Shown here: positions 1 to 64,000 of the stretch, one piece after another
How the letters are laid out: each line of letters opens with the position of its first letter
Position numbering within the stretch: the first letter of the stretch is position 1
Source: Hyphomicrobiaceae bacterium
Lineage (GTDB): Bacteria; Pseudomonadota; Alphaproteobacteria; Rhizobiales; Xanthobacteraceae
DNA: 64,000 bases
Reading direction: 5' to 3'
Assembly (NCBI GenBank): GCA_021324465.1
Contig: JAJPJB010000071.1
Location: forward strand, 1 to 64,000
Position numbers and translations under genes: made by a program
Notes under the pieces: model-generated
The model's database searches: none
The model's input: only the letters and a program-made list of their open reading frames with translations
What the model was told of the DNA's origin: nothing

Positions 1-70
1 CACCTCACCTCACCTCACCTCACCTCACCTCACCTCACCTCACCTCACCTCACCTCACCTCACCTCACCT
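1..70. repeat. (CACCT)14 pentanucleotide tandem array at window edge
   Basis: Fourteen perfect head-to-tail copies of CACCT run from the first base of the window. They are followed by two CGGCT variants and then by unique sequence. The array may extend to the left beyond the window. It could be a genuine microsatellite or an assembly artefact at a contig end; the sequence alone cannot tell these apart. No gene is evident across it. Confidence 0.9.
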
Positions 71-334
71 CGGCTCGGCTTACCTCAGCCTTTCGCGAGT
101 TTTCACTCATCGATCCTGTCCGCAAATCCTGTTTGCAAAGTTCGCGGAGCGGATCGTCACAAGACGGAGCCGTCGCGTGCTGACCATGACCATTTCGAAA
201 GGTCCGCGACGCGAACACGACGATTCTTCGTCGAGACAGCGCGCGAACGAACAAAGATTTTAGTCATCGAATCACCGCGATGCCCGCCCAGCGACGGCGC
301 TAAGCCGGTTCGGCACGCGAATGAGTGATGAAAA
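71..334. other. Intergenic stretch without recognisable gene
   Basis: Only short overlapping open frames lie here and none has a convincing ribosome binding site or recognisable protein. The stretch is downstream of the leftward acidic small gene ending at 335, so it probably holds that gene's transcript end. I see no strong hairpin with a T-run. Confidence 0.5.
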
Positions 335-661
335 TTACTGCTTCTCGTCGTCCTCGAACGCATCCTCCTCGGCGTCTTCGATGCTCTGCGGATCGATCAG
401 GACCCGCGCCTCGTCGTCCGTCTCGTACTCGTCGGCGTGTTCCTCACGCTCCTCGGCTTCCTCGATCGCGCCGAGCATGAAATCATCGAGATCATCGATC
501 GCGTCGTGAATCTCGGAAGCTGGAATGCCTTCGTTGCTGGCGGCGGCGAGGCACTGGCTGGCGAGCGATTTCGCCCGCGCCTCGACGTCGCCGGTGGCAT
601 CTTCGGCTTCAACGTGGTCCGCCACCCATTGTTCGACAAAGGCCAGCGCGCGTTCACTCAT
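335..661 (-). CDS. Small acidic DUF768-like protein
   Basis: This encodes 108 residues if started at the ATG at 661, which has an AGGAG box seven to eight bases upstream. A longer frame begins at 802 but its extra 47 residues are only the translation of the 13-bp tandem repeat lying upstream, so I reject that start. The N-terminal half (SERALAFVEQWVADHV, then an ASEIHDAIDDLDDF segment) resembles the small DUF768 proteins of rhizobia, as I recall the family. The C-terminal third is a run of Glu and Asp. No function is known. The oddity is the repeat array beginning 14 bases upstream, which may affect expression. The DUF768 link is a moderate-confidence inference. Confidence 0.65.
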   Translation of the reverse strand: MSERALAFVEQWVADHVEAEDATGDVEARAKSLASQCLAAASNEGIPASEIHDAIDDLDDFMLGAIEEAEEREEHADEYETDDEARVLIDPQSIEDAEEDAFEDDEKQ

Positions 662-674
662 TTGCAGCTCCTGT

Positions 675-784
675 TCTGCGCCAAGTTTCTGCGCCAAATT
701 TCTGCGCCAAATTTCTGCGCCAAGTTTCTGCGCCAAGTTTCTGCGCCAAATTTCTGCGCCAAGTTTCTGCGCCAAGTTTCTGCG
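675..784. repeat. 13-bp tandem repeat, 8 copies plus 6 bases
   Basis: The unit TCTGCGCCAAGTT is repeated eight times with a trailing TCTGCG. Copies differ only at one position (AAGTT or AAATT, order G A A G G A G G). Because 13 is not a multiple of three, translation gives a 13-residue period on either strand (for example NLAQKLGAE on the minus strand) and creates spurious long open frames. It sits 14 bases upstream of the start codon at 661, in the presumed 5' leader or promoter of that gene. Confidence 0.95.
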
Positions 785-869
785 TACGTCGAGCATGAGC
801 AAAGCAGCCGGGCGCGAAGGCTGCGTGACAGCGCCTCGAATCCGCCTCCGCGAATCACCGGGGGCGGGT

Positions 870-1067
870 TTATTTCTGCTTCAATAGTTCCTCGCGTTGC
901 TTAGACAGCCGATCAAGCTCCTCCTGCTGGCGCGCCAGCCGGTCGGCATTGCGGTCTTCGTCGCCGGCGCCCGAATTCGCCGCGGCCTGCTCGATGAGCT
1001 GACGGATATTGTCGCGCACGATCGCCATGCGCCGCTCGATCTCCGCAAGCGAAAGGCCGTTGCTCAT
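870..1067 (-). CDS. Small coiled-coil protein of unknown function
   Basis: This encodes 65 residues. The start at 1067 is supported by a strong GGGAGGAG box five bases upstream of the ATG. The sequence is amphipathic and charged: residues 7-30 (LAEIERRMAIVRDNIRQLIE) and 43-65 (RQQEELDRLSKQREELLKQ) look like two helical or coiled-coil segments separated by a Gly/Asp-rich linker. There is no signal peptide or membrane segment, so it should be cytoplasmic. I recall similar short proteins in Bradyrhizobium-type genomes annotated as hypothetical, but I cannot assign a function. Confidence 0.75.
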   Translation of the reverse strand: MSNGLSLAEIERRMAIVRDNIRQLIEQAAANSGAGDEDRNADRLARQQEELDRLSKQREELLKQK

Positions 1068-1468
1068 GGTCTCCTCCCTCGGGTCCGCTCCGGGTTTTCC
1101 TCAAGCCTAGCGCCGCTTTAGGCCCGGCGAAAGCGGGCAGCGGAACATGCCGCAAGGCGCCAAGACCCCTAAAGAGTTCTAGTTTTGGCTCAGGCAGCCG
1201 GCCTCGGCCTCAACCCTTGTGCCTGTCGGAACAAACGACGCCCTCCTCTCGGACTGGCTCGACGACCGGGCCAAAGAGAGACGCAATAGTCGAGGAACCC
1301 GGACGTCCGGGGCATTCGTTCGCTGCCAAACACCCGCGCGTGCAAGGCTTCTCTGGCGCGCCGGTGTCTCCGTCGTCATTGCCGCACCTGATCCGGCAAT
1401 CCATGCGGCTTTGTTACACTCCTGCCGTTGATCTGCGATCCGGCTTTAACATATCGGGGAGGCCATCG
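1068..1468. other. Intergenic stretch, no gene recognised
   Basis: Several short overlapping frames occur on both strands. None has a family signature, a plausible start signal or a consistent coding pattern. It separates the coiled-coil gene from a small remnant at 1469. Confidence 0.5.
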
Positions 1469-1567
1469 ATGCCGCTCGACATCGACCGGATCGACGACGC
1501 AGTTTCTGGCGCTGCTTACCTCGGACTGCATGATCGCCGCATCAGCCTCGCAATAATGCGGGAATAA
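1469..1567 (+). pseudogene. Probable remnant of a DUF6429-type small protein
   Basis: An ATG at 1469 preceded by GGGGAGG opens a 32-codon frame, MPLDIDRIDDAV...YLGLHDRR. The DUF6429 family as I remember it begins with an IDDAVLALLYLTLHD pattern. Here IDDAV and YLGLHD are in one frame while LALL appears only in the +1 frame between them (bases near 1500-1520), so a one-base insertion and a compensating deletion seem to have occurred. The rest of the family sequence is missing. This is either a decayed copy or a short expressed peptide; a family search would decide. Confidence 0.35.
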
Positions 1568-1705
1568 CAGCCGAGAGGTCGACCACCATACCATGTGCGT
1601 CACATCGCTCTTTGCGGCCTCGGCTCTGTCATTGCAACACGATTGGCAAGAGACATGATGCGTGATCTGCAGTGAACGAACCCTCTGTGCTCATAAACAT
1701 GCAAG

Positions 1706-1734
1706 AAGGCCGAGCTACTGTACTGCTCGGCCTT
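1706..1734. terminator. Hairpin downstream of thiC
   Basis: A perfect 10-bp inverted repeat AAGGCCGAGC / GCTCGGCCTT with a 9-base loop lies about 37 bases past the thiC stop codon. On the plus strand it runs into CCTTTTCAG; on the thiC (minus) strand the following sequence is poor in T. It most likely ends thiC transcription, possibly in both directions. Confidence 0.6.
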
Positions 1735-1771
1735 TTCAGTTGGACGCTCGGTTCGGCGAGACGGCTACGAG

Positions 1772-3748
<1,977 letters not shown>

Positions 3749-3767
3749 TTAAAGTTTCCGTCCCTTC

Positions 3768-3842
3768 GCCGGCATGACCCGGATCAGGTTCAAAGGGTTT
3801 TCCGCCTTTCGCGGACTCTCAGCTCCTTGCGGAGCTCCCCTC
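3768..3842 (-). promoter_or_regulatory. TPP riboswitch (THI element) in the thiC leader
   Basis: On the minus strand the sequence reads AGGGGAGCTCCGCAAGGAGC, then CTGAGAGT, an extended P3-like stem (CCGCGAAAGGCGG), then ACCCTTTGAACCTGATCCGG and GTCATGCCGG. These are the conserved THI-box blocks in correct order. The element ends about 85 bases before the thiC start codon. It should reduce thiC expression when thiamine pyrophosphate is abundant; whether it acts on translation or transcription is not clear from the sequence. Confidence 0.95.
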
Positions 3843-3898
3843 GGAACATGCACCTAATGTAGGCCGACCGGAGAGCGTGTCAACGCGATGAAAAATAT

Positions 3899-3952
3899 CC
3901 TCCCCCGCGAAGGCGCGGGAGGGTAGGGCACGCAGCGCGGTGGAAGGGGCGG
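3899..3952. repeat. Extragenic GC-rich hairpin repeat
   Basis: The sequence CTCCCCCGCG...CGCGGGAGGG followed by TAGGGCACGCAGCGCGGTGG resembles a dispersed intergenic repeat that I recall from Rhizobiales genomes. The stem is imperfect, with two extra cytosines on the left arm. It lies between the thiC leader and the 3' end of the TIGR02302 gene. No gene is recognised in 3843-4084. Confidence 0.45.
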
Positions 3953-4084
3953 CGAAGTCAACGCCTCGTTGCTATTTCCGACAGAAAGGGATGCGTCAAA
4001 GCGAGTGTAAGTCTCGCCCTTGCATGAAGCGTCGAGGGCCGCGCCCCCTTTCGAGCATGTTTCGCAGGGTTCCCCGGAGGAAAA

Positions 4085-6724
4085 TCAGTAATCCTTCAGC
4101 AGCCGCTCGATGTAATCGAGCTCTTCCTGCGGTCGGCCAAGATCGCCGAAGCGCTTGCGCAGTTCTTCGATGATGCGGCGGGCGCGCTGCACGTCGATCT
4201 CGCCCGGCACCTTGACCGTGGTGTCGTCGCCATATTCACGGCCGCGCAGCGGCCGGCCGAGCGGGTCGGTGTCCTGATTGGCGCGCGCAGGGCCCATCCG
4301 GCCGGCGCGACCGGGACCTGGGCCCTGCCCCATCTGCTGCTGCATCGACTGTGCGAGCGACTGCGCGCCCTTGCGCAACTGATCGAGCGCGCGACCCTGC
4401 GATTGCACCGCGCTATCGGCATCGCCCTGGCCGAGCTCGTCGCCGGCTTCGCCCATGGATTCGCCGGCCCGGCCGAGCTGCTCGAGCTGATCTTGGCCTT
4501 GACCCTGTTGCCCTTGCTGGCCCTGCTGGCCGTTCTGGCCTTCCTGGTTCTGACCGAAGCCGTGGTTTTTCAGATCCTGCAGCAATTTGTTGAGCCGATC
4601 GCGCAGCGCCTGCTGGTTCTGCCGCAGCTCGCCGAGCGAATTGCCCTGCTGCTGGCCTTGCTGACCCTGCCTGCCCTGCTGTTGCTGACGGCCCTGCGGC
4701 AGGCCGTGCTGGCGCTGCTCACTGCCCTGTTTGAAAGTGCGGTCGCGCAGATCCTGCTGCTGCCGAATCATGTCGCCGAGCTCATCGAGCGCCGACATCA
4801 TGTCATCGGCATCGGCGCCGTTGTCCGGCGTCGCCATCTGCAGATTTTCCATCATCTGCTGCAGCTGCTGCAGCAGTGCCTGCGCCGCTTCTTTGGCGCC
4901 GCTCTTGGCCAGGTCCTCCAGCCGATTGAGCATGTTCTGCAGATCCTGCTGGCTTAACACTTTGGCATTGGGATCAAGCGGACGGGAAAGCTGCTGATTG
5001 TTTTTCAATTGTTGCGCCAGCGCCTGCATGAAGCGATCCATGGCGGCGCGCAGTTGATCCATCAGCTGCTTGATCTCCCGGTCGCTGGCGCCGCGCTCGA
5101 GCGCCTGCTGCAACGCCTGCTCGGCGTTGCGCAAGGCCTCTTGCGCGTTGGAAATGTCGCCGTCCTCGAGCCCGACCGCCATCTGCCACATTCGCGCCGT
5201 CACCTCGCGCAGATCGTCATCGCTCTTGGCCCGAACCAGATCCCAGAAAATCGAGCGTAGGCCCAGATAGACACCGGGCTTCGGCGTAAATTTTTCCGGC
5301 GCGATGGTCAGCGCATCGAGCGCGGTGATGACCAGTGGCCGCGCATTGGCGTCGAGCGCGAGATTGCGCCGCTGCTCGATCAGCGCCCGCGCCAGCGGTT
5401 TGGTGAACATGCGCTCGGGCAGGCGAAACGAGAATGGCTCGCTCTTGCCGACATTGCCGCCTTCATCATGCGCGACCAAAGTCATCGTCACTTCGGCGCC
5501 GGCCCACGGGTGATCGGTCAGATCCTTGATGGTCTGGCCGGTGCCATTCTTGGTGCGCGCCTGCGGCAGAACCAGCGCGAAATCGGGCGGACCAAACAGG
5601 GGACGCGGCTTTGTGCCGGACTTGGCGCCGGATCCGGCCGGTTCGTCCTTGCGCGTGAACTTTGCTTCCGCCTGCGTGACGCCGTAATCGTCCTCGAGCC
5701 GATAGGACAACAGCAGCGAGCCGCGGTTCTGTTCCTCGGGATCCTTGGTCAGCTCAATGGTCGGCGGCCGGTCGGGAATCGCATTGAACGGCCAGACCAG
5801 GTCTTCGCCGGCCCCGCGCAGCGTCGCCGCGCCGGTCGCCGCGATCTTGAAGCGGTGTTCCTCAGTGCCGGCGGGCGCCTGCACATTCTCCGTATCGGCG
5901 GTGACACCGCCGCTTGCCGATATGTCGAGACTGACCTTGCCGGTTGAGCGCACAATCAGCGTCGAGCCGACCGGCACCGAGATCGGGCCTTCCATTTGCG
6001 CCGTCGCCGTTTCGCCCGGACGAATGCCCGGCAGCACGATCGGCGGCTTGCCGGTATAGTTCGGCGGCGTGACCCAGGCATCGACGCGGAAATCGGCCGG
6101 CAAGGTCATGCCGTGCCAGTCAAAAGCGGCGGCGATGCGTTTCCAGCGCTCGCCGCCGGCAGCGATGAAGGTCGCGATGCAGGCAATCAGGACGAGCGCG
6201 CGCAACGCATAAGGATCGCGCCGCGCCAGCCGCGGCGCGGGCGTGCCGGTTTTCAGCGCGCGCGCCGCTCGCAGCGAGCGCTCGACATGCGCGTTCCAAA
6301 GCGCCAGCGAATACGAGTCTTTGGCGCCGACGGCGAGCGCATCCGCCATCGCGGTTGCCGGACGATGCTGTAAGCCGCTCGCGCGATCGAGCCGGCGCAG
6401 GCCATCGCTTGGGCCAGGGATGCGCAAAAAACCGAGCGGCACCAGCGCGGCAACGGTCAGCGCCAGCATGCCAAGCAGGGCGATGGCGCGGCCGAGCGGC
6501 GGCAGCCAGAGCCAGAGTCCGAGCCAGGACAGCGTGAGAAACAGGCCGATTGCGGTGGCGCAGACGGCAAGCGCCGGCCACAGCCGCTCCCAAAAGATAG
6601 CCAGACGCGCCCGCCACACCGCTGCAGCCAGGAGCGAACGGGCCGCGCTTTCGCCAACAGGGCCGCCGGTGCCGATTTGTTCCGTCACAACAGTTCCCGT
6701 CTTAAGCCCGTCGGGCGGCGTCAT
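4085..6724 (-). CDS. TIGR02302-type membrane protein with Gln-rich low-complexity region
   Basis: This 879-residue protein matches the alphaproteobacterial family known as TIGR02302 (DUF4175). Residues about 40-100 form two or three membrane segments (SWLGLWLWLPPLGRAIALLG). A second hydrophobic stretch near residue 175 (ALVLIACIATFIAAGG) is followed by a probable extracytoplasmic part. Residues about 560-790 are rich in Gln, with long helical and QGQQGQQ-type runs, and an ordered Arg/Asp-rich tail follows. The function is unknown. It is encoded downstream of lysA on the same strand with a 140-base gap, a conserved order in Bradyrhizobium-like genomes. The family call is strong; no biochemical role can be stated. 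Confidence 0.85.
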   Translation of the reverse strand: MTPPDGLKTGTVVTEQIGTGGPVGESAARSLLAAAVWRARLAIFWERLWPALAVCATAIGLFLTLSWLGLWLWLPPLGRAIALLGMLALTVAALVPLGFLRIPGPSDGLRRLDRASGLQHRPATAMADALAVGAKDSYSLALWNAHVERSLRAARALKTGTPAPRLARRDPYALRALVLIACIATFIAAGGERWKRIAAAFDWHGMTLPADFRVDAWVTPPNYTGKPPIVLPGIRPGETATAQMEGPISVPVGSTLIVRSTGKVSLDISASGGVTADTENVQAPAGTEEHRFKIAATGAATLRGAGEDLVWPFNAIPDRPPTIELTKDPEEQNRGSLLLSYRLEDDYGVTQAEAKFTRKDEPAGSGAKSGTKPRPLFGPPDFALVLPQARTKNGTGQTIKDLTDHPWAGAEVTMTLVAHDEGGNVGKSEPFSFRLPERMFTKPLARALIEQRRNLALDANARPLVITALDALTIAPEKFTPKPGVYLGLRSIFWDLVRAKSDDDLREVTARMWQMAVGLEDGDISNAQEALRNAEQALQQALERGASDREIKQLMDQLRAAMDRFMQALAQQLKNNQQLSRPLDPNAKVLSQQDLQNMLNRLEDLAKSGAKEAAQALLQQLQQMMENLQMATPDNGADADDMMSALDELGDMIRQQQDLRDRTFKQGSEQRQHGLPQGRQQQQGRQGQQGQQQGNSLGELRQNQQALRDRLNKLLQDLKNHGFGQNQEGQNGQQGQQGQQGQGQDQLEQLGRAGESMGEAGDELGQGDADSAVQSQGRALDQLRKGAQSLAQSMQQQMGQGPGPGRAGRMGPARANQDTDPLGRPLRGREYGDDTTVKVPGEIDVQRARRIIEELRKRFGDLGRPQEELDYIERLLKDY

Positions 6725-6863
6725 TCATAGGTCTCAGGCGAACATAGGTCTCAGGCGAAGCGCATCATGCGCATGACAACACGGTAGCACGGGGGCAGGT
6801 TCAAGGCACTTGTGGCAGCCTACCGCCTTTGCATGGCTTGCCTCTTGCAAGATCAAAGCCGGC

Positions 6864-8129
6864 TCACAGCCATTTGGGCAGCCGATCCAGCGCGATCAAC
6901 TGCGCAGGCTCGAGCCGGGGCCGAACCAGCGCCCATTTGTCATTGCGAACAAGCACTTCGGGGATGAGCGGGCGACTGTTATAGGTGCCGGACTGGGTCG
7001 CGCCATAGGCGCCCGCCGTCATGATCGCGAGCAGATCTCCCGGGCGCGGCGCCACCATGGAACGGTCGAGAGCAAGATAGTCTCCCGACTCGCAGACCGG
7101 CCCCACCACATCCGCCGTGATTCGCCGCGCGCCGATCGGCGCCTCGCGTAAGGGGCGGATATCGTGATGCGCATCATAGAGCGTCGGGCGCACCAGATCA
7201 TTCATCCCGGCATCGACCACAATGAAGGTCTTCACCTCGCCGCGCTTGAGATAGAGCACGCGGGTCACGAGTATCCCGGCATTGCCGACGATGAGGCGAC
7301 CGGGCTCGAAAATCAGCTTGCAGCCGAGACCCTTGGTGGCGCGTTTAACGATCGCCGCATAGGCATCGGGATCAGGCGGCGGCTCGTTGTCCTCGCGATA
7401 GGGAATGCCCAGGCCGCCGCCGAGATCGAGATGCGAGATGACGTGACCGTCGCCGCGCAAGACGGTCACGAATTCGGCAAGCAGCGAAAAGGCATCGGCG
7501 AACGGATCGAGCTCGATGATTTGGCTGCCGATATGCATGTCGACGCCGGTAATGCGGACGCCCTTGAGCTTGGCCGCGTGCGCATAGACTTCGCGGGCGC
7601 GGCTGATCGGAATGCCGAATTTGTTCTCGGCCTTGCCGGTCGCGATCTTGGCATGTGTCTTCGGATCGATGTCCGGATTGACGCGGATCGAAATCGGCGC
7701 GACGCGGCCCTTGGACGCGGCGATCGTCGACAACAGTTCGAGCTCGGGCTCGGATTCGACATTCACGCAAAGAATGTTCTCGTCGACCGCAAGCGCCAAT
7801 TCGGCCGCGGTCTTGCCGACTCCGGAAAACACGATGTTCTCCGGCGGCACGCCGGCGGCCCGCGCGCGCAACAATTCGCCGCCGGAGACGACATCCGCGC
7901 CGGCGCCGAGCTTTGCCAGTGTCGCAACCACAGCTTGGTTGGAATTCGCTTTCAGCGCATAGCAGACGAGCGCATCGACATCGGCGAACGCGCCGGCGAA
8001 TACCTTGTAGTGCCGCTCGATCGTCGCGCTGGCATAGCAATAGAAGGGCGTGCCGATGGCTTCCGCTATGGTGGTGAGATCGACCGCCTCGGCATGCAGT
8101 TGGCCGTTGCGATAGGTGAAATGGTGCAT
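6864..8129 (-). CDS. lysA: Diaminopimelate decarboxylase
   Basis: LysA decarboxylates meso-diaminopimelate to L-lysine, using PLP, in the cytoplasm. The 421-residue length is normal. The PLP lysine lies in YALKANSN near residue 62, HIGSQI is the conserved beta-barrel motif, and the C-terminal GxCESGDYLA-type segment appears as VGPVCESGDYLA with the active-site cysteine. The gene is on the same strand as lptM and argH upstream and TIGR02302 downstream, the usual order in this group; lptM-lysA linkage is widespread in proteobacteria. Confidence 0.97.
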   Translation of the reverse strand: MHHFTYRNGQLHAEAVDLTTIAEAIGTPFYCYASATIERHYKVFAGAFADVDALVCYALKANSNQAVVATLAKLGAGADVVSGGELLRARAAGVPPENIVFSGVGKTAAELALAVDENILCVNVESEPELELLSTIAASKGRVAPISIRVNPDIDPKTHAKIATGKAENKFGIPISRAREVYAHAAKLKGVRITGVDMHIGSQIIELDPFADAFSLLAEFVTVLRGDGHVISHLDLGGGLGIPYREDNEPPPDPDAYAAIVKRATKGLGCKLIFEPGRLIVGNAGILVTRVLYLKRGEVKTFIVVDAGMNDLVRPTLYDAHHDIRPLREAPIGARRITADVVGPVCESGDYLALDRSMVAPRPGDLLAIMTAGAYGATQSGTYNSRPLIPEVLVRNDKWALVRPRLEPAQLIALDRLPKWL

Positions 8130-8138
8130 GGGCCGTGT

Positions 8139-8190
8139 TTAGAGCATCGTGCCCGAAAGTGGAACCGCCATTGCGAGGAGCGTCAGCGAC
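8139..8190. repeat. Fragments of dispersed intergenic repeats
   Basis: TAGAGCATCGTGCCCGAAAG followed by CATTGCGAGGAGCGTCAGCG resembles two widespread Rhizobiales extragenic repeat families joined head to tail. It lies in the short lptM-lysA spacer. The call rests on recall of such repeats and on the similar element at 61766-61808 in this window. Confidence 0.4.
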
Positions 8191-8249
8191 CAACAATCCG
8201 GTTTTCCGGCCTGAGCCGATGCTTCGGCACGCACGTGATGACGACGGCG

Positions 8250-8519
8250 CTACTGCAGCAGCGGGTCGAGAATGAAGGATTTTTTCTCGCCAGTGGCGGC
8301 CACCGGCCGGCCATGGGCGTCAAAACCCGTCTTCACGGCGGCGTCTTGCGGCGAGCCGGGAATAGGCGTGCCGTCGGGCTGAGTGAGTTGCGTCGTGCTT
8401 GCACTCGGCGTGGGTGTCGCCGGCCCGGGCGGCGGCTCGAGCGGCCCATTGCGGCCGCAGCCGGCAAGCGCCAGCACGGCGAGAGTGAGCGCAACGCGCA
8501 TGCCCCTTCGCCCGCGCAT
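8250..8519 (-). CDS. lptM: LptM-like small lipoprotein
   Basis: This is a short lipoprotein of about 89 residues. The n-region RGRRGMR is followed by a hydrophobic core and the lipobox LAGC, and then by GRNGPLEPPP, the conserved block after the lipidated cysteine in LptM (formerly YifL). In enterobacteria LptM helps the LptDE lipopolysaccharide translocon to assemble; transfer of that role here is inference. Two starts are possible: ATG at 8519, or ATG at 8501, where GAAGGGG lies too close (one to two bases) to be ideal. The remainder is Pro/Thr-rich with no fold recognised. It lies between argH and lysA. Confidence 0.8.
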   Translation of the reverse strand: MRGRRGMRVALTLAVLALAGCGRNGPLEPPPGPATPTPSASTTQLTQPDGTPIPGSPQDAAVKTGFDAHGRPVAATGEKKSFILDPLLQ

Positions 8520-8670
8520 CCGCGCGAAACGCCGGGTTCCCGCCTTGGCGGGAATGCGCGGAAATCCTGATGTGAACCGGGCCAAACGAACTCCCCCAGG
8601 CCTTTCCAGTCAACTCTACCACAGCGCAGGGCCGCGGCGACATTGTGTCCGCATGATGCCGGCGGCGCGT

Positions 8671-10059
8671 TTACTGTTTCTTTTCCAGCCGTTTGAGCCA
8701 GCGTTTGGCCTGTGCGCGCACGTTGCTCGGCGCGGTGCCGCCATAGGCCGAGCGGCTCTTCACTGAATTGGCGACCGAGAGCACACCAAACACCGCCTTG
8801 GTGATCCGCGGCTCGATCGCCTGCATCAGCGGCAGCGGCAGCTTGTCCAGCGGCACATTGGCCTCTGCCGCCTTGGCAACGATCCGGCCGGCGATGTGAT
8901 GCGCCTCGCGAAACGGCACTTTCAGCGCGCGCGTGAGCCAGTCGGCAAGATCGGTGGCGGTTGAATAGCCCTCGCCTGCGGCCTCCTGCATGCGCGCGGC
9001 ATCGGGCTCCATGTCGCGCACCATGCCGGTCATCGCGGCAAGCGACAGGTTGAGCGCGGCAATCGCATCGATCGCGCCTTCTTTGTCCTCCTGCAGATCC
9101 TTCTGATAGGCGAGCGGCAGCCCCTTGATCACCGTCAACAGCCCCACGAGCGCGCCGATGATGCGCCCGGTCTTGGCGCGCACGAGCTCGGCCGCATCGG
9201 GATTGCGCTTCTGCGGCATCATCGAAGAACCGGTGGTGAACTTGTCGGATAGCCGAATGAGGCCCGTAAGCGGCGACGACCAGATCACGATCTCTTCGGC
9301 AAAGCGCGACAGATGCGCGGCCGTGATCGCGCAGGCCGCCAAGGTCTCGAGCACGAAGTCGCGGGCGGCCACCGCATCGAGCGAATTCGCCATCACCCGC
9401 GCAAAACCGAGCGCTTTCGCGGTCATGGCGCGGTCGATCGCAAACGACGTTCCGGCGAGCGCGCCCGCGCCGAGCGGATTCTCGTTGAGGCGCCCTCGCG
9501 CATCGGCAAAGCGGCCGCGGTCGCGCGCCGCCATCTCGACATAAGCGAGCAGGTGATGGCCGAAGGTCACCGGCTGCGCCGGCTGTAGATGGGTGAAGCC
9601 CGGCATCACGGTCGCCGCATGCGCGAGCGCCTTTTCGGCGAGCGCCCGTTGATAGGCGGCAAGCGCGGCGTCGATTTCATCGATGGCGTCGCGTACCCAG
9701 AGCCGGAAATCGGTCGCCACCTGATCGTTGCGCGAGCGCGCCGTATGGAGCCGTCCCGCGGCGGGCCCGATCAGCTCGGCCAGCCGGCTTTCGACATTCA
9801 TATGGATATCTTCGAGCGCGCGCTTGAAGGCGAATTTGCCGCTCTCGATCTCTGACAAGATCGTGTCTAGACCGTGAGCGATCTGCTTTGCATCTTGCGC
9901 CGGGATGATGCCTTGCTTGGCCAACATTGCCGCATGGGCCTTGCTGGCGGCGATGTCCTGCCGGTAAAGGTGCCGGTCGACATCGATCGAGACATTGATG
10001 TCTTCCATGATCGGGTCGGGCCCGGAACCGAAGCGTCCGCCCCACATTTTGTTGCTCAT
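8671..10059 (-). CDS. argH: Argininosuccinate lyase
   Basis: ArgH splits argininosuccinate into arginine and fumarate, the last step of arginine synthesis. The 462-residue length is standard. The fumarase/aspartase-superfamily signature [12 protein letters not shown] with the catalytic serine loop is present, as are MWGGRF at the N terminus and [13 protein letters not shown]. It is transcribed divergently from tlpA with about 27 bases between the two starts, a classic arrangement in Bradyrhizobium-like genomes, so the two promoters must overlap the opposite gene's leader or 5' end. Confidence 0.98.
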
Positions 10060-10086
10060 GATGCGTCCGCTTAAGGCCTTTGGTTA

Positions 10087-10779
10087 ATGTCCGAGCACTC
10101 CGCGCCAACAGCCGACAAATTCGCCGCCGAGAAACCCGCGCTCCGGCGAATCGGGCGCCTGCGGCTCATTTCCGGCGCGGCAGCTCTTGCCGTTCTCGCC
10201 GTACTGGCGGGGATATACGAGATTGGCGGACTGCGAAGCAATCCGGCGCTTGCAGCCTGCCGGCCGGCGGTGAATGCCGCAAGCCGCCTCGTCCCATTGG
10301 TCCATGGCGAAGTCGCAGCCTTCATAGTGGCGCAGAAGCCGTTTCGCGTGCCGGATTTGACCTTCAAGGACGCTCAGGGACACGAGGTAAGGCTTGCCGA
10401 CTGGCGTGGCCGTACCGTTCTTCTCAACCTTTGGGCCACCTGGTGCGTGCCGTGCCGCCGCGAAATGCCGGCGCTGGATGCGCTCCAGGCCAAGCTCGGC
10501 GGACCGGATTTCCAGGTGGTCGCCATCAATATCGATACCCGCGATCCGAATAAGCCGCTCAGCTTCCTCAAAGAGGAAAGGATCACTCACCTCGCCTACT
10601 ATTCCGACGACAGCGCGCACGTCTTCGAGGACCTCAAAACCGCCGGCAAAGCTTTTGGCATGCCGACCACGCTGATCATCGACCGCAATGGCTGCGAGAT
10701 CGGCACCATGGCGGGCCCGGCGGATTGGGCAAGCGACGATGGCGTGAAACTCGTCAGCGCCGCCGTTTCCGGGTCGTAA
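10087..10779 (+). CDS. tlpA: Membrane-anchored thiol:disulfide oxidoreductase TlpA
   Basis: The 230-residue protein has a single N-terminal membrane anchor (residues about 26-44) and a periplasmic thioredoxin fold with the active site WCVPC (Cys120 and Cys123). Two further cysteines occur, at ALAACRP before the domain and at RNGCEIG near the end. In Bradyrhizobium japonicum TlpA reduces copper-delivery proteins and the CuA site for cytochrome aa3 maturation; the same role is likely here by homology and by the conserved divergent pairing with argH. The ATG at 10087 gives a normal N terminus. Confidence 0.93.
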   Translation: MSEHSAPTADKFAAEKPALRRIGRLRLISGAAALAVLAVLAGIYEIGGLRSNPALAACRPAVNAASRLVPLVHGEVAAFIVAQKPFRVPDLTFKDAQGHEVRLADWRGRTVLLNLWATWCVPCRREMPALDALQAKLGGPDFQVVAINIDTRDPNKPLSFLKEERITHLAYYSDDSAHVFEDLKTAGKAFGMPTTLIIDRNGCEIGTMAGPADWASDDGVKLVSAAVSGS

Positions 10780-10898
10780 TCCTCGTTTCGCACGTATCAT
10801 CTATTCGGCGGGTCTTGCGCTGCGCTTATCCGTTACAGCTTTTGCATCTTGATTCCCATGATGCTGATCCGCGTCCGCGATCATTGCATTCTGCAGCG

Positions 10899-11024
10899 CA
10901 TCCTTTCCCCAATGCAGCGGCGCATGCGCTTGCGCCGTTTCACAAAAATATCGGCGGTGCCGCGGCGCTGCTCGGGTTTTTGCAGATGGGCATCGGCGCG
11001 CTCGCCTCGACCGGCGCTTCATCT
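10899..11024 (+). pseudogene. Remnant of a Bcr/CflA-type drug efflux transporter
   Basis: A plus-strand frame across this stretch reads HPFPNAAAHALAPF, then GGAAALLGFLQMGIGALAST. That pattern matches the C-terminal region of Bcr/CflA major-facilitator transporters (NA-A-ALAPF followed by ALLGFLQMGIGALAS). The upstream 120 bases from the end of tlpA do not continue the protein in any frame, and the tail ends in unrelated residues, so only about 40 codons survive. It suggests that a transporter gene between tlpA and the ArsR regulator was lost by deletion. The rest of the 10780-11074 gap holds nothing recognisable. Confidence 0.5.
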
Positions 11025-11074
11025 GGACGACGATCGCCCTTGACTCCGTCGCGCGCCGCTCTACACTAAACCAA

Positions 11075-11521
11075 ATGGTTAAGCTTCAGGCGGAGCCGCT
11101 CGATCGCACTTTTGCCGCGCTGTCAGATCCGACGCGCCGGGCTATGGTGATGCGCCTTGCCGCGGAACCGGGTCTGTCGGTGAGCGAGCTGGCGGCGCCG
11201 TTCGCCATGTCGCTGCCGGCAATCATGAAACATCTCGACGTCCTGTCGGCGGCCGGGCTTGTCGCGCGCACCAAGAGCGGACGCAAGGTCGCGTGCCGGC
11301 TCGAGGCCGAGCCGATGCGCGATGCGCTCGCATGGCTCAACCGCTACGAAAGATTCTGGTCTGAGCAACTGTCCAATCTCGCGGCTTTTTTAGAAGAGGA
11401 AGAGTCATGGCAATCCAAGCAGCCCTCAGGTCGAGCATCAAGCCGAGCCTCACCATCCGGCGGCGGCTCAAGGCGCCGCCGGCCAAGGTCTTCGCGGCGT
11501 GGACCGAGCCAGAAAAAGTGA
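11075..11521 (+). CDS. ArsR-family winged-helix regulator
   Basis: Residues 8-95 are a typical ArsR-type winged helix: LDRTFAALSDPTRRAMVMRL, then the recognition helix LPAIMKHLDVLSAAGLV and the wing KSGRKVACRLE. It lacks the metal-binding cysteines of ArsR/SmtB sensors and belongs to the common non-metal subgroup that is paired with AHSA1 (SRPBCC) proteins. The frame runs on after EEEESWQSKQ into a Ser/Arg-rich tail of about 30 residues that overlaps the next gene by 115 bases. Typical members stop near 110 residues, so the tail may be a read-through after loss of the normal stop. Confidence 0.88.
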   Translation: MVKLQAEPLDRTFAALSDPTRRAMVMRLAAEPGLSVSELAAPFAMSLPAIMKHLDVLSAAGLVARTKSGRKVACRLEAEPMRDALAWLNRYERFWSEQLSNLAAFLEEEESWQSKQPSGRASSRASPSGGGSRRRRPRSSRRGPSQKK

Positions 11522-11859
11522 AATCGTGGTTCGGCCCCGGCAAGGTGACTTGCACCCAGGCCGAGTTCGATCTGCGCGTCGGCGGCCATTACCGGATTAT
11601 CGCTGTGTCGCCGGATGGCGAAAGGCACGAGGTCGGCGGCGTGTTGCGCGAAATCATCCGCAATGAGCGGCTGGTCTACACCTGGGCCTGGCACTCGACG
11701 CCGGAACGGGAATCACTCGTAACCGTGGAATTCAAGGCCGACGGCGACGGTACTTTGCTGACGCTAACGCATGCGCAATTCTTCGATGAAACAGCGCGCG
11801 ATCGGCACCGGCATGGCTGGAACGGCGCGCTCGACAAGCTGGAGAAGATGTTCGCGTAA
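11407..11859 (+). CDS. SRPBCC/AHSA1-domain protein
   Basis: This encodes 150 residues of the START-like SRPBCC fold: LTIRRRLKAPPAKVFAAWTE, then KVKSWFGPG and the long central strands, ending with the C-terminal helix HGWNGALDKLEKMF. GAAGAGGAAGAG just upstream of the ATG at 11407 is a good ribosome binding region. The protein is cytoplasmic and probably binds a hydrophobic ligand; the ligand is unknown. It forms an operon with the ArsR regulator, an arrangement found in many proteobacteria, where the regulator is thought to control the SRPBCC gene. Confidence 0.9.
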   Translation: MAIQAALRSSIKPSLTIRRRLKAPPAKVFAAWTEPEKVKSWFGPGKVTCTQAEFDLRVGGHYRIIAVSPDGERHEVGGVLREIIRNERLVYTWAWHSTPERESLVTVEFKADGDGTLLTLTHAQFFDETARDRHRHGWNGALDKLEKMFA

Positions 11860-12003
11860 ACGACACAATGTTTCGCGACACTGCGGGACTTCTGAAACAA
11901 GGCCGGCTGAGCGCAGCGACGCCCCGGTGTCGCCCTCTCAAGCTTGCAGACTGTTCCCGGACGGCGCTGCGCTTCTCCGGGCTACCGAGGCAGGAGTTAT
12001 TTC

Positions 12004-12384
12004 ATGCCCAACTCGCACGGCACGTTTCACTGGAACGAGCTCATGGCGCGCGATGTCGCCGCCGCCAAGAAGTTTTACGCCGAGACTATCGGCTGGACCT
12101 ACGATGGCATGCCGATGCCGGACGGCGGCACCTATTGGCTCGCGAAAATGGGCGACCAGCCGGTCGCTGGCATTTTCGATATCAGCGGGCCGGATTATCA
12201 GGGCGTGCCGGATGGCTGGATGCCCTATCTCGCCGTCGACGACATCGACGCGCGGGTGAAAAAAGCTGTCGCTGCCGGTGCGCGCGTGATGAAGCCCGCC
12301 TTCGACGTGCCCGGCGTCGGCCGCATCGTCATCCTGATGGAACCCGGCGGCGCCGGCGTCGGCTGGATCACGCCGGCGAACTGA
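12004..12384 (+). CDS. VOC (glyoxalase-like) family protein
   Basis: This encodes 126 residues. The start at 12004 is supported by CAGGAG eight bases upstream; an earlier frame start at 11944 has no such signal. HGTFHWNELMARDVAAAKKF is the typical opening of VOC domain proteins, with one His and a Glu (EPGG near the end) in metal-ligand-like positions. Only one VOC module is present, so it would have to dimerise to build a full site. The substrate is unknown. It lies on the same strand as the AHSA1 and glutathione transferase genes; the spacing (about 145 and 104 bases) leaves operon membership uncertain. Confidence 0.87.
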   Translation: MPNSHGTFHWNELMARDVAAAKKFYAETIGWTYDGMPMPDGGTYWLAKMGDQPVAGIFDISGPDYQGVPDGWMPYLAVDDIDARVKKAVAAGARVMKPAFDVPGVGRIVILMEPGGAGVGWITPAN

Positions 12385-12488
12385 GATCGGAGAGCGGACG
12401 ATGGAGAGCAACCGACCGCTGACTACCAGCGTGGCTTTCTCTGTCGTCCGTCGTCTGTAGCCTTGTCCGTCAACTCAAGGAGTCGATC

Positions 12489-13121
12489 ATGAAGCTCTAC
12501 GGCTTTACTGCCTCGCCGAACACTTGGAAGGTGCGCGCACTGGCCGCCCATCTGAAAATTCCGCTGGATTACCAGCTCATCGATCTGACCAAAGGCGCGC
12601 AATTTGCGCCGGATTATCTGGCGCTCAATCCCACGGGGCGCACGCCGACCTTGGTCGACGGCGACTTCACGCTCTGGGAGTCCTGCGCGATCATGCAATA
12701 TATCGCGAGCAAGCAGCCAACGCCCCTGTGGCCGGATGATGCGCGCAGCCGCGCCGATATCACGCGCTGGCAAGCTTGGGTACTCGCGCATTGGGGCGCG
12801 CAAGCCTGCGGGCCCCTGACTTTCGAGAACCTGGTGAAGAAATTCGTCAATCTCGGCGCGCCGGATCAGACCGCTGTTGCCAAGGCGATCGAATGCTTCA
12901 ACAAAGAAGCCAAAATGCTCGACGCACATTTGGGCAAGCACAAATACTTGGTCAACGACACGCTGACCATCGCCGACTTCACCGTTGCGGCGCCGCTGTT
13001 CCATGCACAAGGCGCCGGAATGCCGGTCGCCTCCTATGCCAATGTGCGCGGCTGGTTCGAGCGGGTCTCATCACTGCCATGCTGGAGCGAGACCGCGCCG
13101 CAAATGCAGGCGGCGGCCTAA
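12489..13121 (+). CDS. Glutathione S-transferase family protein
   Basis: This encodes 210 residues. The N-terminal thioredoxin-like domain starts MKLYGFTASPNTWKVRALAA, with a Ser/Asn at the usual catalytic position, and NPTGRTPTLVDGDFTLWESC carries the cis-Pro and the Glu-Ser pair that bind glutathione. The C-terminal helical domain contains the N-capping motif LTIADFTVAAPL. AAGGAG eight bases upstream fixes the ATG at 12489. Its role is probably conjugation or reduction of electrophiles; the substrate cannot be predicted. Confidence 0.93.
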   Translation: MKLYGFTASPNTWKVRALAAHLKIPLDYQLIDLTKGAQFAPDYLALNPTGRTPTLVDGDFTLWESCAIMQYIASKQPTPLWPDDARSRADITRWQAWVLAHWGAQACGPLTFENLVKKFVNLGAPDQTAVAKAIECFNKEAKMLDAHLGKHKYLVNDTLTIADFTVAAPLFHAQGAGMPVASYANVRGWFERVSSLPCWSETAPQMQAAA

Positions 13122-13138
13122 GCCAAGAAACAGGAGCC

Positions 13139-13200
13139 AGTGATCGGTGATCGGAGGGCGCTCTTTGCTCTCTGATTACCGACTCCTGATAGCGACTCCC
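13139..13200. repeat. Imperfect inverted repeat after the glutathione transferase gene
   Basis: AGTGATCGGTGATCGGAG is matched in imperfect inverted orientation by CTCTGATTACCGACT about 15 bases later. A similar GATCGGAGAGCGGACGATGG stretch follows the VOC gene at about 12386. Together they look like copies of a small intergenic repeat family. They may also act as transcription ends. Confidence 0.35.
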
Positions 13201-13397
13201 GATTAGCGGCCCGACAACAATTCGTCCGCGCCATGCTTAACGCGGCATGATTTTTTGACGCAATCACGGAATTGACGTGTGGCATAGCCGCAACACGTTC
13301 TGACAAATTGATCCGCCGGAAACGGATTTAAGACCTCCTTATCGGCTCCCATGCGTTCGTTGCGCCGGCAATTTCCATTTGGGGAGGGGAACCGGCC

Positions 13398-14204
13398 ATG
13401 AAGCGCAAAGTGAAACTCAGTCCTTGTGTGAAACGCGGTCTTAGTTTGTTAACGACAATCGCTGTCATGGCGCTAACGACCAGCGCTGTTCACGCGGCCG
13501 ATCTCGGCATGCGGCCCTACGCGCCCCCGCCGCCAGCGCTGCCCGTTTCCAATTGGACAGGCTTCTATTTCGGCGTCAATGGCGGCTTCGGCGGCGACCG
13601 CTACCAATATCCGTTCTCGGTTGGCGCTATTCCGGCTCTCGGACTGGGCCCCGTCTCAGGCACCTCCACCCTCAACTCAAGCGGCGGCTTTGGCGGCGCC
13701 CAGGCTGGCTACAATTGGCAGTTCGCTCCGGCTTGGGTCGCCGGCGTCGAAGCCGACTTTGACGGCGCCGACATCCAGGGCATGGCGACCACCACGACCA
13801 CGTCGCCGACCGCTTCCGGAAATATCGGCACCAAGCTCGACTGGTTCGGCACAGTACGCGGCCGCGTCGGCTATTTGGTCACGCCGAGTGCGCTGCTCTA
13901 CGCCACTGGCGGCTGGGTTTACGGCCACACGACAAGCACCGCCAGCGCCGCCGCGCTCGGTTTGGCCATCAGCTCGTCGGTGGGCCGCGACCAGAACGGC
14001 TGGACCGCCGGCGGCGGTCTGGAATACGCGGTCAATCAATGGCTGTCGTTCAAGACCGAATATCTGTTCATCGATCTCGGCAGTGCCAATATCGCAAGCG
14101 GCGTCTCCGGCGGCGTGCCGTTCTCGCTCAACGAGAAGACCACCGTTCACACTGTGAAGGCCGGACTCAATTTCAAGCTGACCGGCGGGCATTGGGGCCC
14201 TTAA
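13398..14204 (+). CDS. Omp25-like outer-membrane beta-barrel protein
   Basis: The 268-residue precursor has a signal peptide ending near AVHA|AD (residue about 33) and then a linker rich in Pro (MRPYAPPPPALPV). The body begins NWTGFYFGVNGGFGGDRYQY, the hallmark of the Omp25/Omp31/RopB family of Rhizobiales porin-like barrels. Repeated amphipathic strands such as LDWFGTVRGRVGYL and LEYAVNQWLSFKTEYLFIDL follow, and the C terminus GLNFKL is a barrel end. GGGAGGGG lies about eight bases upstream of the ATG. The protein should be an eight-stranded outer-membrane barrel with structural or adhesion roles. Confidence 0.92.
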   Translation: MKRKVKLSPCVKRGLSLLTTIAVMALTTSAVHAADLGMRPYAPPPPALPVSNWTGFYFGVNGGFGGDRYQYPFSVGAIPALGLGPVSGTSTLNSSGGFGGAQAGYNWQFAPAWVAGVEADFDGADIQGMATTTTTSPTASGNIGTKLDWFGTVRGRVGYLVTPSALLYATGGWVYGHTTSTASAAALGLAISSSVGRDQNGWTAGGGLEYAVNQWLSFKTEYLFIDLGSANIASGVSGGVPFSLNEKTTVHTVKAGLNFKLTGGHWGP

Positions 14205-14211
14205 AACACGC

Positions 14212-14238
14212 ACGACAGATGAAGGAAGGCGCTGTCGT
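14212..14238. terminator. Hairpin between convergent omp and 3-hydroxybutyryl-CoA dehydrogenase genes
   Basis: ACGACAG and CTGTCGT form a 7-bp inverted repeat with a 13-base loop, eight bases after the porin stop codon and just before the end of the opposing gene. It has no strong T-run. It may serve as a transcription end for both genes. Confidence 0.35.
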
Positions 14239-14241
14239 CTG

Positions 14242-15123
14242 TTACCGCGTCGGCACCGGCTTCTCGCCGCGATAATCGTAGAAGCCGCGCTGCGTCTTGC
14301 GGCCGAGCCAGCCGGCTTCGACATATTTCACCAGCAGCGGACACGGCCGATATTTGGAATCGGCGAGGCCCTCGTGCAGCACCTGCATCACCGAGAGGCA
14401 CGTATCGAGCCCGATGAAGTCGGCGAGCTCGAGCGGCCCCATCGGGTGATGCGCGCCGAGCCGCATCGCCGCATCGATCGCTTCCACATTGCCGACGCCC
14501 TCATAGAGCGTGTAGATCGCCTCGTTGATCATCGGCAACAGAATGCGGTTGACGATGAAGGCCGGGAAATCTTCGGCGACCGCGATCTGCTTGCCGAGCT
14601 TGCCGATAAAATGTTTTGTCGCCTCGAAGGTCGCGTCGTCGGTGGCGATGCCGCGTATCACCTCGACCAGCTCCATCAACGGCACCGGATTCATGAAATG
14701 GATGCCGATGAAGCGCTCCGGCCGATCGGTGGCGGCGGCGAGCCGGGTGATCGAGATCGACGACGTATTGGTGCCGATGATCGTCTCGGGCTTGAGCGAA
14801 GGGCAGAGCGCCGAGAAGATCTTGCGCTTGGTGTCCTCCTGCTCGGTCGCGGCCTCGATCACGAGGTCGCAGTCGGCGAGTTCGTCGAGCGACTTGGCGG
14901 GCGTGATGCGCTTGATCGCCGCCTGCCGCTGCTCTTCGCTGATGCGCTGACGGCTGACCTGGCGCGCCAGATTGCCGTTGATGGTGGCGAGCCCGGCGGC
15001 GATACGGTCGGCGGCAATATCGTTGAGCAGGACTTCGAAGCCGGACAGGGCGCAGACATGCGCGATACCGTTGCCCATCTGGCCCGCGCCGACCACGCCG
15101 ACCTTGCGAATGGAATCCGCCAT
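14242..15123 (-). CDS. 3-hydroxybutyryl-CoA dehydrogenase
   Basis: The enzyme oxidises (S)-3-hydroxybutyryl-CoA to acetoacetyl-CoA with NAD(P), or runs in reverse. With a start at 15123 it has 293 residues, close to the usual 280-295. KVGVVGAGQMGNGIAHVCA is the nucleotide-binding loop; HFMNPVPLMELVEVI carries the catalytic His region; and the C-terminal domain segment HPMGPLELADFIGLD is typical. The open frame extends to 15201, but AAGGCGGG upstream of 15123 and family alignment favour the shorter form. It lies about 120 bases after etfA on the same strand, a conserved block in this bacterial group. Confidence 0.93.
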   Translation of the reverse strand: MADSIRKVGVVGAGQMGNGIAHVCALSGFEVLLNDIAADRIAAGLATINGNLARQVSRQRISEEQRQAAIKRITPAKSLDELADCDLVIEAATEQEDTKRKIFSALCPSLKPETIIGTNTSSISITRLAAATDRPERFIGIHFMNPVPLMELVEVIRGIATDDATFEATKHFIGKLGKQIAVAEDFPAFIVNRILLPMINEAIYTLYEGVGNVEAIDAAMRLGAHHPMGPLELADFIGLDTCLSVMQVLHEGLADSKYRPCPLLVKYVEAGWLGRKTQRGFYDYRGEKPVPTR

Positions 15124-15242
15124 GCTACCCGCCTTGAGGCCGCGCGGCTGTTCGCTCCGCGCCATTGGCCGTTCTTTGGACCGTTCCTTGACCTCGGCCA
15201 TCTCGCATCACCTTCTACGACGATCCCGACCGACGCGCCAGT

Positions 15243-16190
15243 TCAGTGCTTTGCCTTATCGAGCTCGGCCGCAAGCTCCGGCAGCGCCTGATAGAGATCG
15301 GCCACCAATCCATAGTCAGCAACCTGGAAGATGGGGGCTTCCTCATCCTTGTTGATTGCGACAATCACTTTCGAATCCTTCATGCCGGCGAGATGCTGAA
15401 TGGCACCGGAAATGCCGACCGCGATATAGAGATCGGGTGCGACAACCTTTCCGGTCTGCCCGACCTGCCAGTCATTCGGCGCGTAGCCGGCATCGACTGC
15501 GGCGCGCGACGCACCGATCGCGGCGCCAAGCTTGTCCGCCACCGGCTCGATATATTTGGTGAAATTCTCGCGGTTCTGCATCGCCCGGCCGCCGGAAATG
15601 ATGATCTTGGCCGAGGTCAGTTCGGGCCGTTCGGATTTCGACAATTCTTCGCCGACAAAGCCGGACAGGCCCGGATCGGGCGCGGCGGCGACGCTCTCGA
15701 CCGCCGCCGGCGAGCCCCCCTCCCCGGTCGCCTGGAAAGCGGCAGTACGCACCGTAATGACGCGCTTCTTCTCCTGCGAGCGCACGGTCTGAATGGCGTT
15801 GCCGGCATAGACCGGCCGCTCGAACGTGTCCGGCGCTACGACTCTGGTGATGTCGGAGATCTGCATCACATCGAGCAGCGCGGCGACCCGCGGCATGATG
15901 TTCTTCCCGGTCGTTGTCGCCGGCGCCACGATGGTCTCATAGGGGCCGGCGAGCGCCACGACCAAGGCGGCGGTGGGCTCGGCCAGCATGTGCTCATAAG
16001 CGGCGGCATCGGCGAGCAGCACCTTGTTCACGCCATCGAGCTTGGCCGCAGTCTCGGCAACGGCCTTGCAATTGTAACCGGCGACCAAGACGTGCACCTC
16101 GGCACCGAGCGCTTTGGCGGCCGTCAGCGCCTTGTTGGTCGCGTCCTTGAGCACGGTATTGTCGTGCTCGGCAACAAGCAGCGCCGGCAT
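15243..16190 (-). CDS. etfA: Electron transfer flavoprotein alpha subunit
   Basis: This 315-residue subunit binds FAD and passes electrons from acyl-CoA dehydrogenases to ETF-ubiquinone oxidoreductase. The C-terminal FAD-domain signature appears as GISGAIQHLAGMKDSKVIVA followed by NKDEEAPIFQVADYGLVADL. The start codon overlaps the etfB stop as ATGA (16187-16190 region), so the two subunits are translationally coupled. Likely clients in the window include the methylsuccinyl-CoA dehydrogenase at 19138. Confidence 0.97.
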   Translation of the reverse strand: MPALLVAEHDNTVLKDATNKALTAAKALGAEVHVLVAGYNCKAVAETAAKLDGVNKVLLADAAAYEHMLAEPTAALVVALAGPYETIVAPATTTGKNIMPRVAALLDVMQISDITRVVAPDTFERPVYAGNAIQTVRSQEKKRVITVRTAAFQATGEGGSPAAVESVAAAPDPGLSGFVGEELSKSERPELTSAKIIISGGRAMQNRENFTKYIEPVADKLGAAIGASRAAVDAGYAPNDWQVGQTGKVVAPDLYIAVGISGAIQHLAGMKDSKVIVAINKDEEAPIFQVADYGLVADLYQALPELAAELDKAKH

Positions 16191-16939
16191 CAGATCGCCC
16201 CCACGCTCTTGAGCTGCGCGACCAGCTCGGCAACGCTTTTCACCTTAACGCCGGCTTTGCGCACCGGCGGCTCGACGGTCTTGACCACTTCAAGCCGCGG
16301 CTTGCTGTCGACGCCGTAATCGGCCGCCGTCCTTTCATCGATCGGCTTCTTCTTCGCTTTCATGATGTTGGGCAGCGAGGCATAGCGCGGCTCGTTCAGG
16401 CGCAGATCGGTGGTGACGATCGCCGGCAATTTGAGCTTCACGGTCTGCAGACCGCCATCGACTTCGCGCGTGACCAGCGCCGCGTCGCCCTCGAGCACCA
16501 CCTTCGAGGCGAAGGTGCCTTGCGGCCAGTCCAGCAGCGCCGCCAGCATCTGGCCGGTCTGGTTGCAATCATCGTCGATCGCCTGCTTGCCCATGATGAC
16601 CAGGCCGGGCTGTTCGGCCTGCACGATCGCCTTGAGGATCTTTGCCACCGCGAGCGGCTCGACGGCGCCGCCCTCGGTCTTGACCAGGATGCCGCGGTCG
16701 GCGCCCATCGCGAGCGCGGTGCGGATGGTCTCGGTCGCCTGCTGCGGCCCGATCGAGGCTGCAATGATTTCGGTCGCCTTGCCGGCTTCCTTCAGGCGAA
16801 TGGCCTCCTCGACGGCAATCTCGTCGAATGGATTCATCGACATTTTGACGTTGCCGAGTTCGACACCGGAGCCGTCCGCTTTGACCCGGATTTTCACGTC
16901 CTTGTCGATCGCCCGCTTCACGGGCACGAGGATTTTCAT
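16190..16939 (-). CDS. etfB: Electron transfer flavoprotein beta subunit
   Basis: This 249-residue subunit partners EtfA and binds AMP. It has the usual N terminus [19 protein letters not shown], with [16 protein letters not shown] and [18 protein letters not shown], the latter covering the ETF-beta signature. The stop overlaps the etfA start by one base. Upstream, about 166 bases separate it from the adenosyltransferase gene, so the promoter may lie there or transcription may continue from the twin-TM gene. Confidence 0.97.
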
Positions 16940-17105
16940 GATCAGCCGTTCACGCTGTTGTTCTTGAGCCGCGCGGCTATTGTTTGGAACTTTTGCAATG
17001 CTGCGGTGCGGGGAACCTACCGGCGGCGGCGGTTCCGGTCAACGAGCATGATCGGCCAAAAATAACAGCCAGTGCCGCGATAAGGCCATGCTCGAACTCG
17101 ATATT

Positions 17106-17684
17106 TCAGCGATTCTGGCCCGGCTTCCAGGTCACATCGCCGGTGCCTTTTTCGTTGACATAACGGCTTGCGACAAAAAGGAAATCGGACAACCGGTTGA
17201 CGTATTTCAGAAGCTCGGGGGTCACTGGCTCGTTCGCCGCATTGCCAAGTTCCGCGATCAGGCGTTCGGCCCGTCGGCAAATGGTGCGCGCCAGATGCAG
17301 ATGGGCCGCAGCCGCAGTGCCGCCCGGCAGCACGAATGAACGCAGCGGCTCCAGCGCCGCATTGAAGCGATCGATCTCGCTCTCGAGCCAGGCGACCTGT
17401 GCCGCCGTGACGGTGAGGCGCGCGCCATCCGGCCCTTTACCCTGCCCCGGCGTGCACAGATCGGCGCCGACGTCGAACAGATCGTTCTGGATGCGCGCCA
17501 GCGCGGCATCGAGCTCGGCATCATGCCGCGTGTGCAGCCGGGCCAAACCGATTGCGGCATTGGTCTCATCGACGGTGCCATAGGCCGCGATGCGCAGGTC
17601 ATACTTCTTGCGCCGCTCGCCGGTGCCCAGCGCGGTGGTACCGTCGTCGCCGGTGCGCGTATAGATCTTGTTGAGCACGACCAT
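17106..17684 (-). CDS. PduO-type ATP:cob(I)alamin adenosyltransferase
   Basis: The enzyme transfers the adenosyl group of ATP to cob(I)alamin to form coenzyme B12. The 192-residue length is normal for the PduO family. IYTRTGDDGTTALGTGERRK holds the ATP-binding N-terminal loop; YGTVDETNAAIGLAR and FVLPGGTAAAAHLHLARTIC with the RRAER helix are signature elements of the active site. It follows the twin-TM gene by five bases and precedes etfB. Functionally it would feed adenosylcobalamin to ethylmalonyl-CoA mutase encoded at 30585. Confidence 0.95.
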   Translation of the reverse strand: MVVLNKIYTRTGDDGTTALGTGERRKKYDLRIAAYGTVDETNAAIGLARLHTRHDAELDAALARIQNDLFDVGADLCTPGQGKGPDGARLTVTAAQVAWLESEIDRFNAALEPLRSFVLPGGTAAAAHLHLARTICRRAERLIAELGNAANEPVTPELLKYVNRLSDFLFVASRYVNEKGTGDVTWKPGQNR

Positions 17685-17690
17685 CGCGCC

Positions 17691-17885
17691 TCACTTTCCC
17701 ATGATCCAGAGCGCAAGCATGATCACCCCGATCGCGATGGCCTGCAGCAAGACCCGCAGCCGCATCAGCTTCTGCGACGTATTGCCCGGTCCGCCCATCA
17801 TCGTGTTGATGAGGCCGAGCAGCAGAACGAGTGCCACTGCGCCGACAGCGATCGGCACCGCGACATGGGACATGAAGCCAGACAT
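17691..17885 (-). CDS. Twin transmembrane small protein (HIG1-like)
   Basis: This 64-residue protein has two membrane helices, at residues about 9-27 (AVPIAVGAVALVLLLGLINT) and 43-62 (LLQAIAIGVIMLALWIM), separated by a short polar loop, GGPGNTSQKLMRLR. The SxKLMRxRVxxQ loop followed by a second helix is the pattern of twin-TM/HIG1-domain proteins of alphaproteobacteria, which are related to respiratory supercomplex factors. It is always seen near the adenosyltransferase in Bradyrhizobium-like genomes in my recollection. A role in respiration is inference. Confidence 0.85.
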   Translation of the reverse strand: MSGFMSHVAVPIAVGAVALVLLLGLINTMMGGPGNTSQKLMRLRVLLQAIAIGVIMLALWIMGK

Positions 17886-18125
17886 CCATCATATGTAGCC
17901 CGGGTCGGGCGCGAGCGAAACCCGCCCGGTGTCATTGCCGGGCCGAGCCAGAGGGGTCGGCGCCAAGCGTGGGAGCCGATGACAGGCTTTGCCAGGAGCC
18001 CGCAATCCGCGATTGGCCAGGCAGAGGGGATGGATTGCGCGACCTGCGTCTGCGCGCCAATCCGGAAATGACCAGCAGAGCCACATGCGCTAAGACAGCG
18101 CCGCAGCTTGGAGGGACCGCCGGCA
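17886..18125. other. Divergent intergenic region with repeat-like sequence
   Basis: The region separates the leftward twin-TM gene from the rightward amidohydrolase gene and must hold both promoters. It includes ATGTAGCCCGGGTCGGGCGC and GTCATTGCCGGGCCGAGCCA, which resemble pieces of dispersed Rhizobiales repeats. Several short frames here are not convincing genes. Confidence 0.4.
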
Positions 18126-19133
18126 ATGATCATCGATTTCCAGCACCATTTCACCCCGCGTGAACTGATCAAACAGGACCCCGGTGATCGGCTGATTCTC
18201 CACTATGATGCGCTGGGCGCGCCGAGCTATACGGTCCATTCGCTGCTCTATGATCTCGACGAACATGTGCGCATGATGGATGAGGCCGGCATCGACGCCG
18301 CCTGGCTCACCAGCGCGGCCGGCATGTGCGCCGACCTCGAGACCTCCCGACTGGTCAACGACAAAGCGAGCAAGGCCGAGCGCGACTATCCGGGCCGCTT
18401 CATCGGCGCCGCTCACGCGCATCCGCTCGGCGGCGCCGCCGCCTTCAAGGAACTCGCGCGCTGCCGTCACGCGCTCGGTTTTCAGGGCGTGACGATCTGC
18501 TCGGAGTTTGACGGCAAATGGATCGACGACCCGGCGCTCGAGCCATTCTGGACCGAAGTGTGCAAACTCGACATGTTCGTGTTCGTGCATCCGGCGCTAA
18601 AGCTCAATCAGGCGCAGCAGTTCGACGCCTATGACACCGCGCGCGCTGTCGGCCGCGAGTTTTCGCTCATCATGGCGGCGATCCGGCTGGTCTGTTCCGG
18701 CCTGTTCGATCGCCATCCGCAGCTCACGGTGCATATGGCGCATCTCGCTGGCGGCATCGCCGCGATGCTCGCCCGCATCAGGAGCTATCAGGACAAGGTG
18801 TTTTGGGGCACCGCGGGCAATCCCTACCACGGCGCCAAGGCCGAGAAGGATTTCGACTATTACATTCAGAACAATCTGGTGTTCGACACTGCGGGCTTCG
18901 CCGGCGGCATCGGCGCGGTCAAAGCCGGCCTATGCGAGATTCCAGCCTCGCGCATGGTGTTCGCCACCGATTATCCGCAGGAGATCAGGAAGCGCGAAGC
19001 GGTGCGCGACTACGTGCAAGAGATTCGCGCACTTGGCCCTGACGGCGAGCGCATCCTTTGCGGCAATGTCGGCCTGTTGCTCAAGAAGCCGCCGGCGGCG
19101 GAGCGAAAAAGAATACAAGAGCGCATGCGGTAA
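18126..19133 (+). CDS. Amidohydrolase family 2 (ACMSD-like) protein
   Basis: The 335-residue protein is a metal-dependent hydrolase or decarboxylase of the Amidohydro_2 family. IIDFQHHFTP near the N terminus is the metal-binding motif, FVHPALKLN and LTVHMAHLAGGI carry the later His ligands, and FATDYPQE ends with the conserved Asp. I chose the ATG at 18126, since GGAGGG lies about ten bases upstream; an in-frame TTG at 18108 is less likely. Related enzymes decarboxylate aromatic acids (ACMSD, gamma-resorcylate decarboxylase), but the substrate here is unknown. It converges on mcd, with only four bases between stop codons. Confidence 0.9.
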   Translation: MIIDFQHHFTPRELIKQDPGDRLILHYDALGAPSYTVHSLLYDLDEHVRMMDEAGIDAAWLTSAAGMCADLETSRLVNDKASKAERDYPGRFIGAAHAHPLGGAAAFKELARCRHALGFQGVTICSEFDGKWIDDPALEPFWTEVCKLDMFVFVHPALKLNQAQQFDAYDTARAVGREFSLIMAAIRLVCSGLFDRHPQLTVHMAHLAGGIAAMLARIRSYQDKVFWGTAGNPYHGAKAEKDFDYYIQNNLVFDTAGFAGGIGAVKAGLCEIPASRMVFATDYPQEIRKREAVRDYVQEIRALGPDGERILCGNVGLLLKKPPAAERKRIQERMR

Positions 19134-19137
19134 ATTT

Positions 19138-20814
19138 TTAATTCGACCCGTCCAGCAATCGCCGCGCGATCACCTGCGCCTGAATCTCGGCGGCGCCTTC
19201 AAAGATATTGAGGATGCGCGCATCGCACAGAATGCGTGAGACCGGAAATTCGACGGCAAAGCCGTTGCCGCCATGCACCTGCACGGCGTTGTCCGCGGCC
19301 GCCCAGGCGACACGTGCCGCCAAGAGCTTTGCCATGCCGGCCTCGAGATCGCAGCGCCGGCCGGAATCCTTCTGCCGCGCCGCGTAATAGGTCAGCTGCC
19401 GCGCGATCATGATCTCGGCCGCCATCATCGCGATCTTGTCCGACACACGCGGGAAATTGGCGATCGGCTCGCCGAACTGGAGGCGCGCCGTCGCATAGGC
19501 GAGCGCCTGTTCCATGGCGGCTTGCGCGACACCGATGGCGCGCGCCGCGGTCTGGATGCGCGCCGCCTCGAACGTCGCCATCAGCTGCTTGAAGCCCAGG
19601 CCCTCGATGCCGCCGAGCAGATTTTCCGCCTTGACGACAAAACCGTCGAACGCGATCTCGTATTCCTTCATGCCGCGATAGCCCAAGACTTCGATCTCGG
19701 TGCCGGACATGCCGTTGACCGGAAACGGATTGGCATCATCGCCGCGCGGCTTTTCCGCAAGCAGCATGGACAGCCCGCGATAGCCGGTCTCCGCCGGATT
19801 GGTGCGCACGAGCAGCGTCATCAGATCGGCACGCACCGGATGCGTGATCCAGGTTTTGTTGCCATAGACCCTGTATACGTCGCCCTGACGGACTGCGCGC
19901 GTCTTGAGCGAAGCGAGATCGGAACCGGTATTCGGCTCGGTGAACACCGCGGTCGGCAGCACTTCGCCCGAGGCGATCTTCGGCAGCCATTTGCGCTTCT
20001 GATCCTCGGTGCCGGAGCTCAAAATCAGTTCGGCGGCGATTTCCGAGCGCGTGCCAAGCGAGCCGACCCCGATATAGCCGCGCGACAGCTCTTCCGACAC
20101 GACGCACATCGATTCCTTGCCAAGCCCCATGCCGCCGTAATCCTCGGGGATGGTGAGGCTGAAGACGCCGAGCTCGGACATTTGTGCAATGACTTCGAGC
20201 GGGATGTACTGGTTCTTCAGGTGCCACGTCTGCGCATAAGGCACGACCTGATCCTCGGCGAATTTGCGCATCTCGTCGCGGATCGAATCGAGCGTGTCGT
20301 CGAGGGCACAGGCGCCGACCGTGGCATCGCGATGCTCGCGCATCAGCTCGACCAGGCGCGCGCGCCGCGCCGCCGTATTGCCGGTCGCGATCAAATGTTC
20401 GACGGCAGGCGTGATGCGCGCCGCGACCGCAGCGGCGGGGAGCCCGAGATCGGACAACCGCACGATCTCACCTTGGCTCATCGGGATGCCGCCGACAATT
20501 TGCGCCAGGTATTCGCCGGCGCCGATGCGCAAGAGGAGCTCCTCGTCCTCTCCAAAGGCGCCCATGTCCGCCAGCCGCCGCGCGTAGGCCGTAAGCTGGC
20601 GCAACGCCTCGACGTAAGTTGCAAGCCAAGCCAGCCCATGGGTGGCGCGCTGCTCACGGTCAAAGGCGCGCGAAATCACGCGCCCTTCGAGAGCGACTCG
20701 TTCGCCGACGGCGCGGCGGGCATCGCCAAACAGCGATTCAACAGCCGATACGGCATCGCCGAGGGTGGCAACGATGTCGTGGCCTGCGGACATCTGGGAG
20801 GCGGCAAGCGGCAT
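19138..20814 (-). CDS. mcd: Methylsuccinyl-CoA dehydrogenase (acyl-CoA dehydrogenase with long N-terminal domain)
   Basis: The enzyme would oxidise (2S)-methylsuccinyl-CoA to mesaconyl-CoA in the ethylmalonyl-CoA pathway, passing electrons to ETF. Residues about 1-165 form an extra helical N-terminal domain (AFDREQRATHGLAWLATYVE, IGAGEYLAQIVGGIPMSQGE), a hallmark of Mcd that ordinary acyl-CoA dehydrogenases lack. Residues 165-558 are the dehydrogenase core: FSLTIPEDYGGMGLGKESM, TEPNTGSDLASLKTRA, and the C-terminal YQVHGGNG-like segment VQVHGGNGFAVEFPVSRI. With the start at 20814 (GGAG seven bases upstream) the length is 558, close to characterised Mcd (about 550). The presence of ccr and ecm within 12 kb supports the assignment; substrate is inferred. 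Confidence 0.85.
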   Translation of the reverse strand: MPLAASQMSAGHDIVATLGDAVSAVESLFGDARRAVGERVALEGRVISRAFDREQRATHGLAWLATYVEALRQLTAYARRLADMGAFGEDEELLLRIGAGEYLAQIVGGIPMSQGEIVRLSDLGLPAAAVAARITPAVEHLIATGNTAARRARLVELMREHRDATVGACALDDTLDSIRDEMRKFAEDQVVPYAQTWHLKNQYIPLEVIAQMSELGVFSLTIPEDYGGMGLGKESMCVVSEELSRGYIGVGSLGTRSEIAAELILSSGTEDQKRKWLPKIASGEVLPTAVFTEPNTGSDLASLKTRAVRQGDVYRVYGNKTWITHPVRADLMTLLVRTNPAETGYRGLSMLLAEKPRGDDANPFPVNGMSGTEIEVLGYRGMKEYEIAFDGFVVKAENLLGGIEGLGFKQLMATFEAARIQTAARAIGVAQAAMEQALAYATARLQFGEPIANFPRVSDKIAMMAAEIMIARQLTYYAARQKDSGRRCDLEAGMAKLLAARVAWAAADNAVQVHGGNGFAVEFPVSRILCDARILNIFEGAAEIQAQVIARRLLDGSN

Positions 20815-21198
20815 GACTGGCTCCGATGAGCTGCAAAGACGGCCTCGGCCCGGGCTGCAAACCTTACGCGTGCGGCGCACAAAAGCAATCAACCGGATGG
20901 CTTTGGTCGTTCCGCCATTGGCGGCTGACGCGAACGGCCACCCAAATGAACGTCCAGTCCCCGTTTAACGCAAAGCCGCATCGCGAAAATTCCGCGCACG
21001 CCGGAGACTTGGCGCAAGCCTAACAGCCTGCTCGACCCTTAAGGCTGGGGGGTCCGTTGCAAGCCTCCGCTCGGAGGCGGCGAGCATATATTGCTGCGTG
21101 TTCTTGCCAAATCTTAACTATTTTACGGTGTGCTGGCGCCGGTGACCGCAAGCCTGCCGCGGCACTGGCTATCGCGCTTCTTGTTCATCGGGGCCACG
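20815..21198. other. Divergent promoter region between mcd and the chemoreceptor gene
   Basis: No gene is recognised. An AT-richer part at about 21085-21130 (ATATATTGCTGCG, CTTAACTATTTTACGG) probably carries the promoter of the chemoreceptor gene, and the left part that of mcd. I cannot assign -35 and -10 boxes with confidence. Confidence 0.4.
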
Positions 21199-23187
21199 AT
21201 GTCTTTCGCGCGACTATTTTCCAGATTATCGGTGCGTGTCCGCATCATTGTGCTGGGCGTCATTCCGGTAATCGGCTTTGTCGCCAACGCCATCGCCTTC
21301 GTCTCCGGCGATGCCGAGGTCGGCCGCGCCTTCGACAGCGTCAGCCGCAGCTCGGTCGTCTCCAATGCCAGCCGGGATCTCAAGACCGGGCTTCTGATGA
21401 TGCGTGCCGCGACCATCGAATTCGTGGCGCATCCGTCAGATGCCGAAGTGAAGGACTTCGAGGACGGCCAGGAGATCGCCATCCACGCGCTCGAGCGAAT
21501 CGAGCAGATGCTGCCGTCTTCGCAGCAGGATACGGTCACGCCGCTGCGCATCACCGTGCGCGATCTCAAGGCGAGTTTCTCAAGCCTGGTGAACGAGCAA
21601 AAATCGCTCGGCTTCACCGATGGCGAGGGCGTAACCGCCAAGCTGATCGCGGCGAGCGATGCCATCGAGAGGATCATCCACGACGATCTGTCCTGGGTCG
21701 GGGAGGTCGATCGCGCGACGCTCCTGGCTTCGTTGCTCACCATGCGGCGCTACGAGATCGAGTATCGGCTCACAAGGAGCAACGCCGCCGAACGCGCCTA
21801 CCTCGACGAGATCAAGCACTTCAACCAGCTGTTCGATTCGGTCGACGGCGCGCCGTCCATGAAGGAAAAGCTCAACAAGCAGGTTCAGGCGTACAGCTAC
21901 AGCTTCGCGCAATGGGTGGCGAGCACGGACAATATCGCGCCGCTGGTCGCGCTCATCGGTCACGACACCGAGAATGTGCTGCCGGAGGCCGACACGATTA
22001 TCGCCTCGGCGCGGGGCGACGCCTCGGCCGCCACCACGGAGCTGGCGAGGTCGCGCAGCCGCACCCGGCAATTCATCGTCTGGGTCGACATCGCCTTAGT
22101 GCTGATCGCGCTCGGCGTCAGCTGGCGCATCGGCCGCTCGATTACGAATCCGCTGGAGAAGCTCGCCGGTGCGATGATGCGGCTCGCCGCCGGCGACACC
22201 TCGGCCCAGCTTCCGGCAATCGATTCGCACGACGAGATCGGCGCGATGACGCGCACCGTAGTCGTGTTCCGCGACAATATGATCGAGCGCGAGCGTCTTG
22301 CAGCGGTGCAGCAAGAAACCAATGCGGCGCGCGAGCAGCGTGCCGAGGCAATCGCGGCCTCGATCAGTCGCTTCCGTGAATCGGTCGAACAGGCGCTCGG
22401 CCGCCTGCACCAGACCTCGGGCCGCCTCGAAAGCGCCTCGAGCGGCTTGAACAACGCCGCCGACGCGGTTTCGGCCCAGGCACGCGCCGCCGAGAGCGCG
22501 GTCGGCGCCGCTTCCGTCAATGTCGCGACAGTGGCGAGCTCGATCGAGGAGCTTGCGGTCTCAATCAGCGCAATCGCCGGGCATGCGACCAAGTCGACCG
22601 GGGTGGCGAGCCGCGCGGTCGCCGAATCCAAGCGGACCGTCACTACCATGTCCGAGCTCGGCAACGCCGCCAACCGCATCGGCGAGGTCATCGGGCTCAT
22701 TCAGGCGATCGCCGGCCAGACCAATCTGTTGGCGCTCAACGCCACGATCGAAGCGGCGCGCGCCGGCGAAGCCGGCCGCGGCTTCGCCGTGGTCGCCTCC
22801 GAGGTGAAATCGCTCGCGGCGCAGACCGCGCGCGCGACCGAGGACATCGCCGCGCAAATCGGCTCGATTCAGTCGGCGACCGCCGACGCCGCGCAAGCGA
22901 TCGAGCAGGTCTCGTCGATCATCGACGACATGTCGGAGATTGCCGCGGTGGTCGCCGCGACCGTCGAGGAACAGAACAATGCCGTCGCCGCGATCGCCGA
23001 AGGCGTCAACCGCGCCTCGAACGAGGCCCGCAGCGGCTCCGAGGCCATGAGCCGCGTCGCCGGCGCCTCTTCCGGCGCCCGCAGCACTGCGGCGGACGTC
23101 AAAGCGCTTGCCGCCGCGCTTGCCACCGAAGCCGAGAATCTGCACAACGAAGTGCGCCGCTTCCTCGACGACGTTCAAGCCGCATAG
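21199..23187 (+). CDS. Methyl-accepting chemotaxis protein
   Basis: With the start at 21199 the receptor has 662 residues (an upstream in-frame start at 21130 would add 23). A first membrane segment lies at residues about 12-34 ([19 protein letters not shown]), then a periplasmic helical sensor of about 260 residues, a second membrane segment near 305 ([18 protein letters not shown]), a HAMP domain ([20 protein letters not shown]), and a cytoplasmic signalling domain whose conserved hairpin tip reads [20 protein letters not shown]. The sensor has no named ligand family I recognise; its long helical form resembles HBM-type domains. No C-terminal CheR-binding pentapeptide is seen. Confidence 0.93.
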
Positions 23188-23227
23188 CCGACATCGAGGA
23201 GGCCGCCGCCAAGGAGTGCCCGCTCTC

Positions 23228-24040
23228 TCAAAGATTCAGCGCAACTATCGAAGTTGACGCGAGCAATAGAACGACGCCGAGCGAGGCGCTCAGTCGCCGC
23301 CCCCACCGCGCATTCTTCTCCAGCGCCATCACAGCGCCAATCATCAGCATCCATCCAACGCTGCCCGTGCCGACGAGGAACATCAGGAGCATAATTGCCC
23401 AGCAGCAGCCGACGCAAAACAAGCCATGGTGCAGGCCGAGCAAAAACGATTGCCGGCGTACCGCTTGGCCTCGCCAATGCTCATTGATGAAGCTGAACGG
23501 CGTCCGGCATTTGTCGAGACAGCGATATTTGAGCTTGCTGAACTGGAACGCTCCGGCCAGCGCCAACACGATCACACCGACGATCCAGCTGTTGACGCTG
23601 AGAAACACATTGGTCGCCACGGCCGCGTGCAGGCTCATATCGGCCAGGTGAGCGATCAGGCCAAAAGCGGTCCAGATCGATAGGTAGCCCGCAACGACCA
23701 AAGTCAGCAGCAGGCCGCGATCGTCTCTGTCCGCGGTCATGCGGGCAAAGATCGCAAGCAGCGGCATTGTGGTGGGTAGCATCATCGCCACCGTCATGAG
23801 CAGCCACGCCGCGACGTAGACTAGCCCCGCAAAAAGCGCCGTGCCCGCCGGCACGGCACGGCAGATGGTGCCGACAAATCCGCCGACAAACCCTGACTGC
23901 AGCCACTGGCCGTGATCGAGATAGCGTCCGTAAGGGCTTTGTCCCCAGATCGCGAGCGTCAGCCACGCCAATGCGACGAGGGCGCCGATCACCGGCAGCC
24001 GTGCGTCGCGCACATGGAATACACGCAACAAAGGCACCAT
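23228..24040 (-). CDS. DUF2182 polytopic membrane protein
   Basis: This 270-residue protein has about seven membrane segments. AWLLMTVAMMLPTTMPLLAI and LHHGLFCVGCCWAIMLLMFL are the two signature stretches of DUF2182; they carry Met-rich and Cys/His residues that suggest metal handling, although the function is unproved. Its stop converges on the chemoreceptor gene with a 40-base gap. The start at 24040 lies 19 bases after the DUF1326 stop, so both genes form one operon. DUF1326 and DUF2182 genes are frequently adjacent in bacteria, which implies a joint role. Confidence 0.9.
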   Translation of the reverse strand: MVPLLRVFHVRDARLPVIGALVALAWLTLAIWGQSPYGRYLDHGQWLQSGFVGGFVGTICRAVPAGTALFAGLVYVAAWLLMTVAMMLPTTMPLLAIFARMTADRDDRGLLLTLVVAGYLSIWTAFGLIAHLADMSLHAAVATNVFLSVNSWIVGVIVLALAGAFQFSKLKYRCLDKCRTPFSFINEHWRGQAVRRQSFLLGLHHGLFCVGCCWAIMLLMFLVGTGSVGWMLMIGAVMALEKNARWGRRLSASLGVVLLLASTSIVALNL

Positions 24041-24059
24041 TGCGGATCAAGTCGCAGTT

Positions 24060-24662
24060 TCACGCGTCGAAGACGAATGTGCTTTGCAGCGCGTTGTGAC
24101 CGCTGAGGTCGAGATCGATTCCGAGCGCCGGCTGCTTCGATATGTAGCGCGGCGATTTTCCGACAAAGACCGGAGCGCCGGGAACAGTGGAAAAGATCGT
24201 ATCGGTGAGCGTCGTATTGGAGCCGGTCGCGCCCTGATACGGCTCAAGCTCCGCGTATTGGTTCTCACCGATCTTGATCGTGCCGCGGCCCTTGTCGACA
24301 TTGAAGGTAATCGGGAGCCGCTCGACCGCCACCACCTCGCCGACCAGCTTGGCGATTTCGGCAATCGGCCCGCCGGCTTTTCCGGTGTAGACTTTGAGCA
24401 GGGCGGCCAGTTGCTCGTCCGACGCCCTGTCGTCGACATAAACCGCAACGCGCCAATTGCCCTTGAGAATATTTCCGGGCAGGTGGGCGACGATTGCGAT
24501 CGTGCGGTTCGTCACATCGATCCCGTCGATGGTCCCCTTGTCGAAATGGTACGCGACAATTGTGTCGCAGGTGCCATTGTCCGGGTCTTCACCAATCCAA
24601 CATGGGCACAATACGCGGCAGTCACAGACTTCCAGTAAACGGCCTTCCAGGTGGTAGGGCAT
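24060..24662 (-). CDS. DUF1326 protein with N-terminal Cys cluster
   Basis: This 200-residue protein has a distinctive N terminus, MPYHLEGRLLEVCDC followed by RVLCPCW, giving two CxC pairs (Cys13/15 and Cys19/21), and a fifth Cys at NGTCD (Cys32). The rest is predicted soluble, with a conserved repeating beta pattern and no signal peptide. The family is DUF1326; the paired cysteines suggest metal or redox chemistry. It lies immediately upstream of the DUF2182 membrane protein on the same strand. What the pair does is not established; metal ion handling is an inference from the residues. Confidence 0.9.
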   Translation of the reverse strand: MPYHLEGRLLEVCDCRVLCPCWIGEDPDNGTCDTIVAYHFDKGTIDGIDVTNRTIAIVAHLPGNILKGNWRVAVYVDDRASDEQLAALLKVYTGKAGGPIAEIAKLVGEVVAVERLPITFNVDKGRGTIKIGENQYAELEPYQGATGSNTTLTDTIFSTVPGAPVFVGKSPRYISKQPALGIDLDLSGHNALQSTFVFDA

Positions 24663-24960
24663 GTTTCACCCCTGTGATAAGACCAATATGCGGGACACAG
24701 CATAGTACTGCTATCGGTGTCCCGCCATCGAATTCCTCGCGAAACCGCCCGGCGTCAAGTTGACAAGACCGCGTTGTCCTTAAGTTCGTTCACGTCGGTT
24801 TTGTCCCGTTGCGTTTCGTCGACCAAAGGCCGCGCGGTCTTCCCGCTGCGCGCGAAACATTCCGCTGAAGAATCGGCCAAAGCATGCGCCCGTGGACTTC
24901 CGCGCGCCGGTTGATTTTGACTGGAAACGATCGCGCGCGGAAAAACCGGACCGTTCTTAG
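24663..24960. other. Intergenic stretch upstream of the DUF1326 gene
   Basis: No coding frame here has a family signature or start signal. Being upstream of the leftward DUF1326-DUF2182 operon, it should contain its promoter, and it also receives the 3' end of the PilZ gene. Confidence 0.4.
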
Positions 24961-25632
24961 CTATTCGGTCACAAAGCTGCGCACCGCCTCCGGACTCACC
25001 CGCGCCTCGAGGCGGCGCAAATCCTGCCGCTCAATGAAGCGGATGGCGAAGCCGCCGTCGAAATGGCGCACCACACGTCCGACGACCGTTGCAAGCGCCA
25101 GGACCGTGCCGACCTTCGGAATGGTCTCCGCCGCGACTGCGGCGCCGGAGGCCGACAGATCGAGGACGAAACAATCTTCCGATGTGGCGTCTGCAAAGAC
25201 GAGGCGGGAATACGGATTGCTAGGCACAAACCGGCAGTCGGAGCGCTGATCCATGACGTCAAAGTTCTTGAATTGCTCGAGCCAATCGATGCGTGCGGCA
25301 AGCTTCTCGCGCTCTCCGTCGCTGGCGACGATGCTCATGACAAAGCCGCCCTCGAGCAGACGGATCACCTTGCCTTTGAATTTTCCGAGCTGATCGACCG
25401 TGGCAAAGGCACGTTCGCCCAAGCGCCCGCGCACCGGCGCAGCGAACGCAATCGCGTGCGGCGATACATTGACGGCGCGGCAGGCAAAGACGCGACGCTC
25501 GCCGCGCGCATTGCGATGGTCGGCGAGCATATAGGAGCCCGGAACGCTGACAATGATGCCCGCGCCTCGCCGGCGCTCGACGAAAACCGCATCGTTTCTT
25601 TGGGCGCTGGCACAAACAGCTGAGGGCGGCAT
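24961..25632 (-). CDS. Protein with one or two PilZ-like domains
   Basis: With the ATG at 25632, supported by GGAG nine bases upstream, the protein has 223 residues. The second half contains a PilZ-like pattern: QRSDCRFVPSNPY (an RxxxR-like c-di-GMP loop, here R-SDCR) and then VLDLSASGAAVAAETIPKVG, the D-SxxGxx motif. The first half has a related but weaker unit, RRVFACRAVNVSPHAIAFAA, followed by LGKFKGKVIRLLEGGFVMSI. This suggests a tandem arrangement in which only the second unit has good c-di-GMP-binding residues. It is a soluble, probably regulatory protein; target unknown. Confidence 0.8.
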   Translation of the reverse strand: MPPSAVCASAQRNDAVFVERRRGAGIIVSVPGSYMLADHRNARGERRVFACRAVNVSPHAIAFAAPVRGRLGERAFATVDQLGKFKGKVIRLLEGGFVMSIVASDGEREKLAARIDWLEQFKNFDVMDQRSDCRFVPSNPYSRLVFADATSEDCFVLDLSASGAAVAAETIPKVGTVLALATVVGRVVRHFDGGFAIRFIERQDLRRLEARVSPEAVRSFVTE

Positions 25633-25659
25633 TGCCGCAGGCTCCGGTAGCAGCCACAA

Positions 25660-26238
25660 TCTAAGGGAGAATACGTATGTCGCCTTGACAACTTCTTCAC
25701 CGCATCAAGGCCTCGGCAGGCATGGCTTTAACCCGATCAATACCCTTGCGAAACCAAGGTTCACCTGTGCTTTCAGCATGAAGAGGTCATTTTGCGCGTC
25801 CCCCTTTCGCCCTTTCTGTAGGCGGGCCCGCGGGCAACCGGCGCGCGAGATGAAGCAGCCGGGCCGTGGTTACTGTTTCATTAATTCCGCCGCGAGGTCT
25901 GGCCCGGACTGCAGATGGCGGCGCAGACCGAGCCGGCGACTAACACCATCGTCCGGGAGATGGGCCCGTTCACGCGGCGGCACGGCTCGCAATCGAACGT
26001 CGTCGAGCTTCCATGCGGCTTTTGGCGGCGCCGTCGACCCGGGCCTGATAAGCGTTGAAATCGAAGCGATGTCCCCCACTCCGTCGGCGATTTGCCGAAA
26101 CGTGTCCCGATAGCAAGCCAGAGCTGTAGCGATGCCCCTTGTCTGCTTTTGCGCCGAGAAATGGCCAGGGCCGGCGCGCAACGCCGACCCGTTTCCTGCT
26201 ATGAATAAAGCCGCGTCCACCGCGGAGATCGTGCCCCG
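25660..26238. other. Region between PilZ and yihY genes, no firm gene
   Basis: A minus-strand frame ends at 25870 and reads back to beyond 26121 (segments RQIADGVGDIASISTLIRPG and LGLRRHLQSGPDLAAELMKQ); it looks protein-like at its C-terminal end but has no clear start signal and overlaps the start of yihY in its full length. I do not recognise the family. Plus-strand frames here look like its shadows. I therefore leave it as a candidate only. Confidence 0.3.
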
Positions 26239-27108
26239 TTGAACACCGCCCGACTGTGCTACCGCATCGCGATGGATGCCTTTTATCGCTTCAATGCCGA
26301 CGACGGCTGGGCGATCGCAAGCCACATTGCGCTCTCGATCCTGATGTCGATGTTCCCGTTTTTGATTCTGGTGACGGCAATTGCCGGCTTCATCGGGTCA
26401 AAAAACCTCGCCGACGAGGTAGCGCAGCTGATCATCGCGGCTTGGCCGCATGAAGTGTCGGGCGGCATCGCCGGTGAAATCCATAGCGTCCTGACCACCG
26501 CGCGCGGCGACATTCTCACTGTCGGCGCGGTATTCGCGATTTATTTCTCCTCGAGCGGCGTCGAGAGCCTGCGTATCGGCCTGAACCGCGCCTATGGTCT
26601 CAATGAAAAACGTCCGTGGTGGGTCTTACGGCTGGAATCGATCGGTTATGTGCTGGTGAGCGCGCTCGGCCTGCTGGCGCTCGCCTTTCTCGTTGTGCTG
26701 GGTCCGCTGGTGTTCCGTGCCGGGCTCGCTTACGCGCCGTGGCTCGCGCCGCTCGAACGCCACTACGATATCGGCCGCTTCAGCGTGGCGGTTTTTGTTC
26801 TCACTATCGCGCTGATGATCTTGCACATGTGGCTGCCGGCCGGGCGCCGGCAGATCGAAGATGTCTGGCCGGGAATTTTTGCGACCCTGCTGCTCTGGCT
26901 GGCTTGCGGCGTGGTCTTCGGCCGCTATCTGTCGGATTTTTCTTATACCTATGTACGCTATTACGCCGGCCTCGCCTCGGCCATGACGGCCCTGGTGTTT
27001 CTCTATTTCACCGCCTGGATTTTCATCTATGGCGGCGAACTCAACGCCGCCATAGCGCGGGAGCGCGAGCGACGGCGCGGGTTGCTCGACCGCGTCAGCG
27101 ACGCATAG
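26239..27108 (+). CDS. YihY/BrkB-family inner-membrane protein
   Basis: This 289-residue protein has six or so membrane segments, beginning with FYRFNADDGWAIASHIALSI, the conserved opening of the YihY family, and SMFPFLILVTAIAGFIGSKN. The central loop VYFSSSGVESL-like sequence (FAIYFSSSGVESLRIGLNRA) and the later YVRYYAGLASAMTALVFLYF segment are typical. Older annotation as ribonuclease BN is incorrect for this family; the function remains unclear. The start is a TTG at 26239; an ATG at 26272 would remove 11 residues but would cut close to the conserved motif. Confidence 0.9.
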   Translation: MNTARLCYRIAMDAFYRFNADDGWAIASHIALSILMSMFPFLILVTAIAGFIGSKNLADEVAQLIIAAWPHEVSGGIAGEIHSVLTTARGDILTVGAVFAIYFSSSGVESLRIGLNRAYGLNEKRPWWVLRLESIGYVLVSALGLLALAFLVVLGPLVFRAGLAYAPWLAPLERHYDIGRFSVAVFVLTIALMILHMWLPAGRRQIEDVWPGIFATLLLWLACGVVFGRYLSDFSYTYVRYYAGLASAMTALVFLYFTAWIFIYGGELNAAIARERERRRGLLDRVSDA

Positions 27109-27220
27109 CAACGACGCGGCCCGCTGGTGCGCTGCGGGGTCCCGATGGGACTAGCTGATCAGCGGCAAGAGCGCATCGCTTTTGCGGCGGTAAGAGGGTG
27201 CTGCAGCTCGCTCTTGTGGC

Positions 27221-28495
27221 TCAGCTGGCGGCTTCGACCACGTCCTCAAAATTGCGCAGGCCCGGACGCGGCGTATTGACCAGCACCGCCATGTTGCCGG
27301 GCTTGTGCCGATTGGTGCGCATCAATTCGTGGGCATAGGGGATTTTGTCCCATGGGAACACGTCGCTCATGCAGGGATCGACGCGGCGATCGATGACGAA
27401 CTGATTGGCAGCGCTCGCTTGTTTGAGGTGCGCGAAATGCGAGCCTTGGATCCGCTTCTGCCGCATCCAGACATAGCGCGCGTCGAAGGTGATGTTGTAG
27501 CCCGTGGTGCCGGCACAGAATACAACCATGCCGCCGCGTTTGACGACGAGGCAGGAGACCGGGAACGTCGCCTCGCCGGGATGTTCGAACACAATGTCGA
27601 CGTCGCGCTTGCCCGTAATGTCCCAGATCGCTTTGCCGAAGCGGCGCGCCTCCTTCACCCAGGCGTCATATTCGCCTGTACCGACCTTCGGCATCTGACC
27701 CCAGCATTTGAAATCGCTGCGGTTGATGACGCCTTTGGCTCCGAGTTCCATTACGTAGGGCACCTTCGCCTGGTCCGACACGATGCCGATGGCATTGGCG
27801 CCGGATGCCGCGACAAGCTGCACGCCGAACACGCCGAGCCCGCCCGAGGCGCCCCAGACCAGCACATTGTCGCCGGGCTTGAGCGTGTGCGGCGCATGTC
27901 CGAACAGCATGCGATAGGCGGTCGCGAGCGTGAGCGTGTAGCAGGCCGATTCTTCCCAGGTGAGATGCGCGGGTTTCGGCATCAGTTGGCGCGATTGCAC
28001 CCGGCAGAATTGCGCGAAAGAGCCGTCCGGCGTCTCGTAGCCCCAGATGCGCTGCGACGGCGACAGTAGCGGATCGCCGCCATTGCACTCCTCGTCATCA
28101 CCGTCGTCCTGATTGCAATGGACGATGACCTCGTCCCCGACCTTCCAGCGATGCACCTTTGAGCCAACCGCCCAAACGATGCCGGAGGCATCGGAGCCGG
28201 CAATGTGGAACGGATGCTTGTGCCCATCCAGCGGTGAAACCGGGACGCCGAGCCCGGCCCAGACGCCGTTGTAATTGACACCCCCGGCCATGACATAGAC
28301 CAGCACTTCATCCTCGGCGATCGGCCAGGTCGGCACCACCTCCAACTGCATCGCCTGTTCCGGCGGCCCATGCCGCTCCTTGCGAATGGCCCAAGCGTAC
28401 ATCTTCTGCGGAACATGGCCGAGCGGCGGAACCTCGCCGATTCCGTAGAGATCCTTTTGCGGCGCGGCGGATGGTTTCATTTGCGCTACGGCCAT
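27221..28495 (-). CDS. ccr: Crotonyl-CoA carboxylase/reductase
   Basis: Ccr carries out the NADPH-dependent reductive carboxylation of crotonyl-CoA to (2S)-ethylmalonyl-CoA, the key step of the ethylmalonyl-CoA pathway. The 424 residues are typical. It is a medium-chain dehydrogenase/reductase: VNYNGVWAGLGVPVSPLDGH in the catalytic half, and GDNVLVWGASGGLGVFGVQL in the NADPH fold. The acidic insertion HCNQDDGDDEECNGGDPLLS followed by RIWGYETPDGSFAQF distinguishes Ccr from ordinary quinone reductases and covers residues reported to hold CO2 in Ccr enzymes. No operon partner lies close; ecm and mcd are within 8 kb on either side. Confidence 0.96.
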   Translation of the reverse strand: MAVAQMKPSAAPQKDLYGIGEVPPLGHVPQKMYAWAIRKERHGPPEQAMQLEVVPTWPIAEDEVLVYVMAGGVNYNGVWAGLGVPVSPLDGHKHPFHIAGSDASGIVWAVGSKVHRWKVGDEVIVHCNQDDGDDEECNGGDPLLSPSQRIWGYETPDGSFAQFCRVQSRQLMPKPAHLTWEESACYTLTLATAYRMLFGHAPHTLKPGDNVLVWGASGGLGVFGVQLVAASGANAIGIVSDQAKVPYVMELGAKGVINRSDFKCWGQMPKVGTGEYDAWVKEARRFGKAIWDITGKRDVDIVFEHPGEATFPVSCLVVKRGGMVVFCAGTTGYNITFDARYVWMRQKRIQGSHFAHLKQASAANQFVIDRRVDPCMSDVFPWDKIPYAHELMRTNRHKPGNMAVLVNTPRPGLRNFEDVVEAAS

Positions 28496-28893
28496 GACAC
28501 GCTCCAGATGCTCCAGATGAGGCGCCGCGAACGCCCCGACTTCCGGCTACAGCGGCCGGACAGCGCCGGATGCTGGCACCCTGCCGCGGGCTTTTGCTTT
28601 TGTCTGCGCACGATCTTTTGCCAACTTCCTTCGCCCGCCGCAGCGGACCTGCACCAAGGCGAAAAAGCGGTCCGCGGGATCAGCTTCAAGTCGCATTCGC
28701 GCAGTCTGCCGCAGCTGATGTTGCAGCGCAATAATAAGTTAGAATGATTTGGTGGTGGATGGCGCGTCCGCGCCACTGACAGCGCGGCCCTGTGGCCGTA
28801 GACTTCACGCAGCGCACGCCCATGCGCTCAGGGGCGCTGCAGTTTGGTTTTGCCCTTGCCGGGACAGCGAAGGGGCAACACGGGGGAGAGGTC
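28496..28893. other. Intergenic region upstream of ccr and glsB-like genes
   Basis: This divergent spacer should hold the promoters of ccr (leftward) and of the small GlsB-type gene (rightward). Short frames on both strands show no recognisable protein. I see no clear operator palindrome. Confidence 0.4.
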
Positions 28894-29139
28894 ATGGGCT
28901 TCATTATTTGGCTGATTGTAGGTGCCATCGCCGGATGGCTGGCCGGGATGGTGGTCAAAGGCGGCGGCTTCGGCCTGATCGGCGACATCGTTGTCGGCAT
29001 TGTCGGCGGTTTCATCGCCGGCTGGTTGCTGCCGCGAATCGGCATTGAGATCGGCGGCGACTTCATCAGCGACATCATCAACGCGTTTATCGGCGCAGTG
29101 ATCCTGTTGCTGATCGTCAGATTGATCAAACGCAAGTGA
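28894..29139 (+). CDS. GlsB/YeaQ/YmgE-family small membrane protein
   Basis: The 81-residue protein starts at the ATG at 28894, which is preceded by GGGGGAGAGG; a longer frame from 28792 lacks a start signal. Three hydrophobic Gly-rich segments follow: GFIIWLIVGAIAGWLAGMVV, LIGDIVVGIVGGFIAGWLLP and a C-terminal FIGAVILLLIVRLI ending in KRK. The GxxxG-rich repeats are the mark of the transglycosylase-associated (GlsB) family linked to stress response. A strong hairpin follows the stop codon. Confidence 0.9.
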   Translation: MGFIIWLIVGAIAGWLAGMVVKGGGFGLIGDIVVGIVGGFIAGWLLPRIGIEIGGDFISDIINAFIGAVILLLIVRLIKRK

Positions 29140-29140
29140 G

Positions 29141-29163
29141 CCGTGCTGCGCCGCGCAGCACGG
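29141..29163 (+). terminator. Hairpin terminator after the GlsB-type gene
   Basis: CCGTGCTGCG and CGCAGCACGG form a perfect 10-bp stem with a three-base loop, starting two bases after the stop codon. It is followed by GCGGTTTAAGGGTTTTT, a broken T-rich tract. This is a plausible intrinsic terminator, though the T-run is displaced. Confidence 0.55.
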
Positions 29164-29204
29164 GCGGTTTAAGGGTTTTTCAAGCTCGCCGAGCCTAGCT
29201 TCGC

Positions 29205-30440
29205 TTGAACGTCCAGCGAGGCTTGGCGGCGGTGGTTTTTGATTTGACATCTCCCGGGCCAAGCGGCGGCCCCAAGCTGGCGCGGCCGGTCGAGCGGTTC
29301 GGCTTCGCCCTCGCCTTCGCCTCTGCGGTCTATCTGGTTGCTTCGTTCATTCAAGGCTCATGGTTTGTCGCCGCCGACGGCAGCGGCGTGCCGACCGATT
29401 TTGTGAATGTCTGGGCTGCCGGTCATCTGGCGCTCGCCGGCCGGGCCGCCTCCGCCTATGACTGGCCCGTGCATAAAGCGGTCGAGGTCGGCGCGGTCGG
29501 TCATGCTTTCGACGGCTATTTTGGTTGGCATTATCCGCCGACATTTTTGTTTGTTGCAGCGGCGCTGTCGCTGCTGCCTTATACGACCGCCTTTATCGTC
29601 TGGGCCTTTGGCACCTTTCCCGCCTATCTGATCGTGATTCGCGCCATCATCGGCGAACGCATTGGCTATCTGCTGGCCGCTGCCTTTCCGGCCGTGCTGG
29701 CAAATTTCATCGCCGGTCAAAACGGATTTTTGAGCGCCGCTCTCGTCGGCGGCACCCTTCTTTTGCTCGATCGGCGGCCCATTGCCGCCGGCGTGCTGCT
29801 GGGGCTTCTAACCTACAAGCCGCATCTCGGCCTGCTGTTTCCGATCGCACTGATCGCGAGCGGACGCTGGCGCGTCTTTCTCACGGCTGCGACGGCTGCC
29901 GCCGCAATGGCGGTTGCATCATGGCTCCTCTTCGGCAACGCCGCCTGGCAGGCCTTCTTCGCCAATATCGGTCACACCTCGCAGGCCTTTCTGTCGGACG
30001 GCTTTGCCGACTGGGCCAAGCTGCAGACAGTGTTCGGCCTCACCCGCACACTCGGCGGCAGCGAGGCTTTGGCCTGGACGCTGCAGGGTGTCCTCGCGCT
30101 GGTCGCGGCCGCGCTGATCGCTGCGCTCTGGCGCAGCCGCGCTGCCGACGAGATCAAGGCCGCCGCGCTTGCGACGGCGGCGCTGCTGGCAACGCCTTAT
30201 CTCTACACCTATGACCTCGTGGTAATGGCGGTGCCGCTCGCCTTCCTGTTTCGCCTCGGGCTCAGGCGCGGATTTCTGCTGCTCGAGGAGGCCGGGATCG
30301 GCTTCGCCTCACTCTTGGTGCTGATCTTTCCATTTGTGAAGGCGCCGGTCGGATTTTTGGCTCTGTTGGCCGTGGCGGGACTGATTGCGCGCAGGGCGCT
30401 TGCGCCGAGGCCTCAAGCGCGCGCCGTGGCTGCATCGTAA
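29205..30440 (+). CDS. GT87-type (DUF2029) polytopic glycosyltransferase-like protein
   Basis: This 411-residue integral membrane protein has about ten membrane helices. The first periplasmic loop contains GVPTDFVNVWAAGHLALAGR, where the acidic Asp corresponds to the conserved D of GT-C mannosyltransferase-like folds, and then FDGYFGWHYPPTFLFVAAAL. A later TYKPHLGLLFPIALIASGRW motif is typical of the family. It probably transfers a polyprenyl-phosphate-linked sugar at the outer face of the inner membrane; acceptor unknown. The first codon is TTG at 29205 without a strong ribosome binding site, so the start is uncertain by some residues. Confidence 0.85.
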   Translation: MNVQRGLAAVVFDLTSPGPSGGPKLARPVERFGFALAFASAVYLVASFIQGSWFVAADGSGVPTDFVNVWAAGHLALAGRAASAYDWPVHKAVEVGAVGHAFDGYFGWHYPPTFLFVAAALSLLPYTTAFIVWAFGTFPAYLIVIRAIIGERIGYLLAAAFPAVLANFIAGQNGFLSAALVGGTLLLLDRRPIAAGVLLGLLTYKPHLGLLFPIALIASGRWRVFLTAATAAAAMAVASWLLFGNAAWQAFFANIGHTSQAFLSDGFADWAKLQTVFGLTRTLGGSEALAWTLQGVLALVAAALIAALWRSRAADEIKAAALATAALLATPYLYTYDLVVMAVPLAFLFRLGLRRGFLLLEEAGIGFASLLVLIFPFVKAPVGFLALLAVAGLIARRALAPRPQARAVAAS

Positions 30441-30584
30441 ACCCGCATAGCCGCACTGGTCGGCTGCAGGCCGGCGCACCAATCGCCTTACACACGCCCC
30501 ATCTATCTCTCTGTTGCATTGCAACAAAAAGCGCGTCACAGTGTTGTCGTCGGAGAGCGTGCAACATCAAGACGCGGCCAGCCC

Positions 30585-32568
30585 GTGCCCGATAAACCGT
30601 GGATTTTCCGCACCTATGCGGGGCATTCAACCGCCGCCGCGTCGAACGCGCTTTACCGCAAAAATCTGAGCAAGGGGCAGACCGGCCTGTCGGTCGCTTT
30701 CGATCTACCGACCCAGACCGGCTATGACAGCGATCACCCGCTCGCCAAAGGCGAGGTCGGCAAAGTCGGCGTGCCGATTTGCCATATCGGCGATATGCGC
30801 ACCTTGTTCGACGGCATCCCGCTCGGCGCGATGAACACGTCGATGACCATCAATGCCACCGCGGCGTGGCTGCTCGCGCTCTATGTCGCGCTTGCCGACG
30901 AGCAAGGCGCGCCGCGCGCAGAGCTGCAAGGCACGACACAGAACGACATCATCAAAGAATATCTGTCGCGCGGCACTTACGTGTTTCCACCGGCGCCGTC
31001 GATGCGGCTGACCAAGGATGTGATCCTGTTCACGACCAAGGAAATGCCGAAATGGAATCCGATGAATGTCTGCTCCTATCACCTGCAGGAGGCCGGCGCG
31101 ACGCCGGTACAGGAGCTGGCCTTTGCCCTTGCCACCGCGATCGGCGTGCTCGACGCGGTGAAAGCGTCAGGTCAATGCGCGGACGAAGAGTTCGGCGACG
31201 TGGTGGGGCGCATCTCCTTCTTCGTCAATGCGGGCCTGCGCTTCATCACCGAAGTCTGCAAGATGCGCGCCTTCACCGAACTGTGACGAGATCACGCGCG
31301 AGCGCTATGGCGTGAAGGACCCCAAGCAGCGCCTGTTCCGCTACGGCGTGCAGGTAAATTCGCTCGGGCTGACCGAGCAGCAGCCGGAGAACAATGTCGC
31401 GCGCATCCTGCTCGAGATGCTGGCGGTGACGCTGTCGAAGGATGCGCGCGCCCGCGCGGTGCAACTGCCGGCCTGGAACGAGGCGCTCGGCCTGCCGCGG
31501 CCCTGGGACCAGCAATGGTCGCTGCGCATGCAGCAGATCCTGGCTTACGAGACCGACCTCTTGGACTATGACGACATCTTCGCCGGTTCGCCGGTGATCG
31601 CCGCCAAGGTCGCCGAACTGAAGGCGGCAGCCAGGGAAGAGCTCGCGCATATCGAGGCGATGGGCGGCACCGTGGCCGCGGTCGAGGCGGGCTATATGAA
31701 GCAGCGGCTCGTTGAATCGAACTCACGGCGGGTGGAAGCGATCGAGCGCGGCGAGCAGACCGTCATTGGGGTCAACCGGTTCGTGGAAACCGAGCCTTCG
31801 CCGCTCGCCGATGCCGCAGAGGCGGTGCTCACTGTCGCCGAAGAAGCCGAAACAGATCAGGTGGGGCGACTCAAGGCCTGGCGCGCCGCGCGCGACGACA
31901 AAGCTGTCGCAACGTCCCTCGAGAATTTACGAGCGGCCGCCGCAAGCGGCGCCAATATCATGCCGCCGTCGATTGCCTGCGCCAAGGCCGGCGTAACCAC
32001 CGGCGAATGGGCCTTTGCCCTGCGCGCGACCTTTGGCGAATACCGCGCGCCGACCGGCGTCGGCAGCGGCATGCGTAACGACGCCGAAGGGCTCGATGAC
32101 ATTCGCGCCGAGGTCGATCGCGTGTCGAAAAAGGTCGGCCGGAGGTTGAAATTTCTGGTCGGCAAGCCCGGACTCGACGGTCATTCCAACGGGGCCGAGC
32201 AGATCGCCGCGCGCGCCCGCGATGCCGGCATGGACGTGGTCTATGACGGCATCCGCCTCACCGCCGAAGCCATCGCCGCTGCGGCGGCAGAGAAGAACGT
32301 GCATGTGGTCGGGCTGTCGATCCTGTCGGGCTCGCACATGCCGCTGGTGCGGGAGGTCATCGCGCGCATGAAGGAAGCGGGCCTCGACGACGTGCCGGTG
32401 GTGGTCGGCGGCATCATTCCGCCGCACGATGCAAGCGCCCTGAAAGCGGCAGGCGTCGCGGAGGTCTATACGCCGAAAGATTTCGCGCTTAATCGCATCA
32501 TGAGCGACCTCTGCCGCATCGTCGAACATGCGGCGGACGCCAAGGAGCCGGCCGACGCGGCCGAGTGA
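30585..32568 (+). pseudogene. ecm: Ethylmalonyl-CoA mutase, frame interrupted as written
   Basis: Ecm rearranges ethylmalonyl-CoA to methylsuccinyl-CoA with adenosylcobalamin. The first part (GTG start at 30585, ending at TGA 31284-31286) carries the substrate domain from PWIFRTYAGHS through GQTGLSVAFDLPTQTGYD and GAMNTSMTINATAAWLLALY to EVCKMRAFTEL. The second part resumes one base later as DEITRERYGVKDPKQRLFRY and continues to the B12-binding domain, with the cobalamin motif DGHSNG and GLSILSGSHMPLVREVI. Together they make about 661 residues, the full expected length. Family members read FTELWDEI at the junction; here CTGTGACGAG lacks two bases relative to a Trp-Asp reading. This is a true lesion, an assembly error, or a programmed +1 shift; all other conserved features are intact. 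Confidence 0.9.
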
Positions 32569-32632
32569 TCAATTCGCGTCCATCCGCAAACCGCGCGGCG
32601 GCTTACCCGACTCCATGCTTGCAGCGACAGGA

Positions 32633-34009
32633 TTATGGATTGCGAGTTCGTGCGTCGCGCGGCCCGGCATGACGCATCACCGCCGCGATCGCCTTGCTCA
32701 GCGCGCTGGGGCTCAACGGCTTGCGCAGATATGCGTTCATGCCGGCGGCCCGCGCGGCATCTTCGTCGCCCGGTTCGGTACGGCCCGATACGCCGATGAT
32801 CGGCGTTGCCGCGACGGCGCCGGGCAGCGCACGAATGCGCCGCGTCGCTTCGAGCCCGTCGCTGCCGGACAGCATGACGTCCATGAGCACGGCGTCATAG
32901 CCGCGCTCAACCGCGTCGACCGCATGCTCGCCGGACACGGCAAAATCGGCGTGATGACCGAGCTCGGTGACAATCGTGTTGAGGATGACGCGGCCGTAAG
33001 GATTGTCTTCAACGCAGAGAATCTTCAGGCCGCGCGGCGCAGGCACCTGCGTCGGCGCGGCCGTCTCGGTGTCACTGCGCGCTATCGGCAGCACGGCCGT
33101 GAAAGTGAAGCGTGAGCCGCGGCCCGGCGTCGAGGTGACGGTCAGATCGCCGCCCATCAGCTTGGCGAGCATCTTGACGATCGACAAGCCGAGTCCCGCG
33201 CCGCCATAGCGGCGCGCGATCTCGGCGCTTCCTTGCGAGAACGGACGGAACAGCCGCTTGACCTCGGCGCGCGAAAGCCCGATGCCGCTGTCGGCGACTG
33301 AAAAGACAAGCTCCACACGACCGCCGCGGCCGACAGGCTTTGCTCGCACATCGAGCCGTACGGCCCCTCGCTCGGTGAACTTCACAGCATTGTCGATCAG
33401 GTTCTCCAGCGCCGCCCGCAGCCGCACTGAGTCGCCGACCACGCTGTCGGGCAAGTTCCCCGCGATGGCCGTCTCGACGGCGAGCGCCTTGCTCTGCGCG
33501 CGCGCGCGTAGAATTTCCACCAGCGCGTCCATGAGGTGCCGCGGCCGAAATGGGGTCTGCTGCAAGGTGAGCGAGCCCTTGCCGGCTTTGGCCGAGTCGA
33601 TAATCAGCGTAGTCAGCGCGGCGAGGTGCTCGGCGCCCGCTCTCACGCCGGCCGCCCAGCGCCGCTCGCGCTCCTCGAGATTGGAACTCGCCAGCAATTC
33701 GCCGAGCGCCAAAATGCCGGTCAGCGTGGTGCGAATGTCATGGGCGAAGATGGCGAGCGCCGTATCGTTTGCGCCCTCGCTTGTCTTGTGCGCCCGCCTG
33801 GCGACGCGGGACTTTGCCCGCGCCCGTGCCGGAAGCCTGCGCCGGCCGCGCAGAGCTCTTGTCGACGAGCTTTGTTTGCTTGTGGATCGCGCCATGGATC
33901 GTGCAATGGCGCCCCCGGCGCCAAGCCTTGGTGCGGCATGCATTGAGGCTGTCCCGTCAGCCGGCCGCGCCGCTGGCATGCCTTCCTGAATCTCGGCCCA
34001 CCATGGCAC
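32633..34009 (-). CDS. Soluble hybrid histidine kinase with C-terminal receiver domain
   Basis: The 458-residue protein has a basic, low-complexity N terminus (residues 1-80) and no membrane segment. The dimerisation box reads LAIFAHDIRTTLTGILALGE with the phospho-accepting His90. The ATPase part has N (ENLIDNAVKFTERG), G1 (VADSGIGLS), F (FRPFSQG) and G2 (GGAGLGLSIVK) boxes. A receiver domain follows from about residue 330 (LKILCVEDNPYGRVILNTI, YDAVLMDVMLSG with the phospho-Asp, and YLRKPLSPSAL with the Lys). The start is uncertain (34009, 33943 or 33895). No sensor domain or cognate regulator is encoded nearby. Confidence 0.92.
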   Translation of the reverse strand: MPWWAEIQEGMPAARPADGTASMHAAPRLGAGGAIARSMARSTSKQSSSTRALRGRRRLPARARAKSRVARRAHKTSEGANDTALAIFAHDIRTTLTGILALGELLASSNLEERERRWAAGVRAGAEHLAALTTLIIDSAKAGKGSLTLQQTPFRPRHLMDALVEILRARAQSKALAVETAIAGNLPDSVVGDSVRLRAALENLIDNAVKFTERGAVRLDVRAKPVGRGGRVELVFSVADSGIGLSRAEVKRLFRPFSQGSAEIARRYGGAGLGLSIVKMLAKLMGGDLTVTSTPGRGSRFTFTAVLPIARSDTETAAPTQVPAPRGLKILCVEDNPYGRVILNTIVTELGHHADFAVSGEHAVDAVERGYDAVLMDVMLSGSDGLEATRRIRALPGAVAATPIIGVSGRTEPGDEDAARAAGMNAYLRKPLSPSALSKAIAAVMRHAGPRDARTRNP

Positions 34010-34072
34010 GGCTGCTGGCGGAACAAAACATGCCGGCCATGATGTCCTCAGCGGGCGAGCTTCGACTTTGGT

Positions 34073-34948
34073 TTAGCGACCGAGCCCGACCATGCGCCGG
34101 ATATCGCGTGGCGTGGCGCCTTTGGCGCGCAATTCGCGTAAGCCGGTGGCCTGTGTCGATTTCGACAATTTGCGGCCTTCCTCGTCCAGGATGAGCTTGT
34201 GGTGGTGATAGGTCGGTTCCGGCAGACCGAGCAGCGCTTGTAGCAGGCGGTGAACGCTGGTCGACCAGAACAGGTCGACCCCGCGCACCACATCGGTCAC
34301 GCCCTGCAAGGCATCATCGACCACGGCGGCGAGGTGATAGCTCGTCGGCATATCCTTGCGCGCCAGGACGACGTCGCCCCAGCGCTGCGGCGCCGCGGTG
34401 ATGGTACCCGACTGGCCCTGCGGCCCGGCGCCGGTCTCGGCCCAGGTAAGGGGGCCGGCGCGCGCCATCGCCGCGTCCATCGCCAGGCGCAGGGCGAACG
34501 GCTCGCCGGCATCGCGGCGCCGCCTGCGTTCGGCCGCCGACAACCGGCGGGCGCGGCACGGATAGATCGGCACGCCGTCCGGATCGCGCGGCCAGCCGCC
34601 ATGGCGATCGAGATCGGCGACCATGGCGGCAATCTCGGCCCGGCTCTCGAAGCTCGGATAAAGCAGGCCTTGCGCTTCGAGCTTGCCGATGGCCGCCGCG
34701 TAATCGGCAAAGTGCTCGCTCTGGCGCCGCACCGGTTCTTGCCACGAAATGCCGAGCCAGCGCAGGTCCTCGTAGATCGCCTCCTCAAATTCTGGCCGGC
34801 AGCGCGGGACATCGATGTCCTCGATGCGCAACAGCAAGCGGCCGCCGCGCTCGCGCGCCATGTCGTAATTGAGCAATGCGGAGTAGGCATGGCCCAAATG
34901 GAGATGACCATTAGGACTCGGTGCAAATCGCAGAATGCGGCTATACAT
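34073..34948 (-). CDS. gluQRS: Glutamyl-Q tRNA(Asp) synthetase
   Basis: GluQRS attaches glutamate to the queuosine base of tRNA-Asp. It is a truncated glutamyl-tRNA synthetase catalytic domain; 291 residues is the family's usual size. RFAPSPNGHLHLGHAYSALL contains the HIGH-type motif (HLGH) and KLSKSTQATGLRELR the KMSKS-type motif (KLSKS). The zinc-binding CxC pair of the Escherichia coli enzyme is not present (YPSFESRAEI in that place), although a single Cys remains in YPCRARRLS. There is no anticodon-binding domain. The gene is on its own strand unit with the kinase downstream. Confidence 0.93.
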   Translation of the reverse strand: MYSRILRFAPSPNGHLHLGHAYSALLNYDMARERGGRLLLRIEDIDVPRCRPEFEEAIYEDLRWLGISWQEPVRRQSEHFADYAAAIGKLEAQGLLYPSFESRAEIAAMVADLDRHGGWPRDPDGVPIYPCRARRLSAAERRRRRDAGEPFALRLAMDAAMARAGPLTWAETGAGPQGQSGTITAAPQRWGDVVLARKDMPTSYHLAAVVDDALQGVTDVVRGVDLFWSTSVHRLLQALLGLPEPTYHHHKLILDEEGRKLSKSTQATGLRELRAKGATPRDIRRMVGLGR

Positions 34949-35119
34949 CGATACTGCGCTTCTCGGTAGCGGCGGGCTTCACGCGGCGTTCCTGCAAGAT
35001 CGCAAGCATGCCGCTGGAAACGCGCCGTTCGAAGTGTGCCGTCAGACTTCCCGGACTTCAAATCCATCACATTCCAGCGCCAATATGACCGACATAACGA
35101 TCCGCAGGCCGGCGATGAC

Positions 35120-35920
35120 ATGCTGACCCACATTGGCACCGAAGCGGACCTCGATGCGGCAATCGAGGCGCTCACCCAAGCCGATCCGCGCTTCAACCCG
35201 CTCATCGCCCGGGCCGGACGGCCGCCGTTGCGGCGGCGGCCCGACGGCTTTACGGGTCTCGCCTCGACGGTCGTGGCACAGCAATTGTCGACCGCGAGCG
35301 CGAGCGCGATCTGGGGACGGCTGGCGGCCGCCTATGATCCGTTCGAGCCCGCCGCGATCATCCGGGCACGTCCGGCGCGTCTTGCCCGACTCGGCCTCTC
35401 GGCGGCAAAAATCAAGGCGCTGAAGGAAATCGCGCGCGCTGTCGCCAGCGGCAGGCTTGCGCTGACGACACTCGCCGGCATTCCCGCCGATGACGCGCAC
35501 GCGATGTTAACTGCCGTGCACGGCATTGGTCCGTGGACCGCCGACATTTATTTATTGGCGTGCCTCGGTCATGCCGATGCCTGGCCGGCCGGTGATCTTG
35601 CGCTGCAGGAGGCGGCGCGGCTTGCCTTCAGCTTGGGCGCGCGTCCGAGCGCCAAAGAAATGATTGCGCTTGCGGAAGGCTGGCGGCCGTTGCGCGCCGT
35701 GGCCGCCCGTGTGCTATGGACCTATTATCGCGCCATCAAGGGCCGCGAAGGCGCTCCGGCCCTGCCCAAAGCCGAGGCATCCGCCACGACGTCCGACTCC
35801 ACGCGCAAGCAATCCGCCAAATCAAACACCACAAGATCTTCAAAATCGCGATCGGCCAGGGCGCGATCAGCCGAGATCAGCATGCATATCAAACAAAACG
35901 GGAGACGCCATGCCCGCTGA
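35120..35920 (+). CDS. DNA-3-methyladenine glycosylase 2 (AlkA-like)
   Basis: The enzyme removes alkylated bases in base-excision repair. Residues from the ATG at 35120 make 266; an in-frame GTG at 35036 would add 28, and no start has a clear ribosome binding site. The core has GFTGLASTVVAQQLSTASAS (the helix before the active site), the helix-hairpin-helix LTAVHGIGPWTADIYLLACL, and PAGDLALQEAARLAF with the catalytic Asp. After residue about 210 the tail is Ser/Lys/Arg-rich and disordered (TRKQSAKSNTTRSSKSRSAR), an unusual basic extension. The stop overlaps the start of the esterase gene by 11 bases, so the two are co-transcribed. Confidence 0.9.
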   Translation: MLTHIGTEADLDAAIEALTQADPRFNPLIARAGRPPLRRRPDGFTGLASTVVAQQLSTASASAIWGRLAAAYDPFEPAAIIRARPARLARLGLSAAKIKALKEIARAVASGRLALTTLAGIPADDAHAMLTAVHGIGPWTADIYLLACLGHADAWPAGDLALQEAARLAFSLGARPSAKEMIALAEGWRPLRAVAARVLWTYYRAIKGREGAPALPKAEASATTSDSTRKQSAKSNTTRSSKSRSARARSAEISMHIKQNGRRHAR

Positions 35921-36584
35921 GCTCGACGGTCCGCGGCTCGCGCCGCGCTCCGGCCCCGCGCGGCAGCTCGTGGTATTTCTCCACGGCTACGGCGCGGATG
36001 GCAACGATCTGATCGAGATCGGCCGCGCCTGGCAGCAATATCTGCCGCAAGCCGCCTTCGCTTCGCCGCACGCGCCCGAGCCGTGCGGCCAGGCGCCGAT
36101 CGGCCGGCAATGGTTCGCGCTCACTTTCCGCGATCCGAACGAGCGTTGGGTCGGCGTCAACAAGGCCGCGCCTCAGCTCGAGCGCTTCCTTGTCGCCGAG
36201 CTTGGGCGGCATCAGCTGCCGGGCTCGGCTTTGGCGCTGGTCGGCTTCAGTCAGGGCACCATGATGTCGCTGCATGTCGGCCTGCGCCGCACGACGCGGC
36301 CTGCGGCAATCGTCGGCTATTCCGGGATCCTGGTCACGCCGCCCGACGGCAAGCTCGAAAGCTTTGCCGCCGAGGTGAAAACGCGGCCGCCGGTGCTGCT
36401 CGTGCACGGCGACCGCGACGACCTGATCCCGGCGCAGGCGCTGTTCCAGTCGGCCCAGGCGCTGGCCGCACTCGAAATCCCCGTTGAGTGGCATTTGTCG
36501 GCGGGCGTGGGCCACGGCATCGACGCGGAGGGGCTGCGCCATGGCGGCGAGTTTTTGGCGCGCCGTTTTGGTCAGCGCTTGTGA
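35910..36584 (+). CDS. Alpha/beta hydrolase of the phospholipase/carboxylesterase family
   Basis: This encodes 224 residues from the ATG at 35910, where GGGAG lies six bases upstream; the open frame begins earlier at 35664 but that part overlaps the glycosylase. VVFLHGYGADGNDLIEIGRA is the oxyanion-hole opening, VGFSQGTMMSLHVGL has the nucleophile Ser in GFSQG, LVHGDRDDLIP the Asp, and GVGHGIDAEGL the His. Family members hydrolyse short esters or lysophospholipids in the cytoplasm; the physiological substrate is unknown. Confidence 0.92.
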   Translation: MPAELDGPRLAPRSGPARQLVVFLHGYGADGNDLIEIGRAWQQYLPQAAFASPHAPEPCGQAPIGRQWFALTFRDPNERWVGVNKAAPQLERFLVAELGRHQLPGSALALVGFSQGTMMSLHVGLRRTTRPAAIVGYSGILVTPPDGKLESFAAEVKTRPPVLLVHGDRDDLIPAQALFQSAQALAALEIPVEWHLSAGVGHGIDAEGLRHGGEFLARRFGQRL

Positions 36585-36802
36585 TCGGCGCCCCCGGCTT
36601 TTGGTAAACAAAGGATTTCGGCCTGCTGGCGCCTTTTAGAATTGAAGAGCGCTGATTATTGCTGTGCGGGCACGGTGCGAAAACGTGCCACATCATGCCG
36701 AATGGTTGCCGGCTTTAACTCCAAGTCTCTGAATTGGGTAACAATCTCCTAGCAAATTCGGCCTAGAAGCTTGGCGTGGAGCCAAGCGCCAGGTCTGTGC
36801 CC

Positions 36803-38449
36803 ATGCCTACGACCATTTCTACGACCCTGTTTGCCATTCTTCGCGACAAATTCGGCAAGACACGTGTTCAGACCGGACCGGTACCGGGTCTCAACCGCAT
36901 TGCGGGCCTGCTCAGTGAATTCCGGCGCGATACGCGCGGCAATCTCGCGATCATCACCGCACTTGCCTGTGTTCCCATGATCGGCGCTGTGGGCTGTGTC
37001 ATCGATTATACCAATGCAAGCATGATCAAGACGAAGCTGCAGGCGGCTGCGGATGCAGCGACGCTTGCCACCGTCTCGGTCAGTTCGCCCGTCGTTGCCG
37101 CGGCCAAGCAGATGAGCGGCAACGGCGCGGTTTCGGGCGGATCGACCTATGCCACCGGCTTCTTCAACGCCAATTTGAGCCAGGCGCCGGAGAATACGGG
37201 CTATACGAGCCTGTCACCGAGCGCGACGGTCACAAAAAACGGCATGAAGCTTACCGCGACCGTTTCTTTCACGGCGCAGGTCCCGACCACGTTCATGGGT
37301 ATCATGGGCTTTAAGAACGTGGCGGTGTCGGGCACGTCGACGGCCAGCTATACGCTCGCCACTTACATCGACTTTTATTTGGCGCTCGACGTTTCGGGAT
37401 CGATGGGCATGCCCTCGACCTCCTCCGAGCAGTCGCGGCTGATGAGCGTCAACCCCGACAATTTCGGCAATTATCCGAGCGGCTGCACGTTCGCCTGCCA
37501 CTTCAAGGCACAGGGCGCGTGTAGTCAGAGCAATCAAGGCCAGACCTACGCGATCAACAATCCGCAGCCCGGGCAGCGCATGCCCAACAATCAGAGCTCG
37601 TATATTCCAAATCCCAGCCCCGGCGGCTATTGCCAGGGCTATACGATTTCGCGGCTGGGCACGACGACCCAGGTCATTAACGGGAAATCGGTCACGGTCG
37701 TGAACTGGGCCGCCAATCCGGGCGTGAGCTCCTGTTCGACGCCCGGCACCAACGCGTGCATCCAGTTGCGCCTCGATGCGGTCGGCTATGCAGTGACCCA
37801 ATTGCTGACGACCGCGGCCAACACCGAGGCGCAGACGGGAATCGCCAACCAATACCGGGTCGGGCTCTATCCGTTCATTCGCTATCTCTACGCCTATTAT
37901 CCGCTGACCACCAACCTGACATCGACTGGCTCGGGATCCATCAGCAACGCCGCCGCGCAGCTCGCCACGTTGCTGGACACCGGACAGAATTCCTCGCTCG
38001 GATCGGGCGGCACGCATTTCGAAAACGCCTTTACCGACTTGAACAATATCATCACCTCGGTTGGCACGGGCACCAGCCCGACCAACACGCTGCCCTATGT
38101 GTTTCTGGTGACCGACGGCTCGCAGGACAATCAAACCTATTGGAACGGCTCGTGGTCGGGCAGCAACCACGCCACGACGATCGATCCCACATACTGCACG
38201 ACGCTAAAAAATCGCGGGATCACGATCGCGGTCCTCTACATTCCTTACGTCAACATCAATCCGGTGAACTCAAGCTTCGCCAATGACGAGGACGATTACG
38301 CCAACTGGAACATTCCGAATATTCCCGGTGCCCTGCAGCAATGTGCTTCGCCGAACTTCTTCTATACGGCAAGCACGCCGACCGACATCAATAACGCGCT
38401 GAACGAGATGTTCCAGCAGGCGATCAGCACCGCGCATATCACAAACTAG
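36803..38449 (+). CDS. TadG-like protein with von Willebrand A domain
   Basis: The 548-residue protein (ATG 36803; an in-frame GTG at 36776 is possible) has an N-terminal TadE/TadG-type membrane anchor, RRDTRGNLAIITALACVPMI followed by GAVGCVIDYTNA, and then an extracytoplasmic part. A VWA domain starts at IDFYLALDVSGSMG, whose DxSxS motif is the metal-ion-dependent adhesion site; it is interrupted by a long insertion with cysteines and Asn/Pro/Gly-rich sequence before the later VWA strands (YVFLVTDGSQDNQ). The expected role is in Flp/Tad pilus assembly or adhesion. Two TadE-type genes lie on the opposite strand nearby, but the rest of a tad locus is not in the window. Confidence 0.88.
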   Translation: MPTTISTTLFAILRDKFGKTRVQTGPVPGLNRIAGLLSEFRRDTRGNLAIITALACVPMIGAVGCVIDYTNASMIKTKLQAAADAATLATVSVSSPVVAAAKQMSGNGAVSGGSTYATGFFNANLSQAPENTGYTSLSPSATVTKNGMKLTATVSFTAQVPTTFMGIMGFKNVAVSGTSTASYTLATYIDFYLALDVSGSMGMPSTSSEQSRLMSVNPDNFGNYPSGCTFACHFKAQGACSQSNQGQTYAINNPQPGQRMPNNQSSYIPNPSPGGYCQGYTISRLGTTTQVINGKSVTVVNWAANPGVSSCSTPGTNACIQLRLDAVGYAVTQLLTTAANTEAQTGIANQYRVGLYPFIRYLYAYYPLTTNLTSTGSGSISNAAAQLATLLDTGQNSSLGSGGTHFENAFTDLNNIITSVGTGTSPTNTLPYVFLVTDGSQDNQTYWNGSWSGSNHATTIDPTYCTTLKNRGITIAVLYIPYVNINPVNSSFANDEDDYANWNIPNIPGALQQCASPNFFYTASTPTDINNALNEMFQQAISTAHITN

Positions 38450-38525
38450 GTCAAAACTCGCGAATGCGGGACCAACGCGGACTCCGAGGATCGACCTATC
38501 ATGCCTGGCTGCGGCCAGGACCGGA

Positions 38526-38572
38526 CGTCGATCGCAACAGCCACCGTCCTTTTGCAGCCGTTGCGATCGACG
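38526..38572. terminator. 13-bp perfect inverted repeat between convergent tad genes
   Basis: CGTCGATCGCAAC and GTTGCGATCGACG form a perfect 13-bp stem around a 21-base loop. It lies 77 bases beyond the tadG stop and about 160 bases beyond the opposing tadE stop, in the middle of the convergent spacer. It may be a bidirectional transcription end, although there is no T-run; a DNA-binding site is the alternative. The remaining spacer (38450-38731) has no recognised gene. Confidence 0.55.
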
Positions 38573-38731
38573 GCGCGAAGCGATCAGAAGCTGTCATCCA
38601 AGTTTATGGGTTTTGACCCCAGCGGAGTCGTCGCCCTAAGGTTGCGCGGCACAGGGCGCGCCTCATCGCTGCGCGACGAACGCCTCATCAGGACGCCTTT
38701 CGTTGCCGGCGGAGATTCTCGTGCCAAGCGC

Positions 38732-39280
38732 CTACGGCGATATGCGCGTGATCGAGGCGACGCTGCGCGGCGTTGCGTAGAGATTGTCCGAGAACTTGAT
38801 CCCCGAGCCGCCGAAGAAGCCGAACAGCGGCGTGTAGGCGTAGCTGACCTCGCCGAAGATCAGATAGGAGTTGGGGGTCTTCAGATTTGCCGGGACCGGC
38901 ATCGGTGATCCCTTTGCGTGCGCGGTGCCGTTTTGCGTGTCACTCCAGCTGACGGTGGCGTTGCCGTTGGCATCGATTGCGATCTGCGTGACGGTGAGGG
39001 CGAGCGGCGCAGTCGCGTACGGCGCCAGCACATTGTCGGTCGCCGCGAAAATCGCCTGGATGTCGGCATCGTGGATGGTCTGATATTGATTGGTGATCGC
39101 ATCGACGGTGTAGGTTGCCGCACGCACCTTCATGTAGATCGCTATGGCGCGCCCCGCATCAAACGTAGCCAGGAAGATCATCGCCAGGACCGGCAGGACG
39201 ACCGCGAATTCCACCGCCGCCACCCCGCGCGTCGAGCGGGCAAAGCGCCGCCAAAGCTGTCGTGCCGTCGCTCCGGTCAT
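38732..39280 (-). CDS. TadE-family pseudopilin-like protein (second)
   Basis: This 182-residue protein has the TadE-like N terminus: a short basic lead, FARSTRGVAAVEFAVVLPVL, with the conserved Glu after the Gly, and then a single membrane helix (MIFLATFDAGRAIAIYM). The rest is a predicted periplasmic domain with beta structure. Such proteins are minor pseudopilins in Flp/Tad pili. Its start overlaps the stop of the upstream tadE gene by four bases (ATGA), so they are translationally coupled. Confidence 0.88.
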   Translation of the reverse strand: MTGATARQLWRRFARSTRGVAAVEFAVVLPVLAMIFLATFDAGRAIAIYMKVRAATYTVDAITNQYQTIHDADIQAIFAATDNVLAPYATAPLALTVTQIAIDANGNATVSWSDTQNGTAHAKGSPMPVPANLKTPNSYLIFGEVSYAYTPLFGFFGGSGIKFSDNLYATPRSVASITRISP

Positions 39281-39816
39281 GATCCGTAGGGCTCCACCCG
39301 GAAGGCGGTGACGCCCATCATAAGGGCGGTCCCGCCCGGCAGATTGGCCAGCGTGAAGCCGAGCGGCCCGCTGATCACCGACCAGGGATAAGCCAGCTCA
39401 ACGACCATGAGATCGCCCGGACTGCCCGGGTCCCAGGTACCGGGATTGAGCTGGCCCTGCGCGTTGTACATTTGCGGCGCCGACGTGCTGCAGCCCGATG
39501 AACAGTTTTGCACGCTTATGACCAGGTTGCTGCAGTTGAACAGAGTCTGCACCATCGGGCAAATGGTGCTCTGGAACTGACTTTGCGTCATGCCGCCGTT
39601 CTGCGCCTGTCCGGTCATCAGGAGCCGGGCGCCCTCCACAGCGGCGGACTGCAGGTTCGCCTGCGCAAACAGAAACAGCGTTGTTTGGAAAATCGCGATC
39701 AGTGCGCCGATGAAAAGCGGCGCGACCATCGCAAATTCCAGGGCGGCAGCGCCGCCCTCGGCATCTTGGAAACGAGATGCGTCTCGCCGAAACAGCCTTG
39801 CCAGATCTCGCAACAT
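39277..39816 (-). CDS. TadE-family pseudopilin-like protein (first)
   Basis: With the ATG at 39816 this protein has 179 residues; an in-frame TTG at 39831 would add five. AEGGAAALEFAMVAPLFIGA is the TadE signature, followed by a membrane helix LIAIFQTTLFLFAQA. The extracytoplasmic part contains four cysteines close together (TICPMVQTLFNC, QNCSSGCS), which may form disulfides. It leads a two-gene operon with the other tadE. An AT-rich promoter-like stretch precedes it at about 39880-39950. Confidence 0.88.
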   Translation of the reverse strand: MLRDLARLFRRDASRFQDAEGGAAALEFAMVAPLFIGALIAIFQTTLFLFAQANLQSAAVEGARLLMTGQAQNGGMTQSQFQSTICPMVQTLFNCSNLVISVQNCSSGCSTSAPQMYNAQGQLNPGTWDPGSPGDLMVVELAYPWSVISGPLGFTLANLPGGTALMMGVTAFRVEPYGS

Positions 39817-40157
39817 GCCCCGTCTGCCCAATCAAGCCTGAGCGGTCAGCGAATCCACGTTTGCCAGGCTTGTTCCTAGGCGATAGCGATTGATTATTCG
39901 TTGTGTAACAAGAATAAATCCGGCGCCTTCAAAGTTGGATTTTGTTAACGATAGTGCCACAGCCAGTAGAGCGGAATGAGATTGATTGGATCGTCATGCC
40001 CGCCTTGGGCGGGGGCATTCACCGTCTCAAGGGCCGCCGGGACAAAGACGTGGATGGCCGCAACGCGTGGATGGCCGGAACGAGTCCGGTCATGACGACG
40101 CAAGCTTATCAACGAGCATCCGCTCGCCGGCCGGCGATGGCGCCTCGGAGTCGCCGG
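39817..40157. other. Intergenic region with tadE promoter and a palindromic repeat
   Basis: Between the tadE start and the end of the corrinoid-binding-protein gene there is no recognised gene. The left part is AT-rich (GATTATTCGTTGTGTAACAA, GGATTTTGTTAACGATAG) and should contain the tadE promoter. The right part is occupied by the extragenic palindrome at 39991-40098. Confidence 0.5.
39991..40098. repeat. Extragenic palindromic repeat with 8-bp terminal inverted repeats
   Basis: TCGTCATG at the left end is matched by CATGACGA at the right. Inside are CCCGCCTTGGGCGGG, AAAGACGTGGATGGCCG and a second GTGGATGGCCGGAACGAGTC. This is the typical form of a dispersed Rhizobiales repeat (CGTCATGCCCGC... 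GACGTGGATGGCCGG ...CATGACG). It encodes nothing and is likely transcribed into a long hairpin. Confidence 0.75.
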
Positions 40158-40952
40158 TCACTCCGGGCCGGCAGCAGACTTTGCGATAATCGCCTCGATC
40201 GCGGCCAAGCCATCGGTGAGTGCGGCAGGCCCCGGCTGCAGGATGAGCGGTGACTTGATCTCGAAAACGGCGCCGTTGCGGACCGCCGGCAGCGCGGCAA
40301 AGCCCGGGCGCGCCGCGACCTTCTCCGGACGAAATTTCTTGCCGCACCATGAGCCGATGATGATATCGGGCGCCCGGGCAATCACCGCCTCGGCGGTCAC
40401 GATGCGATGCTTGGCTGATTTGTGGCGCGACAGCGCGGCGAAGATATCGTCGCCGCCGGCGGCGGCGATCAGTTCCGATACCCAGGCAATGCCGGAAATC
40501 ATCGGCTCATCCCATTCCTCGAAATAGATTTTTGGACGCCGCGGCCGCTGCACGGCGCGCGCCTGCACGGCGGCAAGTCCGGCCGCGAGGTCGCACGCCA
40601 CGCGCTCGGCGCGTTCGCAGGCTCCCACCAGCGCGCCAAGTGTGCGGATCATGTCGAAAATCTCGGCGACCGTGCGCTGATTGAAAGCGTGAACCGCGAC
40701 ACCGCACTTGATCAGCTCGGCGGCGATGTCGGCCTGAAGATCGGAAAATGTCAGAACGAGATCGGGATCGAGCGTGAGGATTTTCGGAATGTCCGCCGAC
40801 GTGAACGCCGACACGCGCGGTTTCTCGCGCCGCGCCCGCGGCGGACGCACCACATAACCGGAAATGCCGACGATGCGGCGCTCTTCGCCGAGCAGATAGA
40901 GCGTCTCGACGGTTTCCTCGGTCAGGCAGACGATGCGCTCAGGTGGAAACAC
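40158..40952 (-). CDS. BtuF-like periplasmic-binding-fold protein without signal peptide
   Basis: The 264-residue protein has the two-lobe fold of class III (BtuF/FepB) binding proteins: RIVCLTEETVETLYLLGEER at the start, ILTLDPDLVLTFSDLQAD, a long linking helix, and PDIIIGSWCGKKFRPEKV. It begins directly with the mature domain (MFPPERIVCL) and shows no signal sequence, so it is either cytoplasmic or carried otherwise. Family annotation is usually cobalamin-binding protein. It is six bases downstream of threonine synthase on the same strand. No BtuC or BtuD gene is adjacent. A link to cobalamin use by Ecm is inference. Confidence 0.85.
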   Translation of the reverse strand: MFPPERIVCLTEETVETLYLLGEERRIVGISGYVVRPPRARREKPRVSAFTSADIPKILTLDPDLVLTFSDLQADIAAELIKCGVAVHAFNQRTVAEIFDMIRTLGALVGACERAERVACDLAAGLAAVQARAVQRPRRPKIYFEEWDEPMISGIAWVSELIAAAGGDDIFAALSRHKSAKHRIVTAEAVIARAPDIIIGSWCGKKFRPEKVAARPGFAALPAVRNGAVFEIKSPLILQPGPAALTDGLAAIEAIIAKSAAGPE

Positions 40953-40958
40953 CGATAC

Positions 40959-42200
40959 TCACAAATTGGCGTAATCGATCGGCTTGTGCCGGTCGAGCGC
41001 GCGTTGGATGGGCGGCAGCGGATATTTCAATCCGGTCGCGCAGTTGAACAGCACCGCCTGTTCGCTCGCTTTCACCCGCCCGTCGGCAAGACTCTGCCTG
41101 TAGGCAGCATAAGTGGCGGCGCCTTCCGGGCACATCAAAAAGCCCTCCTCGCGGGCGACTTCGTCGAGGCCGGCTGAAATTGCATCGTCCGGAACAGCAA
41201 TCGCAAAGCCGCCGCTCTCGCGCACGGCGCGCAGGATCAAAAAATCGCCGATCGCTTGCGGCACGCGAATGCCGGACGCGATGGTCCGCGCATTCTCCCA
41301 GCGCGGTGCGTGCTCGACACCCTCCTCATAGGCGCGCACCATCGGCGCGCAGCCGGCCGCCTGCACCGCCACCATGCGCGGCCGCTTACTGCCAATGAAG
41401 CCGATTGCTTCCAGTTCGGCAAACGCCTTCCACATGCCGATCAGCCCGGTGCCGCCCCCGGTCGGATAAAAGATGACGTCGGGCATCTGCCAGTTCAGCT
41501 GTTCGGCAAGCTCAAGCCCCATCGTCTTCTTGCCTTCGATGCGATACGGCTCCTTCAGCGTCGAAACGTCGAACCAGCCGACCTTGGCCCTGCCCTCGGC
41601 GACAATTTTCCCGCAATCGTCGATCAGGCCGTTGACGCGATAAACGGCTGCGCCTTGCAGGCCGATCTCGCTGATGTTCACTTCGGGCGTGTCTTGCGGA
41701 CAGAAGATCGTGGTCTTGATGCCGGCACGACTCGCATAGGCGGCGAGCGCCGCGCCGGCATTGCCGTTGGTCGGCATCGCCATGTGCGTGATGCCGAAGG
41801 CCTTGGCCATCGATACGGCCATGACCAGGCCGCGCGCCTTGAACGAGCCGGTGGGCAAACGACCTTCGTCCTTGACCAGAAGGGCGCCACCGCCGAGTTT
41901 TTTGGCAATCTTGGGCAGCGGGACGAGCGGCGTCACGGCCTCGCCGAGGCTGACGATGTCTTCCTTGCGCCGCACCGGCAACAGTTCGCGATAGCGCCAC
42001 AGATCAGGCGGGCGTCGTTTGAGCTCGTCCTTGCGCAGGGTTATCTTGATGCCTTCGAGATCATAGCGGACCAGCAGCGGCTTGCCGGCGCGCGACAGAT
42101 TGTGCACCTCGTCGGCGGCGTGGCGTTCGCCGGTCGCGGAGCATTCCAGGTAAGTGACAAAAGTTTTTCGCTCGGTAGTCAGATTGTCGCTGTAATGCAC
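40959..42200 (-). CDS. Threonine synthase-type PLP enzyme
   Basis: The enzyme should convert O-phosphohomoserine to threonine. The start is the GTG at 42200, where GGAG lies about eight bases upstream; this gives 413 residues. The open frame to 42359 adds a Cys/Arg-rich segment with no family match. The PLP-binding lysine is in EGRLPTGSFKARGLVMAVSM, the phosphate-binding loop is PTNGNAGAALAAYASRAG, and a Gly-rich YPTGGGTGLIGMW segment follows. It is of the compact archaeal-like type; a second role (for example threonine dehydratase-like) cannot be excluded. The N-terminal 45 residues contain two cysteines (LECSATGERH) in a zinc-ribbon-like lead. Confidence 0.88.
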   Translation of the reverse strand: MHYSDNLTTERKTFVTYLECSATGERHAADEVHNLSRAGKPLLVRYDLEGIKITLRKDELKRRPPDLWRYRELLPVRRKEDIVSLGEAVTPLVPLPKIAKKLGGGALLVKDEGRLPTGSFKARGLVMAVSMAKAFGITHMAMPTNGNAGAALAAYASRAGIKTTIFCPQDTPEVNISEIGLQGAAVYRVNGLIDDCGKIVAEGRAKVGWFDVSTLKEPYRIEGKKTMGLELAEQLNWQMPDVIFYPTGGGTGLIGMWKAFAELEAIGFIGSKRPRMVAVQAAGCAPMVRAYEEGVEHAPRWENARTIASGIRVPQAIGDFLILRAVRESGGFAIAVPDDAISAGLDEVAREEGFLMCPEGAATYAAYRQSLADGRVKASEQAVLFNCATGLKYPLPPIQRALDRHKPIDYANL

Positions 42201-42400
42201 GCGCGGTCTCCGGCAGGTGGAGGTTCGGCAACGTAACCGCCGATAGGGGCCAGGTCTATCTCTTGAAGGACCCTTTGCCGCCTCTGAGTCACGGCAGAAA
42301 ATCTTCCTTGCCGGCAAAACGGTTTGCTCCTGCCCCGCGTCTTTTTTCCCGATGGACACCGGCGCGTGCCCCTCGCTAATCTTGGCGGCGCAGGTAAGTC

Positions 42401-44077
42401 ATGCCGCACGATCAGCCTCGTCGTCGGACCTACGACATTATAATCGTCGGCGCCGGTTCCGCCGGCTGTACCCTTGCCGGGCGCCTGTCCGAAGACGAGG
42501 GTCGGCGTGTGCTGCTGCTCGAGGCCGGCGGCTGGGATACCGATCCCTGGATCAAGATTCCGCTTGGTTGGCCGCGTCTGCTGCTCAAGCGCAAGCACGA
42601 CTGGATGTATTTTGCGGAACCGGAAGCGACGACCGGCGGGCGCGGACTTGAATGCGCGCGCGGCCGCATCATCGGCGGCTCGTCCTCCATCAATGCCATG
42701 GCCTATGTGCGCGGCCATGCCGGCGATTACGACCGCTGGGCGAGCTACGGCCTGACCGGCTGGTCCTATGCGCATGTACTGCCCTATTTCCGCCGTCAGG
42801 AATCGTGGGAAGGCGGGCCGAGCTTTTATCGCGGCGGCACCGGGCCGCTGGCGACGCGGATGACGACATTTGCCGATCCGCTGGTCGACGCTTACGCAGA
42901 GGCCGGTCGCGCCGCCGGTTACAAGACAACGCCGGATTATAACGGCGCGCAACAGGAAGGCTTTGGCGTCTGGCAGATGACATCGAAGGACGGCCGCCGC
43001 TGCAGCGCCGCCGATGCCTATCTGCGTCCGGCGCTCGAGCGCAAGAACCTGACCGTGGAGATCGACGCGCTCGCGACCAGAGTTGTCTTCGACGGCCGCC
43101 GCGCGGCGGGCGTCGAATACGTCAAGGATGGCGACACAGTAACCGCTTATGCCGACCGCGAAGTGATCCTTTGCGGCGGTGTCATCAACTCGCCGCAGCT
43201 TTTGATGCTCTCAGGCATCGGCGATCCGCAAGAGCTTGCCGCGCATGACATCGCGGTGAGAGTACCGCTGCGCGGAGTCGGCAAAAATCTGCAGGATCAT
43301 ATTTCCGCGAGCATCGCCTATGCCCGCAAGACGCCCGGCCCGTTCCATCACGCCATGCGCTTCGACCGCATCATGCCGGCACTCGCCCGCGCCTACCTGT
43401 ACGGCGAGGGCATCGCCTGCGATTTGCCGGGCGGCAGCATGGCCTTCCTCAAGAGCCGGCCGGATGCGGTGCTGCCGGACGTACAGCTGATTTTCAATGC
43501 TGCGCCGATGACGGCCCATCCGTATTTCTGGCCGTTCCGCCGTCCCTATGCGGACGGCTATGCCTGCCGTGCCGTGGTGCTGCGGCCGGAAAGCCGCGGC
43601 CGCATCGAGCTCGCCTCGGCGGATCCAAGAAAACCGGTGCGCATTCGGCAGAATTTTCTGGCGACCGACAACGACTGGAAGACGCTGCGCGCGGGCTTGC
43701 GCATCGTCCGCGATGTGTGCCGGCAGGCGCCGATGCAGCCGTTCATGGAACGCGAGATCGCGCCCGGTGAAGGCGCGGCGAGCGACGCTGAGCTCGATGC
43801 CCATATCCGCGCCAACTCGATCACGGTGCATCATCCGCTCGGCACCTGCAAAATGGGCGTCGCCTCCGATAGGCTTGCGGTGGTCGATGCCGAGCTCAGA
43901 GTGTTCGGCACCGAAGGCCTGCGCGTCGTCGACGGTTCGGTCATGCCGGATCTGGTCGGCGCCAATATCAATGCGCCGATCATCATGATCGCCGAAAAGG
44001 CCGCTGACCTGATCCGCGGCCAGCCGCCGCTGGAGGCGGCGCGAATTGCCGGCGCACCCGAATTATCGCGGCAGTGA
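42401..44077 (+). CDS. GMC-family FAD oxidoreductase (choline dehydrogenase-like)
   Basis: This 558-residue flavoprotein has the FAD-binding motif [20 protein letters not shown] near the N terminus, [20 protein letters not shown] (GMC signature 1), and [16 protein letters not shown] (signature 2). The C-terminal catalytic region [14 protein letters not shown] contains a His, and [20 protein letters not shown] follows. Enzymes of this kind oxidise alcohols such as choline, benzyl or polyethylene glycol alcohols; the substrate here is not predictable. It stands alone, divergent from threonine synthase. Confidence 0.93.
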
Positions 44078-44243
44078 CCGTGGCCCGGAAAAGTCGCGAT
44101 TTCGCTGGAGCAGGTGCCGCAAGGAAAGCTCAAGAAAACCGCAAGTCCCGACGATGTAGCGTAAGCCTCGGAACAGGCTTCACAATCCTGTCACGCCCCC
44201 CTATAAACTAGCGGCCATCGCCGCACTGCGGCACTGAGTCGAG

Positions 44244-44816
44244 GTGGAGCGGTCCGACTTGAACGCTCATGTATCGCTAACGGGCTTCCCCGCGCTGGTG
44301 CTGAACGCGGATTTTCGGCCGCTGAGTTATTACCCGCTGTCGCTGTGGTCCTGGCAGGATGCGATCAAGGCGGTCTTCCTCGAGCGGGTGAACATCGTCG
44401 CCAATTACGATCGCGCGGTGCGTTCCCCGAGCTTCGAGATGAAGCTGCCGAGCGTGGTGTCGCTCAAGACCTATGTGAAGCCGTCGACCCACCCGGCCTT
44501 CACCCGGTTCAACGTCTTTTTGCGCGACCGCTTCGTCTGCCAATATTGCGGCGCGCGCGACGATCTGACTTTCGACCATCTATTGCCGCGCTCGCGCGGC
44601 GGCCACACGACCTGGAACAACGTCGTCGCCGCCTGCTCGCCGTGCAATCTGCGCAAGGGCAATCTGACGCCTGAAGAATCGCGCATGTTTCCCTCGCAGC
44701 GGCCGTTCCAGCCGACGGTGCAACACCTGCACCGCAACGGCCGGCTGTTTCCGCCGAACTACCTGCATGACAGCTGGCTCGACTATCTCTATTGGGACAC
44801 CGAGCTCGATCCGTAA
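44244..44816 (+). CDS. HNH endonuclease domain protein
   Basis: This 190-residue protein has a conserved N-terminal half (FPALVLNADFRPLSYYPLSL, KAVFLERVNIVANYDRAVRS) and a C-terminal HNH module: FVCQYCG, then FDHLLPRSRGG with the catalytic His, then WNNVVAACSPCNLRKG, with two CxxC pairs that bind a structural zinc. Such stand-alone HNH proteins are widespread in alphaproteobacteria and their biological role is not settled. The first codon is GTG at 44244; a TTG ten codons later could also serve. Confidence 0.92.
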   Translation: MERSDLNAHVSLTGFPALVLNADFRPLSYYPLSLWSWQDAIKAVFLERVNIVANYDRAVRSPSFEMKLPSVVSLKTYVKPSTHPAFTRFNVFLRDRFVCQYCGARDDLTFDHLLPRSRGGHTTWNNVVAACSPCNLRKGNLTPEESRMFPSQRPFQPTVQHLHRNGRLFPPNYLHDSWLDYLYWDTELDP

Positions 44817-44871
44817 GAGCGCTTTGCGCATCGTCGGTCGCTTGCGCGCGTGAGCCGGTTTGGCGCTTGCC

Positions 44872-46077
44872 TCACGCGGGCAGGTTCTCCCCGGTTGGCA
44901 GCCGCGGCGCCAGAACGACAGCGAGCGGCAGGGTCGCCGCTGCGGTAATGGCGGTTGCGATCGTCGCCCAGTGTGGTCCGGCCGCATCGCCCAACACGCC
45001 GTAGAGAATTGGCGCCGTCGCACCCGCGCCGATCGTGCCCGTATAGAAAACAGCGAATGCCCGCTCGGTGCGGCCTGCCGGCGCCAGCTCGGGCACCGTC
45101 CCGTAGAGAACCGAGGATGTGCCGTTGAGCATGACGCCGAGGAGCGGCAGAACGAACAGCGTCGGCGTAAGCGGAAGCACCAAGACCGAGAGGATTGCCG
45201 TGGCGGTCCCCGCTTCGGTCAGCAGAACGGTGGCCAACACACCGAAACGAGCGCCCAGCCATCCGCATGCGAACTTGCCGGCGGCGCCGCCGACGAAGAC
45301 CAAGGCAAGCGCCGTGCCGATCATTGACAAGGATGCTCCCTGTTCCTTGAGCAGGAACGGCAGGAAGGTCAAAAATCCCATGCGCGTGGCGGAGTCGAGG
45401 AGCCCGATTGCGAGAAGAACGGCAAATCCTCGGCGCGGCGCAACCGATCGATGTTGAATGCGCGCGGGCTTGTATTCCGGCCGCAGATTGGCCGGGAGAA
45501 ACAGAGCCACCCCCAGCGCCACGGCGCCACCGAGCGCAGACACGACCCACAGCATCCGATGCCATGACATGAAGCTCAACAGCAGGGCGGCGCCGCTTGG
45601 GATCGCGGCCTTGCCCAGATCGCCGGCGAAATTGTAGGTGCCGAGGGGGCCGCGCGCTTTGTCGCCATAGGCGCGGCAGACAGCTGCCGAGGCGATGGGA
45701 TGTTGCGTACTCAATCCGCATCCGATCCCGATCAACGCTATGCATAGCCCGCCTAATCCGCCCGAATATCCCGCAACCAGGTAGCCGATCGCCGCCGACA
45801 GTGTCCCGAACGCCAAGACGGTGCGCCCTCCGAAGCGCTCCGCCGCGCGGCCGGCCGGGACCTGCAGACCCGCCATGGTCGCGGCGGCAAGTCCGCGCAA
45901 AAGCGCCAACGTGCTGTAGCCGAGCGCGAACTCGACCTGCCATATCGGCAGCAGCAGATAGATCAGATCCGTGTAGCCGTCGTGCAGCGCGTGCGCCGTA
46001 CAAGCGGTCCAAAGCGTCCGCACGCGAGAGACGGCCCCGCGGTTGTGGTTTGGTGATATCGCAGGCGACGTTGTCAT
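44872..46077 (-). CDS. MFS transporter (fosmidomycin-resistance-like)
   Basis: With ATG 46077 the protein has 401 residues and 12 predicted membrane helices. The opening WTACTAHALHDGYTDLIYLL resembles the Fsr-type subgroup, and QVPAGRAAERFGGRTVLAFG is the loop 2-3 signature of the major facilitator superfamily. A further signature, GTYNFAGDLGKAAIPSGAAL, is typical of the family. The substrate is unknown. It converges on the HNH gene with 55 bases between stop codons. Confidence 0.88.
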   Translation of the reverse strand: MTTSPAISPNHNRGAVSRVRTLWTACTAHALHDGYTDLIYLLLPIWQVEFALGYSTLALLRGLAAATMAGLQVPAGRAAERFGGRTVLAFGTLSAAIGYLVAGYSGGLGGLCIALIGIGCGLSTQHPIASAAVCRAYGDKARGPLGTYNFAGDLGKAAIPSGAALLLSFMSWHRMLWVVSALGGAVALGVALFLPANLRPEYKPARIQHRSVAPRRGFAVLLAIGLLDSATRMGFLTFLPFLLKEQGASLSMIGTALALVFVGGAAGKFACGWLGARFGVLATVLLTEAGTATAILSVLVLPLTPTLFVLPLLGVMLNGTSSVLYGTVPELAPAGRTERAFAVFYTGTIGAGATAPILYGVLGDAAGPHWATIATAITAAATLPLAVVLAPRLPTGENLPA

Positions 46078-46394
46078 CACTCTCAACCAACGGCCCGGCA
46101 CGACAAAAGACCCAACGTCCGGGAAAATTCATCTCCAAACCGGTTGACGCCCAGGCACCGAGACCGATTTTTGCCCCTTATAGTCGAAGCTGGGGCGAGG
46201 CGCGATCAAAGGCTCGTCGATAGGCAAAGCCATCTGAAGCGCCGCCGTGGCTTGCCGCGCGCCCCTCTCTGACCAACCGGATCGGGGCTCTGGCAATTGC
46301 CCGCCGTCCGGGCAACCAATCGGGCACTGCACTACTTTAAGGTTGTGCGCGGCGGCGCATGGGTCTACATGCGCCGAAGGGAGGTTGCTGAGTG

Positions 46395-48089
46395 ATGGGA
46401 ACGATGGTGCTGCTCGATCTGATGGGCGGCGTAGCGCTTTTGCTCTGGGGCCTACACATGGTCTTGAGCGGCGTGCTGCGCGCATTCGGTCCCGACCTGC
46501 GCCGCTTTCTCGGCAGGGCGCTGCGCAACCGCTTCAGCGCATTTGCCGCCGGACTGGGGCTCACCGCGCTATTGCAGTCGAGCACCGCGACCGGGCTGAT
46601 GACCGCCTCGCTCGCCGCCGACGGCGTGGTTAGCCTCGTGCCGGCCCTTGCCATCATGCTCGGCGCCAATGTCGGCAGCACGCTGATCGTGCAGGTGCTG
46701 TCGTTCGACATTGCGGCGGTGGCGCCGGTTTTGTTTGTTGTCGGACTCGTGACCTTCCGCTCCGGCGGCAGCAATATCACCAAAGCGCTTGGCCGCATCG
46801 CTATCGGGCTTGGGCTGATCCTGCTTGCGCTGCATATTCTCCTCGACTCGCTCGCGCCGGCCGAGCAGGCTCCCGCGGTGCGCGAACTGCTCGGCTCGAT
46901 CACCAACGATCCCGTGCTCTGCGTCATCATCGCCGGTCTCCTGACTTGGGCGGCGCATTCGAGCGTTGCGGTCGTGCTCCTGATCATGTCGCTTGCGTTC
47001 TCGCATTTCGTTACGCCGGAAGCGGCTCTTGCGCTGGTGCTGGGCGCCAATCTCGGCAGCGCCGTCAATCCGCTGATCGAAAGCGGGGTGCGCGGCGATC
47101 CGGCGACGCGGCGCCTGCCGGTCGGCAACATGCTCAATCGGCTCCTCGGCATCCTGATCGTGCTGCCGCTGTTGCACCCGATCACGCGGGAGATGACGAA
47201 GCTGCAGCCCGACCCGGTCAAAATGACGGCGCTGTTTCATCTGCTGTTCAATTTGGCGCTGGCCGCGCTTTTCATCGGTCCGCTCGACGCGGTAGCCGCG
47301 CTGCTCATCCGCCTGTTGCCGGACAAGAAGCTGACCGCCGACGCTTGCGCGCCGCGCTATCTCGACGACGCGGCGCTGGCAAATCCGCCGCTGGCGCTCG
47401 CCAATGCGGCGCGCGAAACGTTGCGCATGGGCGATACCGTCGAAGCGATGCTGTGCGACGTCATGACCGCGCTGATCAATAACGACCGCAAGCTCGTCGG
47501 CGACGTCTCGCGCAGGGACAATATCGTCGACCGGCTCGACGACGCCATCAAGCTCTACATCACCAAGCTCACCCGCGACAGCCTGGACGAGCGCGAGGGC
47601 CGCCGCGCCATGGAGATTGTATCGTTCACCATCAATCTCGAACACATCGGCGATATCATCGACAAGAATCTCTGCGAGCTCGCGCTCAAGAAGATCAAGC
47701 GCCGGTATCAGTTCTCTCCGGAAGGCGCCGCCGAGCTGATGGCGTTTCACAAGCGCATTTGCGAATGCCTGCAAGCCGCTTTCGGCATCTTCATGAGCGG
47801 CGACATCGAGGCGGCGCGCAAGCTGCTGCGTGAAAAGGTCGAGCTCCGCAGAGCCGAGCTCGAGGCTGCCGATCGGCATTTCGAGCGGCTGCGCGAAGGG
47901 CGGCCGGAAAGCCTTGAGACCACGTCATTGCATCTCGACGTGCTGAGCGACCTCAAGCGCATTCACTCGCATATTTGCTCGGTCGCCTATCCAGTCCTGG
48001 AAGCCGCCGGCGAATTGCCTGCACTCAACGGCACCAGCAGCGACGTGGCGCCGGGCGAGGCGCTCGCTTATCAGCCGAAACTGCCTTAG
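46395..48089 (+). CDS. Na/Pi cotransporter family protein with PhoU-like C-terminal domain
   Basis: This 564-residue membrane protein has two inverted NptA/Na-Pi cotransporter repeats: GLTALLQSSTATGLMTASLA and the corresponding LLTWAAHSSVAVVLLIMSLA with its QSS/HSS motif. Residues 1-330 hold about eight membrane segments, and residues 340-560 form a helical PhoU-like regulatory domain (ALANAARETLRMGDTVEAML, IVSFTINLEHIGDIIDKNLC). The start is the ATG at 46395, one codon after an in-frame GTG, with GGGAGG about 12 bases upstream. Sodium-dependent phosphate uptake is expected; the family includes proteins of unproved substrate. Confidence 0.93.
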   Translation: MGTMVLLDLMGGVALLLWGLHMVLSGVLRAFGPDLRRFLGRALRNRFSAFAAGLGLTALLQSSTATGLMTASLAADGVVSLVPALAIMLGANVGSTLIVQVLSFDIAAVAPVLFVVGLVTFRSGGSNITKALGRIAIGLGLILLALHILLDSLAPAEQAPAVRELLGSITNDPVLCVIIAGLLTWAAHSSVAVVLLIMSLAFSHFVTPEAALALVLGANLGSAVNPLIESGVRGDPATRRLPVGNMLNRLLGILIVLPLLHPITREMTKLQPDPVKMTALFHLLFNLALAALFIGPLDAVAALLIRLLPDKKLTADACAPRYLDDAALANPPLALANAARETLRMGDTVEAMLCDVMTALINNDRKLVGDVSRRDNIVDRLDDAIKLYITKLTRDSLDEREGRRAMEIVSFTINLEHIGDIIDKNLCELALKKIKRRYQFSPEGAAELMAFHKRICECLQAAFGIFMSGDIEAARKLLREKVELRRAELEAADRHFERLREGRPESLETTSLHLDVLSDLKRIHSHICSVAYPVLEAAGELPALNGTSSDVAPGEALAYQPKLP

Positions 48090-48095
48090 GCGCGG

Positions 48096-48671
48096 CTAGC
48101 CCGCCGGATTGGCGTGCGCCCCCTTATCCGGCGCGCCGTTGATCTTGGGAGCGCTGTCCGGCGCGAGGTGGCTCGGCACCTGGCTCGGCTTTTGCGCCTG
48201 TACCGCAGGCCGGGCCAGCGGCATACGGGGAGTCTCGGTCGCCGTGTCGTCGCGTCGCGAGGAGCCCTCGAAGCGGGCGTTCTCCTCGATCGACAGCGAG
48301 CGATGGAAAATATCGCCTTCGACGGCGGCGGTGCCGTTCAGCTTGACCCGGCTCGCACGGATCGTGCCTTTGACCCGGCCGCCGACGGTCAGGTCGTCGG
48401 CGACAATGTCGCCCTCGACATCGGCGCCTTCGGCGACCAGAACCGTCGAAGCGTGCAGCTCGCCCTCGATGCGGCCAAAAATCTGGACGGTGCCCTGGCC
48501 GGAAATCTTGCCGACAACCGTCATGCCGGCGCTAATTGAAGATACCTCGTCGCTCGCCTTTGCCGATGATGATTGCAGCGCCGACGACTGCGCCGCCAAG
48601 CGCTGAAATTGCTGCACCGGTGCGGGAACGCGTTCGCCCTCGGGCGTGCCGTCTTTGGTCTTTCCGAACAT
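48096..48671 (-). CDS. Bactofilin family cytoskeletal protein
   Basis: This 191-residue protein starts at ATG 48671, which has AAGGAG seven bases upstream. Residues about 50-150 form the bactofilin right-handed beta-helix: ISAGMTVVGKISGQGTVQIF, GRIEGELHASTVLVAEGADV, EGDIVADDLTVGGRVKGTIR and a continuing AAVEGDIFHRSLSIEENARF. Flanking N- and C-terminal tails are Pro/Ala-rich and disordered, as in other bactofilins. Such proteins polymerise without nucleotide and organise cell-wall enzymes. Only 42 bases separate it from the upstream racemase-like fusion on the same strand, so both are probably co-transcribed. Confidence 0.95.
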   Translation of the reverse strand: MFGKTKDGTPEGERVPAPVQQFQRLAAQSSALQSSSAKASDEVSSISAGMTVVGKISGQGTVQIFGRIEGELHASTVLVAEGADVEGDIVADDLTVGGRVKGTIRASRVKLNGTAAVEGDIFHRSLSIEENARFEGSSRRDDTATETPRMPLARPAVQAQKPSQVPSHLAPDSAPKINGAPDKGAHANPAG

Positions 48672-48713
48672 TTCGCACTCCTTCGCTGTTGCCACTCGCT
48701 CAAATTTGCATGA

Positions 48714-50087
48714 TCAGATCGCGTAATAGATGCGATGAAACCGCTGTCCGAGGCCGGTCAGAATTTCGCGTCCGGTCGATTTGACCGCCGCTGCCAGGTC
48801 GTCGATGCCGATTTCGCTGTCCGCCTGCCTGCCGATCAGCGTCGCCGTCTCGCCGCAGCGCACCAGGGCCGGGTCGGGCAGATCGGAGACGTCGACTGCC
48901 GTGAGGTCCAGCGCCGGCCGGCCGAGCACCGGACAGCGGCGGCCGCCGATAATCACGAGCGGCTTATAGTCGGCCGAACCGCTGCAGCGCGGATAGCCGT
49001 CGGCATGGCCGACCGAGATCAAGGCGACGCGGCTGCGCCGCTTTGCAGGCAGGCAGGCCGTATCAGCAATGGTTTCGCCCGGCGCCAGGTCGCGGACTTG
49101 CACAATGCGCGCCCGCAAATCGATAACCGGCTGCATCGGATTAGGCTTGCCGGGCGTCGGATTGACGCCGTAGAGCGCCTCGCCTGTACGGACGAGCTCA
49201 AAATGTGTTTTGGGATCGAGGAAGATGGCGGGCGACGTAGCGAGTGAGGCGGGCACGCCTTCATACAGCCGGCGCAGATCGCGAAACAGGCTGAGCTGGC
49301 GTGCATTGAGTGGATGGTCCGGCCGATCGGCGTGATCGAGCCGGCTCATCAGCAACGAGATGCCGTGATCGAGGCCGGTCAGCCGCTGCGCGAAGACAGC
49401 CGCCTCCTCCGGCGACAGGCCGAGCCGGCTTTCGCCGGTATCGACGTTGAGCGCACAGCCGCCGCTCCATCGCCGTTCCGTGACGAAGACGTCCCACTCG
49501 GCCATTTCGATTGCGCTGTTGATGACCGGTCGCGCATTGATCTCGGCGAAGGACGGCCCGGTTCCGGAATAAAATCCGTTCAGCACGTAGATCGTGGCGT
49601 TCGGCGCCAGGGCGCGGACGCGTCGGGCTTCGGGAATGTTCGAGACAAAGAAGGTCTTGCAGCCGGATTTGGCCAACGCGCCGGCGACCGGCTCGATGCC
49701 GCAGCCATAGGCATTGCCCCTGATTACTGCGGCACACTCGGCCTCGCTGCTCCTGGCCATGGCTTCCCAATTGGCCGCCAGCGCCGACAAGTTGAACTTC
49801 AGGATGCCGCAGGCTTCGCCTTCCGCCGGTCCTTCGACGGCGACATAGGCCGCGAGGCCCTTATTATTGACGATGAGCCGGCCGCCTTTATTGATGATTT
49901 TTCCGTCGACCGAGCCCTCGACGACGACCTTGGCGCCGGACTCGATGGTCAGGCTGCCGAGAAGATTGCCACGGACATGCAGCGTGCAATTCTTCTGCAC
50001 GATCGTGTCGTTGACGATCGAGCCGTGAACGTCCGACGAGGCGCTGATCAGCAGCGGCCCGTCTTCGGCCTTCTGTGCTGCGAGCAT
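48714..50087 (-). CDS. Bactofilin-like domain fused to a degenerate alanine racemase
   Basis: The 457 residues have two parts. Residues about 10-80 are Gly/Val-periodic (CTLHVRGNLLGSLTIESGAK, VVVEGSVDGKIINKGGRLIV), a bactofilin-like beta-helix pattern. Residues about 93-457 follow the alanine racemase fold, including LNVDTGESRLG, FELVRTGEALYGVNPTPG, and VGHADGYPR. Measured against Geobacillus Alr, the PLP lysine K39 is Arg123 (VIRGNAYGCG), carbamylated K129 is Asn214, H166 is Arg249, catalytic Y265 is His361, and the SYGATY and SYRVPR segments are lost; R136 and R219 equivalents (Arg221, Arg300) remain. Racemase activity is therefore unlikely. A scaffold or PLP-independent role beside the neighbouring bactofilin is inferred. 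The first ATG at 50087 has no clear ribosome binding site. Confidence 0.88.
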   Translation of the reverse strand: MLAAQKAEDGPLLISASSDVHGSIVNDTIVQKNCTLHVRGNLLGSLTIESGAKVVVEGSVDGKIINKGGRLIVNNKGLAAYVAVEGPAEGEACGILKFNLSALAANWEAMARSSEAECAAVIRGNAYGCGIEPVAGALAKSGCKTFFVSNIPEARRVRALAPNATIYVLNGFYSGTGPSFAEINARPVINSAIEMAEWDVFVTERRWSGGCALNVDTGESRLGLSPEEAAVFAQRLTGLDHGISLLMSRLDHADRPDHPLNARQLSLFRDLRRLYEGVPASLATSPAIFLDPKTHFELVRTGEALYGVNPTPGKPNPMQPVIDLRARIVQVRDLAPGETIADTACLPAKRRSRVALISVGHADGYPRCSGSADYKPLVIIGGRRCPVLGRPALDLTAVDVSDLPDPALVRCGETATLIGRQADSEIGIDDLAAAVKSTGREILTGLGQRFHRIYYAI

Positions 50088-50335
50088 TGCCGCGATCGCT
50101 GCTGCGATGGGCTGGGCGCCCCCCTGGCCCCAGCCGCATCAGCGTACTTTTGTCGCGGTGACACTGCAATGACGAAGATTGCCGTTATTCACGATTCCTC
50201 GCCGCACTTGTCGGCGGCATGTTTGCCGTGATCTGAAACGTCCGTGCGCGGACTTGATCCGACGGGGAGGCCGGCCTTTCCAAAAGATCATGCTTGATCA
50301 AAAAGCTACAGCGTCCGGCCCTACCGCTCAGGCAG

Positions 50336-51409
50336 CTAGGCTGCTGCTTCCTTGTGGACGCCGGCGAAAGCCGGCGCAACTTCAGCCGCAAACCGCGCCA
50401 TTTCATCCTTTACCTGTTCGTGCGGCTTCATGCCGACATTGAAATAGAGAATGACTTCGTCATAGCCGGCCGCCTCGACCTTTTTCAGGATCTCGGTGAT
50501 GCGTGCCGAGGAGCCGAGCAGCACCGAATTTTCTGTTAGATCCTCGGGCTTTACCTTCTGCAGCCGCTCGACCATGTCGATGAAATAGCGATAGCTTGGC
50601 GGCGCGGTCTTCGGATCGCCCGGCAGGGCCGGGATCACGCATTCCTTATAATAGCGGATCTGCCGCGCCCGCTGCGCGTCCTCCTGCGCCTTGGTATCGG
50701 CGAAATGCGTGAAGTAGCTGCACATCATGCGGCCGGGCTCCCTGCCGAATTTGGCGCATGTCTCGCGATAGAGATCGGCGACCTGTTTCAGCCCGCCATA
50801 GCTCATGGCGGCGGCGAACGGTGCCACGATCAGACCGCAGCCCAGCCGCGCGGCGAGCTCGATCGAGGGCTTGGAGAACGAGCCGACATAGGTCGGCAGC
50901 GGCCGCTGGATCGGCTTTGGCGTGATGCGCACGTCGTCGAACGAATAATATTTCCCGTGATGCGAGATACGCTCATCGGCCGCCCATAGCCGCCGCACCA
51001 CTTCGAGCCCTTCTTCGAAAATGCCTTGGTTCTCCTCGAACGAGACGTGAAAGGGCTCATATTCGCGCTTGTCGTAGCCGCGTCCGCAGGCGAAATCGAC
51101 GCGCCCGCCGGAGAGCAGGTCAAGCGTCGCCCATTGTTCGGCTACCCGGATCGGATGATGCAGCGGCAGCACCGTGACCGCCGGCGCCAGCCGAATGCGC
51201 GTGGTTTTCGCGGCCACATGGGCGAGCACCATGTCCGGGCAGGATAAGACGCCCAGCGAATTGAAATGATGCTCGCCGATCCAGGCCGAATGCATGCCGA
51301 GCCTGTCGGCCAGCACGGCTTCGGCGGTGATGTCGGCGACGAACTGGTTCGAGGAGCGCGGATTGTTCTCGTAATGATTGTCGCTCAGCGTGAAATAGCC
51401 GAAGTGCAT
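50336..51409 (-). CDS. LLM-class flavin-dependent oxidoreductase (first)
   Basis: This bacterial-luciferase-like monooxygenase has 357 residues from ATG 51409, where GGAGGAG lies six bases upstream. HFGYFTLSDNHYENNPRSSN opens the protein; SAWIGEHHFNSLGVLSCPDM and PAVTVLPLHHPIRVAEQWAT carry the conserved His/Glu and core strand motifs; and LDLLSGGRVDFACGRGYDKR is the flavin-phosphate loop. It should use FMNH2 from a separate reductase, which is not in the immediate neighbourhood. It is transcribed divergently from a MarR regulator with a palindrome between them, which suggests regulation by that protein. Confidence 0.92.
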   Translation of the reverse strand: MHFGYFTLSDNHYENNPRSSNQFVADITAEAVLADRLGMHSAWIGEHHFNSLGVLSCPDMVLAHVAAKTTRIRLAPAVTVLPLHHPIRVAEQWATLDLLSGGRVDFACGRGYDKREYEPFHVSFEENQGIFEEGLEVVRRLWAADERISHHGKYYSFDDVRITPKPIQRPLPTYVGSFSKPSIELAARLGCGLIVAPFAAAMSYGGLKQVADLYRETCAKFGREPGRMMCSYFTHFADTKAQEDAQRARQIRYYKECVIPALPGDPKTAPPSYRYFIDMVERLQKVKPEDLTENSVLLGSSARITEILKKVEAAGYDEVILYFNVGMKPHEQVKDEMARFAAEVAPAFAGVHKEAAA

Positions 51410-51495
51410 GGGGTTCTCCTCCGCGAGCCGATTATCGCTTTTCGGCGCAGGCGCGATCTTACATCGCTGCGCTCGGTTGCGCATCATAATTGATT

Positions 51496-51510
51496 TTGCA
51501 ACAGTTGTAA
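51496..51510. promoter_or_regulatory. Palindrome in the LLM/marR divergent spacer, candidate MarR operator
   Basis: TTGCAAC-A-GTTGTAA is a near-perfect inverted repeat (six of seven pairs), and it lies within a larger TTGCA...TGCAA arrangement (51496-51516) in an AT-rich stretch of an otherwise GC-rich region. It sits about 87 bases from the LLM start and 120 bases from the marR start, as expected for an autoregulated MarR site. This is inference from position and symmetry only. Confidence 0.5.
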
Positions 51511-51630
51511 ATGCAATAATAGGTCAAGGCTTCTGCCCGGTCGGGAACCGTGTCGCCGCTTGCGCTTAAGCCTTTGACCGCACCGCACGATTCCATTAGA
51601 TCGGCGCCCATTCCAGGAACAGGAACCACC

Positions 51631-52092
51631 GTGACGCGGCCGGCCAAGCTCGATCTCGGCGATTATCTGCCTTACCTCGTCAACCGCGTCGGCAGCATTA
51701 TCGCCGAGCAGTTCGGCGCGGAGGCGCTGGCCGAGCATGGGCTGTCCATTGCGATGTGGCGGGTGATGGCGGTGCTTGCCGCAAACGGCAGCCAGCGCCA
51801 GATCGATCTTGCCGAATTGACCAGCATCGAGTCGTCAACCCTGTCGCGGCTGGTGACGCGCCTCGTGCGGATGCGGCTGGTGACGCGCAGCCGCTCGACC
51901 AGGAGCAACCGCGAGGTCGCGGTCAAGCTATCGCCCAAAGGCAGCGCGCTGGTCGCGCGCCTGATCCCGATCGCCCAGGATTATGAGGCGATTGCCAGCG
52001 CCGGTCTGTCGCGCGAGGAACTGGCCGTGCTCAAGGACTGCCTGCGCCGGATCTATGGCAATATGAAAAGCCGTCTGGGCGCCGCGCGCTGA
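51631..52092 (+). CDS. MarR-family transcriptional regulator
   Basis: With GTG 51631 (CAGGAACC lies upstream) the protein has 153 residues, the family's usual size; a TTG/ATG-type start at 51550 would add 27 residues of no known function. The winged helix reads LSIAMWRVMAVLAANGSQRQ, then the recognition helix IESSTLSRLVTRLVRMRLVT and wing RSRSTRSNREVAVKLSPKG. It has the long N- and C-terminal dimerisation helices of MarR proteins. Likely targets are itself, the divergent LLM oxidoreductase and perhaps the downstream MFS gene; the effector may be an aromatic or phenolic acid. Confidence 0.9.
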   Translation: MTRPAKLDLGDYLPYLVNRVGSIIAEQFGAEALAEHGLSIAMWRVMAVLAANGSQRQIDLAELTSIESSTLSRLVTRLVRMRLVTRSRSTRSNREVAVKLSPKGSALVARLIPIAQDYEAIASAGLSREELAVLKDCLRRIYGNMKSRLGAAR

Positions 52093-52272
52093 CCTCAGGG
52101 ACGGTCAGGACGGGCGATTGCCCAACGGCGGCGCTTGGCAAGCTTACCGCGCATGCGCTGCAATGCCGCTTTCTTTTGCGCGGCGAGTGACTTACGCTTT
52201 TCGCAAAAAGCGATGGCGCCGGCAGAGCGCCAGGCAAAAAGAAGCAGCATCAAACGCATCGGGAGGGGAACG

Positions 52273-53628
52273 ATGGTCGCCGCGACGGAAGTCCAGGTTT
52301 CGCATTTTCTCGACGAGCACGGGCTCGGAGCATTTCAGATCAAACTGCTGCTCTGGTCGGTCCTGATCGCCTTCATCGACGGCTACGACATCGGCGCCAT
52401 CGCCTTTGCCGCACCGCATCTCATCCGGGAATGGCACATCGAGCCGAAATCGCTCGGCCTGGTGCTGACCGCGAGCAATTTCGGCGTTCTGTTCGGCTCG
52501 CAGATCTTCGGCTGGGTCGGCGATCGCTACGGCCGCAAGACGTCGCTGATCATCTGCAACCTGCTGTTCGGCGCGTTCACGTATTGGGCGGCCTATGCGA
52601 CCAACTTGACCGAGCTGTTTTGGCTGCGGTCGATCGCCGGGCTGGGCATCGGCGGCGTCATCCCGAACGTCGTGGCGATCAACGCCGAGTCGGCGCCGCG
52701 CAATCTGCGCGCGACGCTCGCCATCATCGCGACCGGCATGGTGCCGATCGGCGGCGCTCTCGCCGGCTTCGCCGCCGCCGGGCTCGTGCCGCATTACGGC
52801 TGGCAGATTCTGTTCGAGATCGGCGGCATTGCCCCCATCGCGTTTGCAATCGTCGCGATCTTCGGTCTTCCCGAATCGATCAAATACATGACCTTGCACG
52901 AAAGCCAGCGATCCAAGATGGAAGCGCTGATCGCGGCAATTCGTCCCGATTTCAAGGTGCCGCCCGATGCACGCTTCATCATCGAGGACGAAAAACAATT
53001 TCCAAGCTCCAATCCCCGTTATCTGTTCCACAACGGATTGGAAGTGATCACGCCGCTGACCTGGCTGATCTTCATCCTCAACTTGATGGGGTACTTCTTC
53101 CTCATCAGCTGGACGCCGACGATGCTGGTGCAGGCCGCCCATGCGTCGCAGACGGTCGCAGCGCTCACCGGCGCGGGGCTGCAGGTCGGCGGCACGGTCG
53201 GCGCCTTGGTGCTGTGCTGGTGGCTGCAGCGGCAGCGCTTTCTCGCCATCGCCATCCTGTTCGTGATCGCGGTCCCGGTGGTCGGCTCGATCGGCTATGC
53301 CGGGTTGTCGTCCACGACTGCGCTGGTGATCGTGGCGTTCTTGGCCGGTGCCGTGGTGCTCGGCATCCAGTCGGGCATCAATGTGGTCGGCGCGATGATC
53401 TATCCGACGTCGCTGCGCGCGAACGGCTCGGGATGGCAGCTTGGCTTGGGCCGCTTCGGCGGAATCATCGGACCGCTCGCCGGCACGCTGTTGGTCGCCT
53501 TCCCGATCGAGAACATGTACCTGTTTGCGGCGGTGCCCTTCGCTTTGGGCGCGGTCGTGACCTTCATCATCCACGTGCTCAACACGGCGCGTCTCAAAGC
53601 GCACCCCGAATTGGCGCAGGGCCAGTAG
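52273..53628 (+). CDS. MFS transporter, aromatic acid:H+ symporter type
   Basis: Starting at ATG 52273, with GGGAGGGG upstream, this 451-residue protein has 12 predicted membrane helices. FIDGYDIGAIAFAAPHLIRE contains the DGYD motif of the aromatic acid/H+ symporter (AAHS) subfamily, and GWVGDRYGRKTSLIICNLL is the loop 2-3 motif. INAESAPRNLRATLAIIATG and QSGINVVGAMIYPTSLRANG (the second repeat of the sugar-porter-like signature) are also AAHS-like. It likely imports an aromatic or similar acid. It follows marR by 180 bases and precedes a second LLM gene, and may be co-regulated with them. Confidence 0.9.
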   Translation: MVAATEVQVSHFLDEHGLGAFQIKLLLWSVLIAFIDGYDIGAIAFAAPHLIREWHIEPKSLGLVLTASNFGVLFGSQIFGWVGDRYGRKTSLIICNLLFGAFTYWAAYATNLTELFWLRSIAGLGIGGVIPNVVAINAESAPRNLRATLAIIATGMVPIGGALAGFAAAGLVPHYGWQILFEIGGIAPIAFAIVAIFGLPESIKYMTLHESQRSKMEALIAAIRPDFKVPPDARFIIEDEKQFPSSNPRYLFHNGLEVITPLTWLIFILNLMGYFFLISWTPTMLVQAAHASQTVAALTGAGLQVGGTVGALVLCWWLQRQRFLAIAILFVIAVPVVGSIGYAGLSSTTALVIVAFLAGAVVLGIQSGINVVGAMIYPTSLRANGSGWQLGLGRFGGIIGPLAGTLLVAFPIENMYLFAAVPFALGAVVTFIIHVLNTARLKAHPELAQGQ

Positions 53629-53631
53629 TTT

Positions 53632-53757
53632 CGTCATTCGGGGGCGCGGCCGACAGGCGGCGAGCCCGCAATCCATGGTCCCGGCGCTGCATGTTCCGCA
53701 CTTGCCGGGATTATGGGTTCCAAGCCTGCGCGCTTCAGCGCCGTCCCGGAATAACGG
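53632..53757. repeat. Extragenic palindromic repeat after the MFS gene
   Basis: CGTCATTCGGGGGCGCGG at the left is matched in imperfect inverted form by GCGCCGTCCCGGAATAACGG at the right, with GATTATGGGTTCC-type sequence between. It is similar to dispersed repeats of Bradyrhizobium-like genomes. It fills the spacer between the converging MFS and LLM genes and could also terminate transcription of both. Confidence 0.6.
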
Positions 53758-53760
53758 CGA

Positions 53761-54885
53761 TCAAAACGGCTCAAAATTCCGCAGCGCCGGGATTACCTGT
53801 TCCCCGAACAGCCGGATTGAGCGCAACAGCGCATCCTCCGGCAGGTCGGCGAAGTTGAATTCGCCGAGAAAAGCGTTGAACAGGCCGGCCTGGGCAGCGG
53901 CGCGGATTTTTTCTGTCACCGTTTGCGGGGAGCCGATGAAGATAAGTTCGTTCTTGTAAAGATAATCGGGATCGAACAGGTTCTGCATGATTTGGGACGC
54001 ACCCGGCTCGCCGCGGCCGACGAACATCTTGGCGTGTTCTTTGGCACGCTGCTCAAAGGTCTCGCCCGGCTTTGGCGGCGGCAAGAACCCCTCATACGCG
54101 CGACTGGCGCGAAGCAGCGCGACATCGAGCGCCTTTTCATCCGTCTCATCCACATAGACAACCGTGCAATAGGCGATGCTCGGCCTGCGCGGATGGCCGG
54201 CCGCCTTCCAGTCGGCCAGAAATTTGCGATAGCGCGGCGCCGCGTCGGCGCGCGGATACACCAGAAAGTAGCCGGGATTGATGCCGTGCCGCGCGCAAAA
54301 TTCGAGGGTCTGCGGGTCGCGGCTCATCATCCATAGCGGCGGATGCGGGCGCTGCACCGGCGGGACGGCGATCAGCGCCTGCTCGGTGTGAAACTCATGG
54401 CCGTGAAACGAGAACGGCTGCGCCTCGCCGAAGGCCGCGCGCAAGTATGCGACGAATTCCAGCGTCGGCGACTTGCGTTGCCCGTAATCCAGCCCGAAGG
54501 GCCGGAAATAATCGGCATTGATGCCGGGCACCAGGCCAAGCTCCATGCGCCCGCCCAGCATCTGGTCGACAATGGCGATCTCCTCGGCGAGCCGCAGCGG
54601 ATGATAGAGCGGCACGATGTAACCCATCGGCCCGATGCGCAACCGCTTGGTGCGCGCGCCGGCGCCGACCGCATAGAGGCTCGGCGACGACATCCAGCTT
54701 TCGTCCGGCCGGAAATGATGCTCGACGCAGAACGAATGATCGAAACCGAGCTCATCGCACAATTGCAATTCGCGCCAGAGCTGCTCATAGCGCTGATGCG
54801 GCGTCATGCCGGGCTTGGCCCAGATATGGGAGAAATGCGCAAACTTCATGGGCGCACCAACCGTGTCATGGGCATCATCGGCCAT
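53761..54885 (-). CDS. LLM-class flavin-dependent oxidoreductase (second)
   Basis: This 374-residue protein is another bacterial-luciferase-like enzyme but only distantly similar to the first one. The start at 54885 is used here; ATG 54849 (MKFAHFSHIWAKPG) is an alternative. FDHSFCVEHHFRPDESWMSS, GPMGYIVPLYHPLRLAEEIA and MLGGRMELGLVPGINADYF are typical conserved segments; VPPVQRPHPPLWMMSRDPQT is the flavin-site strand. Substrate unknown. It is divergent from the TDT transporter and convergent with the MFS gene; the pair of LLM enzymes with MarR and MFS suggests a catabolic module. Confidence 0.92.
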   Translation of the reverse strand: MADDAHDTVGAPMKFAHFSHIWAKPGMTPHQRYEQLWRELQLCDELGFDHSFCVEHHFRPDESWMSSPSLYAVGAGARTKRLRIGPMGYIVPLYHPLRLAEEIAIVDQMLGGRMELGLVPGINADYFRPFGLDYGQRKSPTLEFVAYLRAAFGEAQPFSFHGHEFHTEQALIAVPPVQRPHPPLWMMSRDPQTLEFCARHGINPGYFLVYPRADAAPRYRKFLADWKAAGHPRRPSIAYCTVVYVDETDEKALDVALLRASRAYEGFLPPPKPGETFEQRAKEHAKMFVGRGEPGASQIMQNLFDPDYLYKNELIFIGSPQTVTEKIRAAAQAGLFNAFLGEFNFADLPEDALLRSIRLFGEQVIPALRNFEPF

Positions 54886-54999
54886 ATCTCGTATTGGAAA
54901 TCATGGGCTGCACCTCATATTGACCTATGCAAGGCCGACCGATTCTGCCGAAAATCCGATGTGCGAAATTCGTGTCTCGCGTCGACAGGAGGATGACCA

Positions 55000-56091
55000 A
55001 TGATCACCAATGCCTCAATCGACAGAGATGATCGGCCAGAATTCGGGTCCGGACTCAAGCTTGCGGCGAAGAATTTGTCACCTGCTTATTTTGCCATGGT
55101 CATGGCGACCGGCATCGTGTCGATCGCGGCGTTCATGCAGGGCATGTCATCCCTTGCGGTCGGCCTGTTTGTTGCGAATGTCGTCATTGCTGTTGCGCTT
55201 GGCCTCCTTTTTCTTTCCCGGCTGATCTGGTTTCCGGGTGCGGTGCTGTCCGACCTCGCCGACCATCAGCGCGCGCCGGGTTTCTTCACCATCGTCGCCG
55301 GCGCCTGCGTGCTTGGCAGCCAGTGCATTGCCATCGCCGACAGCTTCGACGCTGCGGTCGGCTTTTGGATGTTCGCCGCCGCGCTGTGGCTGGTTCTCAT
55401 CTACGGCATCTTTGCCGCGCTCGCGGTGAAGGCGCAGAAGCCGACGCTTGCCGAGGGCATCAATGGCGGCTGGCTGCTGGCCGTGGTGGCGACGCAAGCG
55501 GTCGCCATGCTCGCCACGATGATTGCGGCGCATTGGCCGCAGCCCTACCGGATCGAGCTCAATTTTCTCGGCCTGTCGCTGTGGCTCACCGGCGGCATGC
55601 TCTATGTTTGGATGATCGCCCTGATTTTCTATCGCACGACGTTCTTTGAGGTCGCGCCCGACGATCTCACCCCGCTTTATTGGATCAATATGGGCGCGAT
55701 GGCGATTTCGACCTTGGCCGGCTCGCTGTTGATCATCAATGCGCGGGAGGCGCCGTACCTTGGCTCGCTGCTGCCGTTTCTCAAAGGATTCACCGTCTTC
55801 TACTGGGCAACCGGAAGCTGGTGGATACCGATGCTGGTGGTGCTGGCGCTGTGGCGGCATGTCTTCAGGCGGTTTCCGCTGCGCTATGATCCGCTGTATT
55901 GGGGCGCGGTGTTTCCGCTCGGCATGTATGCCGCCGCGACCTGGCAGATGGCGCGCGTCATGGGCCTGAATTTCCTGCAGGTCATCGCCGAATGTTTTGT
56001 CTATCTCGCGATTGCGGCCTGGGCTGCGACGTTCACTGGTTTCATTGTCACGGTCGCCCGCGGCGCGGCGGAACTCGCGCGCGGAACGTGA
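55000..56091 (+). CDS. TDT-family (TehA/Mae1-like) membrane transporter
   Basis: This 363-residue protein has about ten membrane helices. LSPAYFAMVMATGIVSIAAF is the family opening, QPYRIELNFLGLSLWLTGGM and LYWINMGAMAISTLAGSLLI lie in the middle, and DPLYWGAVFPLGMYAAATWQ is the C-terminal half motif. It belongs to the tellurite-resistance/dicarboxylate transporter (SLAC1-like) family, which moves small anions. AGGAGG sits seven bases upstream of the ATG at 55000. Malate, sulfite or nitrate have been reported for relatives; the substrate here is unknown. Confidence 0.92.
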   Translation: MITNASIDRDDRPEFGSGLKLAAKNLSPAYFAMVMATGIVSIAAFMQGMSSLAVGLFVANVVIAVALGLLFLSRLIWFPGAVLSDLADHQRAPGFFTIVAGACVLGSQCIAIADSFDAAVGFWMFAAALWLVLIYGIFAALAVKAQKPTLAEGINGGWLLAVVATQAVAMLATMIAAHWPQPYRIELNFLGLSLWLTGGMLYVWMIALIFYRTTFFEVAPDDLTPLYWINMGAMAISTLAGSLLIINAREAPYLGSLLPFLKGFTVFYWATGSWWIPMLVVLALWRHVFRRFPLRYDPLYWGAVFPLGMYAAATWQMARVMGLNFLQVIAECFVYLAIAAWAATFTGFIVTVARGAAELARGT

Positions 56092-56142
56092 TCGATCTTC
56101 GGGGGACGGTTGTGCGCGTTCGAGTGATAGTAGGAGTGATCT

Positions 56143-56359
56143 ATGGCGAAGATATTCAAAGTCGGCAATCGCGTCAGCCTGGGACTCGGAGGCGGGCCGC
56201 GTGCGCGGTCGCATCGTGCGGTTGCATCGGAAAGACATCAATTATAAAGGCTACATTCATCATGCGAGCCTTGACGCGCCGCAATACGAGATCAAGAGCG
56301 ACAAGACCGATCACATCGCCCTGCATAAGGGGCAGGCGCCGCGCCTGCTGCGGCGCTGA
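56143..56359 (+). pseudogene. HVA-tudor (DUF2945) small protein, frame broken by one base
   Basis: ATG 56143, with AGGAG seven bases upstream, opens MAKIFKVGNRVS, the usual start of this roughly 70-residue family. The family continues W-D/N-SEAGRVRGRI, which appears only in the next frame (TGG GAC TCG GAG from 56180), followed by VRLHRKDINYKGYIHHASLD and DAPQYEIKSDKTDHIALHKG. An additional C at about 56178-56179 (AGCCTGG) accounts for the shift. Sequence on both sides is otherwise intact, so this is either a very recent mutation or a sequence error. The tudor-like fold's role is not known. Confidence 0.85.
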
Positions 56360-56388
56360 ACATCCTTGATCGCCCCGCGAGCCGCGTC

Positions 56389-56835
56389 GTGGACTTTGCC
56401 ACCCTTCTTGCTCGTTTGCTGTTGTCGACACGCTCGGACGCCATCATCGCCGCCGATCGCGACGGCGTCATCCGTTTCTGGAATCCCGGCGCGGAGCGCA
56501 TATTCGGTTATACGCGCGACGAGGCGGTCGGCTGCTCGCTCGATCTGATCATCCCGGAACGGTTGCGCGCGCGGCATTGGGACGGCTTTCGTCACGCCAT
56601 GGCGAGCGGGCAGAGCCGCTATGGCGAAGGCGACGTGCTCGCGGTGCCGGCGCTGCGCAAGGATGGCGCGACCATCTCGGTCGAATTCACCATCGTCCCA
56701 CTGAAAGATGACGCCGGTGCAATCATCGGCATGGGCGCGGTCATGCGCGACGTCACCAGGCGCTTCAATGAATTGCGCGCTCTGAAACGGCAGCTTGCGG
56801 AAGCATCGATCCGCCCGCCGTCAACCGCCCGTTGA
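56389..56835 (+). CDS. Stand-alone PAS-domain protein
   Basis: This 148-residue protein consists of one PAS domain and a short C-terminal tail. LLSTRSDAIIAADRDGVIRF, WNPGAERIFGYTRDEAVG and the later FTIVPLKDDAGAIIGMGAVM follow the PAS/PAC pattern; the tail RRFNELRALKRQLAEASI is helical. No output domain is present, so it may interact with a separate kinase or act as a cofactor-binding sensor. The start is GTG 56389. It follows the HVA-tudor gene by 29 bases and may share its transcript. Confidence 0.88.
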   Translation: MDFATLLARLLLSTRSDAIIAADRDGVIRFWNPGAERIFGYTRDEAVGCSLDLIIPERLRARHWDGFRHAMASGQSRYGEGDVLAVPALRKDGATISVEFTIVPLKDDAGAIIGMGAVMRDVTRRFNELRALKRQLAEASIRPPSTAR

Positions 56836-56874
56836 AAGCTCATCCGTCCGCCCGGGCCTCCTCCCAAGCTCCGC

Positions 56875-57756
56875 ATGAAGGAAACGCGCAAGAATATCGG
56901 CCTGGCGCTCGGCATCGCCGGCGTGGTTCTGTTCGGCGGCACGCTGCCGGTGACTCGGTTTGCGGTCGCCAGCATCGACCCGCTGTTTCTGACCGCCGCG
57001 CGCGCCGTTATTGCCGGATTCGCCGGCGTTCTGGTTCTCCTCGCGCTGCGCCGGCCGGTGCCGCTGCGCCCGCTGTGGGGCGAGCTCATTCTCGCCGGGC
57101 TGTGCACGATAGTCGGCTTTCCGGTGTTTACCGCGCTTGCCATGTTCAGCGTGCCGGCCGCCCATGGCGGAGTCGTGCTCGGCATCATTCCGCTGGCGAC
57201 CGCCGCGGCGGCGGCGCTCGTTGCGCATGAACGGCCGAGCCTTGGCTTTTGGTGCGTCAGCCTCCTCGGCGCCGCCGTCATCATCGCTTTCGTCCTGAGC
57301 CGCCCCGAGGCGCGCGCCTTCGCGCTCGGCGACGTGTTTCTGTTCGGCACCGTGATCTCCGGCGCTTTCGGTTATGCTTTGTCAGGCCGGTTGAGCCGGC
57401 GCATGCCGGGCTGGGAGGTGGTGTCGTGGCAGGTCGCGGCCTTTCTGCCGCTGTCACTGGTCGCAACCGTGGCGCTGTGGCCGCACAGCCTGGCGATGGT
57501 GCCGCTGCCGGCCTGGATCGGGCTCGCCTATGTCGGCCTGGTCAGCCAATACCTCGCGTTCTTTGTCTTCAACGCCGCCATGGCGATGGCCGGCGTCGCG
57601 CGCGTCGGGCAATTGATGCTGCTGCAGCCCTTCGTGATCGTCGTGCTCGCCGCCCTGGTCAATGGCGAGCCGCCGCAACTGTCCACCCTCGCCTATGCCG
57701 CCGCCGTGGTGGCAACCGTACTGCTCGGACAGCGCATGGCGATCAGGCAGCGCTGA
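56875..57756 (+). CDS. EamA/DMT-family transporter
   Basis: This 293-residue protein has ten predicted membrane helices in two EamA repeats: GLALGIAGVVLFGGTLPVTR with FLTAARAVIAGFAGVLVLLA in the first, and FGTVISGAFGYALSGRLSRR with GLAYVGLVSQYLAFFVFNAA in the second. It likely exports a metabolite or amino acid. Its start is 40 bases after the PAS stop. The start at 56875 is an ATG without a strong ribosome binding site. Confidence 0.9.
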   Translation: MKETRKNIGLALGIAGVVLFGGTLPVTRFAVASIDPLFLTAARAVIAGFAGVLVLLALRRPVPLRPLWGELILAGLCTIVGFPVFTALAMFSVPAAHGGVVLGIIPLATAAAAALVAHERPSLGFWCVSLLGAAVIIAFVLSRPEARAFALGDVFLFGTVISGAFGYALSGRLSRRMPGWEVVSWQVAAFLPLSLVATVALWPHSLAMVPLPAWIGLAYVGLVSQYLAFFVFNAAMAMAGVARVGQLMLLQPFVIVVLAALVNGEPPQLSTLAYAAAVVATVLLGQRMAIRQR

Positions 57757-58178
57757 GATCGCGATGCGCGCAAAGCAGCCGAACTGAAACCGAAAACCGT
57801 GTTCGATGTGTTCGCGCAGGCTCATGCAAAGCAGGGAGGCCTGCAAAGCAAAAAGCCTGCAAAGCAAAAGGCCCAGCAACCGAGCAAATATCTGCGGTGC
57901 GGCGCCACCGGATCGGACACGCACAGCAGCCGCTTGCAGCGCGCAGGCAGGCTGCCGCGTGGCGCCGCCACTCGCCGTCACGGGACCCGTGGTGAACAGC
58001 GGCGCAACAACTCGCCAGAAGTGCTTGTAAATTTAAATTAGAGCATTTTGCGGAAAGAGCGGGTGCCGGTTTTCCGCAAGAAAATGCAACAAGAAACCTG
58101 GAGCGTTTCCCGATTTCATCGAATCGGAAAACGCTTCAGGGGGCTATGAGCAACAGCGAACAACCAGGGACATGTTGC
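57757..58178. other. Intergenic region with short direct repeats and a palindromic repeat
   Basis: After the EamA stop there are short direct repeats around GCCTGCAAAGCAAAA (57838-57875). A Lys/Gln-rich open frame across them (57799-58041) is low-complexity and I do not regard it as a gene. The right part is filled by the extragenic element at 58039-58140, followed by the tRNA-Leu gene. Confidence 0.5.
58039..58140. repeat. Extragenic repeat ending in a 19-bp near-perfect palindrome
   Basis: The element begins TAGAGCATTTTGCGGAAAGA, includes CCGGTTTTCCGCAAGAAAAT, and ends with a palindrome whose arms (58097-58115 and 58122-58140) match at 17 of 19 positions around a TCATCG loop. Near-identical sequences recur in Bradyrhizobium-like genomes as I remember them. 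It may form a long hairpin in RNA downstream of the EamA gene or of the tRNA. Confidence 0.75.
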
Positions 58179-58263
58179 TGGTGCCCGTGGAGGGAATCGA
58201 ACCCCCATGCCTTGCGGCGCACGATTTTGAGTCGTGTGCGTCTACCAGTTCCGCCACACGGGC
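58179..58263 (-). tRNA. tRNA-Leu (anticodon CAA)
   Basis: On the minus strand the acceptor 5' strand GCCCGTG pairs with CACGGGC, followed by discriminator A and an encoded CCA. The anticodon stem CACGA/TCGTG encloses the loop CTCAAAA, giving anticodon CAA for leucine (codon UUG). A long variable arm and GGTTCGATTC T-loop are present. The total length, 85 bases including CCA, is right for a class II tRNA. Confidence 0.96.
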
Positions 58264-58604
58264 TTGATGCCGTTCTCTATATAATCCGTCCTCGCCGGCG
58301 TCCACCGCCGCCGTCCACCGCCTGCGCACACGCCTGCGCGGCCTTGCGGACATAGCCGCCTCATATTGCAGGCGCGCTGCGCAAAGCGGCTCGGGCGGTT
58401 CTATCGCGTTGGCACGCCGGCGCGCACCGCGGGCTCACCTGGGCTTGATCCGGCCGGTCTTGCTTCCGCCCAAAGGATACGCAAAAGGGAACCGACGGCC
58501 CCTATGGCCCCGAACTTGCGAACGAGACATTTCGGGACACGTTGAAGTCCTGCATTGCTGAAGGCGCGAATTGCTGAAAAGGCGGAAAGGCTTGTTAAGT
58601 CCTC
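58264..58604. other. Intergenic region between tRNA-Leu and dsbB-like gene
   Basis: There is no convincing gene. Short repeated GTCCACCGCC units occur at 58298-58322. The promoter of tRNA-Leu should lie just right of 58263, and that of the dsbB-like gene near 58560-58600. Confidence 0.4.
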
Positions 58605-59138
58605 ATGAAACGCAAATGGATCGATCAACTCCATGCCGCGCCCGCCGCCGCGGCCGCGCTCGCGGTGTTTGCGATCGGGCTTGCCACGCTCGGCGGCGCC
58701 TGGTTCTTCGAATATGTGCTGAAATACCAGCCCTGCCCGCTCTGCCTCGAAGAGCGCATCCCCTATCATGTCGTCATCCCGCTGTCGCTGCTGGTGGCGA
58801 TCGCCGCGCTGGCCGGCGCCCCGCGCAAGCTCATCATCGTCGGCTTTGCCGCGATCCTCGTTGCGGTGCTCTGCAATGTCGCGCTCGCCGGCTATCACTC
58901 CGGCATCGAATGGCATTGGTGGGCGGGTCCGGCCGATTGCACCGGCCAGATCACGGATTTCAAATCCGGCGGCGGCTTGCTGAGCCAGCTGCAGTCGATC
59001 CATGTCCCGCGCTGCGACGCCGCGGCCTGGCGCTTCCTCGGCATTTCGCTCGCCGGCTACAACTTTTTGATCTCGCTCGTGCTTGTGGCGCTGGCGGCCT
59101 ATGGCCTGTTCGCCCCGCCGCCGCGGGCGCATGCCTGA
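58605..59138 (+). CDS. DsbB-family disulfide bond formation protein
   Basis: This 177-residue inner-membrane protein has four membrane helices. The first periplasmic loop has EYVLKYQPCPLCLEERIPYH with the CPLC redox pair (reading CxxC), and the second loop has a cysteine pair, in GPADCTGQ and HVPRCDAAAW, as in DsbB. It oxidises a periplasmic thioredoxin-like partner and passes electrons to quinone. No DsbA is encoded in the window. The membership is firm; the partner is not known. Confidence 0.93.
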   Translation: MKRKWIDQLHAAPAAAAALAVFAIGLATLGGAWFFEYVLKYQPCPLCLEERIPYHVVIPLSLLVAIAALAGAPRKLIIVGFAAILVAVLCNVALAGYHSGIEWHWWAGPADCTGQITDFKSGGGLLSQLQSIHVPRCDAAAWRFLGISLAGYNFLISLVLVALAAYGLFAPPPRAHA

Positions 59139-59268
59139 ATGCGCATGACAGCCCCGAGAAGCTGTCACCGCATTTTCGTCATTGTTCTGCTAATCTGATT
59201 GCCCTGCGCCCGGTAGAAGGCGCAGCAATCCAAAGGCAGACGGAGAGTCCAAGACAGAGGAGGCGTCA

Positions 59269-59667
59269 ATGAGCATACTCGGCAGTATCGTCTCGGCGAT
59301 TTTCCATCACGCTGGCGTCGCGACTTCGGCGCAGGCCGCCCCCGCTGCACCGGGCGCCTCCGGCAGCGCCACAGGCGCTGCCATGCCGCCGAAGCAGCCG
59401 GCCAATTCGGTCGATGTCGATGCCGCCCTGACCAAGCTTGCGGCGCAGAGCAAGGAGAAGCTCGATTGGCGTCACTCGATCGTCGATCTGATGAAGCTCC
59501 TCAACCTGGATTCGAGCTTGGCGGCGCGCAAGGAGCTGGCGAAGGAGCTGCATTATACCGGCGACACCAACAATTCCGCGGCCATGAATGTGTGGCTGCA
59601 TGCCCAAGTGATGCAGAAACTCGTCGAGAACGGCGGCAAGGTGCCGGCCGATCTGATGCAGAAATAG
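59269..59667 (+). CDS. DUF3597 small protein
   Basis: This 132-residue protein begins MSILGSIVSAIFHHAG, followed by an Ala/Pro/Gly-rich linker (residues 20-45) and a helical domain, VDVDAALTKLAAQSKEKLDW, LMKLLNLDSSLAARKELAKE and LHYTGDTNNSAAMNVWLHAQ. These are the marks of DUF3597. The function is unknown; relatives are small cytoplasmic proteins. It is followed by a YidB-like gene in the same direction. Confidence 0.9.
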   Translation: MSILGSIVSAIFHHAGVATSAQAAPAAPGASGSATGAAMPPKQPANSVDVDAALTKLAAQSKEKLDWRHSIVDLMKLLNLDSSLAARKELAKELHYTGDTNNSAAMNVWLHAQVMQKLVENGGKVPADLMQK

Positions 59668-59850
59668 GTAATAAATTCGCTGCGCATTTTTTGCGCCGAT
59701 GCTGTGCCAAAGGGCGCCATCGGGCGTGCCTCTGGCACTGCCGCCAGGCTTCGGTTAGGCTTGCGCGGTCCGATTGTACTTTGCCTCTCGAAGTATTTGC
59801 GTTTTTGAGCGTGGCGGCGCCGTCACTTCGCATCACATGGGGAAGCGATT

Positions 59851-60222
59851 ATGGGACTGTTCAGCAATCTCAATCTTGGCGACACGCTCTCGGGGGTGCT
59901 GGGCCAGTTGCAGGCTGCCGCGGTTCCGGCGCTGATCAATGCCGTGCTGGAAAAGACGCAATATCATGACATCAACGGTCTGGTCGCCGCCTTGCAGAAG
60001 GGCGGGCTCGGCCCGCAGGTGCAATCCTGGCTTGGCAACGGCCAGAATATCCCCATCACCGAGGATCAGCTTAAGGCGATCCTCGGCAATGCGCAGGTGC
60101 AGGATTTCGCCCGCCATCTCGGCCTGCCGGTCGACGCAACACTTAAGATATTGGCGCAATATTTGCCTGAGCTGGTGGACAAGGCGAGCCCGAGCGGCAC
60201 GCTGCAATCGCACCTGAAGTGA
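59851..60222 (+). CDS. YidB-family (DUF937) protein
   Basis: This 123-residue protein has the YidB opening MGLFSNLNLGDTLSGVLGQL, then helical NAVLEKTQYHDINGLVAALQ, GLGPQVQSWLGNGQNIPITE and LPELVDKASPSGTL at the C terminus, all typical of the YidB/DUF937 family. There is no signal peptide. Its function is unproved. GGGGAAGCG lies about ten bases before the ATG. Confidence 0.92.
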   Translation: MGLFSNLNLGDTLSGVLGQLQAAAVPALINAVLEKTQYHDINGLVAALQKGGLGPQVQSWLGNGQNIPITEDQLKAILGNAQVQDFARHLGLPVDATLKILAQYLPELVDKASPSGTLQSHLK

Positions 60223-60350
60223 TTTTTCGGAGCATGAATCCGGAGGGGCGAAGCCGGCTTTTCGAGAAAGGCCATGCTCAATGAAAGTGGTAGAAAGCGT
60301 AAGAGCCGGCACTTTTTGAGAACTGCAATCGAGCATCCGTGGAGCGAACC

Positions 60351-60680
60351 ATGAAAACGATCGCAATTGTCGCTGCCTCTTTTTTCCTCGCATCCGCCGC
60401 TCTGGCGCAGACCACGACGCCTGCCCCAAGCCCGGCGCCGGCCGCGCCCGCCGCGGGCGCAGCCGCCGGCAGCAGCCCGGCCGATGCCGCCGGCGCGACC
60501 TGCCAGAGCCAGATCGGTCCGAAGAATTTGAAGGGTGCAGCGCTGAAGAGCTCGGCCACGAAGTGCTGCAAGGATGCTGCCGCCGCCGCCAAGCTGCATG
60601 GCGCCGCAGCCGCAAGCTTCACCAAGAAATGCGTGTCCGATGTGATTCCGGCGGCGCCGGCGGCGGGCAAGAAGAGCTGA
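60351..60680 (+). CDS. Small periplasmic Cys-containing protein, PsiF-like
   Basis: With ATG 60351 the protein has 109 residues. A signal peptide ends near ALAQ (residue about 20), followed by an Ala/Pro-rich linker. The mature end contains ATCQSQIGPKNLKGAALKSS, ATKCCKDAAAAAKLHGAAAA and SFTKKCVSDVI. The pattern of a Cys pair with L-G-A-x-x-x-F-x-x-K-C resembles the PsiF repeat of phosphate-starvation proteins, in a diverged form. The four cysteines may form two disulfides. Function unknown; the link to PsiF is a moderate inference. Confidence 0.75.
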   Translation: MKTIAIVAASFFLASAALAQTTTPAPSPAPAAPAAGAAAGSSPADAAGATCQSQIGPKNLKGAALKSSATKCCKDAAAAAKLHGAAAASFTKKCVSDVIPAAPAAGKKS

Positions 60681-60808
60681 GCCGAAGCGGCCGGTCCGTC
60701 CGGCAAAATCGACGAATTTCTTAAGCTGTCCGACGGTCCCCGATCCGCGTGCCCCCTGCGGGGCTTGACCCCGCCGGCAGCGCGCGAGTAAACCCGTGCG
60801 CCTTAAAG

Positions 60809-60857
60809 GGGCATGACCCGAAAAAGCGGTCACCGGTTTTTCGAAACGATCATGCCC
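60809..60857. repeat. Short extragenic palindromic repeat before tRNA-Val
   Basis: GGGCATGA and TCATGCCC are perfect 8-bp terminal inverted repeats around CCCGAAAAAGCGG...CCGGTTTTTCGAAA. This is a familiar dispersed repeat unit in Rhizobiales. It lies about 17 bases upstream of the tRNA-Val gene. Confidence 0.65.
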
Positions 60858-60874
60858 ACTCGAAGTCCTTGACC

Positions 60875-60949
60875 GGGCGGTTAGCTCAGCGGAAGAGCAC
60901 TTCCTTGACATGGAAGGGGTCAGAGGTTCGATCCCTCTACCGCCCACCA
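60875..60949 (+). tRNA. tRNA-Val (anticodon GAC)
   Basis: GGGCGGT pairs with ACCGCCC, followed by A and an encoded CCA. The D-arm reads TAGCTCAGCGGAAGAGC, the anticodon stem CTTCC/GGAAG encloses TTGACAT with anticodon GAC (valine codons GUC/GUU), and the T-arm is CAGAGGTTCGATCCCTCT-like. The 75-base length including CCA fits. Confidence 0.96.
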
Positions 60950-60987
60950 GCCCGCCACATGGAAATGGGCTACGCGGCCCGTCGGCC

Positions 60988-61740
60988 TCAATGCACCGCC
61001 CGCCCGCCGGAAATATCGAACACGGCGCCGGTGGAGAACGAGCAGTCCTGCGACGACAGCCACGCGACCATCGCCGCGATTTCGTCGACCGCGACGAAGC
61101 GGTTCATGGGAATTTTCGACAACATGTAGTCGATCTGCGCCCGCGTCATTTGATCGAACAGGTCGGTCTTGGCCGCCGCCGGTGTGACGCAGTTTACCAG
61201 GACGCCCTTGCCGGCCAATTCCTTGGCCAGCGACTTGGTCAGGCCGATCAGGCCGGCTTTGGATGCCGAATAATGCGAGGCATTGGGATTGCCTTCTTTG
61301 CCGGCGATCGAGGCGATGTTGACGATGCGGCCGTAGCCGGCCTTGACCATGTGCGGCACGACGGCGCGGCAGACGAGATACGGCGCGATCAGATTGACCT
61401 CGATCACCTGCCGCCAGATTTTTGGCGCAAGCTCCCAGGTCGGCGCATTGCCGCCGGTGATCCCGGCATTGTTGACTACAATGTCGATGCTGCCGGCATC
61501 ACCGATCAGCGTTTTGACAGCGCTTGCAATCGCCGTCTCGTCGGTGACGTCCAGCGTCGCGGTACAAACGCGATTGCCGCCGTTCAGCGACGCGACGGCT
61601 GTTTCGAGCGCCGCCGCATCCATGTCCCACAGCGCCACCGTTGCGCCCGAGGCCAGGAACCGCCGCGCAATGGCAAAGCCGATGCCTCGGGCTCCGCCGG
61701 TGACGATTGCCGTGCGATTTTTCAAATCGATGGTGTTCAT
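60988..61740 (-). CDS. SDR-family NAD(P)-dependent oxidoreductase
   Basis: This 250-residue enzyme has the classical short-chain dehydrogenase motifs: RTAIVTGGARGIGFAIARRF (TGxxxGxG), NNAGITGG, the catalytic Ser in NIASIAGKEGN, and YSASKAGLIGLTKSLAKEL (YxxxK). The C-terminal SGGRAVH end is typical. It is downstream of the BKACE-type gene with 78 bases between, so both likely belong to one operon with the LivMH importer; the substrate may be a hydroxy acid arising from that pathway. Confidence 0.92.
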   Translation of the reverse strand: MNTIDLKNRTAIVTGGARGIGFAIARRFLASGATVALWDMDAAALETAVASLNGGNRVCTATLDVTDETAIASAVKTLIGDAGSIDIVVNNAGITGGNAPTWELAPKIWRQVIEVNLIAPYLVCRAVVPHMVKAGYGRIVNIASIAGKEGNPNASHYSASKAGLIGLTKSLAKELAGKGVLVNCVTPAAAKTDLFDQMTRAQIDYMLSKIPMNRFVAVDEIAAMVAWLSSQDCSFSTGAVFDISGGRAVH

Positions 61741-61765
61741 AGAGCACCTGCGGGTGCAGCGTTCC

Positions 61766-61808
61766 CGTCATCGCGGATCGCTGCGTCGCTTCGCTCCTCG
61801 CAATGACG
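61766..61808. repeat. Extragenic repeat in the SDR/BKACE spacer
   Basis: CGTCATCGCGGATCGCTGCG followed by TCGCTTCGCTCCTCGCAATG and ACG matches a dispersed repeat with inverted ends CGTCAT/ATGACG (TGACG at the right). The element at 8169-8190 is a fragment of the same type. It fills most of the 78-base spacer between the two genes. Confidence 0.65.
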
Positions 61809-61818
61809 GAACCCCAAG

Positions 61819-62748
61819 CTAAAACTTCACGCGGTCGCCGCCTTTGAGCCCGAGCATCTGCCGCGCCTCGGTCGGCGTTGCGATCTCGTAGCCGAGATCC
61901 TCGATGATGCGGCGGATTTTTTGCACCTGCTCGGCATTGCTCTTGGCGAGCTTTCCGGGGCCGATATAGAGCGAGTCCTCGAGGCCGACCCGTACATTGC
62001 CGCCCATCATCACCGCCGTGGTGCAGAAATTCATCTGATGGCGGCCGCCGGCCAGCACCGACCAGGAATAATCCTTGCCGAACAGCCTGTCCGCCGTGCG
62101 TTTCATGAACAGCAGATTGTCGAGATCGGCGCCGATGCCGCCGAGAATGCCGAAGATCAGCTGCAGGAACAGCGGCGGCTTGAACAGACCGCGATCGACC
62201 ATATGCGCTAGATTGTAGAGGTGGCCGGTGTCGTAGCATTCGTGCTCGAATTTCACGCCATGGCCTTCGCCGAGCGTCTTATAGACCTTCTCGATGTCGC
62301 GGAACGTGTTGGGAAAGATGTAAGCGTCGGAATTGCGCAGATAGCTTTCTTCCCAGTCGTATTTCCAGGTCTTGTAGCGGCGCGCCATCGGATAGAGCGC
62401 GAAATTCATCGAGCCCATATTCATCGAGCACATTTCCGGCGAAAGCGCATTGGCGGCCGAGATGCGCTGCTCGACCGTCATGGTGACGGCGCCGCCGGTG
62501 GTGATGTTCACCACCGCATCAGTCGCCTGCTTGATGCGCGGCAGAAACTGCATGAACACGCTCGCCTCCGAGGATGGCCGGCCGTCCTTCGGATCGCGCG
62601 CATGCAGATGCAGGATGGCGGCGCCGGCCTTGGCGGCGTCTATGGCCTGGGTGGCGATCTGATCAGGCGTGATCGGCAGCGCATCCGACATGGTCGGCGT
62701 GTGGATCGAGCCGGTGATCGCACAGCTGATGATGATCTTGTTGGCCAT
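61819..62748 (-). CDS. Beta-keto acid cleavage enzyme (BKACE, DUF849) family protein
   Basis: This 309-residue enzyme starts at ATG 62748, with GGGAG eight bases upstream. The family combines a beta-keto acid with acetyl-CoA to give acetoacetyl-CoA and a CoA-ester product (as in 3-keto-5-aminohexanoate cleavage). GAAILHLHARDPKDGRPSSE contains the zinc-binding His pair, IIISCAITGSIHTP the N-terminal strand, and MGGNVRVGLEDSLYIGPGKL the catalytic Glu region. The substrate is unknown and BKACE members are diverse. It sits downstream of livM with a 29-base gap. Confidence 0.92.
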   Translation of the reverse strand: MANKIIISCAITGSIHTPTMSDALPITPDQIATQAIDAAKAGAAILHLHARDPKDGRPSSEASVFMQFLPRIKQATDAVVNITTGGAVTMTVEQRISAANALSPEMCSMNMGSMNFALYPMARRYKTWKYDWEESYLRNSDAYIFPNTFRDIEKVYKTLGEGHGVKFEHECYDTGHLYNLAHMVDRGLFKPPLFLQLIFGILGGIGADLDNLLFMKRTADRLFGKDYSWSVLAGGRHQMNFCTTAVMMGGNVRVGLEDSLYIGPGKLAKSNAEQVQKIRRIIEDLGYEIATPTEARQMLGLKGGDRVKF

Positions 62749-62777
62749 TGGACGTTGCTCCCTTGACTGCGCCACTC

Positions 62778-63809
62778 TCATTTCCGCGCGGTACCATCGT
62801 CGAGGATAACGCGCCGTTCAAGCGGAAAAACCGAGAAGCCGAAGCGCTCGGCGATCAGCCCCCACACCCCCTTCGGTGCGGTGAGCATGACCGCAATTGC
62901 AACGAGGCCGAGCATCATCAGATACAGCGTGCCGAGGTCGGCCAGCGTCTGGCGCAGCACAAAGAAAATGATGGTGCCGATGATCGGCCCTTCGATGCGG
63001 CCGATGCCGCCGATCACGGTGATGAAGATGACAAAGGCGGTCCAGTCATTGACGCTGAAGGCGGCGTCCGGCGAAATGCGCAGCCTTTGCAAAAAGATCA
63101 GCGCGCCGACCATGGCGGTGCCGCAGGCGGTGACAATATAGACCAGAACCTTGGTGCGCATGACGTCGATGCCGCTGCAGCGCGCGGCGACTTCGCTGTC
63201 GCGGATGGCCTTGAGCGCCAAGCCATAGCGCGAGCGCAACAGCAGCACGATGGCAACGAGAATTGTAAGCGCGAGCGCCAGCGCCACCCAGTATTCGACC
63301 GCATCACGCAGCGCCCGGCTTGGCGCAATAGCGATGATCATGGACGCCGGCAGGCTCGTGCCGGAGCCGCCGCCGAGGAGCGAAACTTGCGACGCGGCGA
63401 GCCGAAACACCTCCGCGACGATCCAGGTGCCGATCGCGAAATAATGGCCGCGCAGGCGGAACACCAGGCCGGCGACCGGCATCGCGACCAGGCCGGAAAT
63501 GATGCCGGCGAGCGGGAGCGCCCACAGCGGTGACAAGCCCAACAGAATGGCGAGGGCAAACAGCAAATAGGCGCCGAGCCCGACATAGGCTTGCTGGCCG
63601 ACCGAGACGAGGCCGGCATAGCCGGCCAACAGATTCCAAAGGCTCGCCAGCGCCGCATAAGCATAGATTTCCGCAAGCAGCTGCAAGTCGTCGCGGCCGC
63701 CCCAATAGGGCGCGGCGGCGAGGGCGATCACGCCAAGTGCAAACAGCACGAGCGCGATCCGGCTGGCGCGGCTTTCAAAGACGACGCGCACGCGTTTGCT
63801 GTCGCTCAC
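62778..63809 (-). CDS. livM: Branched-chain amino acid-type ABC transporter permease LivM
   Basis: This 343-residue permease has about nine membrane segments; GLVSVGQQAYVGLGAYLLFA and RLRGHYFAIGTWIVAEVFRL are family signatures, as is GGIGRIEGPIIGTIIFFVLR, the EAA-type ATPase contact loop. The start is a GTG at 63809, and its codons overlap the livH stop by GTGA. Relatives import branched-chain amino acids, amides or aromatic acids; with BKACE and SDR downstream the transported molecule may be a catabolic substrate. Confidence 0.93.
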   Translation of the reverse strand: MSDSKRVRVVFESRASRIALVLFALGVIALAAAPYWGGRDDLQLLAEIYAYAALASLWNLLAGYAGLVSVGQQAYVGLGAYLLFALAILLGLSPLWALPLAGIISGLVAMPVAGLVFRLRGHYFAIGTWIVAEVFRLAASQVSLLGGGSGTSLPASMIIAIAPSRALRDAVEYWVALALALTILVAIVLLLRSRYGLALKAIRDSEVAARCSGIDVMRTKVLVYIVTACGTAMVGALIFLQRLRISPDAAFSVNDWTAFVIFITVIGGIGRIEGPIIGTIIFFVLRQTLADLGTLYLMMLGLVAIAVMLTAPKGVWGLIAERFGFSVFPLERRVILDDGTARK

Positions 63810-64000
63810 ATGCGCACCTTGGGAAACAGGCCCTGCGGCCGCACCGCGAGCACGATCAGAAAAGCGATATGGCCGGCGAGAATTTGCCAGCCCGGATTAA
63901 GGTGCGCGCCGATCGCCTGCGCGACGCCGAGAATGAGGCCGCCGGCAAGCGTGCCCCACAGGCTGCCCAGCCCGCCGACGATCACCGCCTCGAAGCCGAA
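63806..64000 (-). CDS. livH: Branched-chain amino acid-type ABC permease LivH, C-terminal part
   Basis: Only the last 64 codons are in the window; the gene continues beyond 64000. The visible part, read on the minus strand, has FGFEAVIVGGLGSLWGTLAG, followed by GLILGVAQAIGAHLNPGWQI and ending FPKVRM. This is the conserved C-terminal EAA-like loop of LivH. The stop overlaps the livM start by four bases, so the two permeases are translationally coupled. Confidence 0.93.
   Translation of the reverse strand, partial: FGFEAVIVGGLGSLWGTLAGGLILGVAQAIGAHLNPGWQILAGHIAFLIVLAVRPQGLFPKVRM

Follow-up and report, generated by a model that had tools for sequence, protein, structure and literature searches.

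A racemase-derived candidate pseudoenzyme with a predicted β-solenoid head, paired with a bactofilin gene in Xanthobacteraceae

A gene in a 64,000-nucleotide stretch of a Hyphomicrobiaceae genome (assembly GCA_021324465.1, contig JAJPJB010000071.1, positions 1 to 64,000; hereafter the window) encodes a protein with the fold of alanine racemase, an additional N-terminal domain and an arginine in place of the lysine that carries pyridoxal phosphate (PLP), and it lies beside a bactofilin gene. This locus raises the question of whether the protein is still a racemase and, if it is not, what it might do next to a bactofilin.

Domain organization and catalytic positions of the window protein

Translation reproduced the predicted open reading frame (Table 1), and the start methionine lines up with the starts of its homologues in the alignment. 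The predicted alanine racemase fold was also recovered, as Pfam found both of its domains. Among solved structures, the Bartonella henselae racemase (PDB 3kw3) is closest in sequence, with an E-value of 8.1e-52; the same entry is the top Foldseek match of the full-length model, which is of middling quality with a mean pLDDT of 60. Compared to alanine racemase (Alr; TIGR00492, PF01168 plus PF00842), the protein possesses the same two domains over residues 99-454, but it has an extra N-terminal β-solenoid and replacements at K39, Tyr265, H166, Tyr284, Met312 and Tyr354. Its racemase domain shares 53% identity with the Alr of its own genome. An Alr domain is likewise fused to another domain in the membrane serine racemase VanT and in MurF-Alr (NF008897), both of which are active enzymes with partner domains unlike the window head; the window protein scores far below the cut-offs of the two models.

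Table 1. Positions in the window of the fusion gene, its domains, its replaced active-site residues and the adjacent bactofilin gene
Feature	Coordinates	Strand	Evidence
Fusion gene, β-solenoid head and alanine-racemase-like candidate pseudoenzyme, 457 aa	48714..50087	(-)	ORF, translation, Pfam
Predicted N-terminal β-solenoid, residues 11-75	49863..50057	(-)	AlphaFold2 model and sub-threshold Pfam matches
Alanine racemase N-terminal (barrel) domain, residues 99-310	49158..49793	(-)	PF01168, 144.8 bits, E 4.1e-42, over cut-off
Alanine racemase C-terminal domain, residues 321-454	48726..49127	(-)	PF00842, 96.7 bits, E 1e-27, over cut-off
PLP-lysine (K39) position, Arg123, codon AGG	49719..49721	(-)	Lys in 36/36 ordinary relatives
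H166 position, Arg249	49341..49343	(-)	His in 36/36 ordinary relatives
Catalytic Tyr265 position, Asp342	49062..49064	(-)	Tyr in 36/36 ordinary relatives
Tyr284 (GYADG) position, His361	49005..49007	(-)	Tyr in 36/36 ordinary relatives
Met312 position, Leu393	48909..48911	(-)	Met in 36/36 ordinary relatives
Tyr354 position, Arg440	48768..48770	(-)	Tyr in 36/36 ordinary relatives
Bactofilin gene, 191 aa from MFGK start, 42 bp downstream of fusion gene	48096..48671	(-)	PF04519, E 2.3e-23

The racemase domain was aligned with those of five fusion homologues, described below, and of 36 ordinary relatives from Xanthobacteraceae. The latter are the highest-scoring matches rather than a random sample, and many more ordinary matches exist; duplicates (L038-L041, L052, L102), copies cut by contig ends (L049-L051, L054) and short stretches (L069-L081) were left out of this set. 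Residues are numbered as in the Geobacillus racemase and were assigned by motif; the labels Tyr43, R136, S204, R219, G221, Met312 and Asn203 follow what we take to be the numbering of that enzyme. In alanine racemase, K39, within the motif AVVKANAYGHG (PMC3245724), is the catalytic lysine that carries PLP, and Tyr265, the catalytic tyrosine Tyr265' of PMC3245724, is the second base (PMC3245724, PMC6411801). The two serve as the acid-base residues and H166 tunes Tyr265, as described in PMC6411801, whereas Tyr265', Tyr284' and Tyr354 are assigned to the inner entry layer in PMC3245724.

All 36 ordinary relatives are invariant at K39, Tyr43, R136, H166, S204, R219, G221, Tyr265, Tyr284, Met312 and Tyr354. 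The window protein keeps the equivalents of Tyr43, R136 (Arg221), R219 (Arg300), S204 and G221, and carries other residues at the remaining positions (Table 1). The arginines at the PLP-lysine and H166 positions, the loss of the SYGATY motif and the retention of the R136 and R219 equivalents had been read correctly from the sequence of the window alone. The histidine in the GYADG motif, His361, had been taken for the lost catalytic tyrosine; the change of residue is confirmed, but the position is that of Tyr284. Judged by spacing, Tyr265 belongs to the GYGATW motif, 19 residues earlier, and since that position is Asp342, the catalytic tyrosine is gone despite the mis-assignment, as is Tyr284. 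A supposed loss of the carbamylated lysine at Asn214 was rejected, because none of the 36 ordinary relatives has a lysine there (33 have His and 3 have Gln). By contrast, the changes at Met312 and Tyr354 are two further losses beyond the earlier list. In total, 13 of the 66 residues that are invariant in ordinary racemases are changed in the window protein, compared to 0-4 of 66-70 in seven ordinary relatives treated by leave-one-out.

A family of fusions in Xanthobacteraceae

Searches for homologues with the same fusion raised the number of fusions to six, window included, all of them in Xanthobacteraceae. A whole-protein search of 198 family genomes gave five full-length matches, counting the window, and five fusion loci, termed L055-L059, came from a pattern-based scan of GTDB species genomes in which the head domain was the query. 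L055 and L057 are Xanthobacteraceae MAGs, L056 is an Alphaproteobacteria MAG (LacPavin), L058 is an Afipia sp. MAG (LacPavin) in which the C-terminus is lost at a contig end, and L059 is from Bradyrhizobium sp. LHD-71. The six genomes are all drafts, of 80-610 contigs. A full head was matched at an E-value below 1e-40 in 6 of 391 family genomes, which makes the fusion rare. Among 397 genomes drawn from the order and searched at E-values up to 1e-5, the fusion was present in the window genome alone, the other fusion genomes being outside the draw, and two further genomes had a stand-alone head-like protein. A full-text literature search, judged by titles and the starts of abstracts and covering few subscription journals, found no description of this fusion; bactofilin and alanine racemase are named as separate genes in PMC7186360.

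Several other matches were rejected as fusions. A Rhizobium daejeonense plasmid match over residues 3-454 does not make a seventh fusion, as the annotated Alr begins only past the region that seemed to match the head. Around the Sphingobium match (L060), no racemase was seen by eye among open reading frames of at least 120 residues. The match in genome G260 sits in a 1904-residue frame, and that in G010 is weak and sits in an otherwise different frame of 278 residues, with no racemase or bactofilin within 4.5 kb. A Lachnospiraceae match (L061) was set aside for its weakness alone.

Alignment of the fusions revealed that the K39 column holds Arg in the window protein, L056 and L057 and Lys in L055, L058 and L059, and that the Tyr265 column holds Asp (window), Asn (L055), Phe (L056), Cys (L057), Tyr (L058) or a gap (L059). 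Thus one or both catalytic bases are lost in five of the six. K39 is kept in three of six fusions, Tyr265 in one of six, H166 in three of six and Tyr354 in two of five, L058 being cut before it; each is present in all 36 ordinary relatives. Where K39 is lost, the replacement is Arg in all three cases (codons AGG, AGG and CGG). The equivalents of Tyr43, Ser204, Gly221, Arg219 and Arg136, which we take to sit around the PLP site, are kept in all six. Changes at ordinary-invariant residues number 7-14 of 66 in the other fusions, with 11 in L058, which nevertheless keeps K39, H166, Tyr265, Tyr284 and Met312. The original prediction had treated a homologous fusion with both K39 and Y265 as evidence against a pseudoenzyme; one fusion in six, L058, is of this kind, which counts against that reading for the fusion class as a whole and leaves the window protein unaffected. 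In a separate column, that of window residue 99 in the LTVDLGA motif, all 36 ordinary racemases have Asp and five of the six fusions (all but L058) have Asn, which is possibly a mark of the change of role.

The curated alanine racemase model TIGR00492 (cut-off 168) gives a score of 161.5 for the window protein and 222.3 for the intact Alr of the same genome. All five other fusions reach the cut-off, with scores of 168.1-209.3, the best being L056 (209.3), which has Arg and Phe at the two bases. Since changed fusions reach it, the score cannot separate dead from alive enzymes, and the missed cut-off was rejected as a sign of death. A second model, NF000792, is missed by the window protein and by the intact Alr of its genome alike.

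That intact alr gene, whose existence elsewhere in the genome had been suggested as a check, was found between dnaB and radA (L001), and its product keeps K39, Tyr265, H166, Tyr284, Met312 and Tyr354. A second, ordinary racemase is present in four of the six fusion genomes (window, G049, G011 and G075). For the other two, a true absence was rejected: G161 yielded no dnaB, and its radA begins at the edge of a contig; G293 yielded no radA, and a contig edge truncates its dnaB. With these flanking genes missing or cut, the alr locus probably falls into assembly gaps.

Phylogenetic analysis with four outgroup racemases grouped the six fusions into one clade (support 100/100) inside the ordinary alr genes; one ordinary row branches outside with support of 98/87, and a further two do so with 82/90. 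As three of these outgroups sit on branches flagged as long (0.95-1.2), the placement of the fusions within the alr genes of the family is approximate. On the best tree, the fusions are apparently nested within these genes, and the fusion gene would have arisen by duplication of the housekeeping alr in Xanthobacteraceae. The window protein and L055 are sisters (98/95), yet they differ at K39, which indicates repeated losses; the replacement of Tyr265 by Asp, Asn, Phe, Cys or a gap also points to independent losses. Because L058 keeps both bases, the fusion seems to have come first and the catalytic decay later. As far as the alignment and tree go, the fusion is not a pseudoenzyme by birth; each lineage has had losses of its own, and the window protein ranks with the most altered copies.

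None of the six fusion coding sequences, of which L058 is cut at the end, contains a stop codon, whereas roughly 32 would be expected under neutrality by a rough estimate from end-branch lengths. Over the racemase domain, 15 fusion pairs have pairwise dN/dS (NG86) values of 0.12-0.33 and six ordinary pairs have values of 0.20-0.48, with synonymous sites partly saturated. Of the 66 ordinary-invariant residues, 41 are retained throughout the six fusions wherever the sequence covers them. The lack of stops together with dN/dS values in the range of working enzymes argues that this is not a dying gene. On sequence evidence, the racemase fold is under constraint and the active site is not. Of the marks of a pseudoenzyme, homology to an active enzyme family with loss of catalytic residues and retention of the gene by selection were found here.

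The adjacent bactofilin and the head domain

The bactofilin gene noted beside the fusion was confirmed by Pfam, with its start chosen by comparison with the copies of the neighbours (Table 1), and it is the sole bactofilin found in the window genome. The same pairing recurs in all five assessable loci (window, L055, L056, L057 and L059), where a bactofilin above the Pfam cut-off adjoins the fusion on the same strand; L058 was not assessable and was left out of this count. L056 has the two genes in the opposite order, and the outer neighbours of L056 and L059, compared by eye from their translations, are unlike those of the window, so it is the fusion-bactofilin pair itself that is kept. Within the genus of the window genome, 9 of 20 genomes have a bactofilin, including all three with the fusion. 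Two genomes of this genus (L091, L096) carry a third type of bactofilin, next to which lies a conserved frame of some 400-450 residues; the L096 copy has no Pfam match at an E-value of 0.001. Other genes lie near the fusion as well: the window encodes luciferase-like monooxygenases (PF00296) at 50336-51487 and 53761-54885, and a similar gene was read by eye upstream of the L057 and L055 fusions. Farther away, the window gene at 36776-38449 has a product of 557 residues, and residues 55-98 of it give a TadE/G-like match (PF13400).

In a bactofilin tree of 17 rows, a branch with 100/100 support separates the five fusion neighbours, the two bactofilins of genome G068 and two other rows from the eight remaining rows. 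This tree omits L086, L088 and L094, which gave no row by the BLAST filter, the cut copies L095 and L098 and the duplicates L083 and L090. The loci L118-L120 did not enter the analysis. A bactofilin clade unique to the fusions is not claimed, its support being 66/51.

A profile of the head, run against the 391 family genomes, matched besides the fusions only the 1904-residue frame of G260 and a stand-alone protein in G068. The latter (L068:1480-1764, contig C195) has 95 residues and is the closest stand-alone head. Its gene is located between two Pfam-confirmed bactofilins, on the strand opposite to them, and overlaps the end of one; no racemase remnant was found within 14 kb of it. By its position, this protein is possibly a small bactofilin partner. 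Two more distant stand-alone head-like proteins occur in other families of the order (L111:1420-1800 and L112:1486-1818, frames of 126 and 110 residues), and the 3.2-kb stretches around them contain no bactofilin.

The window head, folded alone by AlphaFold2 from six sequences, is predicted to form a β-solenoid, with a block pLDDT of 88-91 over residues 11-70; inside the full-length model the pLDDT of the head is 66-86. The Pfam matches of the window head, to bactofilin, FapA, MinC_C, AIDA and an adhesive domain, are all sub-threshold. Against the bactofilin family PF04519 (cut-off 27.9) the window head scores 15.8 bits and the best of nine heads 22.9; none of the nine (six fusion and three stand-alone) reaches the cut-off and two have no match at all. 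Structural similarity search of the head model against the PDB using Foldseek gave nothing under an E-value of 0.001, the matches to MinC and to bactofilin 6ria having E-values of 1.1 and 2.7, and profile comparison lent no support to a relationship between the head and the neighbouring bactofilins (probability under 1%). Hence the proposed bactofilin-like N-terminal domain is a fair description of the predicted shape but stays below the Pfam bactofilin cut-off, and structure prediction yields a β-solenoid head without a confident PDB match. Compared to bactofilins (PF04519, such as BacA), the head is a predicted short β-solenoid, shorter than they are and below their cut-off, whereas a true bactofilin is encoded next door. 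We regard it as bactofilin-like in modelled shape and not as a bactofilin.

A gene pairing of this kind has a known counterpart in the BacA-LmdC unit of Hyphomonas and Rhodospirillum (PMC10945521), in which a bactofilin and a wall-related partner are likewise encoded as a two-gene unit. Hyphomonas BacA is described there as interacting with the M23 endopeptidase LmdC, the product of the adjacent gene. The partner in that unit is an active bitopic membrane M23 endopeptidase (PMC10945521), whereas the protein described here is derived from a racemase and mostly lacks the catalytic residues.

Possible roles of the fusion protein

The best reading, to which we give about an even chance, is that the window protein is a racemase-derived pseudoenzyme working as a non-catalytic, bactofilin-associated adaptor. 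Duplication, fusion, bactofilin pairing, piecemeal catalytic loss and constraint on the fold are borne out at the sequence level; the adaptor role is what we infer from them. According to this proposal, a housekeeping alanine racemase gene would have been duplicated inside Xanthobacteraceae, as the best tree suggests. The copy carries a small β-solenoid head, of which stand-alone versions exist too, and forms a two-gene unit with a bactofilin. Once fused, it was released from selection for racemization but not from selection on its fold, judging by sequence, and the two catalytic bases and their helpers were lost piecemeal. The racemase fold is a dimer in known enzymes, and the racemase body as a dimer would pair two β-solenoid heads. 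Paired in this way, the heads might bind to the bactofilin filament or assemble together with it, and the racemase body might offer a partner in wall synthesis a fixed platform or cross-link the filament with a set geometry. Antizyme inhibitor offers a parallel: it is also a paralogue of a PLP enzyme that serves as a binding protein, and it shares its fold type with the window racemase and lacks PLP, but it is eukaryotic, regulates polyamine synthesis and has no cytoskeletal link. It is homologous to ornithine decarboxylase and binds antizyme (PMC3170320).

Other readings keep some activity or some ligand in the racemase body. That the protein is an ordinary, active alanine racemase with tolerated substitutions seems highly improbable: L058 keeps both bases, Tyr284, Met312 and H166, and the other fusions reach the curated alr cut-off, but the window protein has other residues at both acid-base positions. 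Some members (L058, L055 and L059) may, from their residues, still bind PLP or act. For those with K39 and without Tyr265, L055 and L059, one could think of another PLP reaction such as retro-aldol cleavage, as the Y265A mutant of the Geobacillus racemase gains aldolase activity according to PMC6411801. We consider this very unlikely, as the window protein, L056 and L057 have Arg for the PLP lysine and should form no internal aldimine, and the helper residues vary between members. A ligand sensor, in which PLP, alanine, D-alanine or another small anion would still occupy the emptied pocket unreacted and the signal would pass to the bactofilin filament, would fit the conserved residues around the PLP site in all six fusions and the positive charge of the Arg that always replaces the lost lysine. 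The pocket is not preserved as a unit, however, since Tyr354 at its entry is lost in three of five, Asn203 varies and the window protein has neither Tyr284 nor Met312, and we hold a sensor to be unlikely.

Each active site of the racemase borrows Tyr265 from the partner subunit, so the fusion protein might instead regulate the ordinary enzyme, with mixed dimers switching off the genuine Alr or placing it at the filament. The 53% identity to the Alr of its own genome is consistent with this, as is the ordinary racemase in four of six fusion genomes, with the alr flanks missing or cut at contig ends in the other two, and dead-paralogue partners are known elsewhere, such as in deoxyhypusine synthase (PMC3663545). 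On the other hand, the two racemase genes of the window genome are on different contigs, and we judge such regulation quite improbable. A decaying pseudogene or a sequencing error, in which a duplicated racemase is simply being lost, would agree with losses that accumulate differently in each lineage and with the sparse occurrence of the fusion in the family. The uninterrupted frames and the dN/dS values of working enzymes speak against it, and the recurrence of the same kind of loss across separate assemblies upholds the original argument against sequencing error, leaving this explanation scarcely credible. Altogether, the protein probably serves in structure or sensing and not in catalysis.

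Beyond the preferred non-catalytic adaptor, a more ambitious and rather unlikely possibility is that a dead racemase bound to the cytoskeleton couples D-alanine supply to the site of wall growth, either by sensing alanine or PLP status or by trapping working Alr at bactofilin filaments in mixed dimers. If this were true, stepwise changes would have turned a duplicated housekeeping enzyme into a pseudoenzyme checkpoint, and L058 would be an intermediate that has both bases. As the fusions pass or nearly pass the curated alr cut-off, automatic annotation would probably name them plain alanine racemases, which would mislead counts of D-alanine enzymes. The fusions form a small natural series, from one with both bases to others without one or both, in which an essential wall enzyme can be traced as it turns non-catalytic, and they present a candidate new class of bactofilin partner besides the M23 peptidases.
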